This document shows, one piece after another, positions 1 to 51,571 of a stretch of 51,571 bases of DNA. How positions within the stretch are numbered: position 1 is the stretch's first letter; the number at the start of each line of letters is the position of its first letter. A program made the translations under genes and the position numbers. Source of the stretch: Armatimonadota bacterium (GTDB lineage Bacteria > Cloacimonadota > Cloacimonadia > Cloacimonadales > TCS61); contig JABMPU010000136.1 of assembly GCA_013203665.1 (NCBI GenBank), positions 1-51,571 of the forward strand. Reading direction: 5' to 3'. Below the pieces are notes generated by a model that worked only from the letters and a program-made list of their open reading frames with translations, was not told the DNA's origin and did no database searches.

Positions 1-1976
1 ATGGAAATTATCAGCTCATCTCTCGGAATGGATTCGTTTGTGAATAATATTTTTATCTTCTGACCTTTGATATTATAAATGCTCAATTCTGCTATACAGT
101 TTTCTTTCATCATAAAACTTATTTCTGTGCTTGGATTAAAGGGATTGGGATAATTCTGATGCAAACCATAAGGTTTGGGTATTTCGGGTGAATTGGGATT
201 TTGCCATTCGTCCTCTGGAATCGTTAAAGATATCGGTCCATAAATTTCAGATTCTCCCGAATAATCTACGCTCTCTAACCAATAGAAATATGTGTTTCCA
301 GCATAAACAGGAAAGACATCCTCAAAGCTGTAATCTGTGGGTTCGCTCGTTGAACCTGCTCCGGGAATTAAACCTAATGACAAATTAAGCAGATATGCTT
401 CTTCATTGGAAAGTGCTTCGTTGGTATCTCCACGATAAATGTTCCAACCTGCATTGCTGGTTTCAGATTGAGTTGTCCAACATAAAGTTGGAGTATTTTC
501 TATGTATTGTGCTGTGAAAGAGGAGAGAGTGACTGGGAGGGTGCCGTCACCTTTAGTCCAGATGCGTACAATAGCAATATTGCACTCTTTTATTTCAAGA
601 TCGTAACTAGTAGCGTCATTTGTTTTTATAGCGAACTCTACATCATCACTTACTCCTTCTATGCTTATTATTGAAGAACCGCTAACAGATCCATAATCAT
701 AATTGCCTATAGTTTTTTTATCGAGAAACCTTTCCATGGTAATATCAGCTTTTTCAGATCCGTTTACAAGTAAAGTGAATAAACTAGTAAATTGGACATT
801 TGCTGATTCAGTACCTTCTAAAGTCGTAGTTGCACAATAATTCATTAAGTATTTTCCCGCAGTAAGATTTATTGGATGTAAAGTTTGAGTATTTTGATAT
901 TGCCAATCACTAAGCTGGGTAGAACCACCAAAATATGACACTTTACTCCAGCCTGCGCTACTAATTGATGTACTTGAAGCCGTATTATTTGTGAGATACA
1001 TTCCTGCATAAGGAGCTGAACTGGAAGTTCCATTCAGCTTGATCAATGTAAGATTCCCTCTTTCAACTTTCATGTTACCTGTTTCGGCATTAGTTACTTC
1101 AGCGATTAAACTTATTTGATCATCCTCAACAATAGTTATTATTCCACAACTTACAGCATTGCCAATGTCTAATGTTCCTTTAAAATTAATAACTCTACCG
1201 AATTGGGTTCCAGCTAAAGGTGTACTCGCATCTTTACTTAATGCAAAATAATATTCTCCATCATCCTGACCTGAAAAACTTACGGATGCGATAGCCAGGT
1301 ATGTGCCACCAACATCGCTTCCATAGGCTTTAATATATGCACCATCAAGATTCCAACCATCGCTAGTACTTTCTGTAAAATCTGCATTCGTTGTGTTAAA
1401 TCCTTGAATTTGATAATATGTACTTGCGTCAGATAAATTAGTTGTTTGGTCTACCATTGCAATATCTGCATAATAGGGTGATGATAATTGTTCTGCCTTA
1501 ACAATAGTAAGCTGAGCATATTCAATTGTAAAAGATGAAGAAGCTGCGTTAGCTATTGCTACTAGATATACATACTCACCGGAAGAAATACTTACTAATG
1601 CAGTTCCTGATGCATTCCCTACATCAGCTGCATCACCGATATGGCGATCCATAATTCCATATTTTGTGTTCGTAGCAGCAGTTCCATCCCCAACAGCAAC
1701 AGCAGTTTGCCAGGTAATTGCAGAACCAGTAAAACTTACAGAATATCTTATAAGATATGTACCTGCTGAGTTAACTGTTAATCTATCATCTGCAGCAGTA
1801 TAAACGATATTTGCAGATGAAACTGTAGATCCTTCATAATCGCCAACTTTCGCCCATGCTGTACCTATCGTAGCAGATGTCGTAGAAATATCATACATGT
1901 TACCATACTCGTTACCTAGTAATAAAGTTGAAAATAATACAAAAACTAAAATCAATAAAATACCACTTTTTTTCAT
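1..1976 (-). CDS. Secreted surface protein with T9SS type A-like C-terminal sorting domain (C-terminus truncated by window edge)
   Basis: Manual translation of the minus strand from ATG at 1976 (preceded by GGGAGGAGAT): MKKSGILLILVFVLFSTLLLG signal peptide, long open frame to position 1, 'LPVTLSSFTA' and 'YGLHQNYPNPFNPSTEISFMMKENCIAELSIYNIKGQKIKIL' motifs. Absent from the ORF track because it has no stop in the window. Confidence 0.85.
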   Translation of the reverse strand, partial: MKKSGILLILVFVLFSTLLLGNEYGNMYDISTTSATIGTAWAKVGDYEGSTVSSANIVYTAADDRLTVNSAGTYLIRYSVSFTGSAITWQTAVAVGDGTAATNTKYGIMDRHIGDAADVGNASGTALVSISSGEYVYLVAIANAASSSFTIEYAQLTIVKAEQLSSPYYADIAMVDQTTNLSDASTYYQIQGFNTTNADFTESTSDGWNLDGAYIKAYGSDVGGTYLAIASVSFSGQDDGEYYFALSKDASTPLAGTQFGRVINFKGTLDIGNAVSCGIITIVEDDQISLIAEVTNAETGNMKVERGNLTLIKLNGTSSSAPYAGMYLTNNTASSTSISSAGWSKVSYFGGSTQLSDWQYQNTQTLHPINLTAGKYLMNYCATTTLEGTESANVQFTSLFTLLVNGSEKADITMERFLDKKTIGNYDYGSVSGSSIISIEGVSDDVEFAIKTNDATSYDLEIKECNIAIVRIWTKGDGTLPVTLSSFTAQYIENTPTLCWTTQSETSNAGWNIYRGDTNEALSNEEAYLLNLSLGLIPGAGSTSEPTDYSFEDVFPVYAGNTYFYWLESVDYSGESEIYGPISLTIPEDEWQNPNSPEIPKPYGLHQNYPNPFNPSTEISFMMKENCIAELSIYNIKGQKIKILFTNESIPRDELIIS

Positions 1977-2138
1977 ATCTCCTCCCTTTTTAAGATAGTG
2001 TAAAAAAACAATTTTAAACAGAATTTTATATTTATTATTGTCAAGTTTTTTTTAAAAATATTAGCATACCCTCAAAAAATCTGAAAGTTTAGTATCAACA
2101 TTTGATTTTTCTCAGGATGCTGTTTTTCAAGGAGCAAA

Positions 2139-2180
2139 AAAAACCCGAGTCGGGTTGAGCACAACCCGACTCGGGTTTTT
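2139..2180 (-). terminator. Strong intrinsic, probably bidirectional terminator downstream of secF
   Basis: Perfect 19-bp inverted repeat AAAAACCCGAGTCGGGTTG (2139-2157) / CAACCCGACTCGGGTTTTT (2162-2180), 4-nt loop, A8 tract at 2136-2143 (U-tract for minus transcripts) and T5 on the other side. Confidence 0.85.
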
Positions 2181-2205
2181 AATCTTCTCTTGTGTGTTTA
2201 TGAGT

Positions 2206-3144
2206 TTATCTTCTTTTCAGACCCAGTCTTTTTTGTCTCCTGGTAAAATGCTCCACCAAGATGGGACTGGCAATGAAAATCGATGAATAAGTACCAACGA
2301 TTATTCCGATAAGAATCGCAAACGCGAAATCGCGAATAACTGATCCTCCAAAAATATAGAGGCTGAGAACAACCACAAATGTAGTCAAAGAAGTGATAAT
2401 GGTTCTGCTGAGAGTTTCGTTTATGCTGTGATTTATCACACTGGCATAAGATTCTCGTCTATAGATTTTCAGGTCTTCACGAATCCTGTCGAACACAACA
2501 ATTGTATCATTCAAAGAGTATCCCACGATCATCAGCAGTGCAGCTACAATAGACAAACTGATTTCCTTGCCGAAAATGGAAAAGATGCCGACTGTAATGA
2601 GAATATCGTGGAAAAGTGCAGTAACAGCAGCCACACCAAAAGTAAATTCAAATCGCCACCAGATGTAAAGGATAATTCCTACAAGTGCCCAGAAAATTGC
2701 CAGCAAAGCCTTTTCCTTAAGCTCTGAACCGATTTTTGGTCCAACTTCTTCCTGCAGCCTGATGAAACTTACAGGGTCAACATTATTGGGAAAGTTGTTT
2801 TTAATAATATCCAGAATTGTTTGAGCTTTATTTTCTCCTGTTTTGGTTTTGATCAATATCAGGTTACGATTATCAGCTCCTTTAATTTCCTGCATTTCAG
2901 CATCTTCAATTCCGCTTGCCATCAGCACATCTCTGATTTCCTGGATTTCGATTGCTTTTCCATCTACATTAACTGGAGTGATATCCAGTTCGAGTGAAAT
3001 CCCACCGGTGAAATCAATGCTGTATTTTGGACCGCCATTCATTATAAGGAAGATTATTCCAACCAATATTACAAAGATGGAAATCGCAAAAGCGAGCTTT
3101 CGCTTTCCAATAAAATCAATTTTCGTTTTACCAAAAAATCTCAT
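2206..3144 (-). CDS. secF: Protein translocase subunit SecF
   Basis: 312 aa; 'IDFTGGISLELDI', 'IVGYSLNDTIVVFDRIRE' SecF signatures; directly downstream of secD. Confidence 0.96.
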   Translation of the reverse strand: MRFFGKTKIDFIGKRKLAFAISIFVILVGIIFLIMNGGPKYSIDFTGGISLELDITPVNVDGKAIEIQEIRDVLMASGIEDAEMQEIKGADNRNLILIKTKTGENKAQTILDIIKNNFPNNVDPVSFIRLQEEVGPKIGSELKEKALLAIFWALVGIILYIWWRFEFTFGVAAVTALFHDILITVGIFSIFGKEISLSIVAALLMIVGYSLNDTIVVFDRIREDLKIYRRESYASVINHSINETLSRTIITSLTTFVVVLSLYIFGGSVIRDFAFAILIGIIVGTYSSIFIASPILVEHFTRRQKRLGLKRR

Positions 3145-3153
3145 TAATCCCCC

Positions 3154-4755
3154 TTAGATACTCAGCTTCTTTCTATTTACATTTGTAATGAAACCATCAA
3201 AAATACCTTTCATCAAAATAATCGCAGCAAACATCGAACCAACAATTCCGATGGAAAGAGTTACTGCAAATCCTTTGATAGGTCCTGTTCCAAACTGGTA
3301 AAGCACGAGAGCTGTGATCAGAGTCGTGATATTGGCATCGAGAATCGTTATAAGTGCTCTGCTGAACCCGGAATCTACTGCTGACCTGACAGTTTTACCG
3401 GATTTCAGTTCTTCACGAATCCTCTCAAAGATCAGCACATTAGCATCAACAGCCATACCAATCGTTAAGATCATTCCGGCAATACCGGGCATTGTAAGCG
3501 TTGCTTCAAACATAGTCAGTACAGCCAGGATAAATCCAATATTAACTATCACTGCAATATCAGCCAGCAATCCGGACATTCCATAATAGATTATCATAAA
3601 AAGCACTACTACAGCCATACCAATGATTGCAGCCAGGATACCGGCTTTGATACTATCCGAGCCCAGAGTGGGTCCCACAGTTCGTTCTTCAATGATATTT
3701 ACAGGTGCAGGCAATTTACCTGCATTCAATATAATTACCAGGTCCTGACAGTCTTCAATGGTGGGAATGCCGGTGATACTGGGCTCGCCGCCCATAATCT
3801 TTTCCTGAATAACAGGATCGGAATAAACAATATTATCGAGCACAATCGCCAACTTCCTTTTTATATTCTGACCTGTAACTATGGCGAATTTTTTTGAGCC
3901 TGCCTTTGTAAATGTGAGTGAGACATAAGGACCCTGGTCCTTAGGAGAATAACCCTGACCAATTTTCACAGAAGCTTTCTCTAAGTATTGACCGGTTATT
4001 TCCGGTTTTTCATGCAGGAAAAATATTCTGCGTGGAGCATACATATCATTTCTATCTTCTTTACCAACTGCGATTTGAATTCCAGAAGGGATGTGTTTTA
4101 AAAATTCTTTATCTTTTAGGAGTTCCTTGAAAAAGGCAATATCTTTATAAGCGATATAGCCAAAAATATCATCGTGAGAAATCAAGTTTGAAAAAGTGCT
4201 GCCGATTTCTTCTTTTTCCTCATCAGTTTCAATTTCCTCTGTTTCCAGGATATCAGTAGCGACTTCATCTTCAAGTGCTTTGAATTTTTCCAGTTCAGGA
4301 TAGTTCTCGATATTCTCATCGAAGTATTTGTTTAGGTTATCTAAAGAATTATTGATTTTATCAGCTTCTGCCAGAAGTTTAAATTCCAGCAGAGCAGTCT
4401 TTCCAATAAGAGCTTTTGCTCTGGTAGGATCTTTCAAACCTGGAAGCTGGATAATAATCCTGTTATTGCTGACTCTCTGGATGGAAGGCTCGGAAACACC
4501 AAACTGGTCGATACGATTCCTGATGATCTCTAAAGCGGTTTTAACTGCATCTTCTTTCTCTTTTTCCGAAATTTCCAGTTCGGAATAATCAACTTCCAGA
4601 AGGATTTGCGAACCACCTTGAAGGTCTAATCCCAGCTTTAGCCGCTTTTCAGTCCAGAATTCAGGAAGATTGGGAATAATCAGAGGAACAATAAAATATA
4701 CTGTCACGATTAGAACAACAGCAATAATTAAACCCCGAAGCTTTCTATTTTTCAT
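3154..4755 (-). CDS. secD: Protein translocase subunit SecD
   Basis: 533 aa; 'LGLDLQGGSQILLEVD', 'GMILTIGMAVDANVLIFERIREEL'. Confidence 0.96.
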   Translation of the reverse strand: MKNRKLRGLIIAVVLIVTVYFIVPLIIPNLPEFWTEKRLKLGLDLQGGSQILLEVDYSELEISEKEKEDAVKTALEIIRNRIDQFGVSEPSIQRVSNNRIIIQLPGLKDPTRAKALIGKTALLEFKLLAEADKINNSLDNLNKYFDENIENYPELEKFKALEDEVATDILETEEIETDEEKEEIGSTFSNLISHDDIFGYIAYKDIAFFKELLKDKEFLKHIPSGIQIAVGKEDRNDMYAPRRIFFLHEKPEITGQYLEKASVKIGQGYSPKDQGPYVSLTFTKAGSKKFAIVTGQNIKRKLAIVLDNIVYSDPVIQEKIMGGEPSITGIPTIEDCQDLVIILNAGKLPAPVNIIEERTVGPTLGSDSIKAGILAAIIGMAVVVLFMIIYYGMSGLLADIAVIVNIGFILAVLTMFEATLTMPGIAGMILTIGMAVDANVLIFERIREELKSGKTVRSAVDSGFSRALITILDANITTLITALVLYQFGTGPIKGFAVTLSIGIVGSMFAAIILMKGIFDGFITNVNRKKLSI

Positions 4756-4830
4756 AAGATTAAACTCCTTAATATCTTAGATAAGATATATTTTTTTGAA
4801 AATTCAAAAAGTTTTTTAAGACTCCATCAG

Positions 4831-5142
4831 TCAAGAATTTTGTCCCACGTTTTTAAAGCCGATTTCTTTTTCATCCGGTTTTCCGGGTATTTTAATTTCA
4901 CCGTGTTGTTTTTCAAAGTTTTCCACATTTCTCTCTAAAATCTTTAAAAGCTGTTTTGCATGCTGGGGAGTGGAAAGAATTCTGCTGTAAATTTTTGCAC
5001 TGGGAATTCCGGGTAGAATCCTACCGAAATCAATAATAAATTCTGAGGGTGAATTGGTGATCATAAAGAAATTTGCATAAACTCCTTCACCAACTTTTTC
5101 GTCCAATTTCACATTGATTTTTTTGGGTGTAGTATTACTCAC
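4831..5142 (-). CDS. DUF3467-like protein (start corrected from the ORF track)
   Basis: Sequence VSNTTPKKINVKLDEKVGEGVYANFFMITNSPSEFIIDFGRILPG... resembles DUF3467. GTG at 5142 has AAGGAG 6 nt upstream; the ORF-track start at 5226 is a GTG inside a repeat-like 'gccacaaag' sequence. Confidence 0.75.
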   Translation of the reverse strand: MSNTTPKKINVKLDEKVGEGVYANFFMITNSPSEFIIDFGRILPGIPSAKIYSRILSTPQHAKQLLKILERNVENFEKQHGEIKIPGKPDEKEIGFKNVGQNS

Positions 5143-5350
5143 AAGATGCTCCTTTATTCTTATATTTTTGGATATTTCTCTTATCCGGTTTCTTTTTCCT
5201 TTTTTCCAGATCATTTTTTTTGCCACAAAGACTTTTTTTATCCACGAATTACACGAATTTCACAAATTATTATTCATCATTTTTTTGACGCTGATGCATT
5301 ATGATTTAATATGATTTTCATTTAATTCTCCACAAAGTTATATTTCTTAT

Positions 5351-5389
5351 CTGTGATAATCAGTAGCATCCGTGTCATCCGCGTTCTAT
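5351..5389 (+). repeat. Dispersed 9-nt periodic repeat copy 1
   Basis: CTGTGATAATCAGTAGCATCCGTGTCATCCGCGTTCTAT; 38/39 identical to 6217-6255. Confidence 0.85.
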
Positions 5390-5548
5390 TTTTGCCACAG
5401 ACTTTCACCTATCTTCGTTACACTACGACATGGCAGGCTGATTTAGCACTGACTTTTTCCTTCATCCTTCATCATTCCTTGTTGGATATTCATTATTCAT
5501 TATTTTTTCCTGTCAATTTTATCCGTGCAAATCCGTAACATCCGTGTT

Positions 5549-6019
5549 CTATTTCTTCTTTAAAGCTTGTTCCACGCATTTTGGAATCAGGTCTTTTATA
5601 CTTCCACCTAAATCCACAATTTGACGAACCATGGTTGAACTTAGATACAAAAATTTATTATCCGGTACAAAGAAAACGGTTTCAACTTCAGGATGAAGTT
5701 TCTTGTTCATTAAAGCCAAAGATAATTCATACTCAAAATCTGAAACAGCGCGCAGACCGCGAATCATGGCAACAGCTCCAACTTTCCTGGCAAAATCTAC
5801 AACCAATCCAGTGAATTTTACGACTTTTATTTTGGTAAGATGTTCAGTGGATTTTCTGCAAAGCTCCAATCTTTCTTCCAAACTGAAAAATGTTTTTTTC
5901 CCTGTATCTCCGGCAACAGCCAGGATTATTTCATCAAATACTTTTGATGCTTTTTTAAGGACATCGATGTGACCATTAGTAATCGGATCGAAAGTTCCGG
6001 GACATATAGCTGTCTTCAT
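5549..6019 (-). CDS. coaD: Phosphopantetheine adenylyltransferase
   Basis: 156 aa; 'AICPGTFDPITNGHIDVLKKA', 'AMIRGLRAVSDFEYELSLALMNKKLHPEVETVF', 'YLSSTMVRQIVDLGGSI'. Confidence 0.96.
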   Translation of the reverse strand: MKTAICPGTFDPITNGHIDVLKKASKVFDEIILAVAGDTGKKTFFSLEERLELCRKSTEHLTKIKVVKFTGLVVDFARKVGAVAMIRGLRAVSDFEYELSLALMNKKLHPEVETVFFVPDNKFLYLSSTMVRQIVDLGGSIKDLIPKCVEQALKKK

Positions 6020-6216
6020 CTTTTCCTCTTTTTATTGAACACAGATGACACGGATAATACTTAATTTCTAAATCTAACATGTTATTCTTTTATAAATTTA
6101 TTATCCCTGATTTTTTAAACTTAACAAGTTTCCAAAACTTGTTAAGTTTTAGTTCTAATAAGCTTTTTTCATAATTCATCATATTTTATCAGCGTTCATA
6201 TGCGTCTTTTTATTTT

Positions 6217-6255
6217 CTGTGACAATCAGTAGCATCCGTGTCATCCGCGTTCTAT
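6217..6255 (+). repeat. Dispersed 9-nt periodic repeat copy 2, overlapping the pepP stop codon
   Basis: CTGTGACAATCAGTAGCATCCGTGTCATCCGCGTTCTAT; its complement encodes the last residues and TGA of the 6241-7455 CDS. Confidence 0.85.
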
Positions 6256-7455
6256 CTCCTCAATTTCTTTGGGAATATTTCCAGATAGAATTTTGTATCC
6301 ATCCTTTGTGACTAAAATATCATCTTCAATACGGACACCGATACCTTCTTCAGGAATATAAATCCCCGGTTCCAATGTTATAACATTTCCTGCTTGCAGT
6401 ACTGAATCTCTTTTTCCTATATCGTGTGTATCCATTCCCAGGTGATGACCTACGCTGTGCATATAATATTTTTTGTACTCTTTATCTTCTTTTATCAAAT
6501 TCAATCGCTTCAAAGATTCTGTGATCAATTCAACAGTTTTTTTATTTAGTTTCTGAAATCCGATGCCGGGTTTTATCATTTTAATTATTGCTTTCTGGAT
6601 TTTCAAAACTTCTTCATAAACAGCTTTTTGCCTATCAGTAAATTTTCCTGAAACAGGAAAAGTCCGGGAAATATCTGCACTGTAATTATTGCAGGAAGCA
6701 CCAACATCGAGAAGAATAAGGTCATTCTTTCCAATTTTCGAATTATTACTTTCATAATGAAGAGTAGCAGCATTTTTCCCAGTAGCAATAATGGATTTGA
6801 ATCCTAAATGTCTTATACCGCTTTTAGTAATTTCATAATTCAAAATTGCTTCAAGCTCGAATTCCATCATTCCAGCTCTGGCTTTTTTATAAATTTGTTC
6901 AATTCCCTTTCCTGTAATATCTATTGCTTTCTGAATTTGTTTGATTTCCCATTTTTCTTTAACGCTTCTTAAAGGCAAAATCAAATCATTAATATTTTCA
7001 AACATGATTTGCGGAAATCTTTCTTTAGATTCTTTTATGAAAATCTGCTGTTTGTTCATTGGATGACTCAAGCTTGTAATACCGATATTTACAAAACATT
7101 TTTTTGCTGTAGATAATGTTAATGAAATAATTCGATTTAACTCATCTAAGAAATGAATATTATCGATTCCACTGATTTTTTTAGCTTCTTCTTTGGCTGT
7201 TTTCTTGCCAATCCAAACTTCCATTTCCGGAATTCCCCTCTCAATAAAGAGCATAGAATTAGCTTTGTTTTTGACCTGCTTGATTACCAGGATAGCATTA
7301 GGAATTTGCAATCCGGTAAAATAGAGAAAATTATTATCTTGCAGGAAGTAACGAGGGTAATTTGCTTCTGAAGCTGCAAAAACGAAAAGTATCTCATCTT
7401 TTTTTAATTGTTTTGCTAGTTTTTCTCTTCTTCTTTTTAACATCTGTGTATTCAC
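6241..7455 (-). CDS. pepP: Xaa-Pro aminopeptidase (M24B)
   Basis: 404 aa; AMP_N-type N-terminus and M24 catalytic motifs 'LLDVGASCNNYSADISRTFPVSGKF', 'HSVGHHLGMDTHD', 'LEPGIYIPEEGIGVRIEDDILVT'. Confidence 0.92.
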   Translation of the reverse strand: MNTQMLKRRREKLAKQLKKDEILFVFAASEANYPRYFLQDNNFLYFTGLQIPNAILVIKQVKNKANSMLFIERGIPEMEVWIGKKTAKEEAKKISGIDNIHFLDELNRIISLTLSTAKKCFVNIGITSLSHPMNKQQIFIKESKERFPQIMFENINDLILPLRSVKEKWEIKQIQKAIDITGKGIEQIYKKARAGMMEFELEAILNYEITKSGIRHLGFKSIIATGKNAATLHYESNNSKIGKNDLILLDVGASCNNYSADISRTFPVSGKFTDRQKAVYEEVLKIQKAIIKMIKPGIGFQKLNKKTVELITESLKRLNLIKEDKEYKKYYMHSVGHHLGMDTHDIGKRDSVLQAGNVITLEPGIYIPEEGIGVRIEDDILVTKDGYKILSGNIPKEIEEIERG

Positions 7456-7558
7456 TTACAAACTCCTATTTCCAATCTTAATTATTTCAGTTTACAACAT
7501 GAATTTCAAATCTTTGAAATCAAAATTTTTATGTCTCTTATCAGTCAATAATTATTTC

Positions 7559-8779
7559 TTATCCTTCTGATGATAAACCGAAAATAACAGCCATCAAACA
7601 TAAAATAAAGAGAAATCCAAAAAGTAAAAGACGGACAAAGCGATGTTTATTTTTGGGGGATTGGGATGCTACAAAGAATGCTAATAAACATTGGAATGCA
7701 TAAAAAAGCGCAAAAGCTCGAGATGCATAACAAATAATTGTGTAAACATTTGCTGCCCAGGTGATAGCAATCGCAACTAAAGCGATTAGAGGATAGGCAT
7801 ATTTGATTTTTATTCGTTTTCTACTGACTTCTCCTATGAGACCACCAGCTCCTGCAGTATCAGCAATTGCCGCACTGAACTGGCTTCCAACTGCTGAGAT
7901 AGTCAGACAAACCGGCAGGATAAGAGCAATAATTCCACTTACCTGAATAATACCGGTCACACCTGCTGTTCCCTGCAAATTGCGAAATAACTCTGTTACC
8001 AAAACTATAAAAACCAGGTAGATAATTCCGGAAATAATCTGAGCTTTTTTCATCGTCTTTATACGCAGTTCAGCAGAATATTCAGCACCGAGAAAGCGTG
8101 ATGTTTCAAATCCCTGAACAACAATGAGAAGACCGAGTAATACTCTAAATGTATTCAAATTAATATTTGGCTCGTGAGTCAATAATCTCCATTCTCCATC
8201 TAAAAAATTATTAAAATTGAAATAAAGAAGCCCGAGTAATAAACCACCGATCATGGCAAAGTTAACTCCAACAGCATATTTTTCAATGTTTTCAAAAATG
8301 CCAAGACCTCGTATCCAACCTAAAAAACCGATCAGTAAAAGAATTCCGGTTGTGATGCAATCTGCTGTGAAGTGACTGGAAATTCCCATTCCATTGAGCA
8401 AAAAAGCGGAGAGTAGATTCAAATAATAGGCAACCGAAATAAAATATGCAACTGTCAATGTTATCTGAGAAATTTCTGAAAAAGTATGAATCACACTTTG
8501 ATTATTTCTTTGAGCTAAAATCGGTTCAAGATAACGGATATTAAAGCGGATTGCACTACCCACAAAATATGCCAGAACAATCAAGGCAGCCATCACAAAA
8601 ATAGCATAATCACCCACGTTATCTGCCATCAAAGGTGCGGCAACCAGAAAGCCGCTGCCAATTATCGAAGCTAAAGGAGTAACCGTGGCTCTCCATGTTT
8701 TTGATTTTCGCAGCCGTTTTGAAAACAGGATTGAACCTGCAATCAAAACAGCGATTACTACAATTATATTTTGTATCAT
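7559..8779 (-). CDS. Polytopic membrane protein, YkvI/APC-superfamily-like transporter
   Basis: 406 aa with about 10-11 hydrophobic segments; 'TPLASIIGSGFLVAAPLMADNVGDYAI' resembles YkvI-type uncharacterised transporters. Family assignment by recall only. Confidence 0.55.
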   Translation of the reverse strand: MIQNIIVVIAVLIAGSILFSKRLRKSKTWRATVTPLASIIGSGFLVAAPLMADNVGDYAIFVMAALIVLAYFVGSAIRFNIRYLEPILAQRNNQSVIHTFSEISQITLTVAYFISVAYYLNLLSAFLLNGMGISSHFTADCITTGILLLIGFLGWIRGLGIFENIEKYAVGVNFAMIGGLLLGLLYFNFNNFLDGEWRLLTHEPNINLNTFRVLLGLLIVVQGFETSRFLGAEYSAELRIKTMKKAQIISGIIYLVFIVLVTELFRNLQGTAGVTGIIQVSGIIALILPVCLTISAVGSQFSAAIADTAGAGGLIGEVSRKRIKIKYAYPLIALVAIAITWAANVYTIICYASRAFALFYAFQCLLAFFVASQSPKNKHRFVRLLLFGFLFILCLMAVIFGLSSEG

Positions 8780-8950
8780 AAATTTCTTTTATTTTAGAAT
8801 CGGAAAAACTTAAACTCCCCTTTATCAGCAAGTTGATAGTTCATTTAAGATGAAATCTTCTGGAAACTTTCCGAACTTTTTTAGATTCCCACTTTCGTTG
8901 GAATGACATTTCATAAGAAGTTTCGGAAAGTTAAAATGTTTTAATAGACT

Positions 8951-11900
8951 CTAATCCGAGATTCCAAGGTCTTCCAATCTCCTGGTTGCCTGTTGTCCCC
9001 AATTATTATCCTTCCCATATTTTGAAATGACTTTCCTGAAAAACTGGGCAGCCTTTTGATATTTTTTCTGCTTCACATAAGATTCCCCAACTTTGAGGTC
9101 TGCCAATGCAGTCCACTGAATATTATCCGGGAAATCGTAGGTAAGTTTCAAATATTCCGTAATGGCAAAATCATATTCATCCAAACCAAAATATGAGTTC
9201 CCTATCCAAAACTGAGCTTCTGCTTTTGTTTCATTATTTTCCAAAAGCGGTAAAGCCTGCCTGAACATATCAATTGCATTTTTATATTTCTTATCTCTAT
9301 AATGACAAAAAGCTATATCAAAAAGGGTTTGAGCTTCAAGAGCCTGACTTCCCCATTTTTCCAGAATAATTTCATAAGCAGAAACAGCTTTCTGCCATTC
9401 TTCGATGGTTTTGCAAACAAAAGCAAAATTCCTGGCTGCATCAAAGGCAAGCTTTCCGCTTTCATCATTTTGGATCACGTAAAAATAATTGTTCAGAGCT
9501 TCTTGGTAATTCTCTCCGGAGAAATTGATTGTTCCCAGTTTTAGATATGCCTGGTTTCTTAAACTTATGTTTTCAGTTTTCGTAACTTCATGAAAATCTA
9601 ACTTTGCTTGTTCAACTTCTTTTTGTTCCAGGTTCAAGATTCCACGCCAGAAATATGTTTGTCTTCTTGTGTTTTCATTCAATTCCTCTTTTTTGAGTAA
9701 CTTCCCAAAAATCTTATTTGCTTTTTTAGGATCAACATTACTATAATAAATTCCTTCACTCAATTTTATCTCATCCTTCGCTTGTTCATCCAGGATAGAT
9801 TTGAAATCTTTTGTTAATTTTTCTGCTTTGGGACGGTTCTCGATTCGATACAAAGAAATAATGTTCTCTTTGATAATGAGAGGGAAATTCTCAAAATCCT
9901 GATAATTGTCTGCAAGCGTACTCACGATCTTTTTATAATTAATTGCAGCTTCCAGGAAATCCTCTTGAATAAAGGCAATATGACCTAAAATATGATAATT
10001 TCTCAAATTGTCTTTATCAAGTTTTTTAAGCTCTCCAAAGGAATATTTTGCCATTTCCAGGTCTTCGGTTTCATATTGCAGATTTGCCAGTTTAGTTAAA
10101 ATTATCTCATCTTTATCCAGGATATACATCAAAGTTTCTTTGGCTTTTTCTTTATCTTCCAAGGCTAAATAATCTTCAGCTAAGAATTTATAGAAATCGT
10201 CATTTCTCTCGGAAATTGGAGTAAGAAGCCGGTATTTAATGGCATTTTGAAAATCTCCATTTTTTCTGAGGATGCCGGCAAAATATTTCAAAGCTGCATC
10301 ATAACCTGAAAAATTCTGAGCATTATTTATCAGGAAAGCAAGTTTTTCCAAAGCTTCTTCTTGAAAATCATTTTCATTGAGAACAACTGCGAAATGGAAA
10401 TACACTTCCGGTCTATCAACACTGATTTGAGGTTCTGCGAGTCTATAATTCTCCAAAGCCAGGTCATCTTCATCCTGCTGATAATAATACTCAGCGAGCC
10501 TGATCTTTGCCTTATTAAAATTCTCTATATCGATTGTTCCATCATTTTGTAATTGAGCGTAAAAATTATTTGCTTTTTCAAAATTTTTAAGTTCCAGGTA
10601 ATAATCTGCTATCTTTAAGATAATACTATTAGCAGCTTTTGAAAGCGGAAAATCCATCACAAAAGTCTCCAAGTCTCTTAATAGATTCGTCGTTAATAAA
10701 GGATTTATGAGCAGCCTTTTTTCCAGGTTCAGTTCGCAAATCCATTCTTCTTTTTCATAAATTGTCAGAATTATTATCAAATTTTCAACTTGATCAAAAT
10801 ATTCCCTGGCTTTTCGTTCGTTATCTTCTGCTAAATATTTTTCCACAATTTTCAGATAAATTTTTGCTTTTTTATACGCTAATTCGGGACTTTGATTTTC
10901 ATCTATTAATTCAGCACTTTGTTCAAATTCCTTCAAATCTTCGGTTAAGATGGTCACCAAATCCTGTTTTAAAGCAGTTTTATTATCATCTTCCAAATAT
11001 GTATAAAAAGAATTCATCAATTTTGTGAAGGCGGTTTCATAATTTTTGTATTTGAAATTCTTCAGATATTCTCTCTTTTCGATTATTTTTTCTTTTAGTT
11101 TTTTATCTTTGATATCATCTATAATTATCTGGTTCAGTTCAGTTAGAGCTTCGTTATATTTTTCGAGATATTCATAACAGAGAGCAATTTTATAAATTCC
11201 CTGATTACGATATTTGGGAGATGAATAGGTTAAAACCATTTGCTGATAATACTTTCTGGCAGCAATATAATTCTGGAAATCATCAAAATAAATGTTCCCG
11301 ATTTTCAAAAATAATTTTTCATTATCTGCTTGTTTTGTGTTAATCAAATCCTGAAAAGATGATATTGCTTCCTTTAATTTGCCAATATTTTCTAAGATAT
11401 TTGCCTGCAGGAATTTACTTTCAAAGATAATTTTATCATCATCAGAATAAGATAAAATATTGTTTATTGTATTTGATGAAATTTCATGATTTCGCAGATA
11501 ATAATTTGCTTTGGCAAAATAATACTCATATTCAGCTTTCAATGGGCTTTTAGTAAATGCCTTTTTAAAGGTTGGAAAATTATCAAGAATTTCCTGGAAA
11601 AAACCTAATTTGAGACTGGAAAAAGTATAAAGCGAAATGAGATAATCCAACTGATATGAATTGTTAAATTTCTCTATCATTTGCTCCAGTTCATAACGAG
11701 CAGAATAATGATTTTCCATATCAAGATAATATTTTGCGAGTTTAAGACGCAGGATTTCTTCGAATTGTCTGGGCAGATCATCCCGCAGTTTTTCTGCTAA
11801 TTGTTCAGCAGCAGCTTCAATTCCCTTTTCTTCTTCCAGCAGGTCAATCTCCACTTCCAAAGCTTTCCAGCGAGCATTAGAACTGGGATAATCAGCATTG

Positions 11901-12472
11901 ATTTTTTCTAAGGTTCTTCTGCCTTCTTCAGGAATATTAATTATAAAATACGCTTTTGCCATCAAAAGCATAATATCCGGAACATTAGGATTATGCTCAT
12001 AATCCTTGATGAGTTTCCTTCCTTTAATGATGACCTGGTTGTAATCTTCCAGTTCGAAATAACACTGAACCAATAAATCCAGAGATTGTTCTGAATAAGG
12101 AGAAAGCGGGAAATTTACAATCAGAAAACTTAGATTTTTTATTGTATCATCATACTTCTCCTGGTGGAATTGTGTTAAAGCTAATTGATAAAGAGTTTTA
12201 TCTTTTTCAGCATTTTGCGGATAACCGTTCCAAAGCCTTTTAAAAGCAATCTCAGCTTTATCGAACTGATCTTTTTTCAGATAACATTCTCCTATGAAAA
12301 AGAGCGATTTCTGAGCTTCGTCTGAAGTAGGATATTCTGAGATAACTTTTTCAAATTCAACAACAGCCTCCTCATATAATCCATCATTAAATAGATCCTT
12401 GCCAAATTGAAAATCTGCAAAAAGAATAAACGGCACTATCATTAAACATAATATCAAAATTTGATTTTTCAT
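8951..12472 (-). CDS. Giant secreted TPR-repeat protein
   Basis: About 1173 aa; signal peptide MKNQILILCLMIVPFILFADF; many TPR-like units such as 'LFNDGLYEEAVVEFEKVISEYPTSDEAQKSLFFIGECYLKKDQFDKAEIAFKRL'. ATG at 12472 follows GGGAGGTG; the ORF-track start at 12484 is too early. Confidence 0.85.
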   Translation of the reverse strand: MKNQILILCLMIVPFILFADFQFGKDLFNDGLYEEAVVEFEKVISEYPTSDEAQKSLFFIGECYLKKDQFDKAEIAFKRLWNGYPQNAEKDKTLYQLALTQFHQEKYDDTIKNLSFLIVNFPLSPYSEQSLDLLVQCYFELEDYNQVIIKGRKLIKDYEHNPNVPDIMLLMAKAYFIINIPEEGRRTLEKINADYPSSNARWKALEVEIDLLEEEKGIEAAAEQLAEKLRDDLPRQFEEILRLKLAKYYLDMENHYSARYELEQMIEKFNNSYQLDYLISLYTFSSLKLGFFQEILDNFPTFKKAFTKSPLKAEYEYYFAKANYYLRNHEISSNTINNILSYSDDDKIIFESKFLQANILENIGKLKEAISSFQDLINTKQADNEKLFLKIGNIYFDDFQNYIAARKYYQQMVLTYSSPKYRNQGIYKIALCYEYLEKYNEALTELNQIIIDDIKDKKLKEKIIEKREYLKNFKYKNYETAFTKLMNSFYTYLEDDNKTALKQDLVTILTEDLKEFEQSAELIDENQSPELAYKKAKIYLKIVEKYLAEDNERKAREYFDQVENLIIILTIYEKEEWICELNLEKRLLINPLLTTNLLRDLETFVMDFPLSKAANSIILKIADYYLELKNFEKANNFYAQLQNDGTIDIENFNKAKIRLAEYYYQQDEDDLALENYRLAEPQISVDRPEVYFHFAVVLNENDFQEEALEKLAFLINNAQNFSGYDAALKYFAGILRKNGDFQNAIKYRLLTPISERNDDFYKFLAEDYLALEDKEKAKETLMYILDKDEIILTKLANLQYETEDLEMAKYSFGELKKLDKDNLRNYHILGHIAFIQEDFLEAAINYKKIVSTLADNYQDFENFPLIIKENIISLYRIENRPKAEKLTKDFKSILDEQAKDEIKLSEGIYYSNVDPKKANKIFGKLLKKEELNENTRRQTYFWRGILNLEQKEVEQAKLDFHEVTKTENISLRNQAYLKLGTINFSGENYQEALNNYFYVIQNDESGKLAFDAARNFAFVCKTIEEWQKAVSAYEIILEKWGSQALEAQTLFDIAFCHYRDKKYKNAIDMFRQALPLLENNETKAEAQFWIGNSYFGLDEYDFAITEYLKLTYDFPDNIQWTALADLKVGESYVKQKKYQKAAQFFRKVISKYGKDNNWGQQATRRLEDLGISD

Positions 12473-12606
12473 AACACCTCCCAATAACGTTTCAATTGTT
12501 TTAATTCTTTTTTCTGTGTCAACTAAATGTGATATTTCGATTTATCATTTGACAGGCATAGAATACAATTTGCTTGTAGCTCTAAGAAAATGCTCAAGGA
12601 ATTGCG

Positions 12607-13356
12607 ATGCTATTTTTCATTCTTCTTTTTCTTATAGGAATTGTAGCCGGCTTTATCAATACTCTCGCTGGAGGTGGTTCAATACTGGTTTTGCCGGTTT
12701 TGATTTTAGCTGGCATTCCTTCAACAATTGCCAATGCAACCAACAGAGTTGCGATCCTTTTCCAGAATATAACCGGAACTTACAGGTTTCACAAACACAA
12801 CCAGTTAAAGATAAAGCCTGTTATACACATAACAATTTCTGCAATTATCGGTGCAATTATCGGTTCTTTCTTTGCAGTAAAAATCAGTTCATCTATGTTC
12901 GATAAAATTCTGGGAATAATCCTGATATTCCTTTTATTGCTTATGTTTCGTCCTCATAAAGAACGAAATAATTTCACAAGTATATTACCAAAATGGGCTG
13001 AATGTCTGGTATTTTTATTAGTTGGATTTTACGGTGGGTTTATTCAAGCCGGAGTAGGTTTCATTTTCTTAGCTTCCTTAAATCTTGTTGAAGAATTCAA
13101 TCTTATAAAGGCAAATGCAGTAAAAGTTTTCATCATTATGTCTTATACAATTTTTGCGGTTATTATTTTCACAATTTCCGGGAAAATCATCTGGAAGTAC
13201 GGATTAATTCTATCTTTAGGAAATATTCTTGGTGCTTATCTGGGAGTGAAAGCAGCCATTAAAAAAGGTGAACGCTTCGTTCGATTCATCCTTGCTTTTG
13301 CTATCGCAATTGCTTGTCTGAAATTATTTGGAATCCTGAAATTGTTAGGATTGTAG
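12607..13356 (+). CDS. TSUP family (TauE/SafE) sulfite/organic anion permease
   Basis: 249 aa; 'GIVAGFINTLAGGGSILVLPVLILAGIPSTIANATNRVAILFQNITGTYRF', 'VGFYGGFIQAGVGFIFLASL'. Confidence 0.88.
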   Translation: MLFFILLFLIGIVAGFINTLAGGGSILVLPVLILAGIPSTIANATNRVAILFQNITGTYRFHKHNQLKIKPVIHITISAIIGAIIGSFFAVKISSSMFDKILGIILIFLLLLMFRPHKERNNFTSILPKWAECLVFLLVGFYGGFIQAGVGFIFLASLNLVEEFNLIKANAVKVFIIMSYTIFAVIIFTISGKIIWKYGLILSLGNILGAYLGVKAAIKKGERFVRFILAFAIAIACLKLFGILKLLGL

Positions 13357-13463
13357 ATTTGAGTCCACTCAAATAAATCTTTCGCCACGAATTAACACGA
13401 ACGGGCACGGATTTTATATCTAAATTTAGTCTGTCTGGTAACATAGATTTATTATGAACTGTC

Positions 13464-13483
13464 ATTCCCACGAAAGTGGGAAT
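13464..13483. repeat. Palindromic dispersed repeat ATTCCCACGAAAGTGGGAAT
   Basis: Inverted repeat of form ATTCCC-N8-GGGAAT; a near copy in the other orientation is at 8885-8904. Confidence 0.7.
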
Positions 13484-13542
13484 CTGAAAGAAAGGTATCT
13501 ATTATTTCTCTTGCTATTTCTTTCTAAAGCAAGATTAATCTT

Positions 13543-13797
13543 TCAGTTTGCTGATATAGGGGAGTATAAATCATGACTTTCTAAAAAAATGAATAACTTA
13601 GAGAAATCCTTCACAAAATCCGATGAAACATCGATTTGAAGGAGATTATTTTTATCTTTGATGGTGGTGTAATTGCACCAGCCTTCAAATGATTCTAAGA
13701 AATAACCAAGATAAAGTAATTCCTCAGAAATGATGCGAACCATAATTCTTTTTGTTCCATCTTCTAAGAAATATTCTTTTTTTATCTTGAAGTTCAT
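13543..13797 (-). CDS. Small DUF4911-like protein
   Basis: 84 aa ORF; 'RIISEELLYLGYFLESFEGWCNYTTIKDKNNLLQIDVSSDFVKDFSKLFIFLES'. Family by resemblance only. Confidence 0.5.
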   Translation of the reverse strand: MNFKIKKEYFLEDGTKRIMVRIISEELLYLGYFLESFEGWCNYTTIKDKNNLLQIDVSSDFVKDFSKLFIFLESHDLYSPISAN

Positions 13798-13954
13798 TCA
13801 CTTTTTCCTATGATTTATCAAACCTTGCGAACGGTTACATTCAGAGGAATTCATCTCGTTAAACCTTCGCAACGGTTGATTCTAATTTCCCGACCGTTCC
13901 GAAGATTTCGCAGACTCAGACGTTCGGAAGGTCTTGTTTTCAGGATTGATTGTG

Positions 13955-16291
13955 TTACTTAATCAAAGCAAAATCCAGGACTTCATCTACTTTATCTACC
14001 AATATGATGTTCAATCCTTTTGTGATTTCCTTCTGAATTTCAGATAGATTAGGTTCGTTTTTTTTTGGAATTATCACATTGGTAATTTTTGCTCTTTTCA
14101 CGGCAATCAGCTTTTCCGCAAGACCTCCGATTGGCAACACATTACCGGTCAAAGTAATTTCTCCGGTCATTGCTAAATTGTGTTTAACTTTTTTCCCGGA
14201 TAAGACAGATAAAATGGCTGTAACAATGGTTATTCCTGCAGAGGGTCCGTCTTTCTGAATTGCACCTTCGGGAATGTGCAAATGTAAATCAATTTTTTTA
14301 TAGAAGTCATCATTAATCCCAAATTTTTTAGCATGAAGCCGAGCATAACTATATGCAGCTTGTGCAGATTCCTGCATCACATCACCTAATTGACCTGTAC
14401 GTTTGAGCTTTCCTTCACCTTTAAATTTAACAACTTCAATTTGCAGAGTTTCCCCGCCAAAAGCAGTCCAAGCCAATCCTGTTACAACTCCCACAGCGTT
14501 TTTTCTGTTGACTTCTGAGTAAAGATGTTTTGGAATTCCCAGATATTCTTCCAGGTCTGAACTTTTGATTAAGACTTTATTCTTTGCTTTTCCTTCCACA
14601 AATTTCTTCACTACTTTCCTGAGGATTTTGGCAATTTGACGTTCCAAACTCCGAACACCAGCTTCCCTTGTGTAAAGTTTAATGATCTTTTCAATAGAAG
14701 ATTTTTCGTATTTCAAACTAATTTTATCATTCACATCATGTTCGGTTAGTACTTTTGGGATTAGATGTTTCCAGGCAATTTCAATTTTTTCAAAAGCAGT
14801 GTACCCAGGAAGTTCAATAACTTCCATTCTATCGAGAAGTGGTTGGGGAATGGATGATAATGTGTTTGCAGTGGTAATAAAAATTACTTGAGATAGATCA
14901 TACGAAAAATCGAGATAATGGTCACGGAAACTGTTATTTTGTTCCGGGTCTAAAACTTCCAGCAAAGCAGAAGCAGGGTCACCGCGAAAATCCATGCTCA
15001 TTTTATCGATTTCATCCATCATAATAAGCGGATTTCTGGTTCCGGCTTTTTTCATACTTTGAATGATAACGCCGGGCAGAGCACCAATATAAGTGCGTCT
15101 ATGCCCTCGAATTTCTGCCTCGTCGCGAACACCGCCCAGCGATAATCGCACGAATTTTCTATCCATTGCTCGAGCAATAGATTTTCCTAACGAAGTTTTG
15201 CCTACTCCGGGAGGTCCTACAAAACAAAGAATCTGACCTTTAACTTTGTTTGCCAGTTTCACAATTGCCAAATATTCCAGGATGCGTTCTTTCACTTTAA
15301 CCAAACCATAGTGGTCATCATCGAGGATTTGTTGAGCTTTTTTCAGATCAAAACTTTTTGCTATCGGTTCTTGCCAGGGCAAATCTAAAATCCAACTCAG
15401 GTAAGTATGAACCACTGAATATTCAGGAGAAAAACTATTCAGCCTGGCAAACTTTACCAGTTCTTCCTCTGCTTTCTTCTTGGCTTCTTCACTCAGGTTC
15501 GTTTCTTTTATTTTTTTCTTAAAATCGATTAAATCAGCTTTATCTTCTTTGGTTATGCCAAGCTCTTTATGAATTGCTTTTAATTGTTCCGTGAGATAGT
15601 ATTCTTTCTGAAGTTTGTTTAACCTGCTTTTTACGCTACCATCGATCTTCTTCTCCAGTTTTAAGATTTGGATTTCTTCATTTACAATACGATAAAGTTC
15701 TTTTAGAGATTCATAAAGATCGTTGGTTTCAAACAGTATTTGTTTCTTCTTAATATCGAATTGAATATTTGCTAAAGCAAAGTAGAAAAAATCTGCGGGT
15801 TTAACAGTTTCGCTCAAAGGCATTAACGCTTCTTCCGGAATGGCTTTATTCAAATTTATGTATTGCATGAAAGCTTTTTTAAAAGAGCGGACTAAAGCTT
15901 CGATTTCTAATTTGGTTTTTTCTGTTGTTATGCTTGAAATCCCAAAATAAGCGTATAAATAATCCTTGTTTCTATAATATCTGTTTATACTAACACGATG
16001 ATTCCCTTCCACTAATAATCTCATATTTCCATCAGGAAGCCGAAGAACCTGTATTATTGTGCATAATGTTCCCATTCTGTATAAATCTTTTGCTTTGGGA
16101 TCTTTATCAAGATCAACATTTGATTTTTGTGTTACGCAAAGTACTTTGTTGTTGCCGGTCAATGCACTTTCAGCAGCTCTGATAGATGCTTTCCTTCCAA
16201 CAAGAAGCGGTGTAATTGTGTTTGGTACAACTATCGTATTTCTTATTGGAACAACCGGATACATTCCATAGTTAGATTCAGTATTAGCCAT
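13955..16291 (-). CDS. lon: ATP-dependent protease Lon (LonA)
   Basis: 778 aa; LON N-domain 'MYPVVPIRNTIVVPNTITPLLVGR', Walker A 'GPPGVGKTSLGKSIA', catalytic 'IQKDGPSAGITI' and C-terminal Lys region. Confidence 0.97.
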   Translation of the reverse strand: MANTESNYGMYPVVPIRNTIVVPNTITPLLVGRKASIRAAESALTGNNKVLCVTQKSNVDLDKDPKAKDLYRMGTLCTIIQVLRLPDGNMRLLVEGNHRVSINRYYRNKDYLYAYFGISSITTEKTKLEIEALVRSFKKAFMQYINLNKAIPEEALMPLSETVKPADFFYFALANIQFDIKKKQILFETNDLYESLKELYRIVNEEIQILKLEKKIDGSVKSRLNKLQKEYYLTEQLKAIHKELGITKEDKADLIDFKKKIKETNLSEEAKKKAEEELVKFARLNSFSPEYSVVHTYLSWILDLPWQEPIAKSFDLKKAQQILDDDHYGLVKVKERILEYLAIVKLANKVKGQILCFVGPPGVGKTSLGKSIARAMDRKFVRLSLGGVRDEAEIRGHRRTYIGALPGVIIQSMKKAGTRNPLIMMDEIDKMSMDFRGDPASALLEVLDPEQNNSFRDHYLDFSYDLSQVIFITTANTLSSIPQPLLDRMEVIELPGYTAFEKIEIAWKHLIPKVLTEHDVNDKISLKYEKSSIEKIIKLYTREAGVRSLERQIAKILRKVVKKFVEGKAKNKVLIKSSDLEEYLGIPKHLYSEVNRKNAVGVVTGLAWTAFGGETLQIEVVKFKGEGKLKRTGQLGDVMQESAQAAYSYARLHAKKFGINDDFYKKIDLHLHIPEGAIQKDGPSAGITIVTAILSVLSGKKVKHNLAMTGEITLTGNVLPIGGLAEKLIAVKRAKITNVIIPKKNEPNLSEIQKEITKGLNIILVDKVDEVLDFALIK

Positions 16292-16501
16292 CTAACCTCC
16301 ATTTTATTTCGATGCTTTTGATAAGGGATTTTAAAAAAAAAATCGGCTTTTTAAGTCAATAACAATTTAGGACGAAATATGAAAAAGATTGAAGAAGCTA
16401 TTCATCCACGAATTAACACGAAGAAAAAAATATCAAATCACATAAATAATATATTTTTGAATGTCACTGAGCTGAACTTCACAAAAAATCGCTAATCATT
16501 A

Positions 16502-17587
16502 TTAATAGCTTTTAAACAGTTTTCCCCATTGATTTTCTTTTATCCATTTATTCACAACTCTTTTCCCTTTAATGGGATACCAGAGCCAATCGTGATAGGC
16601 AGCAGAGGCAAAAACAAACAAATAAACCAAAGGAGTGTGAAACAGCATCTTTTGTAAAATCTTTAATGGTGAATTCCACAATAAGCGACCAGCACCGGTT
16701 GCAAAATTTACTCCAACTTCAAAATGCCAGTTTTCATTGGCAATATCTTCATCACCGACAATTTCAATTTGACTAGTATCGGCAGTTCCCAAACCCAGTT
16801 CGTGTGCTTTGGCAGTACAGCGAATTTTCATAGGATCAAATCCCATAATTTTGGCAGCAACAGCATCTATAGCTACCATATCTGAGGAGGCTAAAATAAT
16901 ATTTTTCTCATGCGGAATAACAGTTCGCGGTCCAGGACCTGAACCTGCAGTTGTTCCATCCATTATGGCAAAAAGTCCGGAATGAATCTCTTTCTGAATA
17001 GCCAGAAGATCAATTAGAGTATCATGAATCCAGGTATGAGAATAATGCCGCTTTGTATTTAATAGACCGCCAAAAGCATTTTTCAGAGCACCGGTAAAAG
17101 TTGTGTACGAATGTGTCTTCACAGTGGGAAGATGTATGATATTCTTATCGATGAAATATTCTGGGATTTTTATTCCTTCGGGAAAGATTTTATGAAGAGC
17201 AAGCAGCTTATGTTTTGGTTTGTAATCTATCCATTCTATCTCATCTTTTCTGAAATTGTATAATGTTGGAATGTTATATTTTTCATAAACCTGGATATAT
17301 TTATTGAGTTTTTCTCCTTTAAAAGGATTAGTAACAACCGTATTATTATGAACATCAACGATGTCTGAAAATCCGTTTTTTTGGAGAGCTTGAATAGTTC
17401 CTTCTAATTGCCAGGGAGTAGTATTTACACCGGGATAAAGATAATGCCAGGTGATATTATCTTTCAAAATTGTTTTTTTAGATGGATCTAATGCTTTTTT
17501 TATACCTGCCAATTTGCACAACTTAACATAATCATCAATCACTGTTTTTGGTGTTGTCCGCAGGATAGCAACTTTTGCTTTTTTCAT
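16502..17587 (-). CDS. DUF362 domain-containing protein
   Basis: 361 aa; 'VAILRTTPKTVIDDYVKLC', 'IIHLPTVKTHSYTTFTGALKNAFGGL', 'VAIDAVAAKIMGFDP' are typical of DUF362. Confidence 0.8.
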   Translation of the reverse strand: MKKAKVAILRTTPKTVIDDYVKLCKLAGIKKALDPSKKTILKDNITWHYLYPGVNTTPWQLEGTIQALQKNGFSDIVDVHNNTVVTNPFKGEKLNKYIQVYEKYNIPTLYNFRKDEIEWIDYKPKHKLLALHKIFPEGIKIPEYFIDKNIIHLPTVKTHSYTTFTGALKNAFGGLLNTKRHYSHTWIHDTLIDLLAIQKEIHSGLFAIMDGTTAGSGPGPRTVIPHEKNIILASSDMVAIDAVAAKIMGFDPMKIRCTAKAHELGLGTADTSQIEIVGDEDIANENWHFEVGVNFATGAGRLLWNSPLKILQKMLFHTPLVYLFVFASAAYHDWLWYPIKGKRVVNKWIKENQWGKLFKSY

Positions 17588-17617
17588 TATTTTTCTCCCA
17601 TATTCATAAAGATAAAA

Positions 17618-17980
17618 TCACCTAAAACTGGCTACTAACCAGACTCCGGTAAGAATCAAAAAAAGACCTAAAATCTGTAAAGGAACTAATTTCTCACTTA
17701 AGAAAAAAATAGAAAAAGAAACTACTATTATAAAACCGATGCTTGTCATAAGCGGATAAGCAATACTGAGATTTATTTTGTTTAAAACATAACTATAAGA
17801 AATCAAAGCAAATGCAAACGATAGAATTCCAATTAGGACGTGCACACTTTTGAACATTGCCAATATCAAATGAAAAGCATTAAATGATTCAAACACTCCA
17901 ATTCTGTTCATCCCGATCTTTATCAAAATATTTGCACACGCATTGAGTATAATTGCGATTGCTAAAATTAGATATACCAT
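17618..17980 (-). CDS. SMR/EmrE-like four-TM transporter, ArnE-type flippase candidate
   Basis: 120 aa, four hydrophobic helices; 'ILNACANILIKIGMNRIG', 'SIAYPLMTSIGFIIVVSFSIFFLSEKLVPLQILGLFLILTGVWLV'. Confidence 0.75.
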   Translation of the reverse strand: MVYLILAIAIILNACANILIKIGMNRIGVFESFNAFHLILAMFKSVHVLIGILSFAFALISYSYVLNKINLSIAYPLMTSIGFIIVVSFSIFFLSEKLVPLQILGLFLILTGVWLVASFR

Positions 17981-18024
17981 ATCTATCTCCGATTATATTT
18001 GAATTTAATCTGTAATGAAAAAAG

Positions 18025-18891
18025 TTACTGGAAAAATGCGATTATCACAATTACAGCAACGAACCATAATATTGAAGTAAATAAAATATGTTTATCTCGT
18101 AGCATTTCCTTCTCTGGTTTTGCTCCACCTTTTTCCTTGAAAATAATGTATAAATATCTAAAAATTCCATACAAAACAAATGGAACAGTAAAAATTAAAT
18201 GATTAAAATTCTCATTTAAGATTGTGTAAAGCGAATAGGATATTATTGTTAGAGAAGCAACAATTCCGATCATCTGATTCAATAATGTTTCATTATAATT
18301 AGTAATTACTTTTCTAGTTAAATTGTTTTTATCCATTTCATAAGCCATATACTCTTCCCGCCTTTTGGCAATAGCTAAAAACAAAGCTAACAAGATTGCA
18401 CAGATCAACAGCCATTCTGATATATTAACTCCAATCGCCAAACCTCCTGATAAAACTCTTAAAACAAAACCTATTGAAACTATAAAAATATCAATTAGCA
18501 CAACATGCTTCAATTTCCACGAATAAAATATATTCAAAACCAGGTAAACTAAAATTATGATAAAAACATATTTATTTACTAAAATCAGAGATACCAAGCA
18601 GGATGCAATTATTAGAAATAGATAGGCAATTATGGCTTGATTTCCAGTTATTCTGCCAGCAGCAATCGGGCGATGTTTCTTCGATAAATGCAGAGAATCC
18701 TCTTTTTTATCAAAAATATCATTTAAAAAATAAACTGCACTAGCTGCCAGGCAGAAAGAAAAAAAAACCCAAAAAGTAAGAATTACATTCTCAAATTTCA
18801 GAAACTTTTGAGCAAATATTAATGCTGAAAAAACAAATATATTTTTGGAATAATGCGAAGGACGAGCGGTTTTTATAAAATCTTTAATCAT
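18025..18891 (-). CDS. UbiA family prenyltransferase, decaprenyl-phosphate phosphoribosyltransferase (DPPR synthase)-like
   Basis: 288 aa; 'FIKTARPSHYSKNIFVFSALIFAQKF', 'VYFLNDIFDKKEDSLHLSKKHRPIAAGRI' (NDxxDxxxD plus KKxRPIAAG). Confidence 0.85.
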   Translation of the reverse strand: MIKDFIKTARPSHYSKNIFVFSALIFAQKFLKFENVILTFWVFFSFCLAASAVYFLNDIFDKKEDSLHLSKKHRPIAAGRITGNQAIIAYLFLIIASCLVSLILVNKYVFIIILVYLVLNIFYSWKLKHVVLIDIFIVSIGFVLRVLSGGLAIGVNISEWLLICAILLALFLAIAKRREEYMAYEMDKNNLTRKVITNYNETLLNQMIGIVASLTIISYSLYTILNENFNHLIFTVPFVLYGIFRYLYIIFKEKGGAKPEKEMLRDKHILFTSILWFVAVIVIIAFFQ

Positions 18892-19789
18892 GAAGTTCTC
18901 CTGCGATAATTGAGGAAATATCTTTTATAATAATTTTGTTGGATTTCAGTTTGGATGCTAAATGAATGGAATTTGTAGTATAAACGTTTTTAATATTTTT
19001 ATTATTTATAAAATCTGGAACATTGTTCATGAACGAATGAGTGGCAAAAATGTTTATCTTACAACCCGGATTTGTAGCTGAAACATATTCAGTTATCTTT
19101 TTTAAGGTGTTACCGGAACAGATTTCATCATCGATTAAAACAATCTCCCCAGCTTTTTTTATTATTTCATCTAATTCCGCATTTGACTTGATAACCACTT
19201 TTTCCTGATGATTTATTCTCTTTTTATCAAAACAAAATCCTTGGATTCTGAATTGTGAACAAATTTTATCAACTCGTTTTTTACTTCCTCGATCAGGTCC
19301 AATTACAATTGTATTTTCATGAATTATTTTTTTGAATTCCTGGGCAAAAATAATTTCCTGTTCGATAATATGAAGTTCAGCCTTTAATCCGATATCCTGA
19401 TTTTGAAAATGAGAATCACAACAACAAATCCGTTTAATATCATATAAATTCAAATGCTCAACAATCATAAATAGATTCGCTGTTTGATTCTTATGAATAT
19501 GATTTGTGCGGCTGTAAGGAAAATAGGGAAAAAATAGACTTTTAATTGCGATTTTATTTCTCTTAAAATAATCTAAAAGAAAGAATAATCCGCAAAGTTC
19601 TTTATGAAGATTCGATGATAAATCAGCAATTATATTAATATCTTCGATAACTGTATCCTCATCAAATGAATAAATGAAGTTATCATTGCTGAATTTATGT
19701 TCACGATATTTCAGAATAGATTTTGAATGTTTTTCGAAATTTTTCAGTAATGATGTTTCATCACCAATTAAAACAATATGATTAAGCAT
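18884..19789 (-). CDS. Divergent ribose-phosphate pyrophosphokinase (PRPP synthetase) family protein
   Basis: 301 aa; 'LFFPYFPYSRTNH', 'CDSHFQNQD', 'TIVIGPDRGSKKRV', PRPP loop 'EIVLIDDEICSGNTLKKI'. Overlaps the UbiA gene by 8 bp. Confidence 0.82.
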   Translation of the reverse strand: MLNHIVLIGDETSLLKNFEKHSKSILKYREHKFSNDNFIYSFDEDTVIEDINIIADLSSNLHKELCGLFFLLDYFKRNKIAIKSLFFPYFPYSRTNHIHKNQTANLFMIVEHLNLYDIKRICCCDSHFQNQDIGLKAELHIIEQEIIFAQEFKKIIHENTIVIGPDRGSKKRVDKICSQFRIQGFCFDKKRINHQEKVVIKSNAELDEIIKKAGEIVLIDDEICSGNTLKKITEYVSATNPGCKINIFATHSFMNNVPDFINNKNIKNVYTTNSIHLASKLKSNKIIIKDISSIIAGELHD

Positions 19790-19873
19790 TATGCAGTTAT
19801 CCCATTAAAATATTTATAAACTAATAAATATGATTCAAAAAGAACTATCAATAATTTTTCTTGCTTAAGAAAA

Positions 19874-20659
19874 TTATTCCTCATCAGGTTTCGGAGGTTC
19901 TTCCGGTTGTTGATATAGTTTAAAATACACGATACGATTATGCCTGAATTCCAATTCAACACCTTCATCGGTTAAGCTGGGGATTTCTCCGTGAGCGTAA
20001 ATTTGTAACTGTTTTGGATTAATTCCGGTTTTAACCAGATAATTATAAATTGTATTGGCTCTTCGAGTGGATAGATCGATATTATAATCGTATGTGCCAC
20101 GCTCATCGCAATAACCATGAATAGCAAGAATATATGTTTTGTTTTTATCTAAAATCTCAGTTATTTCATGAACTTTCCACTTTTCTTCTTCCTTAAAATC
20201 ATCCTTATCAAAATCGAAATAAATGATGGGAAAAGCATAAGGTATTCTTTGAATAATCGGTATTTTTTCCACAATTATTCTGTCCGGAATATCTCCTTCT
20301 TCCTCTTCCAAATCCGCACTGATTTTTGGTTTAAAATCCATATAAATTGTCATTTTATCCGGAATAGGAGGAATTCGGAGATAGATGTTTTGCGGAATTT
20401 GATTTGGATACATCGGTTCTGCTTTAATGTTTATCGACGTATCGTGAGCATACCATAAATCCGTTTTAATGGGTGTAATACCGAGATATTGATCATCAAT
20501 ATAAATCTTTGCTTTTGTCGGTTGAGAACGTATTAAAATCCGGGCTTTATGCACACCTCTTGGAATTGTTTCAATTATATGAACTCGAGCGCAACCAATA
20601 AATGAATATAACAAAAGAATTAAAAAAAGTATCCTAAAAAAAGTCTTATTTGTTTTCAT
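19874..20659 (-). CDS. Lipoprotein with PEGA and OmpA-like peptidoglycan-binding domains
   Basis: Lipobox 'LYSFIGCA'; PEGA 'ILIRSQPTKAKIYIDDQYLGITPIKTDL'; OmpA-C 'AIHGYCDERGTYDYNIDLSTRRANTIYNYLVKTGI'. ATG at 20659 has GGAG upstream; ORF track starts at 20677. Confidence 0.85.
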   Translation of the reverse strand: MKTNKTFFRILFLILLLYSFIGCARVHIIETIPRGVHKARILIRSQPTKAKIYIDDQYLGITPIKTDLWYAHDTSINIKAEPMYPNQIPQNIYLRIPPIPDKMTIYMDFKPKISADLEEEEGDIPDRIIVEKIPIIQRIPYAFPIIYFDFDKDDFKEEEKWKVHEITEILDKNKTYILAIHGYCDERGTYDYNIDLSTRRANTIYNYLVKTGINPKQLQIYAHGEIPSLTDEGVELEFRHNRIVYFKLYQQPEEPPKPDEE

Positions 20660-20684
20660 TTTTTCTCCATTTTTCATAAGTTTT

Positions 20685-21854
20685 TTATGATAAATCCAAT
20701 TCTTTTAAAATGGCTTTAACCGATTTTTCAGTTGCACTTCCCAAGTTATACAGATATTTTGCAATTAGATTTTCTTGTTTTTCTTTTTGTGTATCCAATT
20801 CATTTTTAATATTAGTTTTTTTATTAATAATAGGGTCAAGATATTTTTTCAGTTCTTCTAAAGAACTAAAACAGAAAGCAAGATCAATAATATCTTTTTC
20901 GACTTCAGTATGAATTTCATTAACAAACCAACTATCATTTCTAAAAACAAAAACAGGTTTTTTCAAAATGCTATATTCCAAAGCTGTGGTTGTACCGGTA
21001 TCTGTTATCATTATGTCGGAAAGGGGATAAAGTTCCTGAGTATTCGGTCTTTTAATCAGAATAACATTTTCAAATTTATCCTCCAATCTTTGTAAACGTT
21101 CTTCCCAGTTCATTTCTTTGTAATGAAAATAAATATAATTATGCGGTTTGATAAGAACTTTATATCCAAACGAAACTAACATTTCGATTAATTCCTCATA
21201 AAAAAGGAAAAGAGAACCATATGAATTCCAATGAGGTGCATAAAGCAAAACCGGTTGATTTTCGATTTTATATATTCGTTTTAATTCCTCAGTTAAAGGA
21301 TCTTTCTTAAGAAGTATGTCAAGTTTTGGATATCCGGCATTATAAACTTTAGGCTTATTTTTTTTACCCTTATAAGCCCAGTCTATAAATTCATTAAATT
21401 GTGGTCCGATGGAAAAATGAATATCGAATCTATTAAGAACTTCTTTTTTGGGATAAAGCGGATACACTCCGGAGCCATGATAAGTTTCAACTATCTTTGT
21501 TTTTAGCAATGAAATCGGGAAATCAGGTCCGTTAATATCCCCAGTAATAAATAAATCAAAATTTATAAAGATTGAAATATTATGAGAAATGAGATATTTT
21601 CTGCTTACTTCTTTCAGTAAATATCTTTTTAGCCTTTTGTTTGGTTTCCAATACGAAAAAAAAACTTTAATCTTTTTATTATTACTAATCTCTTTATATG
21701 TCGATTGGAAAAGATCAAAATAATAATCATAATGCAAGTTGTAAACAATGGTTTTGATTCCATGTAATTTGCAAAATATTACGACAATGCTATAATAGAT
21801 AATCTTAAAAATAATTAAAGGATTCTTCAAAAATTCAATTAAAAATCTTACCAT
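20685..21854 (-). CDS. CDP-glycerol glycerophosphotransferase (TagB/TagF) family protein
   Basis: 389 aa; 'KIVETYHGSGVYPLYPKKE', 'LLYAPHWNSYGSLFLFYEELIEML', 'KVLIKPHNY', 'LSDIMITDTGTTTALEYSILKKPVFVF'. Confidence 0.82.
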   Translation of the reverse strand: MVRFLIEFLKNPLIIFKIIYYSIVVIFCKLHGIKTIVYNLHYDYYFDLFQSTYKEISNNKKIKVFFSYWKPNKRLKRYLLKEVSRKYLISHNISIFINFDLFITGDINGPDFPISLLKTKIVETYHGSGVYPLYPKKEVLNRFDIHFSIGPQFNEFIDWAYKGKKNKPKVYNAGYPKLDILLKKDPLTEELKRIYKIENQPVLLYAPHWNSYGSLFLFYEELIEMLVSFGYKVLIKPHNYIYFHYKEMNWEERLQRLEDKFENVILIKRPNTQELYPLSDIMITDTGTTTALEYSILKKPVFVFRNDSWFVNEIHTEVEKDIIDLAFCFSSLEELKKYLDPIINKKTNIKNELDTQKEKQENLIAKYLYNLGSATEKSVKAILKELDLS

Positions 21855-21855
21855 A

Positions 21856-23403
21856 TTACAATCTCAAACTTTTAAATGACAGAACTGTTTCTTTAAACAT
21901 TCTTTTGTCATTATGATTCATCACAATGAAATATCCTGTAATTAAATAGGAAATACCAGCTAATGAAGCAACACTTATAAGATTAAAAAAATTCCAGGAT
22001 TCAATAGAGATCTTTGAAATAAAGAAAAATATTAGCAAAATAGGAATTATCGAGTTGAATGCAATCGGAATATAAATACTTGTAAAATACTGCCAGATTT
22101 TAATTCTACTGAACCTGCAGGCTGCCGGGAAAATAATGAAAATACTTAAAAAAACATTTGGTACTAAAGTACCCATTGCCACACCGATAACACCGAAAAG
22201 TAAAATAAACACAATACTGAGTCCAATGTTTATTACACTTTCAGCAGTTCCAACTACCGCCAGAAATTTATGCGATCCTGTCATAAGCAGCACATTAGCT
22301 GATCCGCTTCGAAAGATTATCAGAAAATACATCGATATGTTCATTAGATAAGTAATTGTTAATATTTCAGGATCTGTAACTTCAAGCCAGATATAGAGAA
22401 TCGGTTTTGCTAACAAAGTTAAAATAATAAAAAAAATTGTTGTAATAAAGGTTATGAATTTATTACTATTAATAAGTATTTCTCCTAACCTTTCATGTTG
22501 ACCATCTTTATAAAGAGAAGCAGCAATTGGACTTAGATTTCCCTGAAATTGATTGGATAACTGCACTAATATCCAGGCAAGTCTGGAACCAATCTGATAT
22601 ATTGCTACTGAACTAAGACCAAGCATGGCACCCACAATAATTTGATCGGTTTTGTAGATTATCATATTTGCAAACATAACAATGTAGGCAAAAAAACTGA
22701 AACCCACAAGCTCTTTTAATAAACTGAAATCAAAATATTTAATAGAGATTTTCAAATTTGGAATAAGTTTCAATGTAATCATTGCTAAAACTAAGTGTGA
22801 TAAAAAGATAACACAAACGGAATAGACAGCCAACATTAAGAGACCATAACCAAACTTAAAAATCAGGAATATTCCCAAAAAGTTTACAAAAATTGTAATC
22901 AGTCTAACAATATTTCTTATGTAGATTTTATTTAAACCAATGAGAATCTCATTAAAGACACCTGTGGGAAAAGCGAAAGCTATCAAAATTCCAAAAAATA
23001 AGACAACCTTTTGATAGTAAGCTATATCTGCTCCTTCCGGAAATTTAAAAACTAAAGCTAAGTTGGATTTAAGAATAATGGTGGCAATAATTATGAAAAC
23101 CGACATTACAGAGTAAGAGAAAATTATTGTGCTGAGTTGTCGGTTGTAGAGCTCGTATTCATGAGTTACAGACATTTCTGCTGTAATTTTTTTGGCTGAA
23201 GTACCAAATCCGAAATCCAGAAGAAGTGAATATCCGAATATTGACCAAATCAATGCCCAGAAACCGTAGGAAGCTTTGCCAAGACCCAGAAAGAGTAACC
23301 TGGTAATAAATATCTGGGTAACAAACTTTGCCACAACCAGAACATAATTGGCAACTGTATTTATTAAAACTATTTTTTTAAGATTTTGTTTTTCAGGTTT
23401 CAT
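21856..23403 (-). CDS. Wzx-type oligosaccharide flippase (MATE/MVF superfamily)
   Basis: 515 aa, about 12-14 TM; 'ANYVLVVAKFVTQIFITRLLFLGLGKASYGFWALIWSIFGYSLLLDFGFGTSAKKITAE'. Confidence 0.87.
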   Translation of the reverse strand: MKPEKQNLKKIVLINTVANYVLVVAKFVTQIFITRLLFLGLGKASYGFWALIWSIFGYSLLLDFGFGTSAKKITAEMSVTHEYELYNRQLSTIIFSYSVMSVFIIIATIILKSNLALVFKFPEGADIAYYQKVVLFFGILIAFAFPTGVFNEILIGLNKIYIRNIVRLITIFVNFLGIFLIFKFGYGLLMLAVYSVCVIFLSHLVLAMITLKLIPNLKISIKYFDFSLLKELVGFSFFAYIVMFANMIIYKTDQIIVGAMLGLSSVAIYQIGSRLAWILVQLSNQFQGNLSPIAASLYKDGQHERLGEILINSNKFITFITTIFFIILTLLAKPILYIWLEVTDPEILTITYLMNISMYFLIIFRSGSANVLLMTGSHKFLAVVGTAESVINIGLSIVFILLFGVIGVAMGTLVPNVFLSIFIIFPAACRFSRIKIWQYFTSIYIPIAFNSIIPILLIFFFISKISIESWNFFNLISVASLAGISYLITGYFIVMNHNDKRMFKETVLSFKSLRL

Positions 23404-23441
23404 ATTTATTAGGAAACAACTCGTTAATAATATTATTAAAG

Positions 23442-23864
23442 TTATTTCCCAATCAGCCCTCTTATAAATTCTGTTACATGTTCTGCTGGCAAAATATCGA
23501 CCCCAGATAGACTCTTGAGCGTATAGAGCAATATTACGAAAGTAACAATCATACCGATACCAATTACAAAATAAATAATTAAACGGAAAACCATTACTAT
23601 CGCTCTATTACCTTTCTGGTCTGGAGTGATCTGGATGTTCCTTCGCTGATCGATGCCAAAAATCAAAACAAAATACCAGCGTTTAAAGAACCAAAAGGTT
23701 AATCTCACATCTAAGATTTCTTTTCCAAAAGCTGGTGGAAGAAGCCGTTTAAGAACATTGCGAATTTCAGTTTTCTGTTCCCGATTCAAAGTTTTCTTAA
23801 TCGTAGGATTGATATTACCTAAGTAGCTTTTTTCCTCAAAATCCTTAGCTTTTCTATCGTACAT
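23442..23864 (-). CDS. Small membrane protein of unknown function
   Basis: 140 aa ORF, one C-terminal TM helix; overlaps the preceding gene by 11 bp. Confidence 0.65.
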   Translation of the reverse strand: MYDRKAKDFEEKSYLGNINPTIKKTLNREQKTEIRNVLKRLLPPAFGKEILDVRLTFWFFKRWYFVLIFGIDQRRNIQITPDQKGNRAIVMVFRLIIYFVIGIGMIVTFVILLYTLKSLSGVDILPAEHVTEFIRGLIGK

Positions 23865-25212
23865 AAGAAACTCTCCTTGTTTTGCCTGTTTGTTTGGAAT
23901 ATTTCTTTTCGATTTTACTCATTGCAGCTATTAAAGCAAAAGCCATCATCAATTGATAAAAATTATTCGTTTGTTTCAATACCCATTCCAAGGAAGACTC
24001 CAGGTAAATTCCCAGAAGTCCTCCCATCAATCCAATCGTATAATAATGATAATCTGTCTTTTGAAATTTGTAGTAATTATAAAAATTTCTAAAAAAATAA
24101 TAGAAAATTAAGAGTAAAAAAACCACCAAATTATACCATCCGGTTTCAGCAGCAATCATAAGATAAATAGTTTCAACGCGAGCATGAAGAGATTCTTCTG
24201 TAGTACCTTCAATATGGTCGCTGTAGTGATAGGGAGGATTCACCTTTATTCCCCAATTATTCAAACCTACTCCGAAAGTTTTGTCGTCTGCCATTCTCAC
24301 TGCTGCCTGAGCTAATAAAATACGTAAATTTGCTGAAGCAGTTGGAGCTGTTACAAACCTGACAATAATCGAATCAGCTGCTTTAGCCAACATGGCAATA
24401 CCCGCTATCATCAATACAAAGGATATGCTAAGTTTTTTCGCTGATAAACCTCCGGCAAAGGAGAAAAACAGAACAATACTGCTTGCAACCACAAAACTTG
24501 CCTGCCCTGCTCTTGAATAGCTCGAAATAACGCTACCAATTCCTAATGCTAATATAAAAAGCCAGTAAGGTAGATTTATTTTTCTTTTTTTGTTCAAAAC
24601 ATAAGCAAAGACAATAGAGGTAAAAATCATAAGATACATCACCATTGAGTTCTGATGCGGAAAAGGACCGACGCAGTGAAAACGACCCTCAATATATTTT
24701 TGCTTCAAAACTAAAATACCGATAAAGAGAATAACTAATGAAATTGATTTCATTAAGAAATCCAGGTCTTTTAAATCTTTTATGTAGTTGTAAATAACCC
24801 AGAAGTAGAAATACATTTTTATCATTGACCAAAGTTCAAAAGCGGAATACAGGTAGTTCTGAGCGTTTACCATTGATAACAAACTGAATAAGAAATATAA
24901 AAAATAAAGTACGGACCCAGGAGGGATTAACCTGATACCGAACCTTCTTCTTCTATTAAGGACAACAAAAAAAATAACTAATGTAACTAAATCTACCATT
25001 CCAATCTCGAATCCTAAAGAAGTGCCCTTATAAGTTTCATGAGAGAGAAAATTTATATCTTCCATTTGGGCTGTGAAAAAAATCATTAAAAAAAAGACGA
25101 TTCTCTCAACAGTCGGATTTCTTACTGAAAGCACATATGCTACGGGAACTCCCAAGAATAGAGCAGCAAAGAAAACGAGGTATTTTAAATTTGAAAGATA
25201 TAGCTCTGTCAT
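23854..25212 (-). CDS. O-antigen ligase/polymerase family (Wzy/WaaL-like) membrane protein
   Basis: 452 aa polytopic; 'GRFHCVGPFPHQNSMVMYLMIFTSIVFAYVLN', 'SYSRAGQASFVVASSIVLFFSFAGG', 'TFGVGLNNWGIKV'. Confidence 0.87.
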   Translation of the reverse strand: MTELYLSNLKYLVFFAALFLGVPVAYVLSVRNPTVERIVFFLMIFFTAQMEDINFLSHETYKGTSLGFEIGMVDLVTLVIFFVVLNRRRRFGIRLIPPGSVLYFLYFLFSLLSMVNAQNYLYSAFELWSMIKMYFYFWVIYNYIKDLKDLDFLMKSISLVILFIGILVLKQKYIEGRFHCVGPFPHQNSMVMYLMIFTSIVFAYVLNKKRKINLPYWLFILALGIGSVISSYSRAGQASFVVASSIVLFFSFAGGLSAKKLSISFVLMIAGIAMLAKAADSIIVRFVTAPTASANLRILLAQAAVRMADDKTFGVGLNNWGIKVNPPYHYSDHIEGTTEESLHARVETIYLMIAAETGWYNLVVFLLLIFYYFFRNFYNYYKFQKTDYHYYTIGLMGGLLGIYLESSLEWVLKQTNNFYQLMMAFALIAAMSKIEKKYSKQTGKTRRVSYVR

Positions 25213-25302
25213 CTTTATTTTCTTAAATATAAATTAGTTAATAAACATTATGATATCTCAAATAAAATACGTTTCAATTGTCGCAATAAATCTGCTTGAT
25301 TC

Positions 25303-26358
25303 TTAATATTTTTCGATAGTTTCTTCATAATATTCCTTCATCATCCAGGTTGTTTGCACAGCCCTTAAAGCAGGTAATATCTTATTTACTATCCTATTGA
25401 AATTTGTAAGTGGATCTAAAGGCAGGTAAACAATATCATTTGCTTTAAGTGGAAAATCCTGAATATCACCCCTGAGAATTGCTTTTGTATCTATTTTAAA
25501 AATACGAGGATGATTCAAACCTCCTCTTAATACTATCACTTGGGAAGAAGGAACCACATCTTTGTATCCACCAGCATAAATAATAACCTGCATTACTGTC
25601 ATATTTTCTTTGTAATATATTTCACCAGGTCCCGCAATGTTACCTAAAATATAGACAATCTGATTTATTAATGAGGGGATGTAGATGTAATCACCATCTA
25701 AAAGAGGTATATTGTGCAGCATATTTCCTTTACGGATTAATTCATACAAATCCACTGCCAGAACTCTATTACTTCTTATCATATAAGCTGTAGTTAAATC
25801 TGCAGCTTCCACAGTGTTGCCATGAAAATATGCAGTAGCAAATCCACCGGCTTCAGCAATGGCATCAGTCAATCTCATATCAATTTTAATTTCATAATTT
25901 CCCGGATTAGCAATTTTTCCCATAATAGTAATATTAGCACTTTTCAGCTCTCTTGGTATCATAGATACTTTTGGATTATAAATGTATTTTGAATATTTTT
26001 TTTCAATTAGTGCAGTGGCTTCGGGAAGTGTAAGTCCGGAAATTTTTACTTCACCAACGAGTTTTAAAGAGATCGTCCCATCCGGTTTCACTAATGAATT
26101 TGCAGTTAAGTAATCCGGTTCTTCTTCTACATAAACATCAAATCTGTTTCCTGAACCAATTTTATATTCTTCAAACTCAACTCGCTGGAGCTCCATTAAT
26201 TCTGCCACAACATCCGTTTCCTTTTGAAGAGCAACATGAATCTCTTCCATATATTGCTTTGTTGCTTCAACTTTGCTTTCCTCTATCACTTTATTTCTTG
26301 AGCATTGCATCAAACTAATTCCCAAAAAAATAATAATCAGGATTTTTTTCATTTTCAC
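25303..26358 (-). CDS. Polysaccharide export outer-membrane protein, Wza-like (SLBB domains)
   Basis: 351 aa lipoprotein (LMQCS); 'YKIGSGNRFDVYVEEEPDYLTANSLVKPDGTISLKLVGEVKISGLTLPEATALIEKKYSKYI', SLBB repeats 'ITIMGKIANPGNYEIK', 'VYILGNIAGPGEIYYKENMTVMQVIIYAGGYKD'. Confidence 0.92.
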   Translation of the reverse strand: MKMKKILIIIFLGISLMQCSRNKVIEESKVEATKQYMEEIHVALQKETDVVAELMELQRVEFEEYKIGSGNRFDVYVEEEPDYLTANSLVKPDGTISLKLVGEVKISGLTLPEATALIEKKYSKYIYNPKVSMIPRELKSANITIMGKIANPGNYEIKIDMRLTDAIAEAGGFATAYFHGNTVEAADLTTAYMIRSNRVLAVDLYELIRKGNMLHNIPLLDGDYIYIPSLINQIVYILGNIAGPGEIYYKENMTVMQVIIYAGGYKDVVPSSQVIVLRGGLNHPRIFKIDTKAILRGDIQDFPLKANDIVYLPLDPLTNFNRIVNKILPALRAVQTTWMMKEYYEETIEKY

Positions 26359-26362
26359 AACC

Positions 26363-28378
26363 TTAGAATTGAACCTTTAAAAAGGCTGTTTTTACATCAT
26401 TTAAAATTCCACCAATCTTTATGTCATTATTTGATCTTATAAATTTTATTGCGTTTTCTAAACTATCCCTGCTGGAACTTTGGAATCGAGCCACAAATGT
26501 CAGTAGATCTGCATAAGAAGAAATGGTCGAAAAAATCTGTAAGTTATAATGAACTTCAAATAATTCCCAGATAATTACATTATAAGAAGATAACTGGAGA
26601 AGCAATCTTTTGATATCACTTTTATCCAATGCTTTTCGGAAGACTTCTTCATCACACAAAAAATAGCACTTATGTAAATTTTCAGTAATAATATTAACAT
26701 TTCTTGCAGTTAAAGATTTCGTTTCATACAGCAGGTCATTAACCAGATAATCTTCGATTTCTTCTTCAGCTTCCAGAATGGATTCGATCCAGAGAACTTT
26801 TTCCCCGCGAGAAGTAAATAACTCAATCATCTCCTTGATAAGAAAGCTTTTTCCGGTTTCCGGTTTATCGCTGCCGAACATTATGATTTTTGGACTTTTG
26901 TTTGGAATCTGATGGGATATCTGGCCAAATAAAATTTGAATCTGAGAATTAAAATAAAGTTCGGAAACAGCATCTTTATTCGGAATCTCACCCAAATATT
27001 TTATCTTAAGAACTTCTGTAAAATCATAATCTGATTTCATGGAATAATCCAATAATTCTCTTAAAATGAAAAATATAAGTAATCCTAAGAATGTGAAAGA
27101 GCCGGTAGTCATTGCAATCACTCTTCTATTTGCTCCCCCAGGAAATTTGGGAGGTAAAGCCCATTCAAGAATATCAAAGTCGCTTACATTCGATTCGATG
27201 GCAACTTTGATATCCATTATCCTTGTTTCTGTTAATTCGAGACGATTTCTTAGAAGTTCTTCCTTCCTTTGAAGCTGAAAGTAATCTTTATCCATTGCTG
27301 AAAGAGATTCCAGACTTTCGTTTATTTTTGCGATTTGCTGCTGATATTCCACCATTTTCTTGGCAGAAGCAGACAATTCATATTCACAATCTATCCGTAA
27401 TATTATCAATTGTTTCCTGTAAGGATCTTCACCGTAAGTAATGTGATCCGGAACAAATTTATCTTCTTCTTTTACTTTTGCCAGCTCTTCTTCTAAAAAT
27501 TCGATTTCCCTCATTAGTTTTAGCACTTTTGGATTTTCATCTGTATATTGTTCTTTTAAGAGTTTTAATTCGTCCATTTTTGTTTTTATCAAACCCTCTT
27601 TTGTGTTAGAAATACTCCATGAAATGGGTATGATATCATCCGATAACTCCTCCAACTGGGAATCGATATCTCCAATTTTCGATTTCAAAGAAGTCATAAT
27701 AGATTCTGTATCCAGAACTTTTGCCTCAATAGCTCTTAATAAACCATTTTTGCGTGAAGTTTCTTCATCAATGGAAATCACATTATAATTTTTTAAAAAA
27801 TCTGCAATCTGATCTTGACTTTGTCTGTGTTCTTCCAAAAGAATATCTCTTTGATTAAGATAATAATCATAGATTTCTATTGTTGCGGAGTTCAGGATTT
27901 CATTATAATTTTTTATAAAAATGACAGCAGTAGCAATTGCAATATCTACAGCTAACTGCCTGTCATAATTAATTGAAGCAATATTTAGTATATTGGTCCT
28001 TGTCCCTCTTTGAACTTGAAGAGTTCCAAAAACTTCTTCAGGAGTCATATTTAATTTAAGGCTATCTATCACTGCTTCGAGGTTTACCCGCATTGTTACA
28101 GAATTTAAAACTGTACTTAAATTTAAATCCTGATAAAGGTATGGGACCTCAGATCTTGTAGTTATATTTTTCTCAAAACGAATTAATGTACAAGAAGCTC
28201 TAAACTTTCCTTTCAGCGATACTCTAGCCCAAACAGCTACTACTAAAGTTACTATAAATGAGATAACAAAAACCAAGGTAATTTTTCTTCTGATAGTTAA
28301 GAACAGAACTCTTCTATCGAATTTTAAAAATTCTGCACCTAAACCTGGTTCTTCGACTATAAATTGCTCATTTTCCAT
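26363..28378 (-). CDS. Wzz/Wzc (GumC-like) chain-length regulator with degenerate BY-kinase domain
   Basis: 671 aa; N-terminal Wzz domain, coiled coils, second TM, then P-loop 'MFGSDKPETGKSFLIKEM' with altered A' and B motifs. Confidence 0.87.
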   Translation of the reverse strand: MENEQFIVEEPGLGAEFLKFDRRVLFLTIRRKITLVFVISFIVTLVVAVWARVSLKGKFRASCTLIRFEKNITTRSEVPYLYQDLNLSTVLNSVTMRVNLEAVIDSLKLNMTPEEVFGTLQVQRGTRTNILNIASINYDRQLAVDIAIATAVIFIKNYNEILNSATIEIYDYYLNQRDILLEEHRQSQDQIADFLKNYNVISIDEETSRKNGLLRAIEAKVLDTESIMTSLKSKIGDIDSQLEELSDDIIPISWSISNTKEGLIKTKMDELKLLKEQYTDENPKVLKLMREIEFLEEELAKVKEEDKFVPDHITYGEDPYRKQLIILRIDCEYELSASAKKMVEYQQQIAKINESLESLSAMDKDYFQLQRKEELLRNRLELTETRIMDIKVAIESNVSDFDILEWALPPKFPGGANRRVIAMTTGSFTFLGLLIFFILRELLDYSMKSDYDFTEVLKIKYLGEIPNKDAVSELYFNSQIQILFGQISHQIPNKSPKIIMFGSDKPETGKSFLIKEMIELFTSRGEKVLWIESILEAEEEIEDYLVNDLLYETKSLTARNVNIITENLHKCYFLCDEEVFRKALDKSDIKRLLLQLSSYNVIIWELFEVHYNLQIFSTISSYADLLTFVARFQSSSRDSLENAIKFIRSNNDIKIGGILNDVKTAFLKVQF

Positions 28379-29516
28379 AAGTCAGCTCGTTCTCCATTGT
28401 TTTACGAATATCAGTAATTGAATTGATATTTGTCGGAATTTTCTTATTGCTGCCAATAAAAGCAAATGAATTTTCATCTTTTGGATGATAACCATGCATT
28501 CCGGACAACGCTTTCAATCCCATAAAACTTGGTACGATTAAAATTCCCGGTTTCATTAGAAAGAATAAATCACCAAACTTATGATCGGAAAAATATACAT
28601 GCATCTTTTTCAGTTCTTCATCAGGAATAATATAACCTTGTTCGATTTTTTTTAGTTCCTTTTCAATTATTTCTCGTGCTCCTTCTTTTAAGAACCAGAA
28701 GCGAGCCATCGTAGAATCATACATTGCCACATAATCTTTGCCAAATTTTAGATTAGTATTTTCGATTTTGGATATAATTTCAACAGTTCCGGAAACATCT
28801 GTCATTCCATGGTCCGAAAAAACATAAAAGCTGACATCATCATAAACCTGGTTTGCAGTTTTCAAAACTTCAGATATTTCATTCTCTAATGAACGAATTT
28901 TCTCTTCAACTTTTGGGTTTCCGGTTCCAAAAGCATGCATTACTCCATCAAGTTTTGGTAAGTACAAATAAAGAAATTCGATTTTACCTTCTTCTATTTT
29001 TTGTTTAGCGATTCCCAGGTTCTTTTCTTCAGGCAATCTCCAATTAGAGCAAAAATAAGGAATGTTATTTTCAACACAATAATCAAAAATTGTATCTGTT
29101 TTCAGAATTCCGCCAGGTACAAAATAATCTCTCTTTTCCAAATAATCGAAGTATTTAATATGTTTTAAAGGCATACTGTAAATTTCAAAATATCCGGTAT
29201 AACCATAAAACTTCACTAATATCTTACTTATCCAATGTCTAACTCTTCCTCGATCAAAGATAGAACGTGGTAAAAAAGATATATACTGCAATAGTTTGAA
29301 AGGAGATGTTTCTGGAGAATAATAAAAGCTGGACCAATGGGTATGTTCGTCCGGGTATCTTCCGGTTAAGATAGATGGATCTGCAGCAGAGGAAAATCCA
29401 AATGTGGTTCGCAATTTCTTGGAATCGATAATGATGTTCTCAAGAAACCCATAATGCTGATATATTTTCCAACCAAAAGCATCAATAAATGTATACAAAG
29501 CAAGCTTTTTACTCAT
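28368..29516 (-). CDS. Alkaline phosphatase superfamily / type I phosphodiesterase protein
   Basis: 382 aa; 'AADPSILTGRYPDEHTHWSSFYYSP', 'LYLPKLDGVMHAFGTGNPKVEEKI', 'FYVFSDHGMTDVSGTVEI', 'GMHGYHPKDENSFAFIG'. Confidence 0.82.
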   Translation of the reverse strand: MSKKLALYTFIDAFGWKIYQHYGFLENIIIDSKKLRTTFGFSSAADPSILTGRYPDEHTHWSSFYYSPETSPFKLLQYISFLPRSIFDRGRVRHWISKILVKFYGYTGYFEIYSMPLKHIKYFDYLEKRDYFVPGGILKTDTIFDYCVENNIPYFCSNWRLPEEKNLGIAKQKIEEGKIEFLYLYLPKLDGVMHAFGTGNPKVEEKIRSLENEISEVLKTANQVYDDVSFYVFSDHGMTDVSGTVEIISKIENTNLKFGKDYVAMYDSTMARFWFLKEGAREIIEKELKKIEQGYIIPDEELKKMHVYFSDHKFGDLFFLMKPGILIVPSFMGLKALSGMHGYHPKDENSFAFIGSNKKIPTNINSITDIRKTMENELTYGK

Positions 29517-30541
29517 ACTGAATAATCCAATTTCAAGTTTCTAATAATAAATCCTTTCTTTAATATTTTCTTTTTATATGTGTTAAAGCTAACTCCACAC
29601 CTTAATCCCATTTTATGAACAAACACTTTTTTCCAATCATCTTTGAACTTTCTGTTTATCATCTCCTTATCATATATTTCCTGAATCAGATTAATGAATT
29701 TTTCTCGATGTTCTTTCATCCTTTGAATAGTTTCACTTCTAATATATTCAGGATCAATGTCTTTCTTGATCATTTCTTCAATACCGTTTGCAACTGCTTC
29801 AGGATTATCTTTCACAATTTTCACAAATCTTGAATTAAATAGTGCATCTCGACCACCGACACTTATTGTGGAAACTATCGGAATTCCGGAAAGCAGATAT
29901 TCCGCACTGACAAACATGGCTCCTTCAATTGCAGACAAACACAATCCTACTTTCGCCTGATTCATGTATTGGGCAACTCTAAATGAAAACACTTTTTCTA
30001 TCCATTTTGCATCCGGCAGAATCTTCATAATATGCTGATAGTGTTCTTCTTCATTTTGAGTGAATGAACCGATCAACAAAAGATTTTTAACTTTTATTGC
30101 CAGCTCATGCCGTTTAAAAGGTGTTATTCGAGCCAGATATATTGCATCATATTTCTTTTTGATTTTTGGTTTTATTTTGTATCTTTTCTCATCGATAAAA
30201 GCATTTTGGTTGCAAAATATACTCGTTAAATCATTTTCGAGAAAAAACTCATTCTCTTCGATTGAATTACAAAGAAAAATATATTTTGTTTTAGGATAAA
30301 TATTTTTGAAAATTGCAATTTCTTTTTGAATTTTATCAACATCTCTTTTATCCTTATACCAACCAGATTGGTATAAAAAATATACGTTTCTATTATGAGG
30401 AATTGTTTTAAAAATTTCGCTCTGATTTTTCAAAAAATCAAACCAATAAGTTATGAGTATAATCGGCTTATGACTGATGACATAACATTCCAGCGATTTT
30501 TTCTTTAACATACTCTTTAGAAATTTTATGATGATCCTCAT
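29513..30541 (-). CDS. Glycosyltransferase, GT-B fold (GT4-like)
   Basis: 'YDAIYLARITPFKRHELAIKVKNLLLIGS', 'VAQYMNQAKVGLCLSAIEGAMFVSAEYLLSGIPIVSTISVGGRDALF'. ATG at 30541 preferred (GGAAGGATTA upstream). Confidence 0.78.
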   Translation of the reverse strand: MRIIIKFLKSMLKKKSLECYVISHKPIILITYWFDFLKNQSEIFKTIPHNRNVYFLYQSGWYKDKRDVDKIQKEIAIFKNIYPKTKYIFLCNSIEENEFFLENDLTSIFCNQNAFIDEKRYKIKPKIKKKYDAIYLARITPFKRHELAIKVKNLLLIGSFTQNEEEHYQHIMKILPDAKWIEKVFSFRVAQYMNQAKVGLCLSAIEGAMFVSAEYLLSGIPIVSTISVGGRDALFNSRFVKIVKDNPEAVANGIEEMIKKDIDPEYIRSETIQRMKEHREKFINLIQEIYDKEMINRKFKDDWKKVFVHKMGLRCGVSFNTYKKKILKKGFIIRNLKLDYSV

Positions 30542-30574
30542 TAATCCTTCCACAAATTATAAAAAAAGAAATAA

Positions 30575-32017
30575 TTACTTTTCGATAAAACGTGATTCAT
30601 CCTCCACAATTCTGCTCCAGATTGAGAAAAAACGGTTGAAAAGAGCTTTGAAAAAAATCTTCAAATCTAATTTTAGAGAGTAATTGTTACAGTAATAAAG
30701 CTCATTAATATCAATTTCGAATTCAGAAGGTTTAGCCGAAACCATAGCAGAATAATCGAAAACGCCTGGTTGATAAGAAGGAAGTTTATTTAAGTGCATT
30801 AATGCACCGGAGGATTGAGGAAGAATACGATTTCCAACTAAAAAAATATCTTTTTTCAGAACATTTTTATAAAGAGGATATTTATTGAGAGAAAGACGAA
30901 AGAATAAAGTAGAAAGAAAATTTGGTGTTATAACTCTCCAATAATACAATTTTTTAGAATCTCCATTAAGAGTAAGATAGCACAATCGTCTGCTTTTTCG
31001 TAAATGTCCCAACCTTTGTATACCCAGGAAAAGTAGATAAGGAATTGCTCCAATAATCAAGAGAAAAAGAGCGATGGTGGAATGAACAAACCGTCGGAAA
31101 GACTTCGTCATAATATTCTTCTGGATATCGGAAACAAGAAAATCATCGACAATCTGGGTGAATTCACCAGTGAAAGGATCGATTACTTTTCTCTTATGAA
31201 TGATTTTATCTATAATCTCCAGGTCGCTTCCAATGTAACATAAATCATAAATTATGCTTTTTACAATTGTAGTAGAGAAATCAACAATCACGTTATTTCC
31301 GATAATCGTATCCGGACCAATTTTACATTCTGACTTTATCTGAACATTATCACCCAGCATTAAAGGTTTTTCAGTCTCAACGGATTTGGGATACACAACA
31401 TTTTTACCAAGAAAAACACCATTTTCATTGCTGTAGCCCGGTAGCACAAAATCACTTTGATGGTCACGGATCAAATTGATACTCAAAGCATAATACGATT
31501 GAATACTATTAACTGGAGTAAAGAAAAATCCAGGTTTATTAAATTCAGGAATTTTATCCAAATTAATATTGAATTTATTTGTTTCCTTTTTCAAAAGATA
31601 AATTGCTGAATCTTCTTTTGTGATTTTTCGATCCGAATTAATCTTTGATAAAAACGGATAGGTTTTCTTGTCTTTTTGGTAATGAAGAAAGTCATATCCA
31701 AAAATAATGAGAAGGTCTGAATCTTTACAGAAACTGGAATTCTTAAGGAAAATCTTATTCAGACTATCATCTGGTTTCACCAATCCGTAAGAAAGGGTAA
31801 TTCCCCACTGTGTACCATCACCAAAATAACTTTCTAAGTCTGTATTAGAATGGTTAATGATAACTCTGGCTTCTGAAATTCCTATTAGAGTGCAGAAATC
31901 AATATAATATTCCAGAAGTGGTTTATTCAGAATTCGGAGAAAATAAGGCTGTACATCAGAGAAGTATTCTTTTAACCATTTAGTTTGCTCCGGTAAACAA
32001 TAAATAAGGCATTTCAT
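30575..32017 (-). CDS. Fusion protein: degenerate sugar nucleotidyltransferase + left-handed beta-helix + degenerate monotopic PGT-like domain
   Basis: 480 aa; N-term 'YFLRILNKPLLEYYIDFCTLIGISEARVIIN' NTase-like; hexapeptide-like 'GDNVQIKSECKIGPDTIIGNNVIVDFSTTIVKSIIYDLCYIGSDLEI'; C-term 'YPLYKNVLKKDIFLVGNRI...PGVFDYSAM...ELYYCNNYSLKLDLKIFFKAL' aligns with the PGT at 32421-33146. Confidence 0.75.
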   Translation of the reverse strand: MKCLIYCLPEQTKWLKEYFSDVQPYFLRILNKPLLEYYIDFCTLIGISEARVIINHSNTDLESYFGDGTQWGITLSYGLVKPDDSLNKIFLKNSSFCKDSDLLIIFGYDFLHYQKDKKTYPFLSKINSDRKITKEDSAIYLLKKETNKFNINLDKIPEFNKPGFFFTPVNSIQSYYALSINLIRDHQSDFVLPGYSNENGVFLGKNVVYPKSVETEKPLMLGDNVQIKSECKIGPDTIIGNNVIVDFSTTIVKSIIYDLCYIGSDLEIIDKIIHKRKVIDPFTGEFTQIVDDFLVSDIQKNIMTKSFRRFVHSTIALFLLIIGAIPYLLFLGIQRLGHLRKSRRLCYLTLNGDSKKLYYWRVITPNFLSTLFFRLSLNKYPLYKNVLKKDIFLVGNRILPQSSGALMHLNKLPSYQPGVFDYSAMVSAKPSEFEIDINELYYCNNYSLKLDLKIFFKALFNRFFSIWSRIVEDESRFIEK

Positions 32018-32032
32018 AATACCAACCTTATA

Positions 32033-32377
32033 TTAATTTTGGATTTCTTTGATAGCGATTAATGCAGCTTCTACATCATCGAAAACCTCAAAAACTTTGT
32101 AAGCTCTGGTAATATTAAATACCATACGCGGTTTTGGTTGAAGATTTGCAATATAAACATCTCCGTTCAATTCAGAAGAGTGTTTCAATGAACTGATTAT
32201 TGCTCCCAGTCCGGTACTATCAATGAATTCCAGTTCCGAAAAATCCATTACAAAGAAAATTACTTCTTCCAAATAAGATTGAAACTTTTCTTTCAGTTCT
32301 CTTGCATTGGCTGCATCCAGACGCCCGATAATCTTGATGATTCCCGTTTTTCCATCTTTTTTGAACTCAATTGTCAT
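32033..32377 (-). CDS. STAS domain anti-sigma factor antagonist (RsbV/SpoIIAA-like)
   Basis: 114 aa; 'IKIIGRLDAANARELKEKFQSYL', 'FVMDFSELEFIDSTGLGAIISSLKHSSELNGDVYIANL' with the phospho-acceptor D-S-T-G motif. Confidence 0.92.
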   Translation of the reverse strand: MTIEFKKDGKTGIIKIIGRLDAANARELKEKFQSYLEEVIFFVMDFSELEFIDSTGLGAIISSLKHSSELNGDVYIANLQPKPRMVFNITRAYKVFEVFDDVEAALIAIKEIQN

Positions 32378-32420
32378 CTTATCCTCCTATTTTTTTCTTA
32401 AATTTATTATTTTGAAAAAT

Positions 32421-33146
32421 TTAATAAGCTCCTTTTCCTGTAATAACGGCAGGTATTGTCTTTAATAAAATAATTATATCTTTAAAGACACTTTGGCTGC
32501 CAATATATTGCTTGTCCAATTCTACTTGTTCTCTGAATGGGATATCGCTTCTGCCACTTATTTGCCAGATTCCGGTTATGCCGGGAATTGTGTGCAATCT
32601 TTTACGGTCTTCAAGCGTATATTCATTAACTTCTCGCGGTAGGGGTGGTCGCGGACCGACAAGACTCATATCTCCTTTCAGAACATTAATAAGCTGGGGA
32701 AGCTCATCAATGCTGAAGCGACGAAGAAAACGACCCACCTTTGTTATTCTCGGGTCTTGCTTTATCTTAAAAATCACACCATCTTTAGATTCATTTTCAT
32801 TCATAAGTTGATCTTTAAAATCTTCCGCTCCCACATACATTGAACGAAATTTATAAAAATCAAAAGATTTACCATCTTTTCCAACTCTAACCTGACTGTA
32901 GAAAAACGGGCCATAATTTTCAATTACAATCGCTAGAGCTGTAATTAAAAAAAGTGGTGAAAAAATTATCAGAAAACTCATTGAGAGAATTATATCTAAA
33001 AACCGTTTTAAAAAATAAGAAAATTTAACAATAAATTCCCATAATAAGACTTTCCGTCTGTATTTAATTTGTTTATGCTTCAGTTTCTTATCTGTGTATG
33101 TATGCATCATTTCTTTTCTTAACTCATGATCAACGGGCATAAACAC
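32421..33146 (-). CDS. Sugar transferase (polyprenyl-phosphate phosphoglycosyltransferase)
   Basis: 241 aa; 'FFYSQVRVGKDGKSFDFYKFRSM', 'SIDELPQLINVLKGDMSLVGPRPPLP', 'PGITGIWQISGRSDIPF'. Confidence 0.94.
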   Translation of the reverse strand: MFMPVDHELRKEMMHTYTDKKLKHKQIKYRRKVLLWEFIVKFSYFLKRFLDIILSMSFLIIFSPLFLITALAIVIENYGPFFYSQVRVGKDGKSFDFYKFRSMYVGAEDFKDQLMNENESKDGVIFKIKQDPRITKVGRFLRRFSIDELPQLINVLKGDMSLVGPRPPLPREVNEYTLEDRKRLHTIPGITGIWQISGRSDIPFREQVELDKQYIGSQSVFKDIIILLKTIPAVITGKGAY

Positions 33147-33411
33147 TCCAAACTAAAGGCTGTTAAAGAGATTTCATTATCATCAAACATCGATTAGAAC
33201 AATAATACTAAACTAACATTTCCACATTTGGCTCAAACTTTGAAATACCGAGAAAATTATTAAATTCTTTAAAACACACCCCAAGTAAAATAGAAAAAGC
33301 TAAATATTTCTTCGGCTACCATTGTTATATTGCAGTTTTATTTGTCAAAAAGTTTTTTTATCTTATGATTTACATCGAAATTAATCAATTTCAATTGTAT
33401 TAGTTTGTATA

Positions 33412-35139
33412 CTATAAAATCTCTTTATCCTCATTCCAACTTGGAAGCTCATAACAGGGTGAATATGGAATAATAAGTCTTTTCTTAACATCTAATAAGT
33501 AATAATTATGTTTAGGATATGATGCAAGTAATTCTTTATTTCGACCTAGCAAGCTGCGTGCATAAATAATCGAGCCATCCAGATTCACATTATTAAGCTG
33601 AAAACCAGCCATATACGGGTAAATGCGCTTCTCATCGGGATTACTTATCAAAACAAGAGCCGGTTTTTTTACAGATTGTGTAACAAGATTTTCAATGTTG
33701 TATAAAACTCCTCTTTGATGAAAAATTGAAAACCTTGATGGAAGAACACCTAATATCGAAATCAGCAAAGTTGTAATCCAAAAAATAAATATAAATTTTA
33801 CTATTATAACTTTTGTATTTTTACTTTTTGGAAATAAATAGTTTGGTAAAATCATCAAACCTCGTCCCGAAGTAGCAAGCATCAAAGGAAAAAGTTCAAA
33901 ATAAAAACGAGGACCGTAGCTTAATCCATGATTTCTATACAATCCATATCCTATTATGTAAAATACTGTCAATAAACATATTGCTTTTGACCTATTTTCG
34001 CGTGAAAACAGGTAAACAGAAAAAGGGAGCAATGAAAGTAACGGGATACCAAGTAAATCTACTGAAAGACCAGTTAGATTGATCAAGGTGTTTTTTATAG
34101 TATGAACACCCAAGCCGATTGTTTCGTTTGGTAGAGCAATTTGATGTGGAGTAACAAATGGATTTCCGGTTAAACAGAAATTATAGCCTAAAAATAATGT
34201 TATAAACGGTAATATTCCTATTACCACTAATGATAAAAAGCTATAAATTTTTATTTTCAGATGGTTATGCTTTGCCCGTAAAATCCAATAGAAACATGTA
34301 AATATTACTAAAATCAGAGCTGAAAAAGGACGGCAGAGCAGCACCATACCACAACATAATCCTATGCCCAAAGGTTTCCATCTATCGGATAAATTACAAT
34401 TCAATATCCAGACCACTGCAATTGTAAAAAAAATCGCTGTTAAGATATGAGAAAAATAGCTCGCTCCTTGAAAAAGAACAAAGGGTGACAAAATCATGAA
34501 TGCACCTGAAATCAGGCCTACAGATTTACTGAAAAGTCTGGAACCTGCCCATACTGTAACAATGAGTAATATGGCTGTCAAGATAGGATTAATAGCATAA
34601 CTTATCCCTAAGAGCACTCCAGGAGTTAGAATCAGGCTGTGACCGGGGAAAAAGGAGCCAAACCATTTTTCACTCGTTAGCACAATGAGTCTCAAATTGA
34701 AAAAATCTCCGGATACAACCGGAGGATTAACCCACAATTTGCCCGCAGCAAACAGCTTAGCTTGGAAGAGATAATTAGCTTCATCCCATATATGAGCTCG
34801 CGTTTTAAAAACAAGAATACAAATAAGAATACATTCAACAAAAATAATAAAAGAAAGAATAGTTGTTATCCCAATCGGTTTATTCTTCATCCTTCTTATT
34901 TTAATGATAACAGAATCAAAGAGACGAGATAAAGATTTGTTATATTTAGTTCGGATTAATACAGATCCGATCAGAATAGTTGCAGGTAAAAGGATCAGAA
35001 TATCACGGAAATATATTATACCTTTGTAGTCAGCAGGTCTTAGTGGAAGCAAGTATTCCCAAATCGAACGACCAATTAGCAGTAAAAAACCAAGAATTAA
35101 CAAAAGTAATTGGTTGAGTGTGAATTTGTGTGTATTCAT
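33412..35139 (-). CDS. GT-C type (GT39/ArnT-like) membrane glycosyltransferase
   Basis: 575 aa polytopic; 'AHIWDEANYLFQAKLFAAGKLWVNPPVV' first periplasmic loop with acidic D-E, 'GSFFPGHSLILTPGVLLGI', 'GPRFYFELFPLMLATSGRGL'. Confidence 0.75.
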   Translation of the reverse strand: MNTHKFTLNQLLLLILGFLLLIGRSIWEYLLPLRPADYKGIIYFRDILILLPATILIGSVLIRTKYNKSLSRLFDSVIIKIRRMKNKPIGITTILSFIIFVECILICILVFKTRAHIWDEANYLFQAKLFAAGKLWVNPPVVSGDFFNLRLIVLTSEKWFGSFFPGHSLILTPGVLLGISYAINPILTAILLIVTVWAGSRLFSKSVGLISGAFMILSPFVLFQGASYFSHILTAIFFTIAVVWILNCNLSDRWKPLGIGLCCGMVLLCRPFSALILVIFTCFYWILRAKHNHLKIKIYSFLSLVVIGILPFITLFLGYNFCLTGNPFVTPHQIALPNETIGLGVHTIKNTLINLTGLSVDLLGIPLLSLLPFSVYLFSRENRSKAICLLTVFYIIGYGLYRNHGLSYGPRFYFELFPLMLATSGRGLMILPNYLFPKSKNTKVIIVKFIFIFWITTLLISILGVLPSRFSIFHQRGVLYNIENLVTQSVKKPALVLISNPDEKRIYPYMAGFQLNNVNLDGSIIYARSLLGRNKELLASYPKHNYYLLDVKKRLIIPYSPCYELPSWNEDKEIL

Positions 35140-36275
35140 ACAGAACTGATGTGTTTTTTTTTGTATTCCTCAAATTTTCTTACAATCTTTCTGGCATGTT
35201 TTGCCCAATCAAATTCCTGTGCTCTTTCCAAGCCCTTTTTTATCATTTCTTTCCTGAGATTAGAATCTGACATCATTTTTAAAATGCAGTCATGAATATC
35301 ATCCACATCCTCCGGATCGAATGTAAGTACAGCATCTCCTCCTACTTCCGGTAATGATGATGAATTCGAGCAGATAACCGGAGTTCCGCAGGCCATTGCT
35401 TCAGCTAAAGGAATTCCAAAACCTTCAAATAAAGATGGAAAAATATAGAGCGAAGAACAATGATAAAGATCAATCAGAGTTTCATCCTTAACAAAACCCA
35501 AAAAATGTATTCTTTCTCTGTCAGATATTTTCCTGGTGTAATCTATAACGATTCGACCTCCCAGCCAGATGCTGCCGGCAAAAACAAGGTCGTATTCCTT
35601 TTTTATGGATTCAGGGAGTTTTTCATAAGCTTTAATCAAACGAAGATGGTTTTTCCCGGGATGTTCAATTCTGGAGATATACAGAAAGAATTTTTTCTTT
35701 AAATTATGAGGAAAAACCGTAGAAGCTGAATAATCCATATTATATTTTTTCTTATCATAACTGTTCATATTCACAAAAACCTTATCCTTATCGAGGTGGT
35801 AGAATTTGAGCAGATCTTTTTTTGTGCTTTCACTGACTGCAAAAATCGAGTTTGCCCTTTTAACGAAAATTGGGATAACATTCTTAATATAAAACATTCT
35901 GATTGGATCATATTTCTGCGGAATGTGATACTGAGAAAGATCATGAAAAGCAACGATTGTAAATTTGGGATATCTACAAAATATACGACGCTGACCTGCG
36001 GATAGAAAAATAAAATCGTACTTCTTGAAACTCCAGAAAATTGGCAGGATAAACAGGTGCCAGGTCAAGTTAATAAGAGGCTTGGCTAAATAATTTGGAA
36101 TTGTAATAATTTTCAAATTAGGATGTTTTACCGGGAAAATCGATTCATCCATTTTAAGAAGCAGTAGTTCGACTTGATTAAATTTTACCAGTTCCTCTAC
36201 AACGCAGTTAAGATAGGAGGAAATACCTGATTTTCCATTGTCATAAGCCATTCCACTGATAAATATTTTGTACAT
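35136..36275 (-). CDS. Glycosyltransferase family 4
   Basis: 379 aa; 'FLYISRIEHPGKNHLRLIKAYEKLP', 'SLYIFPSLFEGFGIPLAEAMACGTPVICSNSSSLPEVGGDAVLTFDPED'. Confidence 0.92.
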   Translation of the reverse strand: MYKIFISGMAYDNGKSGISSYLNCVVEELVKFNQVELLLLKMDESIFPVKHPNLKIITIPNYLAKPLINLTWHLFILPIFWSFKKYDFIFLSAGQRRIFCRYPKFTIVAFHDLSQYHIPQKYDPIRMFYIKNVIPIFVKRANSIFAVSESTKKDLLKFYHLDKDKVFVNMNSYDKKKYNMDYSASTVFPHNLKKKFFLYISRIEHPGKNHLRLIKAYEKLPESIKKEYDLVFAGSIWLGGRIVIDYTRKISDRERIHFLGFVKDETLIDLYHCSSLYIFPSLFEGFGIPLAEAMACGTPVICSNSSSLPEVGGDAVLTFDPEDVDDIHDCILKMMSDSNLRKEMIKKGLERAQEFDWAKHARKIVRKFEEYKKKHISSV

Positions 36276-36286
36276 TTTTCTTCCTG

Positions 36287-37123
36287 TTATTTACAGATTA
36301 TTTTATTCAGTTCGGAAAAATTAATGAATTTGAAATCCTCGTTTTCCCATAAGGAGAGTATTCGATTCTTAAAAGCTGTATATAATTCTTGGTTCAGATT
36401 TTTTCCGTTAAAGAATTCCCAATTGTGAACAACAAGTACAGCAATTTTATGTGAAAAGAGATATTTATCCAATATTAAAGAGCTTTTTTTAATTTCTTTA
36501 AACTTTGAGAATTGACAGCCCGGATGCTGAAGAACTAAAAAATTATCTTTGAAAATGTAATTATTATTTCGAAGTTTCATTAAATAATATTTAATTAGAA
36601 ATGATTTTGGAATCTTGGCTTTATCAATCCAACCGAGTGAAAAAGTATCAAAACTTTTTTGCAAAGCCAGAAAAGCTTTTTCACTGTATTTATCTTGGGG
36701 AGCCACAAAAGTTTTAGATTTCTTTTCAAACGCAAGTTCAAGAATTTTCGAACCTCTATTTAATTTTTCGTTGATTACACTTTCCTCTTCTATCTCAAAT
36801 TCAAAGTTTCCAACTTCACTTTTATGAGTGAAACCGTGAAGAAGAAATTCTGCATTTCTTAATGACCTCAAATCTTTGATTAATTCTTTGTTTTCATTTA
36901 TGGGAAATTGTTTCTCTTGTCCCCGAAATTCTTTTGGAATAAATGGTTCATAAATATTATCAGAAGAATGATCAGAAAAGGTTTTCGCAGATGCATCTAC
37001 ATTTGGTATAATAGCAAAATTGATTGGAATATTTCTTTCAAAAATAAAACTGTAAACTTTATTTAAATTTTCAATTTTTGTGAAAAAATTTACATCATCA
37101 TCACGAATTATAACATATTTCAT
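36287..37123 (-). CDS. Polysaccharide deacetylase-like protein (DUF2334-like)
   Basis: 278 aa; 'YVIIRDDDVNFFTKIENLNKVYSFIFERNIPINFAIIPNV', 'FLLHGFTHKSE'. Confidence 0.72.
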   Translation of the reverse strand: MKYVIIRDDDVNFFTKIENLNKVYSFIFERNIPINFAIIPNVDASAKTFSDHSSDNIYEPFIPKEFRGQEKQFPINENKELIKDLRSLRNAEFLLHGFTHKSEVGNFEFEIEEESVINEKLNRGSKILELAFEKKSKTFVAPQDKYSEKAFLALQKSFDTFSLGWIDKAKIPKSFLIKYYLMKLRNNNYIFKDNFLVLQHPGCQFSKFKEIKKSSLILDKYLFSHKIAVLVVHNWEFFNGKNLNQELYTAFKNRILSLWENEDFKFINFSELNKIICK

Positions 37124-38355
37124 TTGGAAACTTCTTCATATAATTCAATTAGTTTTTTTGTGATTTGCTGCCAGGAATAATTTCTCACAGATTTAAAAGC
37201 ATTTTGCGATATTTTTTTGGATAACTCTTTATTTTTCAAGATGTTCATTATTTTATCAGATAAATCTTCCGCTGAATTTTCATCAAAAAAGCAGCCATTT
37301 TCGTTATCTTTTACAAAAGATACTAATCCACCAACTTTGGCGCATATCACTGGTTTTTTAGCTGACCATGCTTCCAGGATAACGATTCCAAACGTTTCAT
37401 ATTTGCTGGGCAGAACAAATAGATCACAAGCAGAATAAGCATCAAATAGAGTGCTGTCATCAAACTCAATATTGGCTAACAGGATAACGGAATCTCCCAG
37501 ATTTTTATCCGAAATTTTCTTTTGAATTTCTTCATAATATTGTAGGTCGTACACCACTCCGATTAGAACAAGTTTCATATCAGGAATTTCCTGTTTTACT
37601 TTTTTAAAAGCATCTATCAAAAGCAACTGATTTTTCTGAGAATAAAAACCACTCACACAAAGCAGGAGTTTCTCATTTTCTGAAATCTGATGTTTTTCCC
37701 TGAATTCTGCACCATTTCCAGAGGAAAATTTTTCAATATCTACTCCGTTGGGAATGTACACTACTTTCTGGTTGGGATATTTTTCTTTTAATAAATCTCT
37801 TTCCTTTTCACCAACACAAATGATGGCATCAGCACCTTGAATATTTTTTTTTGAACCAATAATATAATCCAGTATCTTTCCATAATTCAAACTGCCTTTC
37901 ATTGGAGCAACCATTGCATCTAATTGTTTTTGGGGTAGATCCATAAAACCACCATGAATAGAAGTAACATAAGGAATTTTTCTTAATTTTGAGACGAGTC
38001 GAACAAATCCTGCCATTGTTCCGCCGGCATGAAGGTGAAATACTTTAATATTCTTGGTGAAAAGGAGAGAGAAAAAAAATGTAAATGATAGCACATTCCC
38101 TGCTCGCTTATCAAGAAGTAATTTATTGTTCCTTTTCAAACCCAAACGAGGATAAAAGTATGAAAACCTCCTAACAGGAATATCGAAAATCGTTTCCTTC
38201 TTTTTCTTGGAAAGAGCAAGAGAAGTGAAGATTTCAACATCATAATCAGCTTTAACAAGTTCTCTGGAAGTTTCGATAATAACTGTTTCAATTCCGCCCC
38301 ATTCTTCTTTTACAAATCTTCGGGGAATATGTAGTATTTTACCTTTATTATTCAT
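37120..38355 (-). CDS. Glycosyltransferase family 4
   Basis: 'ILHIPRRFVKEEWGGIETVIIETSRELV', 'VFHLHAGGTMAGF', 'DLFVLPSKYETFGIVILEAWSAKKPVICAKVGGLVSFV'. ATG at 38355 preferred over the ORF-track start 38460, which overlaps the neighbour by 113 bp. Confidence 0.9.
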   Translation of the reverse strand: MNNKGKILHIPRRFVKEEWGGIETVIIETSRELVKADYDVEIFTSLALSKKKKETIFDIPVRRFSYFYPRLGLKRNNKLLLDKRAGNVLSFTFFFSLLFTKNIKVFHLHAGGTMAGFVRLVSKLRKIPYVTSIHGGFMDLPQKQLDAMVAPMKGSLNYGKILDYIIGSKKNIQGADAIICVGEKERDLLKEKYPNQKVVYIPNGVDIEKFSSGNGAEFREKHQISENEKLLLCVSGFYSQKNQLLLIDAFKKVKQEIPDMKLVLIGVVYDLQYYEEIQKKISDKNLGDSVILLANIEFDDSTLFDAYSACDLFVLPSKYETFGIVILEAWSAKKPVICAKVGGLVSFVKDNENGCFFDENSAEDLSDKIMNILKNKELSKKISQNAFKSVRNYSWQQITKKLIELYEEVSK

Positions 38356-39250
38356 AGCGAGATAGAACTTCCTTTTGACCTTTGCTGCGATTTTTATTGC
38401 CGGTTTTAATTCGTTTTTCTCCAAATTTATGAGCTTTGTAAAATGAAAAGAATTGAACAAACCTTCTGATCGGAATATAAAAAATCCCCAAAAAGCATTT
38501 CTTTTTCAAATAAAAAAATAGATCGTTTATGACAGCACCCAAAAATTGTTTAAAGGCTTTTATGGCGGAATACTTATCTCGATAAATAAATGCATCTGCC
38601 TCTCCTTCGATGAACTTTCTGCCATATAGCTGCCGCAACGAATAATTGTGAGAATGCATAATCAAGGCATCTTTTACATATTGAATTTTTTTTCCATTTT
38701 GTTTAGCCCAATGTCCCCATTCACTATCTTCCGAACCCCAGGCATCCGTATAAAAATGATGTTCTTCCCAAGCTGATTTTCTCATAGCTGCCATTGGTAA
38801 AGATAAAGATATCCAGGTTGGTGTTTCATCAGTATCGGGGAAACTGGCTTCATATTCCCGTTGCACCCATAAAGCTGCATCTGGTCGAGGAATCTGCCTG
38901 GCAAAAGTTGCCTGAATCTCCGGGTTTTCAAACGGAGCAATCAATCTTTCAAGAGCATACTGATTAATGGGAACGGCATCCGAATTCTGAAATACAAGAA
39001 TTTTACCTTTTGCTTCTTTGATTGCCATATTCAAGATAGTTCCCGGATAATATTCCGAACTTTTTATCTTTATTAATTCTGCAGGAAATTCCTGAATAAT
39101 TTCCAGAGTTCTATCTTTTGAATTGGAATCCACAAGAATCAATTCAAAATCTTTAAAAGTTTGAGAATATAAAGCTCCCATAGCTTGAGCAATAACCCAA
39201 TCTGAATTTCTCGAACGCATGATAACAGAAACAAGCAGTTTAGCTCTCAA
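38348..39250 (-). CDS. Glycosyltransferase family 2
   Basis: 'LLVSVIMRSRNSDWVIAQAMGALYSQTFKDFELILVDSNSKDRTLEI', 'ILVFQNSDAVP'. TTG at 39250 with upstream AAGGA is a likelier start than 39301. Confidence 0.87.
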   Translation of the reverse strand: MRAKLLVSVIMRSRNSDWVIAQAMGALYSQTFKDFELILVDSNSKDRTLEIIQEFPAELIKIKSSEYYPGTILNMAIKEAKGKILVFQNSDAVPINQYALERLIAPFENPEIQATFARQIPRPDAALWVQREYEASFPDTDETPTWISLSLPMAAMRKSAWEEHHFYTDAWGSEDSEWGHWAKQNGKKIQYVKDALIMHSHNYSLRQLYGRKFIEGEADAFIYRDKYSAIKAFKQFLGAVINDLFFYLKKKCFLGIFYIPIRRFVQFFSFYKAHKFGEKRIKTGNKNRSKGQKEVLSRYE

Positions 39251-40088
39251 GTTCTTTTCCTTCTTTTCTATTTTTTTCCATTTCAGCTTTGTAAATATCA
39301 CTCATATGCACAGTCTCACACGAAGCTATGTATTCCAGAATTCTTCCGAAAGTTTTAAATTTATCACAAAGATAAAGCGTGATCGGATGTATTATCATAT
39401 TAGAGATGATTCCTTTAGATTCATGTTTTTTGAGACTTTCCAGCACGATTTCAGCCCATTCTTCCACATAATAAGATTTGGAACCGAAATCATCTGACCA
39501 TTTGTATCGTTTCAGCCAGGATTCAACCCACTGTGGAGTTCTTTCCGCATGATAAAGATGTTCATGGTCTGGAATAATATTCAGAGGAAAATTGTATATT
39601 CCTTGAGGATGCCAAATAAGACCATTGGAATCTTTCTTTACTCCATCAGAACAGACTTTTATACCGCATTCAAATAAAACCTTTTCTGTAAATGGACCAT
39701 GCATGAACATATGATTGCGCCAGCAATGGATTTTTCTGCCAGATTTCTTTTCAATGATCTTCATGGTTTTAAAAACATCTTTTTTCTGAAACCAGGCAGG
39801 ACCATTGTAACTTCTGACAAGTTTCTTCCAAATCCTATGAAGAATTTCCGGTTCCAAACAATTGTAAGTATGTCCTGCTATTTCCACTAAAGGGCTTTCA
39901 CAGATTGGTCTCAAATCTTGCCACTCATCCTTGAAACATTTTCCTGATATGAAAAACGTAACCTTAACATTAGCTTCTTCGATTAATTTCAAATATTTTT
40001 TTGCAACTTGAATTTCAGTTATCTGGCAATGTTTCTGATTTTCGGTTTTCAAACTTGAATGATGTAAATCACCGGTTAAACAAATCAT
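39240..40088 (-). CDS. Polysaccharide deacetylase (NodB-like)
   Basis: 'MICLTGDLHHSSLK', 'KYLKLIEEANVKVTFFISGKC', 'VEIAGHTYNCLEPEI'. Start ATG 40088 abuts the upstream stop (TGAAATG). Confidence 0.82.
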   Translation of the reverse strand: MICLTGDLHHSSLKTENQKHCQITEIQVAKKYLKLIEEANVKVTFFISGKCFKDEWQDLRPICESPLVEIAGHTYNCLEPEILHRIWKKLVRSYNGPAWFQKKDVFKTMKIIEKKSGRKIHCWRNHMFMHGPFTEKVLFECGIKVCSDGVKKDSNGLIWHPQGIYNFPLNIIPDHEHLYHAERTPQWVESWLKRYKWSDDFGSKSYYVEEWAEIVLESLKKHESKGIISNMIIHPITLYLCDKFKTFGRILEYIASCETVHMSDIYKAEMEKNRKEGKELES

Positions 40089-40089
40089 T

Positions 40090-41313
40090 TCATCTACTCG
40101 AATCCAAATATATTTTGTGCTTATGAAGTAAAGCTTGCAAAGCATTATCACGATATTGCATCCAGGCTTTAATATATGAACGTCTTAAATCTTCAATACT
40201 GGTGGATGGGGAGTTTAAAAAGTTGCTGGTTACATCCATGAAATTCTTATTTTTTAAATTATAGGCTATCAAAGGAAACAAAATTGCTAAAACACCGGAG
40301 GAATCTAAAGTTTTGAAACCCAGTTTACAAAATAATGAGCCTTTTCCTTGATATTTTTTATTCTCAAAAATATTTATAAATTTCTTTAAAAATTCTCGAA
40401 CAGATGGAGAACGTTCAAAGAAAGCTCGTTTAAAAGCAATTTCCGGATATTCATTCCAATCGATTTCCGGTTTCCCAAGATGTTGAGCTTCACAGTATTT
40501 GTGGATATATTCAAAATGTGATTTCAATTCTTCCATCCATCTTATATAATCGTAACGCATATAGTTCTCGTATTTTGGTTGAAAGCGAAATTCCATTGCC
40601 TTATCGTAGATCTTTTTAAAATCTTCAGACACATCGTTTCTGTTTTGCATTCGCTTTTGCTTTTCTACATAACTCCAGTTATAATCATTCAGGAAGAAAA
40701 GCAAAGCATCACCATATCCGATAATTGCTTTGTTGATATGCTTTATTATCAGCTTGCGAACATCATTATCCAGGTTTTTCTTTTTCAATAAAAGTTCATT
40801 GATTATCATTAAAGTGCCGCGATTGACCAATAAATTTCGTGCATCCCATTTTGGAATTGTCTGCAAACGAAAGCGTCTCAAGGAAGGCACAAAATTTTCA
40901 TCACCCAAAATAGTTTTATGACCGAATCTCATATCATACCAGATTATTCTGTTGGCTGTATGTTTTAGATTGGATGCATTAACTATTCCTAAATCAATTT
41001 GAGTTTTAATCTTACGATTTAATGGTATTAATTTTGGATATATCTTTTTTTTTAAGTCATTCTGCTTTTTTTTATTAAGATTTCTTGTGATCAATAAAAA
41101 ATCGAAATTATTATGAGGATATTCTTTTCCATCAAAAATTACAACTCCACCTTCTCCTCTTCCGTAACCTCCCAGCATAATCAAGGCTGTGAAGTTATTT
41201 GGATTGATTTGAGATTCAATTATAAAAGCAACTTCTTTCATGATTTCCATGATTTTTTTTTCAACGTCTTCTGAACCTCTAACTGTGAATTTTCCCCACG
41301 AATTATTTGTCAT
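40090..41313 (-). CDS. Putative pol-beta-superfamily nucleotidyltransferase-like protein
   Basis: 'ALIMLGGYGRGEGGVVIFDGKEYPHNNFDFLLITRNL' resembles G-G/S-x9-13-DxD; helical C-terminus. ATG 41313 preceded by AAAAGGAGCGGA. Confidence 0.6.
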   Translation of the reverse strand: MTNNSWGKFTVRGSEDVEKKIMEIMKEVAFIIESQINPNNFTALIMLGGYGRGEGGVVIFDGKEYPHNNFDFLLITRNLNKKKQNDLKKKIYPKLIPLNRKIKTQIDLGIVNASNLKHTANRIIWYDMRFGHKTILGDENFVPSLRRFRLQTIPKWDARNLLVNRGTLMIINELLLKKKNLDNDVRKLIIKHINKAIIGYGDALLFFLNDYNWSYVEKQKRMQNRNDVSEDFKKIYDKAMEFRFQPKYENYMRYDYIRWMEELKSHFEYIHKYCEAQHLGKPEIDWNEYPEIAFKRAFFERSPSVREFLKKFINIFENKKYQGKGSLFCKLGFKTLDSSGVLAILFPLIAYNLKNKNFMDVTSNFLNSPSTSIEDLRRSYIKAWMQYRDNALQALLHKHKIYLDSSR

Positions 41314-42487
41314 TCCGCTCCTTTTCAATAACTGTATCAAACAGTTTTCTCAATTTTTTCAGATGATTATCAGGTTGAAAATTTTCTATAAAACTTCTTT
41401 TTGCATTTTTTTCCATTGTTTTCAACAGGTTCTTATCATTTAATAGTTTTCCGATTGCATCAGCTAAAGCTCTACTGTCGTTAGAGGGAAATAATAAACC
41501 TGTTTTTTCGTGTGATAACCATTCACTTATTCCACCTACATCAGAAGCAATTACAGGTTTTCCTACTTTCATTGCTTCCAGTCCGACCAATCCAAATGTT
41601 TCAGGTGATCTGCTGGGCATTACAACCACAGCAGCTTTCTGATAATATTCACTGATCATCCGTTTTGAAATTTTACTTATAAATTGAACTCTTTTTGTCA
41701 GTTTCAATCGTTTTACCATCTTTCTATACAAATGTTCTTGCCTACCGGAACCGCAGATAATTAGTTTCACTTTTTCATCTAAATAGACCATAGCTTTTAA
41801 TAATGTGTCCAGACCTTTTCCACGAATTAATTGACCTGCAAAAAGCAAAAGATTTTTTTCCGGATCAACAACATTCTCTACCGAACTTTTTTGAGTATAG
41901 AGCGGAATTACATTCATTTTTTCTCTGCTGAAACCGTGCTCGATCATATGTTCTGCCATATATTGGGAACCGACAACAAAAGCATTAATTTTTTTATTTG
42001 TATTTTGTTCTTTCTTGAGATTATGTAAACTTGAGAATTTAATCCTCATCCAATTATTCGAACGATTGATAAATCCCAGACAGAGATAACATCTTAAACC
42101 GATCTGTTTTTTGCAGGTGCGATGTCCAATTGCATAATATTTATAATCTCGCAGACAAAATAATTTATGGTCATGAAAAAACCTGATAACAGGTTTTCCG
42201 GTAGCGATAAGTTGCTCCATTTTTTTAGATTCGTGTAATGTATGAACATAAATTAAATCCGGATTTATATCTTTTATTTGGGAAGGAATATCAACGATTG
42301 GGAAGGCATATTTAAAATTGCGAATAAAAACAGGGTCAGTCCAACCGGAGATACCATAAAGAATTGATGATTTAACATTATATTTTTTCAGCAAATTCGC
42401 AGTATTGAATACATATTGCTCGCAACCACCTGTGAAATCTGCTTTCTCATTTATCCACAAAATATGAATTCTTTTCATATGATTCAA
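41303..42487 (-). CDS. Glycosyltransferase family 4
   Basis: 394 aa; 'ILWINEKADFTGGCEQYVFNTANLL', 'LLLFAGQLIRGKGLDTLLKAM', 'VVVMPSRSPETFGLVGLEAMKVGKPVIASDVGGISEWL'. Confidence 0.93.
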   Translation of the reverse strand: MNHMKRIHILWINEKADFTGGCEQYVFNTANLLKKYNVKSSILYGISGWTDPVFIRNFKYAFPIVDIPSQIKDINPDLIYVHTLHESKKMEQLIATGKPVIRFFHDHKLFCLRDYKYYAIGHRTCKKQIGLRCYLCLGFINRSNNWMRIKFSSLHNLKKEQNTNKKINAFVVGSQYMAEHMIEHGFSREKMNVIPLYTQKSSVENVVDPEKNLLLFAGQLIRGKGLDTLLKAMVYLDEKVKLIICGSGRQEHLYRKMVKRLKLTKRVQFISKISKRMISEYYQKAAVVVMPSRSPETFGLVGLEAMKVGKPVIASDVGGISEWLSHEKTGLLFPSNDSRALADAIGKLLNDKNLLKTMEKNAKRSFIENFQPDNHLKKLRKLFDTVIEKERNDK

Positions 42488-42489
42488 AT

Positions 42490-43656
42490 CTAAGAATTAA
42501 TTTTCTTAATTAATTCTTTTCCAACATTTTTATCCAAATATATTTTTTTACATTTCTTGTAAAAATTTTCGCCGATTTTTTCTGCTCTTTCAGGATTATC
42601 AATTAGATTATTAATTTCTTCTGCCAGTTCCTCAGCAGAATCTCTAATGATAATTTCATTCTCAGAAAAATCGAATCCTTCAGCACCAATCGAAGTCGTA
42701 ATCACCGTGATCTTGAGATTTGCTGCTTCCAGGATCCTGGTTCTGGTTCCGGATGCGATTCTTAAAGGCAGAACCACGAATAATGCTTTGGCAATTTCAA
42801 GGTTTACATCAGCAACTTCCCCGATTATTTTTATGTTTTTAATCTCATTTTTCTTTAATAAATATTCGTAAATTGGAGTTGGATTTCTGCCAACAATATT
42901 TATAAAAATATTCTTATCGCTGAGTTTTTGGGAAATAAGAGGATAAATATCTGAAATCAAATATTTGAAAGCATCCTCATTTGCAGCAGAACTTAATCCT
43001 CCAAAAAAAAGAATACAATTTTCTTTCTCAGGAATTTCCTTCAAAGATTGCTCCTTCATTACATTTGGAAGGATATCAAAATTGCCTTTTGCAGATTTTT
43101 TCACATATTTATTTTCAACTATCTCTTTTTCGATAAAATTTGTAAAAAGAAAAGAATAGGACAGATTAAACAGTCTTTTCTCATAAATCTGCTGCTTGAT
43201 TTTTTCAACGAGATAATACCTGTTTTTAAAAGTTGGATTCAAATTCCAGGATAATTTTGATAACCTTGAAAAAAGCATATCAATATCGATTATAATCTTT
43301 GAATCCGGTAAAGTTTTTGAAACAATTGCTGCAAGTCTGGTGGGGGAAGCAAAACGGAAAAACACGATTTCATATTTTCCATTTTGGAGAATGTCTTTAA
43401 ATCTTTTAATTTCAGATCTGGAAAAACAGAATATAATTCTGGAACTGAAAAAGTTCCATTTCTTTGTTTTTAAAATGAAATGATTTTTATCTCCTGAGTG
43501 TGGATTGATTTTTTCATCAGAATGTTCAAGTCTGTTAATCAGAAGAAGATCAGCATCAAAATTACTGGTCAAGGTTTCCCAGATAAATCTGCTCCGATTT
43601 TTATCTCCTCCTGTTGCGCCTGCAAAAGGAACATCAAGATATAACAGTTTCTTCAT
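42490..43656 (-). CDS. Glycosyltransferase (GT4-like)
   Basis: 388 aa; 'ILFFGGLSSAANEDAFKYLISDIYPLI', 'FVVLPLRIASGTRTRILEAANLKITVITTSIGAEGFDF'. Confidence 0.87.
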   Translation of the reverse strand: MKKLLYLDVPFAGATGGDKNRSRFIWETLTSNFDADLLLINRLEHSDEKINPHSGDKNHFILKTKKWNFFSSRIIFCFSRSEIKRFKDILQNGKYEIVFFRFASPTRLAAIVSKTLPDSKIIIDIDMLFSRLSKLSWNLNPTFKNRYYLVEKIKQQIYEKRLFNLSYSFLFTNFIEKEIVENKYVKKSAKGNFDILPNVMKEQSLKEIPEKENCILFFGGLSSAANEDAFKYLISDIYPLISQKLSDKNIFINIVGRNPTPIYEYLLKKNEIKNIKIIGEVADVNLEIAKALFVVLPLRIASGTRTRILEAANLKITVITTSIGAEGFDFSENEIIIRDSAEELAEEINNLIDNPERAEKIGENFYKKCKKIYLDKNVGKELIKKINS

Positions 43657-43667
43657 ATTTTATGAAT

Positions 43668-45686
43668 TTATTGTTTCCTATAAGGGATTTTTATTACAGT
43701 CTCGTTGATCTCACCAAATCTCTGTTTTGTAACTTCCGATGCAATTGTGTAAATAACGAATAATCCTCTTCCCGATTCATCCAACAGTTTTTCATCAGGA
43801 AAGTATTTGCCGTCTTCTCGAACCGGTGGTAAAGACCAGTCTTTACCTTTATCCCAGATTGTTAATTCCAGTTCATTATCCTCTGCTAACCGAATCATTA
43901 TCATACTATCGGATTTGCTCATCAAACCGTGCCGTATTATGTTGTTCAAAAATTCATCTACAATCAATTCAATATGCGAAGCGAATTTCCTGTCATGAAA
44001 TTTTTCATAAATAAATTGCTCGCAATTGATGGCAACTTCACCGGCTTTTTCAAGAAGTGCTTTCAGCACAAAAGACCTTTTTATCTCATCCTTTTTTTCC
44101 TGAGGAATTTTCCTGATGGTCATCAATGTGAAGTCATCAGAACTGATATCATAATCCAGATCGATCAGTTTCTTTTTGATTTTTTGAGGAAGAATTATCG
44201 AATTAAAATTATGAATATTATTGGATATGAATTTCGCAAAACCATCGATTCCAAGTTGTTCGCCGGATTTATTATAACACTCAAAAATACCATCTGTGTA
44301 TAAAAAAATTACCATATTTTCATTGATATTAAAAACATCTCCTTCTTCAGGAGGAAACGCATAATCTTCGTGCCAGCCGATTGGAATCGAACCCTTTTCA
44401 GAAAGAATTTTTGCTTTTCCATTTTGAATATCATATAAAATAATGGGAGGGTGTCCTGCATTGTAATAAGTAATTGTGTTTTTTTTCAGGTCAACCAGGC
44501 AGAGAATGATAGTCAGAAAATTTATATCAAAAAGTCTTTTACTGAGAATGTCATTTAATCTATTTAAGATAAGAGATAATTCAAGTTTTTCTTTGGCAGC
44601 TTCGATAATCATTGAAATAGTTGATTTCACAGCAGTCATCAAAATAGCAGCTTGCACGCCATGACCGGAAATATCTGCCACATAGGCAACATACCTGGAA
44701 TCGGAAATTTGAATAATATCCAGCAGGTCTCCTCCCAATTTTCTGGAAGGTGCATAGGTAGATGTGAAAATAACTTCATCGCCTTTAACCATCCAATTTG
44801 GAAGCATATAAGATTGAACCGATGATGCAACTTCAATTTCCTGTTCTAATTCTTCATGTTGTCGTTTAATTTTTTGTTCTGCATTCTTACGAAAGGAGAT
44901 ATCCCTTAATATTCCAATTGTATGCCATTCATTTTCAATATTAACGGATGAGACAGAAAATTCCAATGGAAATTCCGAACCGTCCTTTTTCTTCGCTATC
45001 AGCTCCAGTGTTTTACCTTTTGTATGGTTTTCTTTAGTTTTACGGATTTTTTCAAATGCATCAAAAAAGTCCTGCTTATATTTGGCTGGAGCTATTTTTT
45101 CGTAAAGATTTTTTCCCAGAACATCTTTTTTGGAATAATCAAATATCTCTACTGCTGCCGAATTCCAATATGTTATTTCATTTTTTTTATTTATCATAAC
45201 AATTGCATCATAAGCAGATTCTGTGATTGCCCGAAATTTATGTTCGCTTTCCATAAGTGCCTGTTCGGCTTTTTTTCGCTCTATTTCTTCTTGTTTGATT
45301 TTCTTTTCCAATAAGATGATTTTAGCGAATTTTTCTACTTCCTGAAGTAATTTTTTCCTTCTTATCGGTTTGATGAGAAAAGCATTTACACCCTTTTCAA
45401 TGGCATTAAGAATATTTTCTGCTTCACTGTAACCGGAAATGAAGATTGTGATTACCTGGTTATCTATTTGCTTAATTTTATCAATTAATTCCAGCCCGTT
45501 CATTTTGGGCATAAAAACGTCTGCTAAAACCATATCAGGTCTGTACTTAATATATTTTTCCAATCCTTCTTCACCATCTGCTGCTATATAAACGTTCTTC
45601 ACCCTGGAAGTTAAAAATTTTGTGATTGAATCCCTGGAGATTTTTTCATCTTCCACATATAAAACAGAGATATCTAATAAATCCAT
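43668..45686 (-). CDS. Response regulator REC-PAS-PP2C (SpoIIE/RsbU-like) with C-terminal RsbW-like HATPase
   Basis: REC 'VLYVEDEK...VLADVFMPKMNGLELI...FLIKPIRRKKL'; PAS; PP2C 'KLGGDLLDIIQISDSRYVAYVADISGHGVQAAILMTAVKSTI'; HATPase 'ELIVDEFLNNIIRHG...TIWDKGKDW...GRGLFVI'. ATG 45686 with AAAGGTGG; track start 45734 lies in a repeat. Confidence 0.9.
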   Translation of the reverse strand: MDLLDISVLYVEDEKISRDSITKFLTSRVKNVYIAADGEEGLEKYIKYRPDMVLADVFMPKMNGLELIDKIKQIDNQVITIFISGYSEAENILNAIEKGVNAFLIKPIRRKKLLQEVEKFAKIILLEKKIKQEEIERKKAEQALMESEHKFRAITESAYDAIVMINKKNEITYWNSAAVEIFDYSKKDVLGKNLYEKIAPAKYKQDFFDAFEKIRKTKENHTKGKTLELIAKKKDGSEFPLEFSVSSVNIENEWHTIGILRDISFRKNAEQKIKRQHEELEQEIEVASSVQSYMLPNWMVKGDEVIFTSTYAPSRKLGGDLLDIIQISDSRYVAYVADISGHGVQAAILMTAVKSTISMIIEAAKEKLELSLILNRLNDILSKRLFDINFLTIILCLVDLKKNTITYYNAGHPPIILYDIQNGKAKILSEKGSIPIGWHEDYAFPPEEGDVFNINENMVIFLYTDGIFECYNKSGEQLGIDGFAKFISNNIHNFNSIILPQKIKKKLIDLDYDISSDDFTLMTIRKIPQEKKDEIKRSFVLKALLEKAGEVAINCEQFIYEKFHDRKFASHIELIVDEFLNNIIRHGLMSKSDSMIMIRLAEDNELELTIWDKGKDWSLPPVREDGKYFPDEKLLDESGRGLFVIYTIASEVTKQRFGEINETVIKIPYRKQ

Positions 45687-45723
45687 GATTGCCACCTTTT
45701 CTACTTTTATAAAAATCTTCTTT

Positions 45724-45792
45724 CTCGTTCCCACGCAGGTTGTTTTTATTTCTTGTTCCCACGCTACTCAGCCTGTCCTGCGTGGGAACGAG
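45724..45792. repeat. Inverted repeat, 16-bp perfect arms, with a third internal partial copy
   Basis: CTCGTTCCCACGCAGG (45724-45739) and CCTGCGTGGGAACGAG (45777-45792); internal 'TTGTTCCCACGC'. Confidence 0.85.
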
Positions 45793-45814
45793 TTCCATCC
45801 TTTAAAATTACGCA

Positions 45815-48199
45815 TTATTTCTTTTCATATTCAATTATGATTGTGGTTTCGTTTATTTCATCATAACGAGACCTATGTACTTTTGTGGCTAAAGAATATA
45901 TTAAGAAAACACCGGTTAATTCTTCTCCAAAAACATTTTCTTCAGTTTTTTTCTTATCTGGAATTACCCAGTTTATACCTTTATCCCACAAAGTCAATTT
46001 AACAACTTTGTCAATTTCGATTTGGAACAAAATGGTTGCATCGGGTTGATCTTTGAGTGAATGAAGAATGATATTATTCAAGAGTTCATTGATGATTAAT
46101 TCGATTTTGGCAGCGAATTGTATATCATCAAAACACTCTAAAATCATTTTTTCACATTGAGCACGAATCCTTTTTGTATTAACCAGAACCGAACCGATCA
46201 AAAAGAGTTTTTTCGATGTCTTTTCAGGTTCTAATAGATTTTTCTTTAAGGCAATTAAGGTGAAATCGTCCAAACTGATATCATACCCTTTTTCAACTAA
46301 TTTGGTTTTAATCTTATACGGAATAACAGCCAGATTATCATCAGAAATATTTTTTCCAAGAAGTTCTACAAAACCCTCCAAGCCAAGCTGTTCGCCTTTT
46401 TTATCTTCGCATTCAAATATGCCGTCAGTATATAAAAATGTAATTTTATTTTCTTCGGCAGAAAGTATATCTTCCTCATTTTTCATGTAAATTATTTCTG
46501 GATTCCAACCCATCGGGATCGAGCCGATTTCAGATGCCAAAGTCGCTTTATTATCTTTCTTGTCATATTGAATAACCGGAGGATGTCCTGCATTGAAATA
46601 ACGAATTGTATTGTCCTCCAAATCTACTAAAGCCAGCAGTAAAGTCATATAATTGCGATACAGAAGTTTCTCGCTCAAAATAGAATTTAGTCTATTCATA
46701 ACTCGGTAAGGTTGGATATCATTCTTTTCACTATCGATTATCATATTTATCGTAGATTTTATAGCAGTCATCAATAAGGCAGCTTCCACACCATGACCGG
46801 AAATATCGCCAATATAAACTACATATTGAGTATCCGAGATTTTAATAACATCAAAAAGGTCACCGCCGATTTTAGTGGAAGGTGTATAATTGGATGAGAC
46901 AATTAGATTATCTTCCAGCATCAACCATTTTGGCAGCATCAAAGACTGGGCAGATGAAGCAATATCGAGTTCAGCCATGATAGAACTGTATAATCTTTTT
47001 ATTTTTTCATCAGCTCTTTTTCGTTCAGTGATATCTTTATAAAAAGCGAATCTACCAATGATATCACCTGCTTCATCATAATAAAAAGCTGAACTGGTAA
47101 CGCTTACGTATATTTCTTCCATTTTTTTATTCAGCAATTTTATATCAAAATGATCGTTGATTTTTGTAAGATCACGATGGATTTCATTTTGTACAACACC
47201 TTCAGCATCGAGGGTGGCAAAATCAAAAATTGTTTTACCGAGAATCTCATCTCGAGGATATCCAAGGATATTGCAAAGAGAACTATTGATTTCGATAAAG
47301 CCTTTTTCCGGCAATGTGATGCCAAAACCTTGAGTCGTTAAATTTATGACCTCTCTGTATTTTTCTTCGCTTTTACGAAGTTTGCTTTCCATAATCTTAG
47401 ATTCGGTTCTATCACGAATGATGCTGACAATATTCCATTCACCTTGAATGACAACTGAAGAAAGAGAAAACTCGATGGGAAATTCCGCACCGTTTTTTTT
47501 CAAACCTGTAAAATCCAATGTTCTGCCAGCAGTAGCATCCTCTTCACCTTTTTCCAGAAAATGTTTAAGATTCCTATCAAAAATAGTTCTCGAAGGGGAA
47601 GAAATTATTGTATTACCCAGATTTTTTCCGATAACTTCATCACTTCGATATTCAAAGATGGTTTCTGCAGCTTTATTCCAATAAATGATATTTTCTGCTT
47701 TATTCATCATAATGATGGCATCGTTAGCAGAAGTGCTGATCGCACGAAATCTTTCTTCACTATCGGTAAGCGCCTCTTCTGTTTTCTTTCTTTCCAATTC
47801 TTCAGCTTTAAGTTTTTTACTCAAAGTTTTTGTTTCGCCATATTTACGGATTAAAGCACTCAGTTTTTTTCTTCTTACAGGTTTTAATATGAAACTATCA
47901 ACTCCCAGATCGATAGCTCTCATGAAAAATTCCGATTCGCTGTGAGCAGAAGTGATGACAATATTAACATGTTTATCGATTTCCTTGATTTTTTCAATCA
48001 TCTCAAGTCCGCCCATAATGGGCATTTTGATATCAGTAACCACCAGGTCCGGTTTATATTTTTTATATAGTTCCAATCCTTCCATACCATCTACTGCTGA
48101 ATAGAAATCAACAACAATATTATTTATGATTGAACTTAAGGAATCCCTGATGATCTCTTCATCTTCTACATATAAAACTGATATTTCATATTTTTCCAT
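45815..48199 (-). CDS. Response regulator REC-PAS-PAS-PP2C with C-terminal degenerate RsbW-like HATPase
   Basis: 794 aa; REC 'VLYVEDEEIIRDSLSSI...VVTDIKMPIMGGLEMI', PAS x2, PP2C 'KIGGDLFDVIKISDTQYVVYIGDISGHGVEAALLMTAIKSTI', HATPase N-box 'ELIINELLNNIILHS'. Confidence 0.9.
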   Translation of the reverse strand: MEKYEISVLYVEDEEIIRDSLSSIINNIVVDFYSAVDGMEGLELYKKYKPDLVVTDIKMPIMGGLEMIEKIKEIDKHVNIVITSAHSESEFFMRAIDLGVDSFILKPVRRKKLSALIRKYGETKTLSKKLKAEELERKKTEEALTDSEERFRAISTSANDAIIMMNKAENIIYWNKAAETIFEYRSDEVIGKNLGNTIISSPSRTIFDRNLKHFLEKGEEDATAGRTLDFTGLKKNGAEFPIEFSLSSVVIQGEWNIVSIIRDRTESKIMESKLRKSEEKYREVINLTTQGFGITLPEKGFIEINSSLCNILGYPRDEILGKTIFDFATLDAEGVVQNEIHRDLTKINDHFDIKLLNKKMEEIYVSVTSSAFYYDEAGDIIGRFAFYKDITERKRADEKIKRLYSSIMAELDIASSAQSLMLPKWLMLEDNLIVSSNYTPSTKIGGDLFDVIKISDTQYVVYIGDISGHGVEAALLMTAIKSTINMIIDSEKNDIQPYRVMNRLNSILSEKLLYRNYMTLLLALVDLEDNTIRYFNAGHPPVIQYDKKDNKATLASEIGSIPMGWNPEIIYMKNEEDILSAEENKITFLYTDGIFECEDKKGEQLGLEGFVELLGKNISDDNLAVIPYKIKTKLVEKGYDISLDDFTLIALKKNLLEPEKTSKKLFLIGSVLVNTKRIRAQCEKMILECFDDIQFAAKIELIINELLNNIILHSLKDQPDATILFQIEIDKVVKLTLWDKGINWVIPDKKKTEENVFGEELTGVFLIYSLATKVHRSRYDEINETTIIIEYEKK

Positions 48200-48202
48200 A
48201 TT

Positions 48203-48458
48203 TTAGACCTCAATTCTAAATTCTGCTTCCTCTTTTGTATTTCTTACAGAAAACTTGGCGTTCATTTTTTTTTCGATAATATTTTTGGCAACAAAAAGAC
48301 CAAATCCATAATCTTTTTCTTTATTAATAAAATCAGGTTCAAAGATTTTATTGATGATATTAAAAGGTATTCCACCACCATTATCAGAAATCTATATTAT
48401 TACTTTTTCGTCAACCTTAGATAATTTGATCTCCACTTTCGGATTCTTCTTGTTCCCA
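48203..48458 (-). pseudogene. Decayed C-terminal fragment of a sensor histidine kinase (HATPase_c)
   Basis: Manual translation: NKKNPKVEIKLSKVDEKVII*ISDNGGGIPFNIINKIFEPDFINKEKDYGFGLFVAKNIIEKKMNAKFSVRNTKEEAEFRIEV*; in-frame TAG at 48392-48394, no N-terminal half. Confidence 0.85.
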
Positions 48459-48760
48459 TCCGGCAACTGCCGGATACAATATTTTCTAACTCACCCTCAG
48501 TCTTCGCCAAGGCTACGCCCCGACAGGTCGGTCCCTCTCTTCAGCATAAGAGAGGGATGGCTTCCTGTTTTTTTTCTTTCAATTTTTCTTATGTTCCTTC
48601 TCTTTTTTTAAAGAGAAGGAACCGCCTACGCCAGCTTCGGCGATGCAGGCAGCAGGATGAGTTTAAAGAGATTATAAACCAGCAAACCGCAACTCGCAAC
48701 TCGCAACTCGAATCTCGCACCACGCACCTCGCCTGTCACGGTGTAATGCAATGAAGCCGG
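48459..48760. repeat. Composite patch of palindromic and short tandem repeats
   Basis: TCCGGCA-AC-TGCCGGA (48459-48474); CCCTCTCTT-N6-AAGAGAGGG (48533-48556); GTTCCTTCTCTTT-TTTT-AAAGAGAAGGAAC (48593-48622); heptad run CAACTCG/CGCAACT near 48690-48710. Confidence 0.8.
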
Positions 48761-48768
48761 ACAACCCG

Positions 48769-51369
48769 CTAAATAACAACTTTAAATTCTACTCCACCGG
48801 CAACATTTTTACACGTCAATTTACCACTCATATTGGTTTCTACAATGGTTTTTGACATATACAAACCGACACCGGTTCCTTTGCCCTGTTCTTTGGTGGT
48901 AAAATACGGATCAAAAACTTTTGGTAATATGTCTTTTTTAATTCCTCCGGCATTATCTGTAATCCTTAGAATGGTTTTGTTCTTATATTTTCTTAATGAA
49001 ATTTCAATTTTCTTATCTTTTATTTCACGTTCCAGAAGTGCATCTTTTGCATTCGTAAGGATTACAAGAATAACTTGCGAATATTCATTTGGAAACCCTT
49101 CAAGCTCACAATCTTCTGCCAAATCCAATGTTAAATTAATGTTATTAAACTTAAAACTGCTTTCCAGGAATTTCAATGTTTTCAGTATAGTGTTTTTAAT
49201 ATCAAATTTGGATTTCATTTTATTTGGTTTGAAGAAATAACGGAAATCATCTATGGTTCTGGACATCTCGGTGAGAATATCCATTATCAGGTCAGTGTGT
49301 TTATCTATGTATTCCATATCCAACATTCCATCCTCATAAGCATCCTCATAAGATTGAACAATTGCTCCCACTGCTGTAAGCGGTTGACGCCATTGGTGAG
49401 CGATGTTGCCGATCATTTCACCCATTGCTGCCTGGCGTGATTGCTGAATGAGAATATGGTCTTTTTGTCTTAATTCTTTTACTGAATAGCGAACTCTCTT
49501 TTCAAGAGTTGTTTTTAAACTTATCAATTCTGAATTTGTTTTCCTGAGATTTTCCATTGCACGCTGACGCTCGATAGCTACTGCAATCTCTCTTGAAACG
49601 AATTCAAATAATTCCAGATCCTTTTTAGAATAAAGATTTTTATCAGTATAACTTTGAACAGCAATAACTCCAATTGTTTTTTCTTCTATTTTTAGAGGAA
49701 CTCCCAGCCAGACCTCAGCTAATGTGCCGGCTATAGTTATTTTTCCGGCTTCTGTTAAATCTTCAATATCTTTTTTCGTGGCTAAGAGCGGTTTTCCGGT
49801 TTTAATGACATATCCCGTAATTGTCTGCTCTGCAGGAAAAGAAGTATCCTCATCCTTTTCATCTGCTAAAAATGGGAGAGTAAGTAAATCGTTCTCTACA
49901 TCATATAATGCAATGTAGAAATTAGTTGTATCGAGCACTGTGCCAAGGAAGTTTCTTATTTTTTCGATTAGTTTTGGTAAATTGATGGTTGTATTTGCAG
50001 CATGAGAAATATGATAAATTGCTTTTTGAATTTCTTCTGATATTTTACGTGTAGAAATATCACGATAGATGGCGTAAACAGCAAGTTGTTCTCTTTTATA
50101 AAAAATAGGTTTTCCGATTATTGAAACATCAATTTTTCTTCCATCCTTTGTTTGGCGAATAGTATCAAAATAGATGGTTTCACCATTTGTCACTCTTTTA
50201 GTTGCTTTTTGACCGTTCATTTTCAGGTTTTCAGGAACGACCAAATTATTAATTTGCTTGCCTTGAGCTTCATTTTTTGTATATCCGAAAAGATTGGTAA
50301 ATTCATTATTAATTTGAAGAACATAATCATTATTATCTACTACTGCAATTGCATCCGGAGCAAATTCAAAGAGATTTTCGAAATAGGCTTTTTGAATATT
50401 TATTTCCTCCGCTGCTTTCCTTCTTTCTGAGATATCACGTAAAACGCCTTCAATTTCAATGGGTCTGTTATTCTCATCATAAATAATGTGTGCAGTCGCA
50501 GAAGCTTCAATTTTTTCTCCGTTTTTTTTATGAAGGATTAATTCATAATCAGATATACTTTTGTTTCTTAACAAATCTTTCAAGAATTTCCTTTGTTGTT
50601 TTCGATTTCCCAAAATTCCAAAAACCGAAGTTCCAATTAATTTTTCCCGTTCATAGCCACCTAATTGCTTAACAGATGGACTAAGATCTTTGATTATTCC
50701 TTTCAAATCAGTTAAGAAATAGAGGTCCTGAAACTCTTCGAAAATCTGTCGATATTTCTTCTCGCTTGCATTTAATTTTTCTCTCAAATTAATCCGATTT
50801 ATTACAACAGCCACCTGGTCGGAAACAAATTCTAAAATTTTCAGGTCATTCTCATTGAAATGATGAGGATCATCATAACTTTGCACTGCAAGAGCTCCAA
50901 TAATTTTATCTTGAATCTTTAGAGGAACTCCCAGCCAGAGTTTACTTTTCCAATCTGAGGGAGCGATTTTGCCTGCTTTGATCAGCTCCTCACGTTTCTG
51001 AACAGTCATAAAAATCGGTTTTTGTGTACGAATGACATAATTGGTCAGTCCTTTTTGTAATTTTTTGGGTGGAGGATTTCCCTGCCCGGTTTGATCAATA
51101 TAATACGGCATAGAAACTATATCACTTTTTTCATCGTAAAGTGCAATAAAGAAATTTGTGGTATCGATAATTTTTCCCAGTTCCTGGTGAATATTTTTAA
51201 AAAGCTCATCCAGATTGGATGTAGTATTTGCTGCATTTGCAATATGATACAAGGTTGTCTGGGTTTTCTCTGCTTTCTTGCGTTCAGATTCTGCTTTCTG
51301 TAATTTTTCTATTTGTTCCTTTTGCTTTTGCAGTTCTTCAATAAGTTGTTCTTTTGTTTTAATTTTCAT
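48769..51369 (-). CDS. Cytosolic sensor histidine kinase, GAF-PAS-PAS-GAF-HisKA-HATPase
   Basis: 866 aa; two similar GAF units, 'AAMGEMIGNIAHQWRQPLTAVGAIVQSYED' H-box, 'VILVILTNAKDAL', 'ITDNAGGIKKDILPKVFDPYFTTKEQGKGTGVGLYMSK'. Confidence 0.94.
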   Translation of the reverse strand: MKIKTKEQLIEELQKQKEQIEKLQKAESERKKAEKTQTTLYHIANAANTTSNLDELFKNIHQELGKIIDTTNFFIALYDEKSDIVSMPYYIDQTGQGNPPPKKLQKGLTNYVIRTQKPIFMTVQKREELIKAGKIAPSDWKSKLWLGVPLKIQDKIIGALAVQSYDDPHHFNENDLKILEFVSDQVAVVINRINLREKLNASEKKYRQIFEEFQDLYFLTDLKGIIKDLSPSVKQLGGYEREKLIGTSVFGILGNRKQQRKFLKDLLRNKSISDYELILHKKNGEKIEASATAHIIYDENNRPIEIEGVLRDISERRKAAEEINIQKAYFENLFEFAPDAIAVVDNNDYVLQINNEFTNLFGYTKNEAQGKQINNLVVPENLKMNGQKATKRVTNGETIYFDTIRQTKDGRKIDVSIIGKPIFYKREQLAVYAIYRDISTRKISEEIQKAIYHISHAANTTINLPKLIEKIRNFLGTVLDTTNFYIALYDVENDLLTLPFLADEKDEDTSFPAEQTITGYVIKTGKPLLATKKDIEDLTEAGKITIAGTLAEVWLGVPLKIEEKTIGVIAVQSYTDKNLYSKKDLELFEFVSREIAVAIERQRAMENLRKTNSELISLKTTLEKRVRYSVKELRQKDHILIQQSRQAAMGEMIGNIAHQWRQPLTAVGAIVQSYEDAYEDGMLDMEYIDKHTDLIMDILTEMSRTIDDFRYFFKPNKMKSKFDIKNTILKTLKFLESSFKFNNINLTLDLAEDCELEGFPNEYSQVILVILTNAKDALLEREIKDKKIEISLRKYKNKTILRITDNAGGIKKDILPKVFDPYFTTKEQGKGTGVGLYMSKTIVETNMSGKLTCKNVAGGVEFKVVI

Positions 51370-51571
51370 ACAATAATCCTTATCCTTAAAAACTTAGATT
51401 GAATCTAACTCACAAATAAATAATAAAATAAAGTTGTAAAGATAAATTTATTATCAATAATTCCCAAATTGTATTTGAAAAAAAATCTAATTTCTAAAAA
51501 AAAGAATGAGTCCGCTCTAAAAAGTCAAATTAAATAACTTAAGTTTCGCAGGAGTGTGAATTATCATCACG

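Follow-up and report, generated by a model that had tools for sequence, protein, structure and literature searches.

The window (the whole stretch of DNA analysed, 51,571 nucleotides) contains a long polysaccharide locus whose genes include Wzx-, Wzy-, export- and glycosyltransferase-like ones. Three co-directional genes at its end encode a divergent PRPP-synthetase-like protein (PRS-like), a UbiA-superfamily protein and an SMR/EamA-type protein. All three lie where an earlier note on this DNA had put them, and the PRS-like gene and ubiA share 8 bp (18884-18891), as stated there. Two further genes, one downstream of the SMR gene and one 14 kb from the module, go beyond the set described there:

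16502..17587, minus strand: DUF362 protein (PF04015), possible fourth gene of the cassette
17618..17980, minus strand: SMR/EamA-type four-helix protein (120 aa), proposed flippase of a lipid-linked pentose
18025..18891, minus strand: UbiA-superfamily protein (288 aa; with NDIFDKKEDSLHLSKKHRPIAAGRI), predicted polyprenyl-phosphate phosphoribosyltransferase of the DPPR-synthase/PPPRS type
18884..19789, minus strand: PRS-like protein (301 aa; with VLIDDEICSGNTL), divergent PRPP-synthetase paralogue, proposed dedicated PRPP supply
33412..35139, minus strand: GT-C-like protein with multiple TM segments (575 aa), proposed to act as pentosyltransferase

The module is flanked by a Pal/OmpA-like lipoprotein gene (19874-20677) and, beyond the DUF362 gene, which starts 30 bp past the SMR stop codon, by a Lon-protease-like gene (13955-16291). 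Among 125 genomes of the phylum the DUF362 gene is found in the window genome only, and is missing from its congener G071. Pfam domains above cut-off are Pribosyltran_N and Pribosyltran (PF13793/PF00156) in PRS-like, UbiA in the UbiA ORF, and both Multi_Drug_Res (PF00893; 29.4 bits, cut-off 23.7) and EamA (PF00892) in the SMR protein, where a Kyte-Doolittle scan finds four hydrophobic segments, bearing out its previous description as a four-TM SMR-like protein. A scan for promoters and terminators gave nothing in excess of shuffled sequences. Upstream of the polysaccharide locus (43668-48199), two adjoining genes encode paralogues of 688 and 794 aa that resemble response regulator-PAS-phosphatase proteins.

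The UbiA protein exceeds the cut-off of NCBIfam NF008977 (‘decaprenyl-phosphate phosphoribosyltransferase’; 264.1 bits, cut-off 234), as do the UbiA proteins of two other phylum genomes, G101 and G107, and its score for this family is far above those for all NCBIfam quinone/heme families. Its sole matches among all PDB sequences are 8j8j and 8j8k (Rv3806c type), over residues 4 to 286. Eight residues singled out by the Rv3806c structure and by Citrobacter mutants (PMC10994848, PMC11127046) are kept in the window UbiA and in all seven aligned homologues: K28, Y70, N73, D74, D77, D81, Y138 and K191 of Rv3806c correspond to K16, Y54, N57, D58, D61, D65, Y123 and K176. In Rv3806c K28, Y70, N73, D77, Y138 and K191, as well as D74 and D81, provide contacts to PRPP, Mg and the lipid phosphate (PMC10994848). 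The K/R cluster that holds pyrophosphate in Rv3806c (Arg22, Lys87, Arg90, Lys143; PMC10994848) is conserved as read off the alignment, and Tyr157 of Rv3806c is replaced by Phe, also present at this position in some mycobacteria (PMC10994848). Because the NF008977 cut-off is exceeded, the PDB matches are of the Rv3806c type only and the contact residues are retained, the protein is, from its sequence, a DPPR-synthase-type UbiA with predicted phosphoribosyl transfer, in agreement with the earlier note, and neither of the refuting outcomes named there (placement with menaquinone or heme enzymes; a sole housekeeping PRS without module conservation) was seen. A menaquinone/ether-lipid function was rejected on the PDB matches and on the presence of two further UbiA proteins of the genome in contexts fitting such roles. 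A small UbiA tree had little resolution (no branch starred) and was set aside as evidence. At a separate locus (L003; G000:C193:23427-27116), polyprenyl synthase-like, UbiA-family and GGGP-synthase-like genes are consecutive, which suggests archaeal-type ether lipid genes in the window bacterium.

PRS-like reaches 96.2 bits against TIGR01251 (PRPP synthetase; cut-off 113), so that its description as divergent holds, and its G101 counterpart reaches 108 bits. Its best PDB matches are PRPP synthetases (E 1.4e-11), which also come first, with low TM-scores, in a PDB fold search using a single-sequence model (pLDDT 60). The protein has the two-domain layout, the R5P/Mg residues and the flexible-loop K-R pair of bacterial PRPP synthetases (TIGR01251), but differs from them in clade-specific RTNH and DDEICS motifs and a shortened C-terminus, as well as in its sub-threshold score. 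It is an additional copy rather than the sole housekeeping PRS of the genome, a possibility rejected by the presence of one ordinary PRS on a separate contig (C31). PRS matches were identified in 111 of the 125 phylum genomes, nearly always a single ordinary copy at 20–28% identity; the PRS-like type is restricted to the window genome, G071 (80% identity) and G101 (43%), and these three proteins form one clade on a very long stem (PRS tree, 100/100). A tblastn search of plasmids with PRS-like gave no match, and a contig scan with the same query yielded two ordinary PRS genes only.

Residues R96, H131, D170, K194, R196, D220 and D221 of E. coli PRS are retained in PRS-like and in members down to 43% identical, K194 and R196 being presumably the flexible-loop K-R pair. 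The nucleotide-binding motif RQDR is changed to RTNH (Q97T, D98N, R99H), with R(T/S)NH across the three members, and D224C and T225S (DDEICS motif) are common to all of them (most residue roles as in PMC6332680 and PMC9232217). D37N, E39N and Q97T are also seen in the organism’s own housekeeping PRS, and are therefore no sign of inactivity. We infer a specialised PRS paralogue, which may be catalytic. The earlier proposal that an operon-encoded PRPP source feeds synthesis of a polyprenyl-P-pentose is supported in part: the UbiA type, the paralogue status and the conservation of the module all stand, while PRPP synthesis by PRS-like itself is still a prediction, given RTNH in place of RQDR.

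UbiA of this type is present in three of the 125 phylum genomes (window genome, G101 and G107), two of which also carry PRS-like, itself found in three (chance P ~0.001). In G101, from another genus of the same family, genes for PRS-like, UbiA and SMR (~43%, ~54% and ~31% identity to the window proteins) occur in the same order, within a unidirectional run of touching or overlapping genes: HAD phosphatase (YqeG-like) – PRS-like – UbiA – SMR – SDR epimerase – GtrA – GT-C-like. The genes around the module are otherwise different from those of the window, and recurrence of the PRS-like/UbiA overlap and of the downstream SMR gene argues that the arrangement is more than chance. G107 has UbiA – HAD – SDR – GtrA – GT-C-like, without PRS-like. 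Purifying selection acts on both PRS-like and UbiA when the two genera are compared (dN/dS 0.25 and 0.20, respectively; dS near saturation). In G071, a degenerate ubiA 5′ end of ~60 bp directly follows the PRS-like gene, and the slot occupied by ubiA, smr and the DUF362 gene in the window holds other genes instead. The Pal-like/lon-like slot of this genome (L010; G071:C186, 1651-6749) includes genes for a PMT_2-type GT-C protein, methyltransferase-like, GT2-like and WecB-like proteins and an LPG-synthase-TM protein, and surface-sugar cassettes seem to be exchanged at this site.

A scan of 16 DPPR-synthase loci outside the phylum, drawn from plasmid and phage records, found no PRS near UbiA in any of them. 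Partners in these loci include PAP2, HAD or PHP-domain proteins, DprE1-like oxidases, SDR, GtrA, EamA/SMR or LPG-synthase-like membrane proteins and GT39, the SDR being 42–49% identical to that of G101. In four haloarchaeal plasmid loci (L030, L065, L069 and L071) the DPPR synthase is near an SDR 47–49% identical to the G101 protein and, where annotated, adjoins a PHP-domain protein and a membrane protein resembling LPG synthase, possibly a recurring archaeal pentofuranose module with PHP as its phosphatase. A 6.6-kb record deposited as an unverified bacteriophage (L073; MT837543.1) carries DPPR-synthase-type UbiA, SMR-like and SDR-like genes and is probably bacterial DNA. The SMR counterpart in G101 also resembles the EamA/SMR genes next to DPPR synthases in L025 and L073. 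The best NCBIfam match of the window SMR protein is ArnF, at 40 of 99 bits far below the equivalog cut-off, and it is proposed to flip the lipid-linked pentose. ArnE/ArnF, which act with ArnT in lipid A Ara4N modification, are likewise SMR-type four-helix proteins proposed as polyprenyl-P-pentose flippases, but the Arn donor derives from a UDP-sugar rather than PRPP, and the window has a single SMR gene.

No glycosyltransferase had been named for the module, and a candidate now emerges from the comparison with G071. The GT-C-like protein has ~10 hydrophobic segments, one of them followed by an IWDEANY motif; in GT-C enzymes, an early TM helix is followed by an acidic motif (PMC11127046). Among the phylum genomes its gene is present in the window genome and G071 only, and in the latter it has a ~1.04-kb internal deletion (~window 33801-34841) that disrupts the frame between flanks of 92–93% identical DNA, on the same contig as the changed ubiA slot. 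Since loss of ubiA and this deletion correlate in G071 (a single congener genome, a MAG 80% complete), the GT-C-like protein is nominated, on topology, motif and correlated loss, as the missing glycosyltransferase of the system. It has no match in Pfam, NCBIfam or PDB, or with a home-made GT39 profile. A comparison among nine sequences gave weak pairwise similarity to a haloarchaeal GT39 (E 3e-4 to 2e-3), which was not relied on, and a single-sequence AlphaFold model (mean pLDDT 43) was discarded.

Queries with DprE1 gave only partial matches to the N-terminal FAD part (43-175 of 449; E ~1e-7) in the window genome (93% complete) and no match in G101 or G107. The SDR epimerase of related DPPR loci likewise has no orthologue in the window genome, the matches found (~30% identical) being like general sugar epimerases. 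As there is neither a full-length DprE1-like match nor an SDR-epimerase orthologue in the genome, ribofuranose is the likelier sugar in the window organism, by analogy with Citrobacter, where ribofuranose is made without such an SDR and xylofuranose with it (PMC11127046). This favours the earlier suggestion of a ribofuranosyl rather than arabinofuranosyl product; in G101 and G107 the sugar is perhaps xylofuranose. In the G101 and G107 loci a HAD protein is a phosphatase candidate; the G101-type HAD has no orthologue in the window genome, which encodes just two weak PAP2 proteins on other contigs.

Our preferred reading, to which we give odds of about two in three, is that the genes form a three-component system that adds pentofuranose outside the cytoplasm and has a PRPP-synthetase paralogue of its own. 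PRS-like would make, or help deliver, PRPP at the membrane, UbiA would move 5-phosphoribose from PRPP onto polyprenyl phosphate, a phosphatase would strip the 5′-phosphate, the SMR-type protein would flip polyprenyl-P-ribofuranose to the periplasm, and the GT-C-like protein would hand the pentose on to a glycan, probably the EPS/O-antigen-like polysaccharide of the same locus. The system is supported by the family score and retained contact residues of UbiA, by its co-occurrence with PRS-like, by the gene runs of G101 and G107, by the phosphatase, epimerase, flippase and GT39 partners of DPPR synthases elsewhere, and by G071, where PRS-like is followed by a degenerate ubiA 5′ end and the GT-C-like gene is disrupted. 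Against it are the missing G101-type HAD, with PAP2 proteins weak and unlinked, and a GT-C-like protein with neither a family or structure match nor a usable model. Nucleotide-site changes in PRS-like and its persistence in G071 without UbiA weaken the case for strict dependence between the two.

That persistence (at dN/dS 0.25, compared with 0.09–0.19 in neighbouring genes), UbiA without PRS-like in G107, and a slot that is clearly exchangeable, with quite different genes in G071, could also indicate a chance or transient cassette whose PRS-like and UbiA proteins do not work together; we consider this improbable, as order and overlap are the same in G101 despite different surroundings, both genes are under purifying selection and their co-occurrence exceeds chance. 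More of a contender, though still doubtful, is that PRS-like is a weak or dead pseudoenzyme that makes no PRPP itself and binds the housekeeping PRS, tuning it or recruiting it to the membrane near UbiA. The very long stem and the changes at the nucleotide and loop sites shared by all three members (R(T/S)NH, D224C, T225S) would fit, but H131, D170, K194, R196, D220 and D221 all survive at just 43% identity, and D37N, E39N and Q97T are shared with the housekeeping enzyme. Human PAP39 and PAP41 are catalytically weak or dead PRS pseudoenzymes, and both are found among the many PRS matches of the fold search, which however fails to set PAPs apart from active PRPS. In eukaryotes, PRPS pseudoenzymes alongside an active copy are recurrent (PMC13252144).

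D224C and T225S in the ribose-5-phosphate loop, with D98N and R99H in the nucleotide motif, are also compatible with a paralogue specialised for the lipid-linked pentose route, a reading to which we attach little likelihood. Such a paralogue would either hand PRPP straight to UbiA in the membrane or activate another pentose-5-phosphate; if the latter were true, UbiA would make a non-ribose polyprenyl-P-pentose without an epimerase. It is unlikely that, before flipping, an epimerase encoded elsewhere in the genome turns the lipid-linked ribose into arabino- or xylofuranose: DprE1/E2-like pairs or an SDR epimerase adjoin DPPR synthases in many loci, an SDR is present in the relatives G101 and G107, and the Citrobacter SDR ORF13 converts ribose to xylose (PMC11127046), but the best matches to DprE1 in the window genome, which is 93% complete, are limited to the FAD part and SDR matches resemble general sugar epimerases.

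The proposed pentofuranosylation system has known counterparts. The mycobacterial DPA pathway comprises Rv3806c, Rv3807c, DprE1/DprE2, Rv3789 and Emb/Aft, and shares with the window an Rv3806c-type UbiA with its active-site residues, a small membrane protein as flippase and GT-C transferases (candidates for both in the window), while the window differs in having no DprE1 or Rv3807c-type neighbour, no arabinan locus and a PRS inside the module. Three-component pentofuranose systems have been described as widespread by Kelly et al. 2024 (PMC11127046), including that of Citrobacter youngae O1/O2, with ORF15 (PPPRS-PRP), a MATE flippase and a GT136 GT-C enzyme. As in Citrobacter, a polysaccharide locus of the window encodes a phosphoribosyl-lipid synthase of the same type, a dedicated candidate flippase and a candidate GT-C protein with multiple TM segments, and DprE1/E2 are unnecessary for ribose. 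In contrast, the window flippase is SMR/EamA rather than MATE, UbiA lacks a PRP phosphatase domain, the GT-C-like protein matches no profile, and the PRPP-synthetase paralogue is unmentioned in PMC11127046. The pathway type has been described already; the dedicated PRS-like gene, lacking in the 16 DPPR-synthase loci scanned outside the phylum, and the lineage are new.

The module would add an uncultured lineage to those with the pentofuranose side-chain pathway, and through its own PRPP-synthetase paralogue the assembly of surface glycans would be tied to a central precursor of nucleotides. G071, with ubiA lost and the GT-C-like gene disrupted, provides a natural comparison that nominates a glycosyltransferase missed by profile searches.

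Follow-up and report, generated by a model that had tools for sequence, protein, structure and literature searches.

How the first, undecaprenyl-phosphate-consuming step of polysaccharide synthesis is gated is largely unknown. The locus described here carries a conserved cassette that unites an active phosphoglycosyltransferase (PGT), a STAS protein and a catalytically dead PGT, and one lineage adds to these an entire kinase/phosphatase/receiver switch and a GT26-STAS fusion; the question is therefore directly testable. What, then, is the dead PGT for? Since bacteria of very different kinds keep it beside a working PGT and a switch protein, we read it as a probable control subunit without catalysis of its own, one that sets when the outer polysaccharide is made.

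The gene in question, called P0001 here, lies in a stretch of 51,571 nucleotides (the window; Table 1). It is a single uninterrupted frame encoding 480 aa, read from 32017 to 30575; the coordinates given in an initial annotation were correct, and the strand is minus. Judged by homology, the protein begins with a nucleotidyltransferase (NTase)-like domain, followed by a left-handed beta-helix (LbH); a hydrophobic hairpin then leads into a monotopic PGT fold at the C-terminus, which lacks the catalytic residues. The surrounding genes form a long polysaccharide cluster on the minus strand, where many glycosyltransferases are found alongside Wzc-, Wza-, polymerase- and flippase-like genes.

Table 1. 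Positions of the features discussed, in the window unless a locus is named
Feature	Position	Strand	Remark
P0001, gene of the 480-aa NTase-like/LbH/pseudo-PGT protein	30575..32017	-	open frame
NTase-like domain, residues 1-185	31463..32017	-	GxGTR loop gone, NKPLLEY retained
Left-handed beta-helix (hexapeptide), ~residues 200-282	31172..31420	-	strongest constraint of P0001 (dN/dS 0.02)
Hydrophobic re-entrant-type helix, kink Pro326	31007..31105	-	pairs with DX12P helix of the active PGT, Asp lost
Degenerate PGT catalytic fold, ~residues 340-465	30623..31000	-	
Asp-Glu dyad position in P0001	30881..30886	-	Asn378-Lys379
GPRP motif position in P0001	30824..30835	-	GNRI
STAS protein, 114 aa	32033..32377	-	PF01740 1e-19; 15 bp upstream of P0001
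Ser54 of the STAS protein (FIDSTG)	32216..32218	-	candidate phospho-switch residue
Active small PGT, 241 aa	32421..33146	-	PF02397 1e-65; diagnostic residues invariant in 18 orthologs
Intact Asp147-Glu148 dyad of the active small PGT	32703..32708	-	
Receiver + PAS + SpoIIE phosphatase + HATPase_c_2 kinase protein	43668..45734	-	candidate STAS controller (inferred)
Second receiver-PAS-SpoIIE-HATPase protein	45815..48199	-	
Wzc-like, Wza-like, O-antigen polymerase/ligase-like genes, same cluster	23854..28378	-	sequence and synteny, without Pfam scan
GT26 (WecG/TagA/CpsF) with N-terminal degenerate PGT	L035 5768-7162, L042 12047-13294, L045 12123-13379, L046 3467-4681		
The same, continued	L048 11993-13249, L049 6955-8241, L050 5224-6522, L051 7733-8971		

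The assignment of the C-terminal domain to the PGT fold rests on profile matches. Pfam Bac_transf matches residues 374-461 of P0001 with E=5e-6, and 16 of 20 family members match it individually (best 2e-9). When a profile of the last 185 aa of 20 relatives was run against 177,635 PDB sequences, the only significant matches were WbaP (5e-8) and PglC (3.5e-7). The same profile matched the neighbouring active PGTs with E=8.5e-11, while an alignment against the NTase part, serving as negative control, gave 0.22. These matches uphold the alignment with the active PGT that had been made by eye, and the profile pairs the same segments. AlphaFold had too few sequences to work with, and the mean pLDDT was 34 for full-length P0001 and one homolog and 40 for the C-terminal domain with the PGTs of the window and of L001, the locus of a 95% identical relative. 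Hydrophobicity of P0001 peaks at residues 313-333, a stretch that aligns with the active PGT's re-entrant helix. Because this helix region belongs to the degenerate domain, the domain begins at about residue 300, where it had been placed before.

The positions that we compared are catalytic or substrate-orienting; K59, R88 and R111 (PglC numbering) are substrate residues (PMC12802240), and PglC binds undecaprenyl phosphate through R88 and R145 (PMC10519829). Every one of 18 neighbouring active PGTs has the dyad Asp and Glu, the Arg at the R88 position, an unaltered GPRP motif, and both Asp and Pro of DX12P. In the P0001 family (n=20), the first dyad position is Asp in 17 members, Asn in two and Glu in one, and the second is Lys in 17, Leu in two and Ile in one. 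The initial annotation had described the dyad as N-K, which is true of P0001 but not of the family, since this pair is limited to its genus and one relative. The usual pair is D-K, and the invariant loss is therefore that of the Glu. Homologs that keep the Asp-Glu pair were looked for, and none of the 20 full-length members has the Glu. The position equivalent to R88 is never Arg (0/20), the GPRP motif has become GN.. in 19 members (Pro to Asn) with its Arg present in six, and the KFR Lys (K59) has no conserved counterpart among the 20 sequences. The loop after KFRSM is shorter in the family. In the re-entrant-type helix, the Asp of DX12P is replaced by Gln, His, Asn or Tyr, and the Pro is retained in 18 of 20.

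The N-terminal half is degenerate as well. Residues 1-185 match RmlA-type models at 3e-10, and the family profile matches a solved RmlA structure at 1.4e-8. The GxGTR loop is missing in all 20 full-length relatives and the NKP motif, including its Lys, is kept in all of them, so that what had been noted for the N-terminus of P0001 extends to the family. The metal-binding Asp position is occupied by Phe, Tyr or Leu, and in this phylum the second half of the domain is shortened by about 50 columns. An earlier suggestion, that the protein binds a UDP-sugar or polyprenyl phosphate, has become less likely as far as the canonical sites are concerned, given the shortened NTase domain, the R88 position and the unconserved Pro and Arg of PRP. 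The hexapeptide helix was found in 20/20 members; it weakly matches acyltransferase profiles, but its top matches are of the eIF2B/UGPase type, which follows NTase domains. P0001 thus has the dead NTase plus LbH architecture of pseudo-NTase regulators of the GMPPA/GlgD type. Domain searches found neither the four-helix bundle nor the DUF of WbaP-type N-termini in P0001, whose N-terminus is NTase-like plus LbH.

Of 125 genomes from the phylum, 26 carry a member of the P0001 family; these genomes belong to several families, and the members diverge to 32% identity. The reading frame is intact in all full-length copies. Compared with the 95% identical relative, P0001 has a dN/dS of 0.094; the LbH is more constrained (0.02) and the PGT-like part less so (0.14). 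It is therefore a conserved and not a decaying gene, as its occurrence in these 26 genomes, the absence of the Glu throughout and the dN/dS of 0.09 attest. The searches covered 1552 genomes in total, some of them duplicates and many of them fragmentary assemblies. A scan of genome contigs with the single P0001 sequence matched only the 95% relative, and plasmids searched for P0001 gave only short RmlA-type matches.

In this phylum, the order active PGT, STAS gene, P0001 family gene is near-invariant. Among the loci examined that have enough sequence, fragments included, the gene immediately upstream of the P0001 homolog is a STAS gene, and the phosphorylatable Ser is kept in 17/17 of these STAS neighbours that were examined. 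Next upstream, wherever the contig permits, comes a small intact PGT, except in genome G014, where there is no adjacent PGT and the neighbour is, by eye, a membrane protein of the O-acetylation type. In G005, G014 and G020, the active small PGT is on a different contig. In four genomes without the family (G007, G089, G090 and G099), the strongest STAS matches have neighbours that are not PGTs. The phylum also has STAS paralogs beside other SpoIIE genes. A promoter scan stayed at chance level. In two places the STAS frame is interrupted by an in-frame stop (TAA and TAG): L038 near 8400-8833 (G014), where the stop lies near the C-terminus, and G020:C114:12130-12348.

The same architecture occurs in other phyla. 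A search of 294 other genomes yielded locus L121, from which full-length homologs were traced in 17 genomes of a second phylum. The two families match in a profile-profile comparison with E=5e-29 over 453 columns. In the second phylum, the PGT-like fold matches active PGTs at 8e-23, and the dyad is His, Gln or Glu followed by Arg or His in 11/11. The operon there has a conserved order, namely a small PGT, GT26::STAS::STAS, the pseudo-PGT, STAS, GAF-SpoIIE, HATPase_c_2 and a receiver; at single loci some of these members are missing or were not called. The fusion of GT26 to two STAS domains is found at L152 6611-8239, L157 11468-12985 and in orthologs. In a third phylum (L173), a GT26 and a small PGT are followed by a pseudo-PGT with Arg-Arg and then by receiver-DUF4388-STAS. 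Across the three phyla, the linkage of the dead-PGT architecture with an active PGT and STAS is near-invariant.

Two further proteins, L174 and L177, have the same architecture with an intact PGT in which the DE pair is kept, and they look like the ancestral, active form. L177 is directly preceded by a STAS gene, and no STAS neighbour of L174 was present in the stretch read. A second copy was sought in the phyla of L174 and L173 and was not found among four and two genomes, respectively. In a tree of PGT domains, each dead group falls into one well-supported clade. An AU test on the origin of the dead domains (p=0.16 and 0.44), based on a quick tree with long branches, does not separate one origin from several.

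A second kind of dead PGT accompanies active ones. At eight loci of the phylum of P0001, a GT26 whose N-terminus carries a degenerate PGT domain is encoded directly upstream of the active PGT (Table 1). A profile of this domain matches that of the P0001 family at 4.7e-14 and active PGTs at 2.9e-11, the negative control giving 0.34. Because the dead fold is reused beside the active enzyme, we take these data to suggest that it is a membrane docking module.

We observe that all domains have homologs, that catalytic residues are lost, that the gene is under purifying selection and that its linkage in three phyla is near-invariant. These observations support the initial annotation in its view of P0001 as a membrane-associated partner of the active PGT in which both enzyme parts are degenerate. 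We consider it reasonably probable that P0001, catalytically dead and associated with the membrane, serves the polysaccharide priming complex as a regulatory or scaffold subunit and is controlled by STAS partner-switching. It is important to bear in mind that linkage within a polysaccharide operon can reflect a common pathway and not contact.

The following scheme would account for these features; its contacts of P0001 with the PGT and the STAS protein, its oligomerization step and its switch direction are what we infer. An ancestral fusion of NTase-like domain, LbH and active monotopic PGT would have been linked to STAS control. Once a separate small PGT was present, the PGT part may have lost catalysis, in the lineage of P0001 and in two others. 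The small PGT would then perform the priming reaction. The LbH would oligomerize P0001, and the re-entrant helix and PGT-like fold would position it on the inner membrane next to the small PGT, as a hetero-partner standing in for the second subunit that WbaP and other dimeric PGTs have. The NTase-like head, no longer catalytic, could act as a docking surface. The unphosphorylated STAS protein would bind this head or the PGT interface, turning priming on or off, and the cluster's SpoIIE-type phosphatase and HATPase kinase proteins would set its state. A more tentative proposal is that at least three phyla share a previously undescribed form of control, in which a dead PGT subunit lets a STAS partner-switch act on the priming complex directly; we regard this as a serious possibility but stop short of favoring it. 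If true, it would supply a missing type of target for those STAS proteins whose control of polysaccharides lies below transcription.

The most credible competitor of a control subunit is a metabolite sensor, in which the NTase-like head would bind a nucleotide or nucleotide-sugar and inform the PGT allosterically, with STAS as a separate layer. GMPPA, GlgD and eIF2B have a dead NTase domain followed by an LbH and play a regulatory role, and a sensor would, by analogy, parallel GMPPA for GMPPB and GlgD for GlgC. This precedent, the presence of the head throughout the family and also in the intact fusions L174 and L177, and the invariant Lys of NKP speak for such a function; the lost GxGTR loop, the replaced metal Asp and the shortened second half of the domain speak against it, and on balance we consider it unlikely. 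GMPPA, GlgD and eIF2B differ from P0001 in lacking a membrane part and a PGT domain. Somewhat less likely still is a passive tether, i.e., that the degenerate PGT domain is a mere membrane anchor or organizer of early enzymes without any switch. The GT26-fused domain upstream of the active PGT at eight loci does look like a fold reused as an anchor, but a tether leaves unexplained why STAS is the immediate neighbour in three phyla, why GT26::STAS::STAS exists and why a switch operon is present.

The other explanations have little to recommend them. The Asp kept in 17/20 might allow an Asp-Lys pair still to form the phospho-Asp intermediate, making the protein an active but altered PGT. We rejected this very improbable reading on account of the dyad, R88 and PRP losses and the intact PGT next door; moreover, P0001 itself has Asn, and the loop after KFRSM is shorter. 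It is just as improbable that P0001 is a sugar acetyltransferase acting through the hexapeptide helix, with the other domains vestigial: the LbH is the most constrained part and has weak acyltransferase matches, yet its best matches are of another type. A decaying pseudogene, which two domains without catalytic residues might bring to mind, is refuted by uninterrupted frames in all full-length copies, the low dN/dS and the occurrence across several families, and we give it almost no credence.

Comparison with known systems helps to place P0001. With small monotopic PGTs (PglC, PF02397), it has in common the hydrophobic helix with its kink Pro, the dyad-helix and LVG positions and the C-terminal helix; it differs in lacking the dyad Glu, R88, PRP and the DX12P Asp, and in being fused behind an NTase-like domain and an LbH. 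Large monotopic PGTs (WbaP, EpsZ) resemble it in joining the PGT fold to an extra N-terminal module, but this module is not a four-helix bundle or WbaP-type DUF in P0001, and the PGT part of P0001 lacks the catalytic residues. WbaP is a homodimer, and its extra domain has been assigned a regulatory role (PMC10942596). In Myxococcus xanthus, the receiver EpsW promotes dimer formation of the PGT EpsZ and thereby activates it; EpsW was described as a PGT regulator only in 2025 (PMC12802240). There, as we propose for P0001, a partner from the same locus controls the initiating PGT post-translationally, but that partner is a single-domain receiver and not a pseudo-PGT with a STAS protein. In Vibrio fischeri, the STAS protein SypA controls polysaccharide-dependent biofilm below transcription, and this STAS protein in a polysaccharide locus is set by a kinase-receiver-phosphatase protein, SypE (PMC10120452). 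The proteins at 43668-48199 of the window have the same three kinds of domain as SypE, in a different order; unlike here, no pseudo-PGT is described in that system. In the open-access literature, pseudoenzyme with PGT, and priming glycosyltransferase with anti-sigma factor antagonist, gave no match, although such absence is a weak statement.

Several further genes were noted. A large membrane protein gene without Pfam match (33412-35139) has an internal deletion in the 95% relative (L001 1328-1991). A 140-aa protein, also without Pfam match (23442-23864), is conserved and adjoins the polymerase-like gene in most related clusters. At 28368-29516, the polysaccharide cluster contains a gene resembling Type I phosphodiesterase/nucleotide pyrophosphatase, and the third-phylum copy also adjoins such a gene (L173 11523-12698, 48% identical). 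Finally, proteins of about 510-550 aa (L112 1347-2963, L113 to L119) have DELPQ intact and a PGT match that begins past the re-entrant helix; they occur in genomes with and without the P0001 family.
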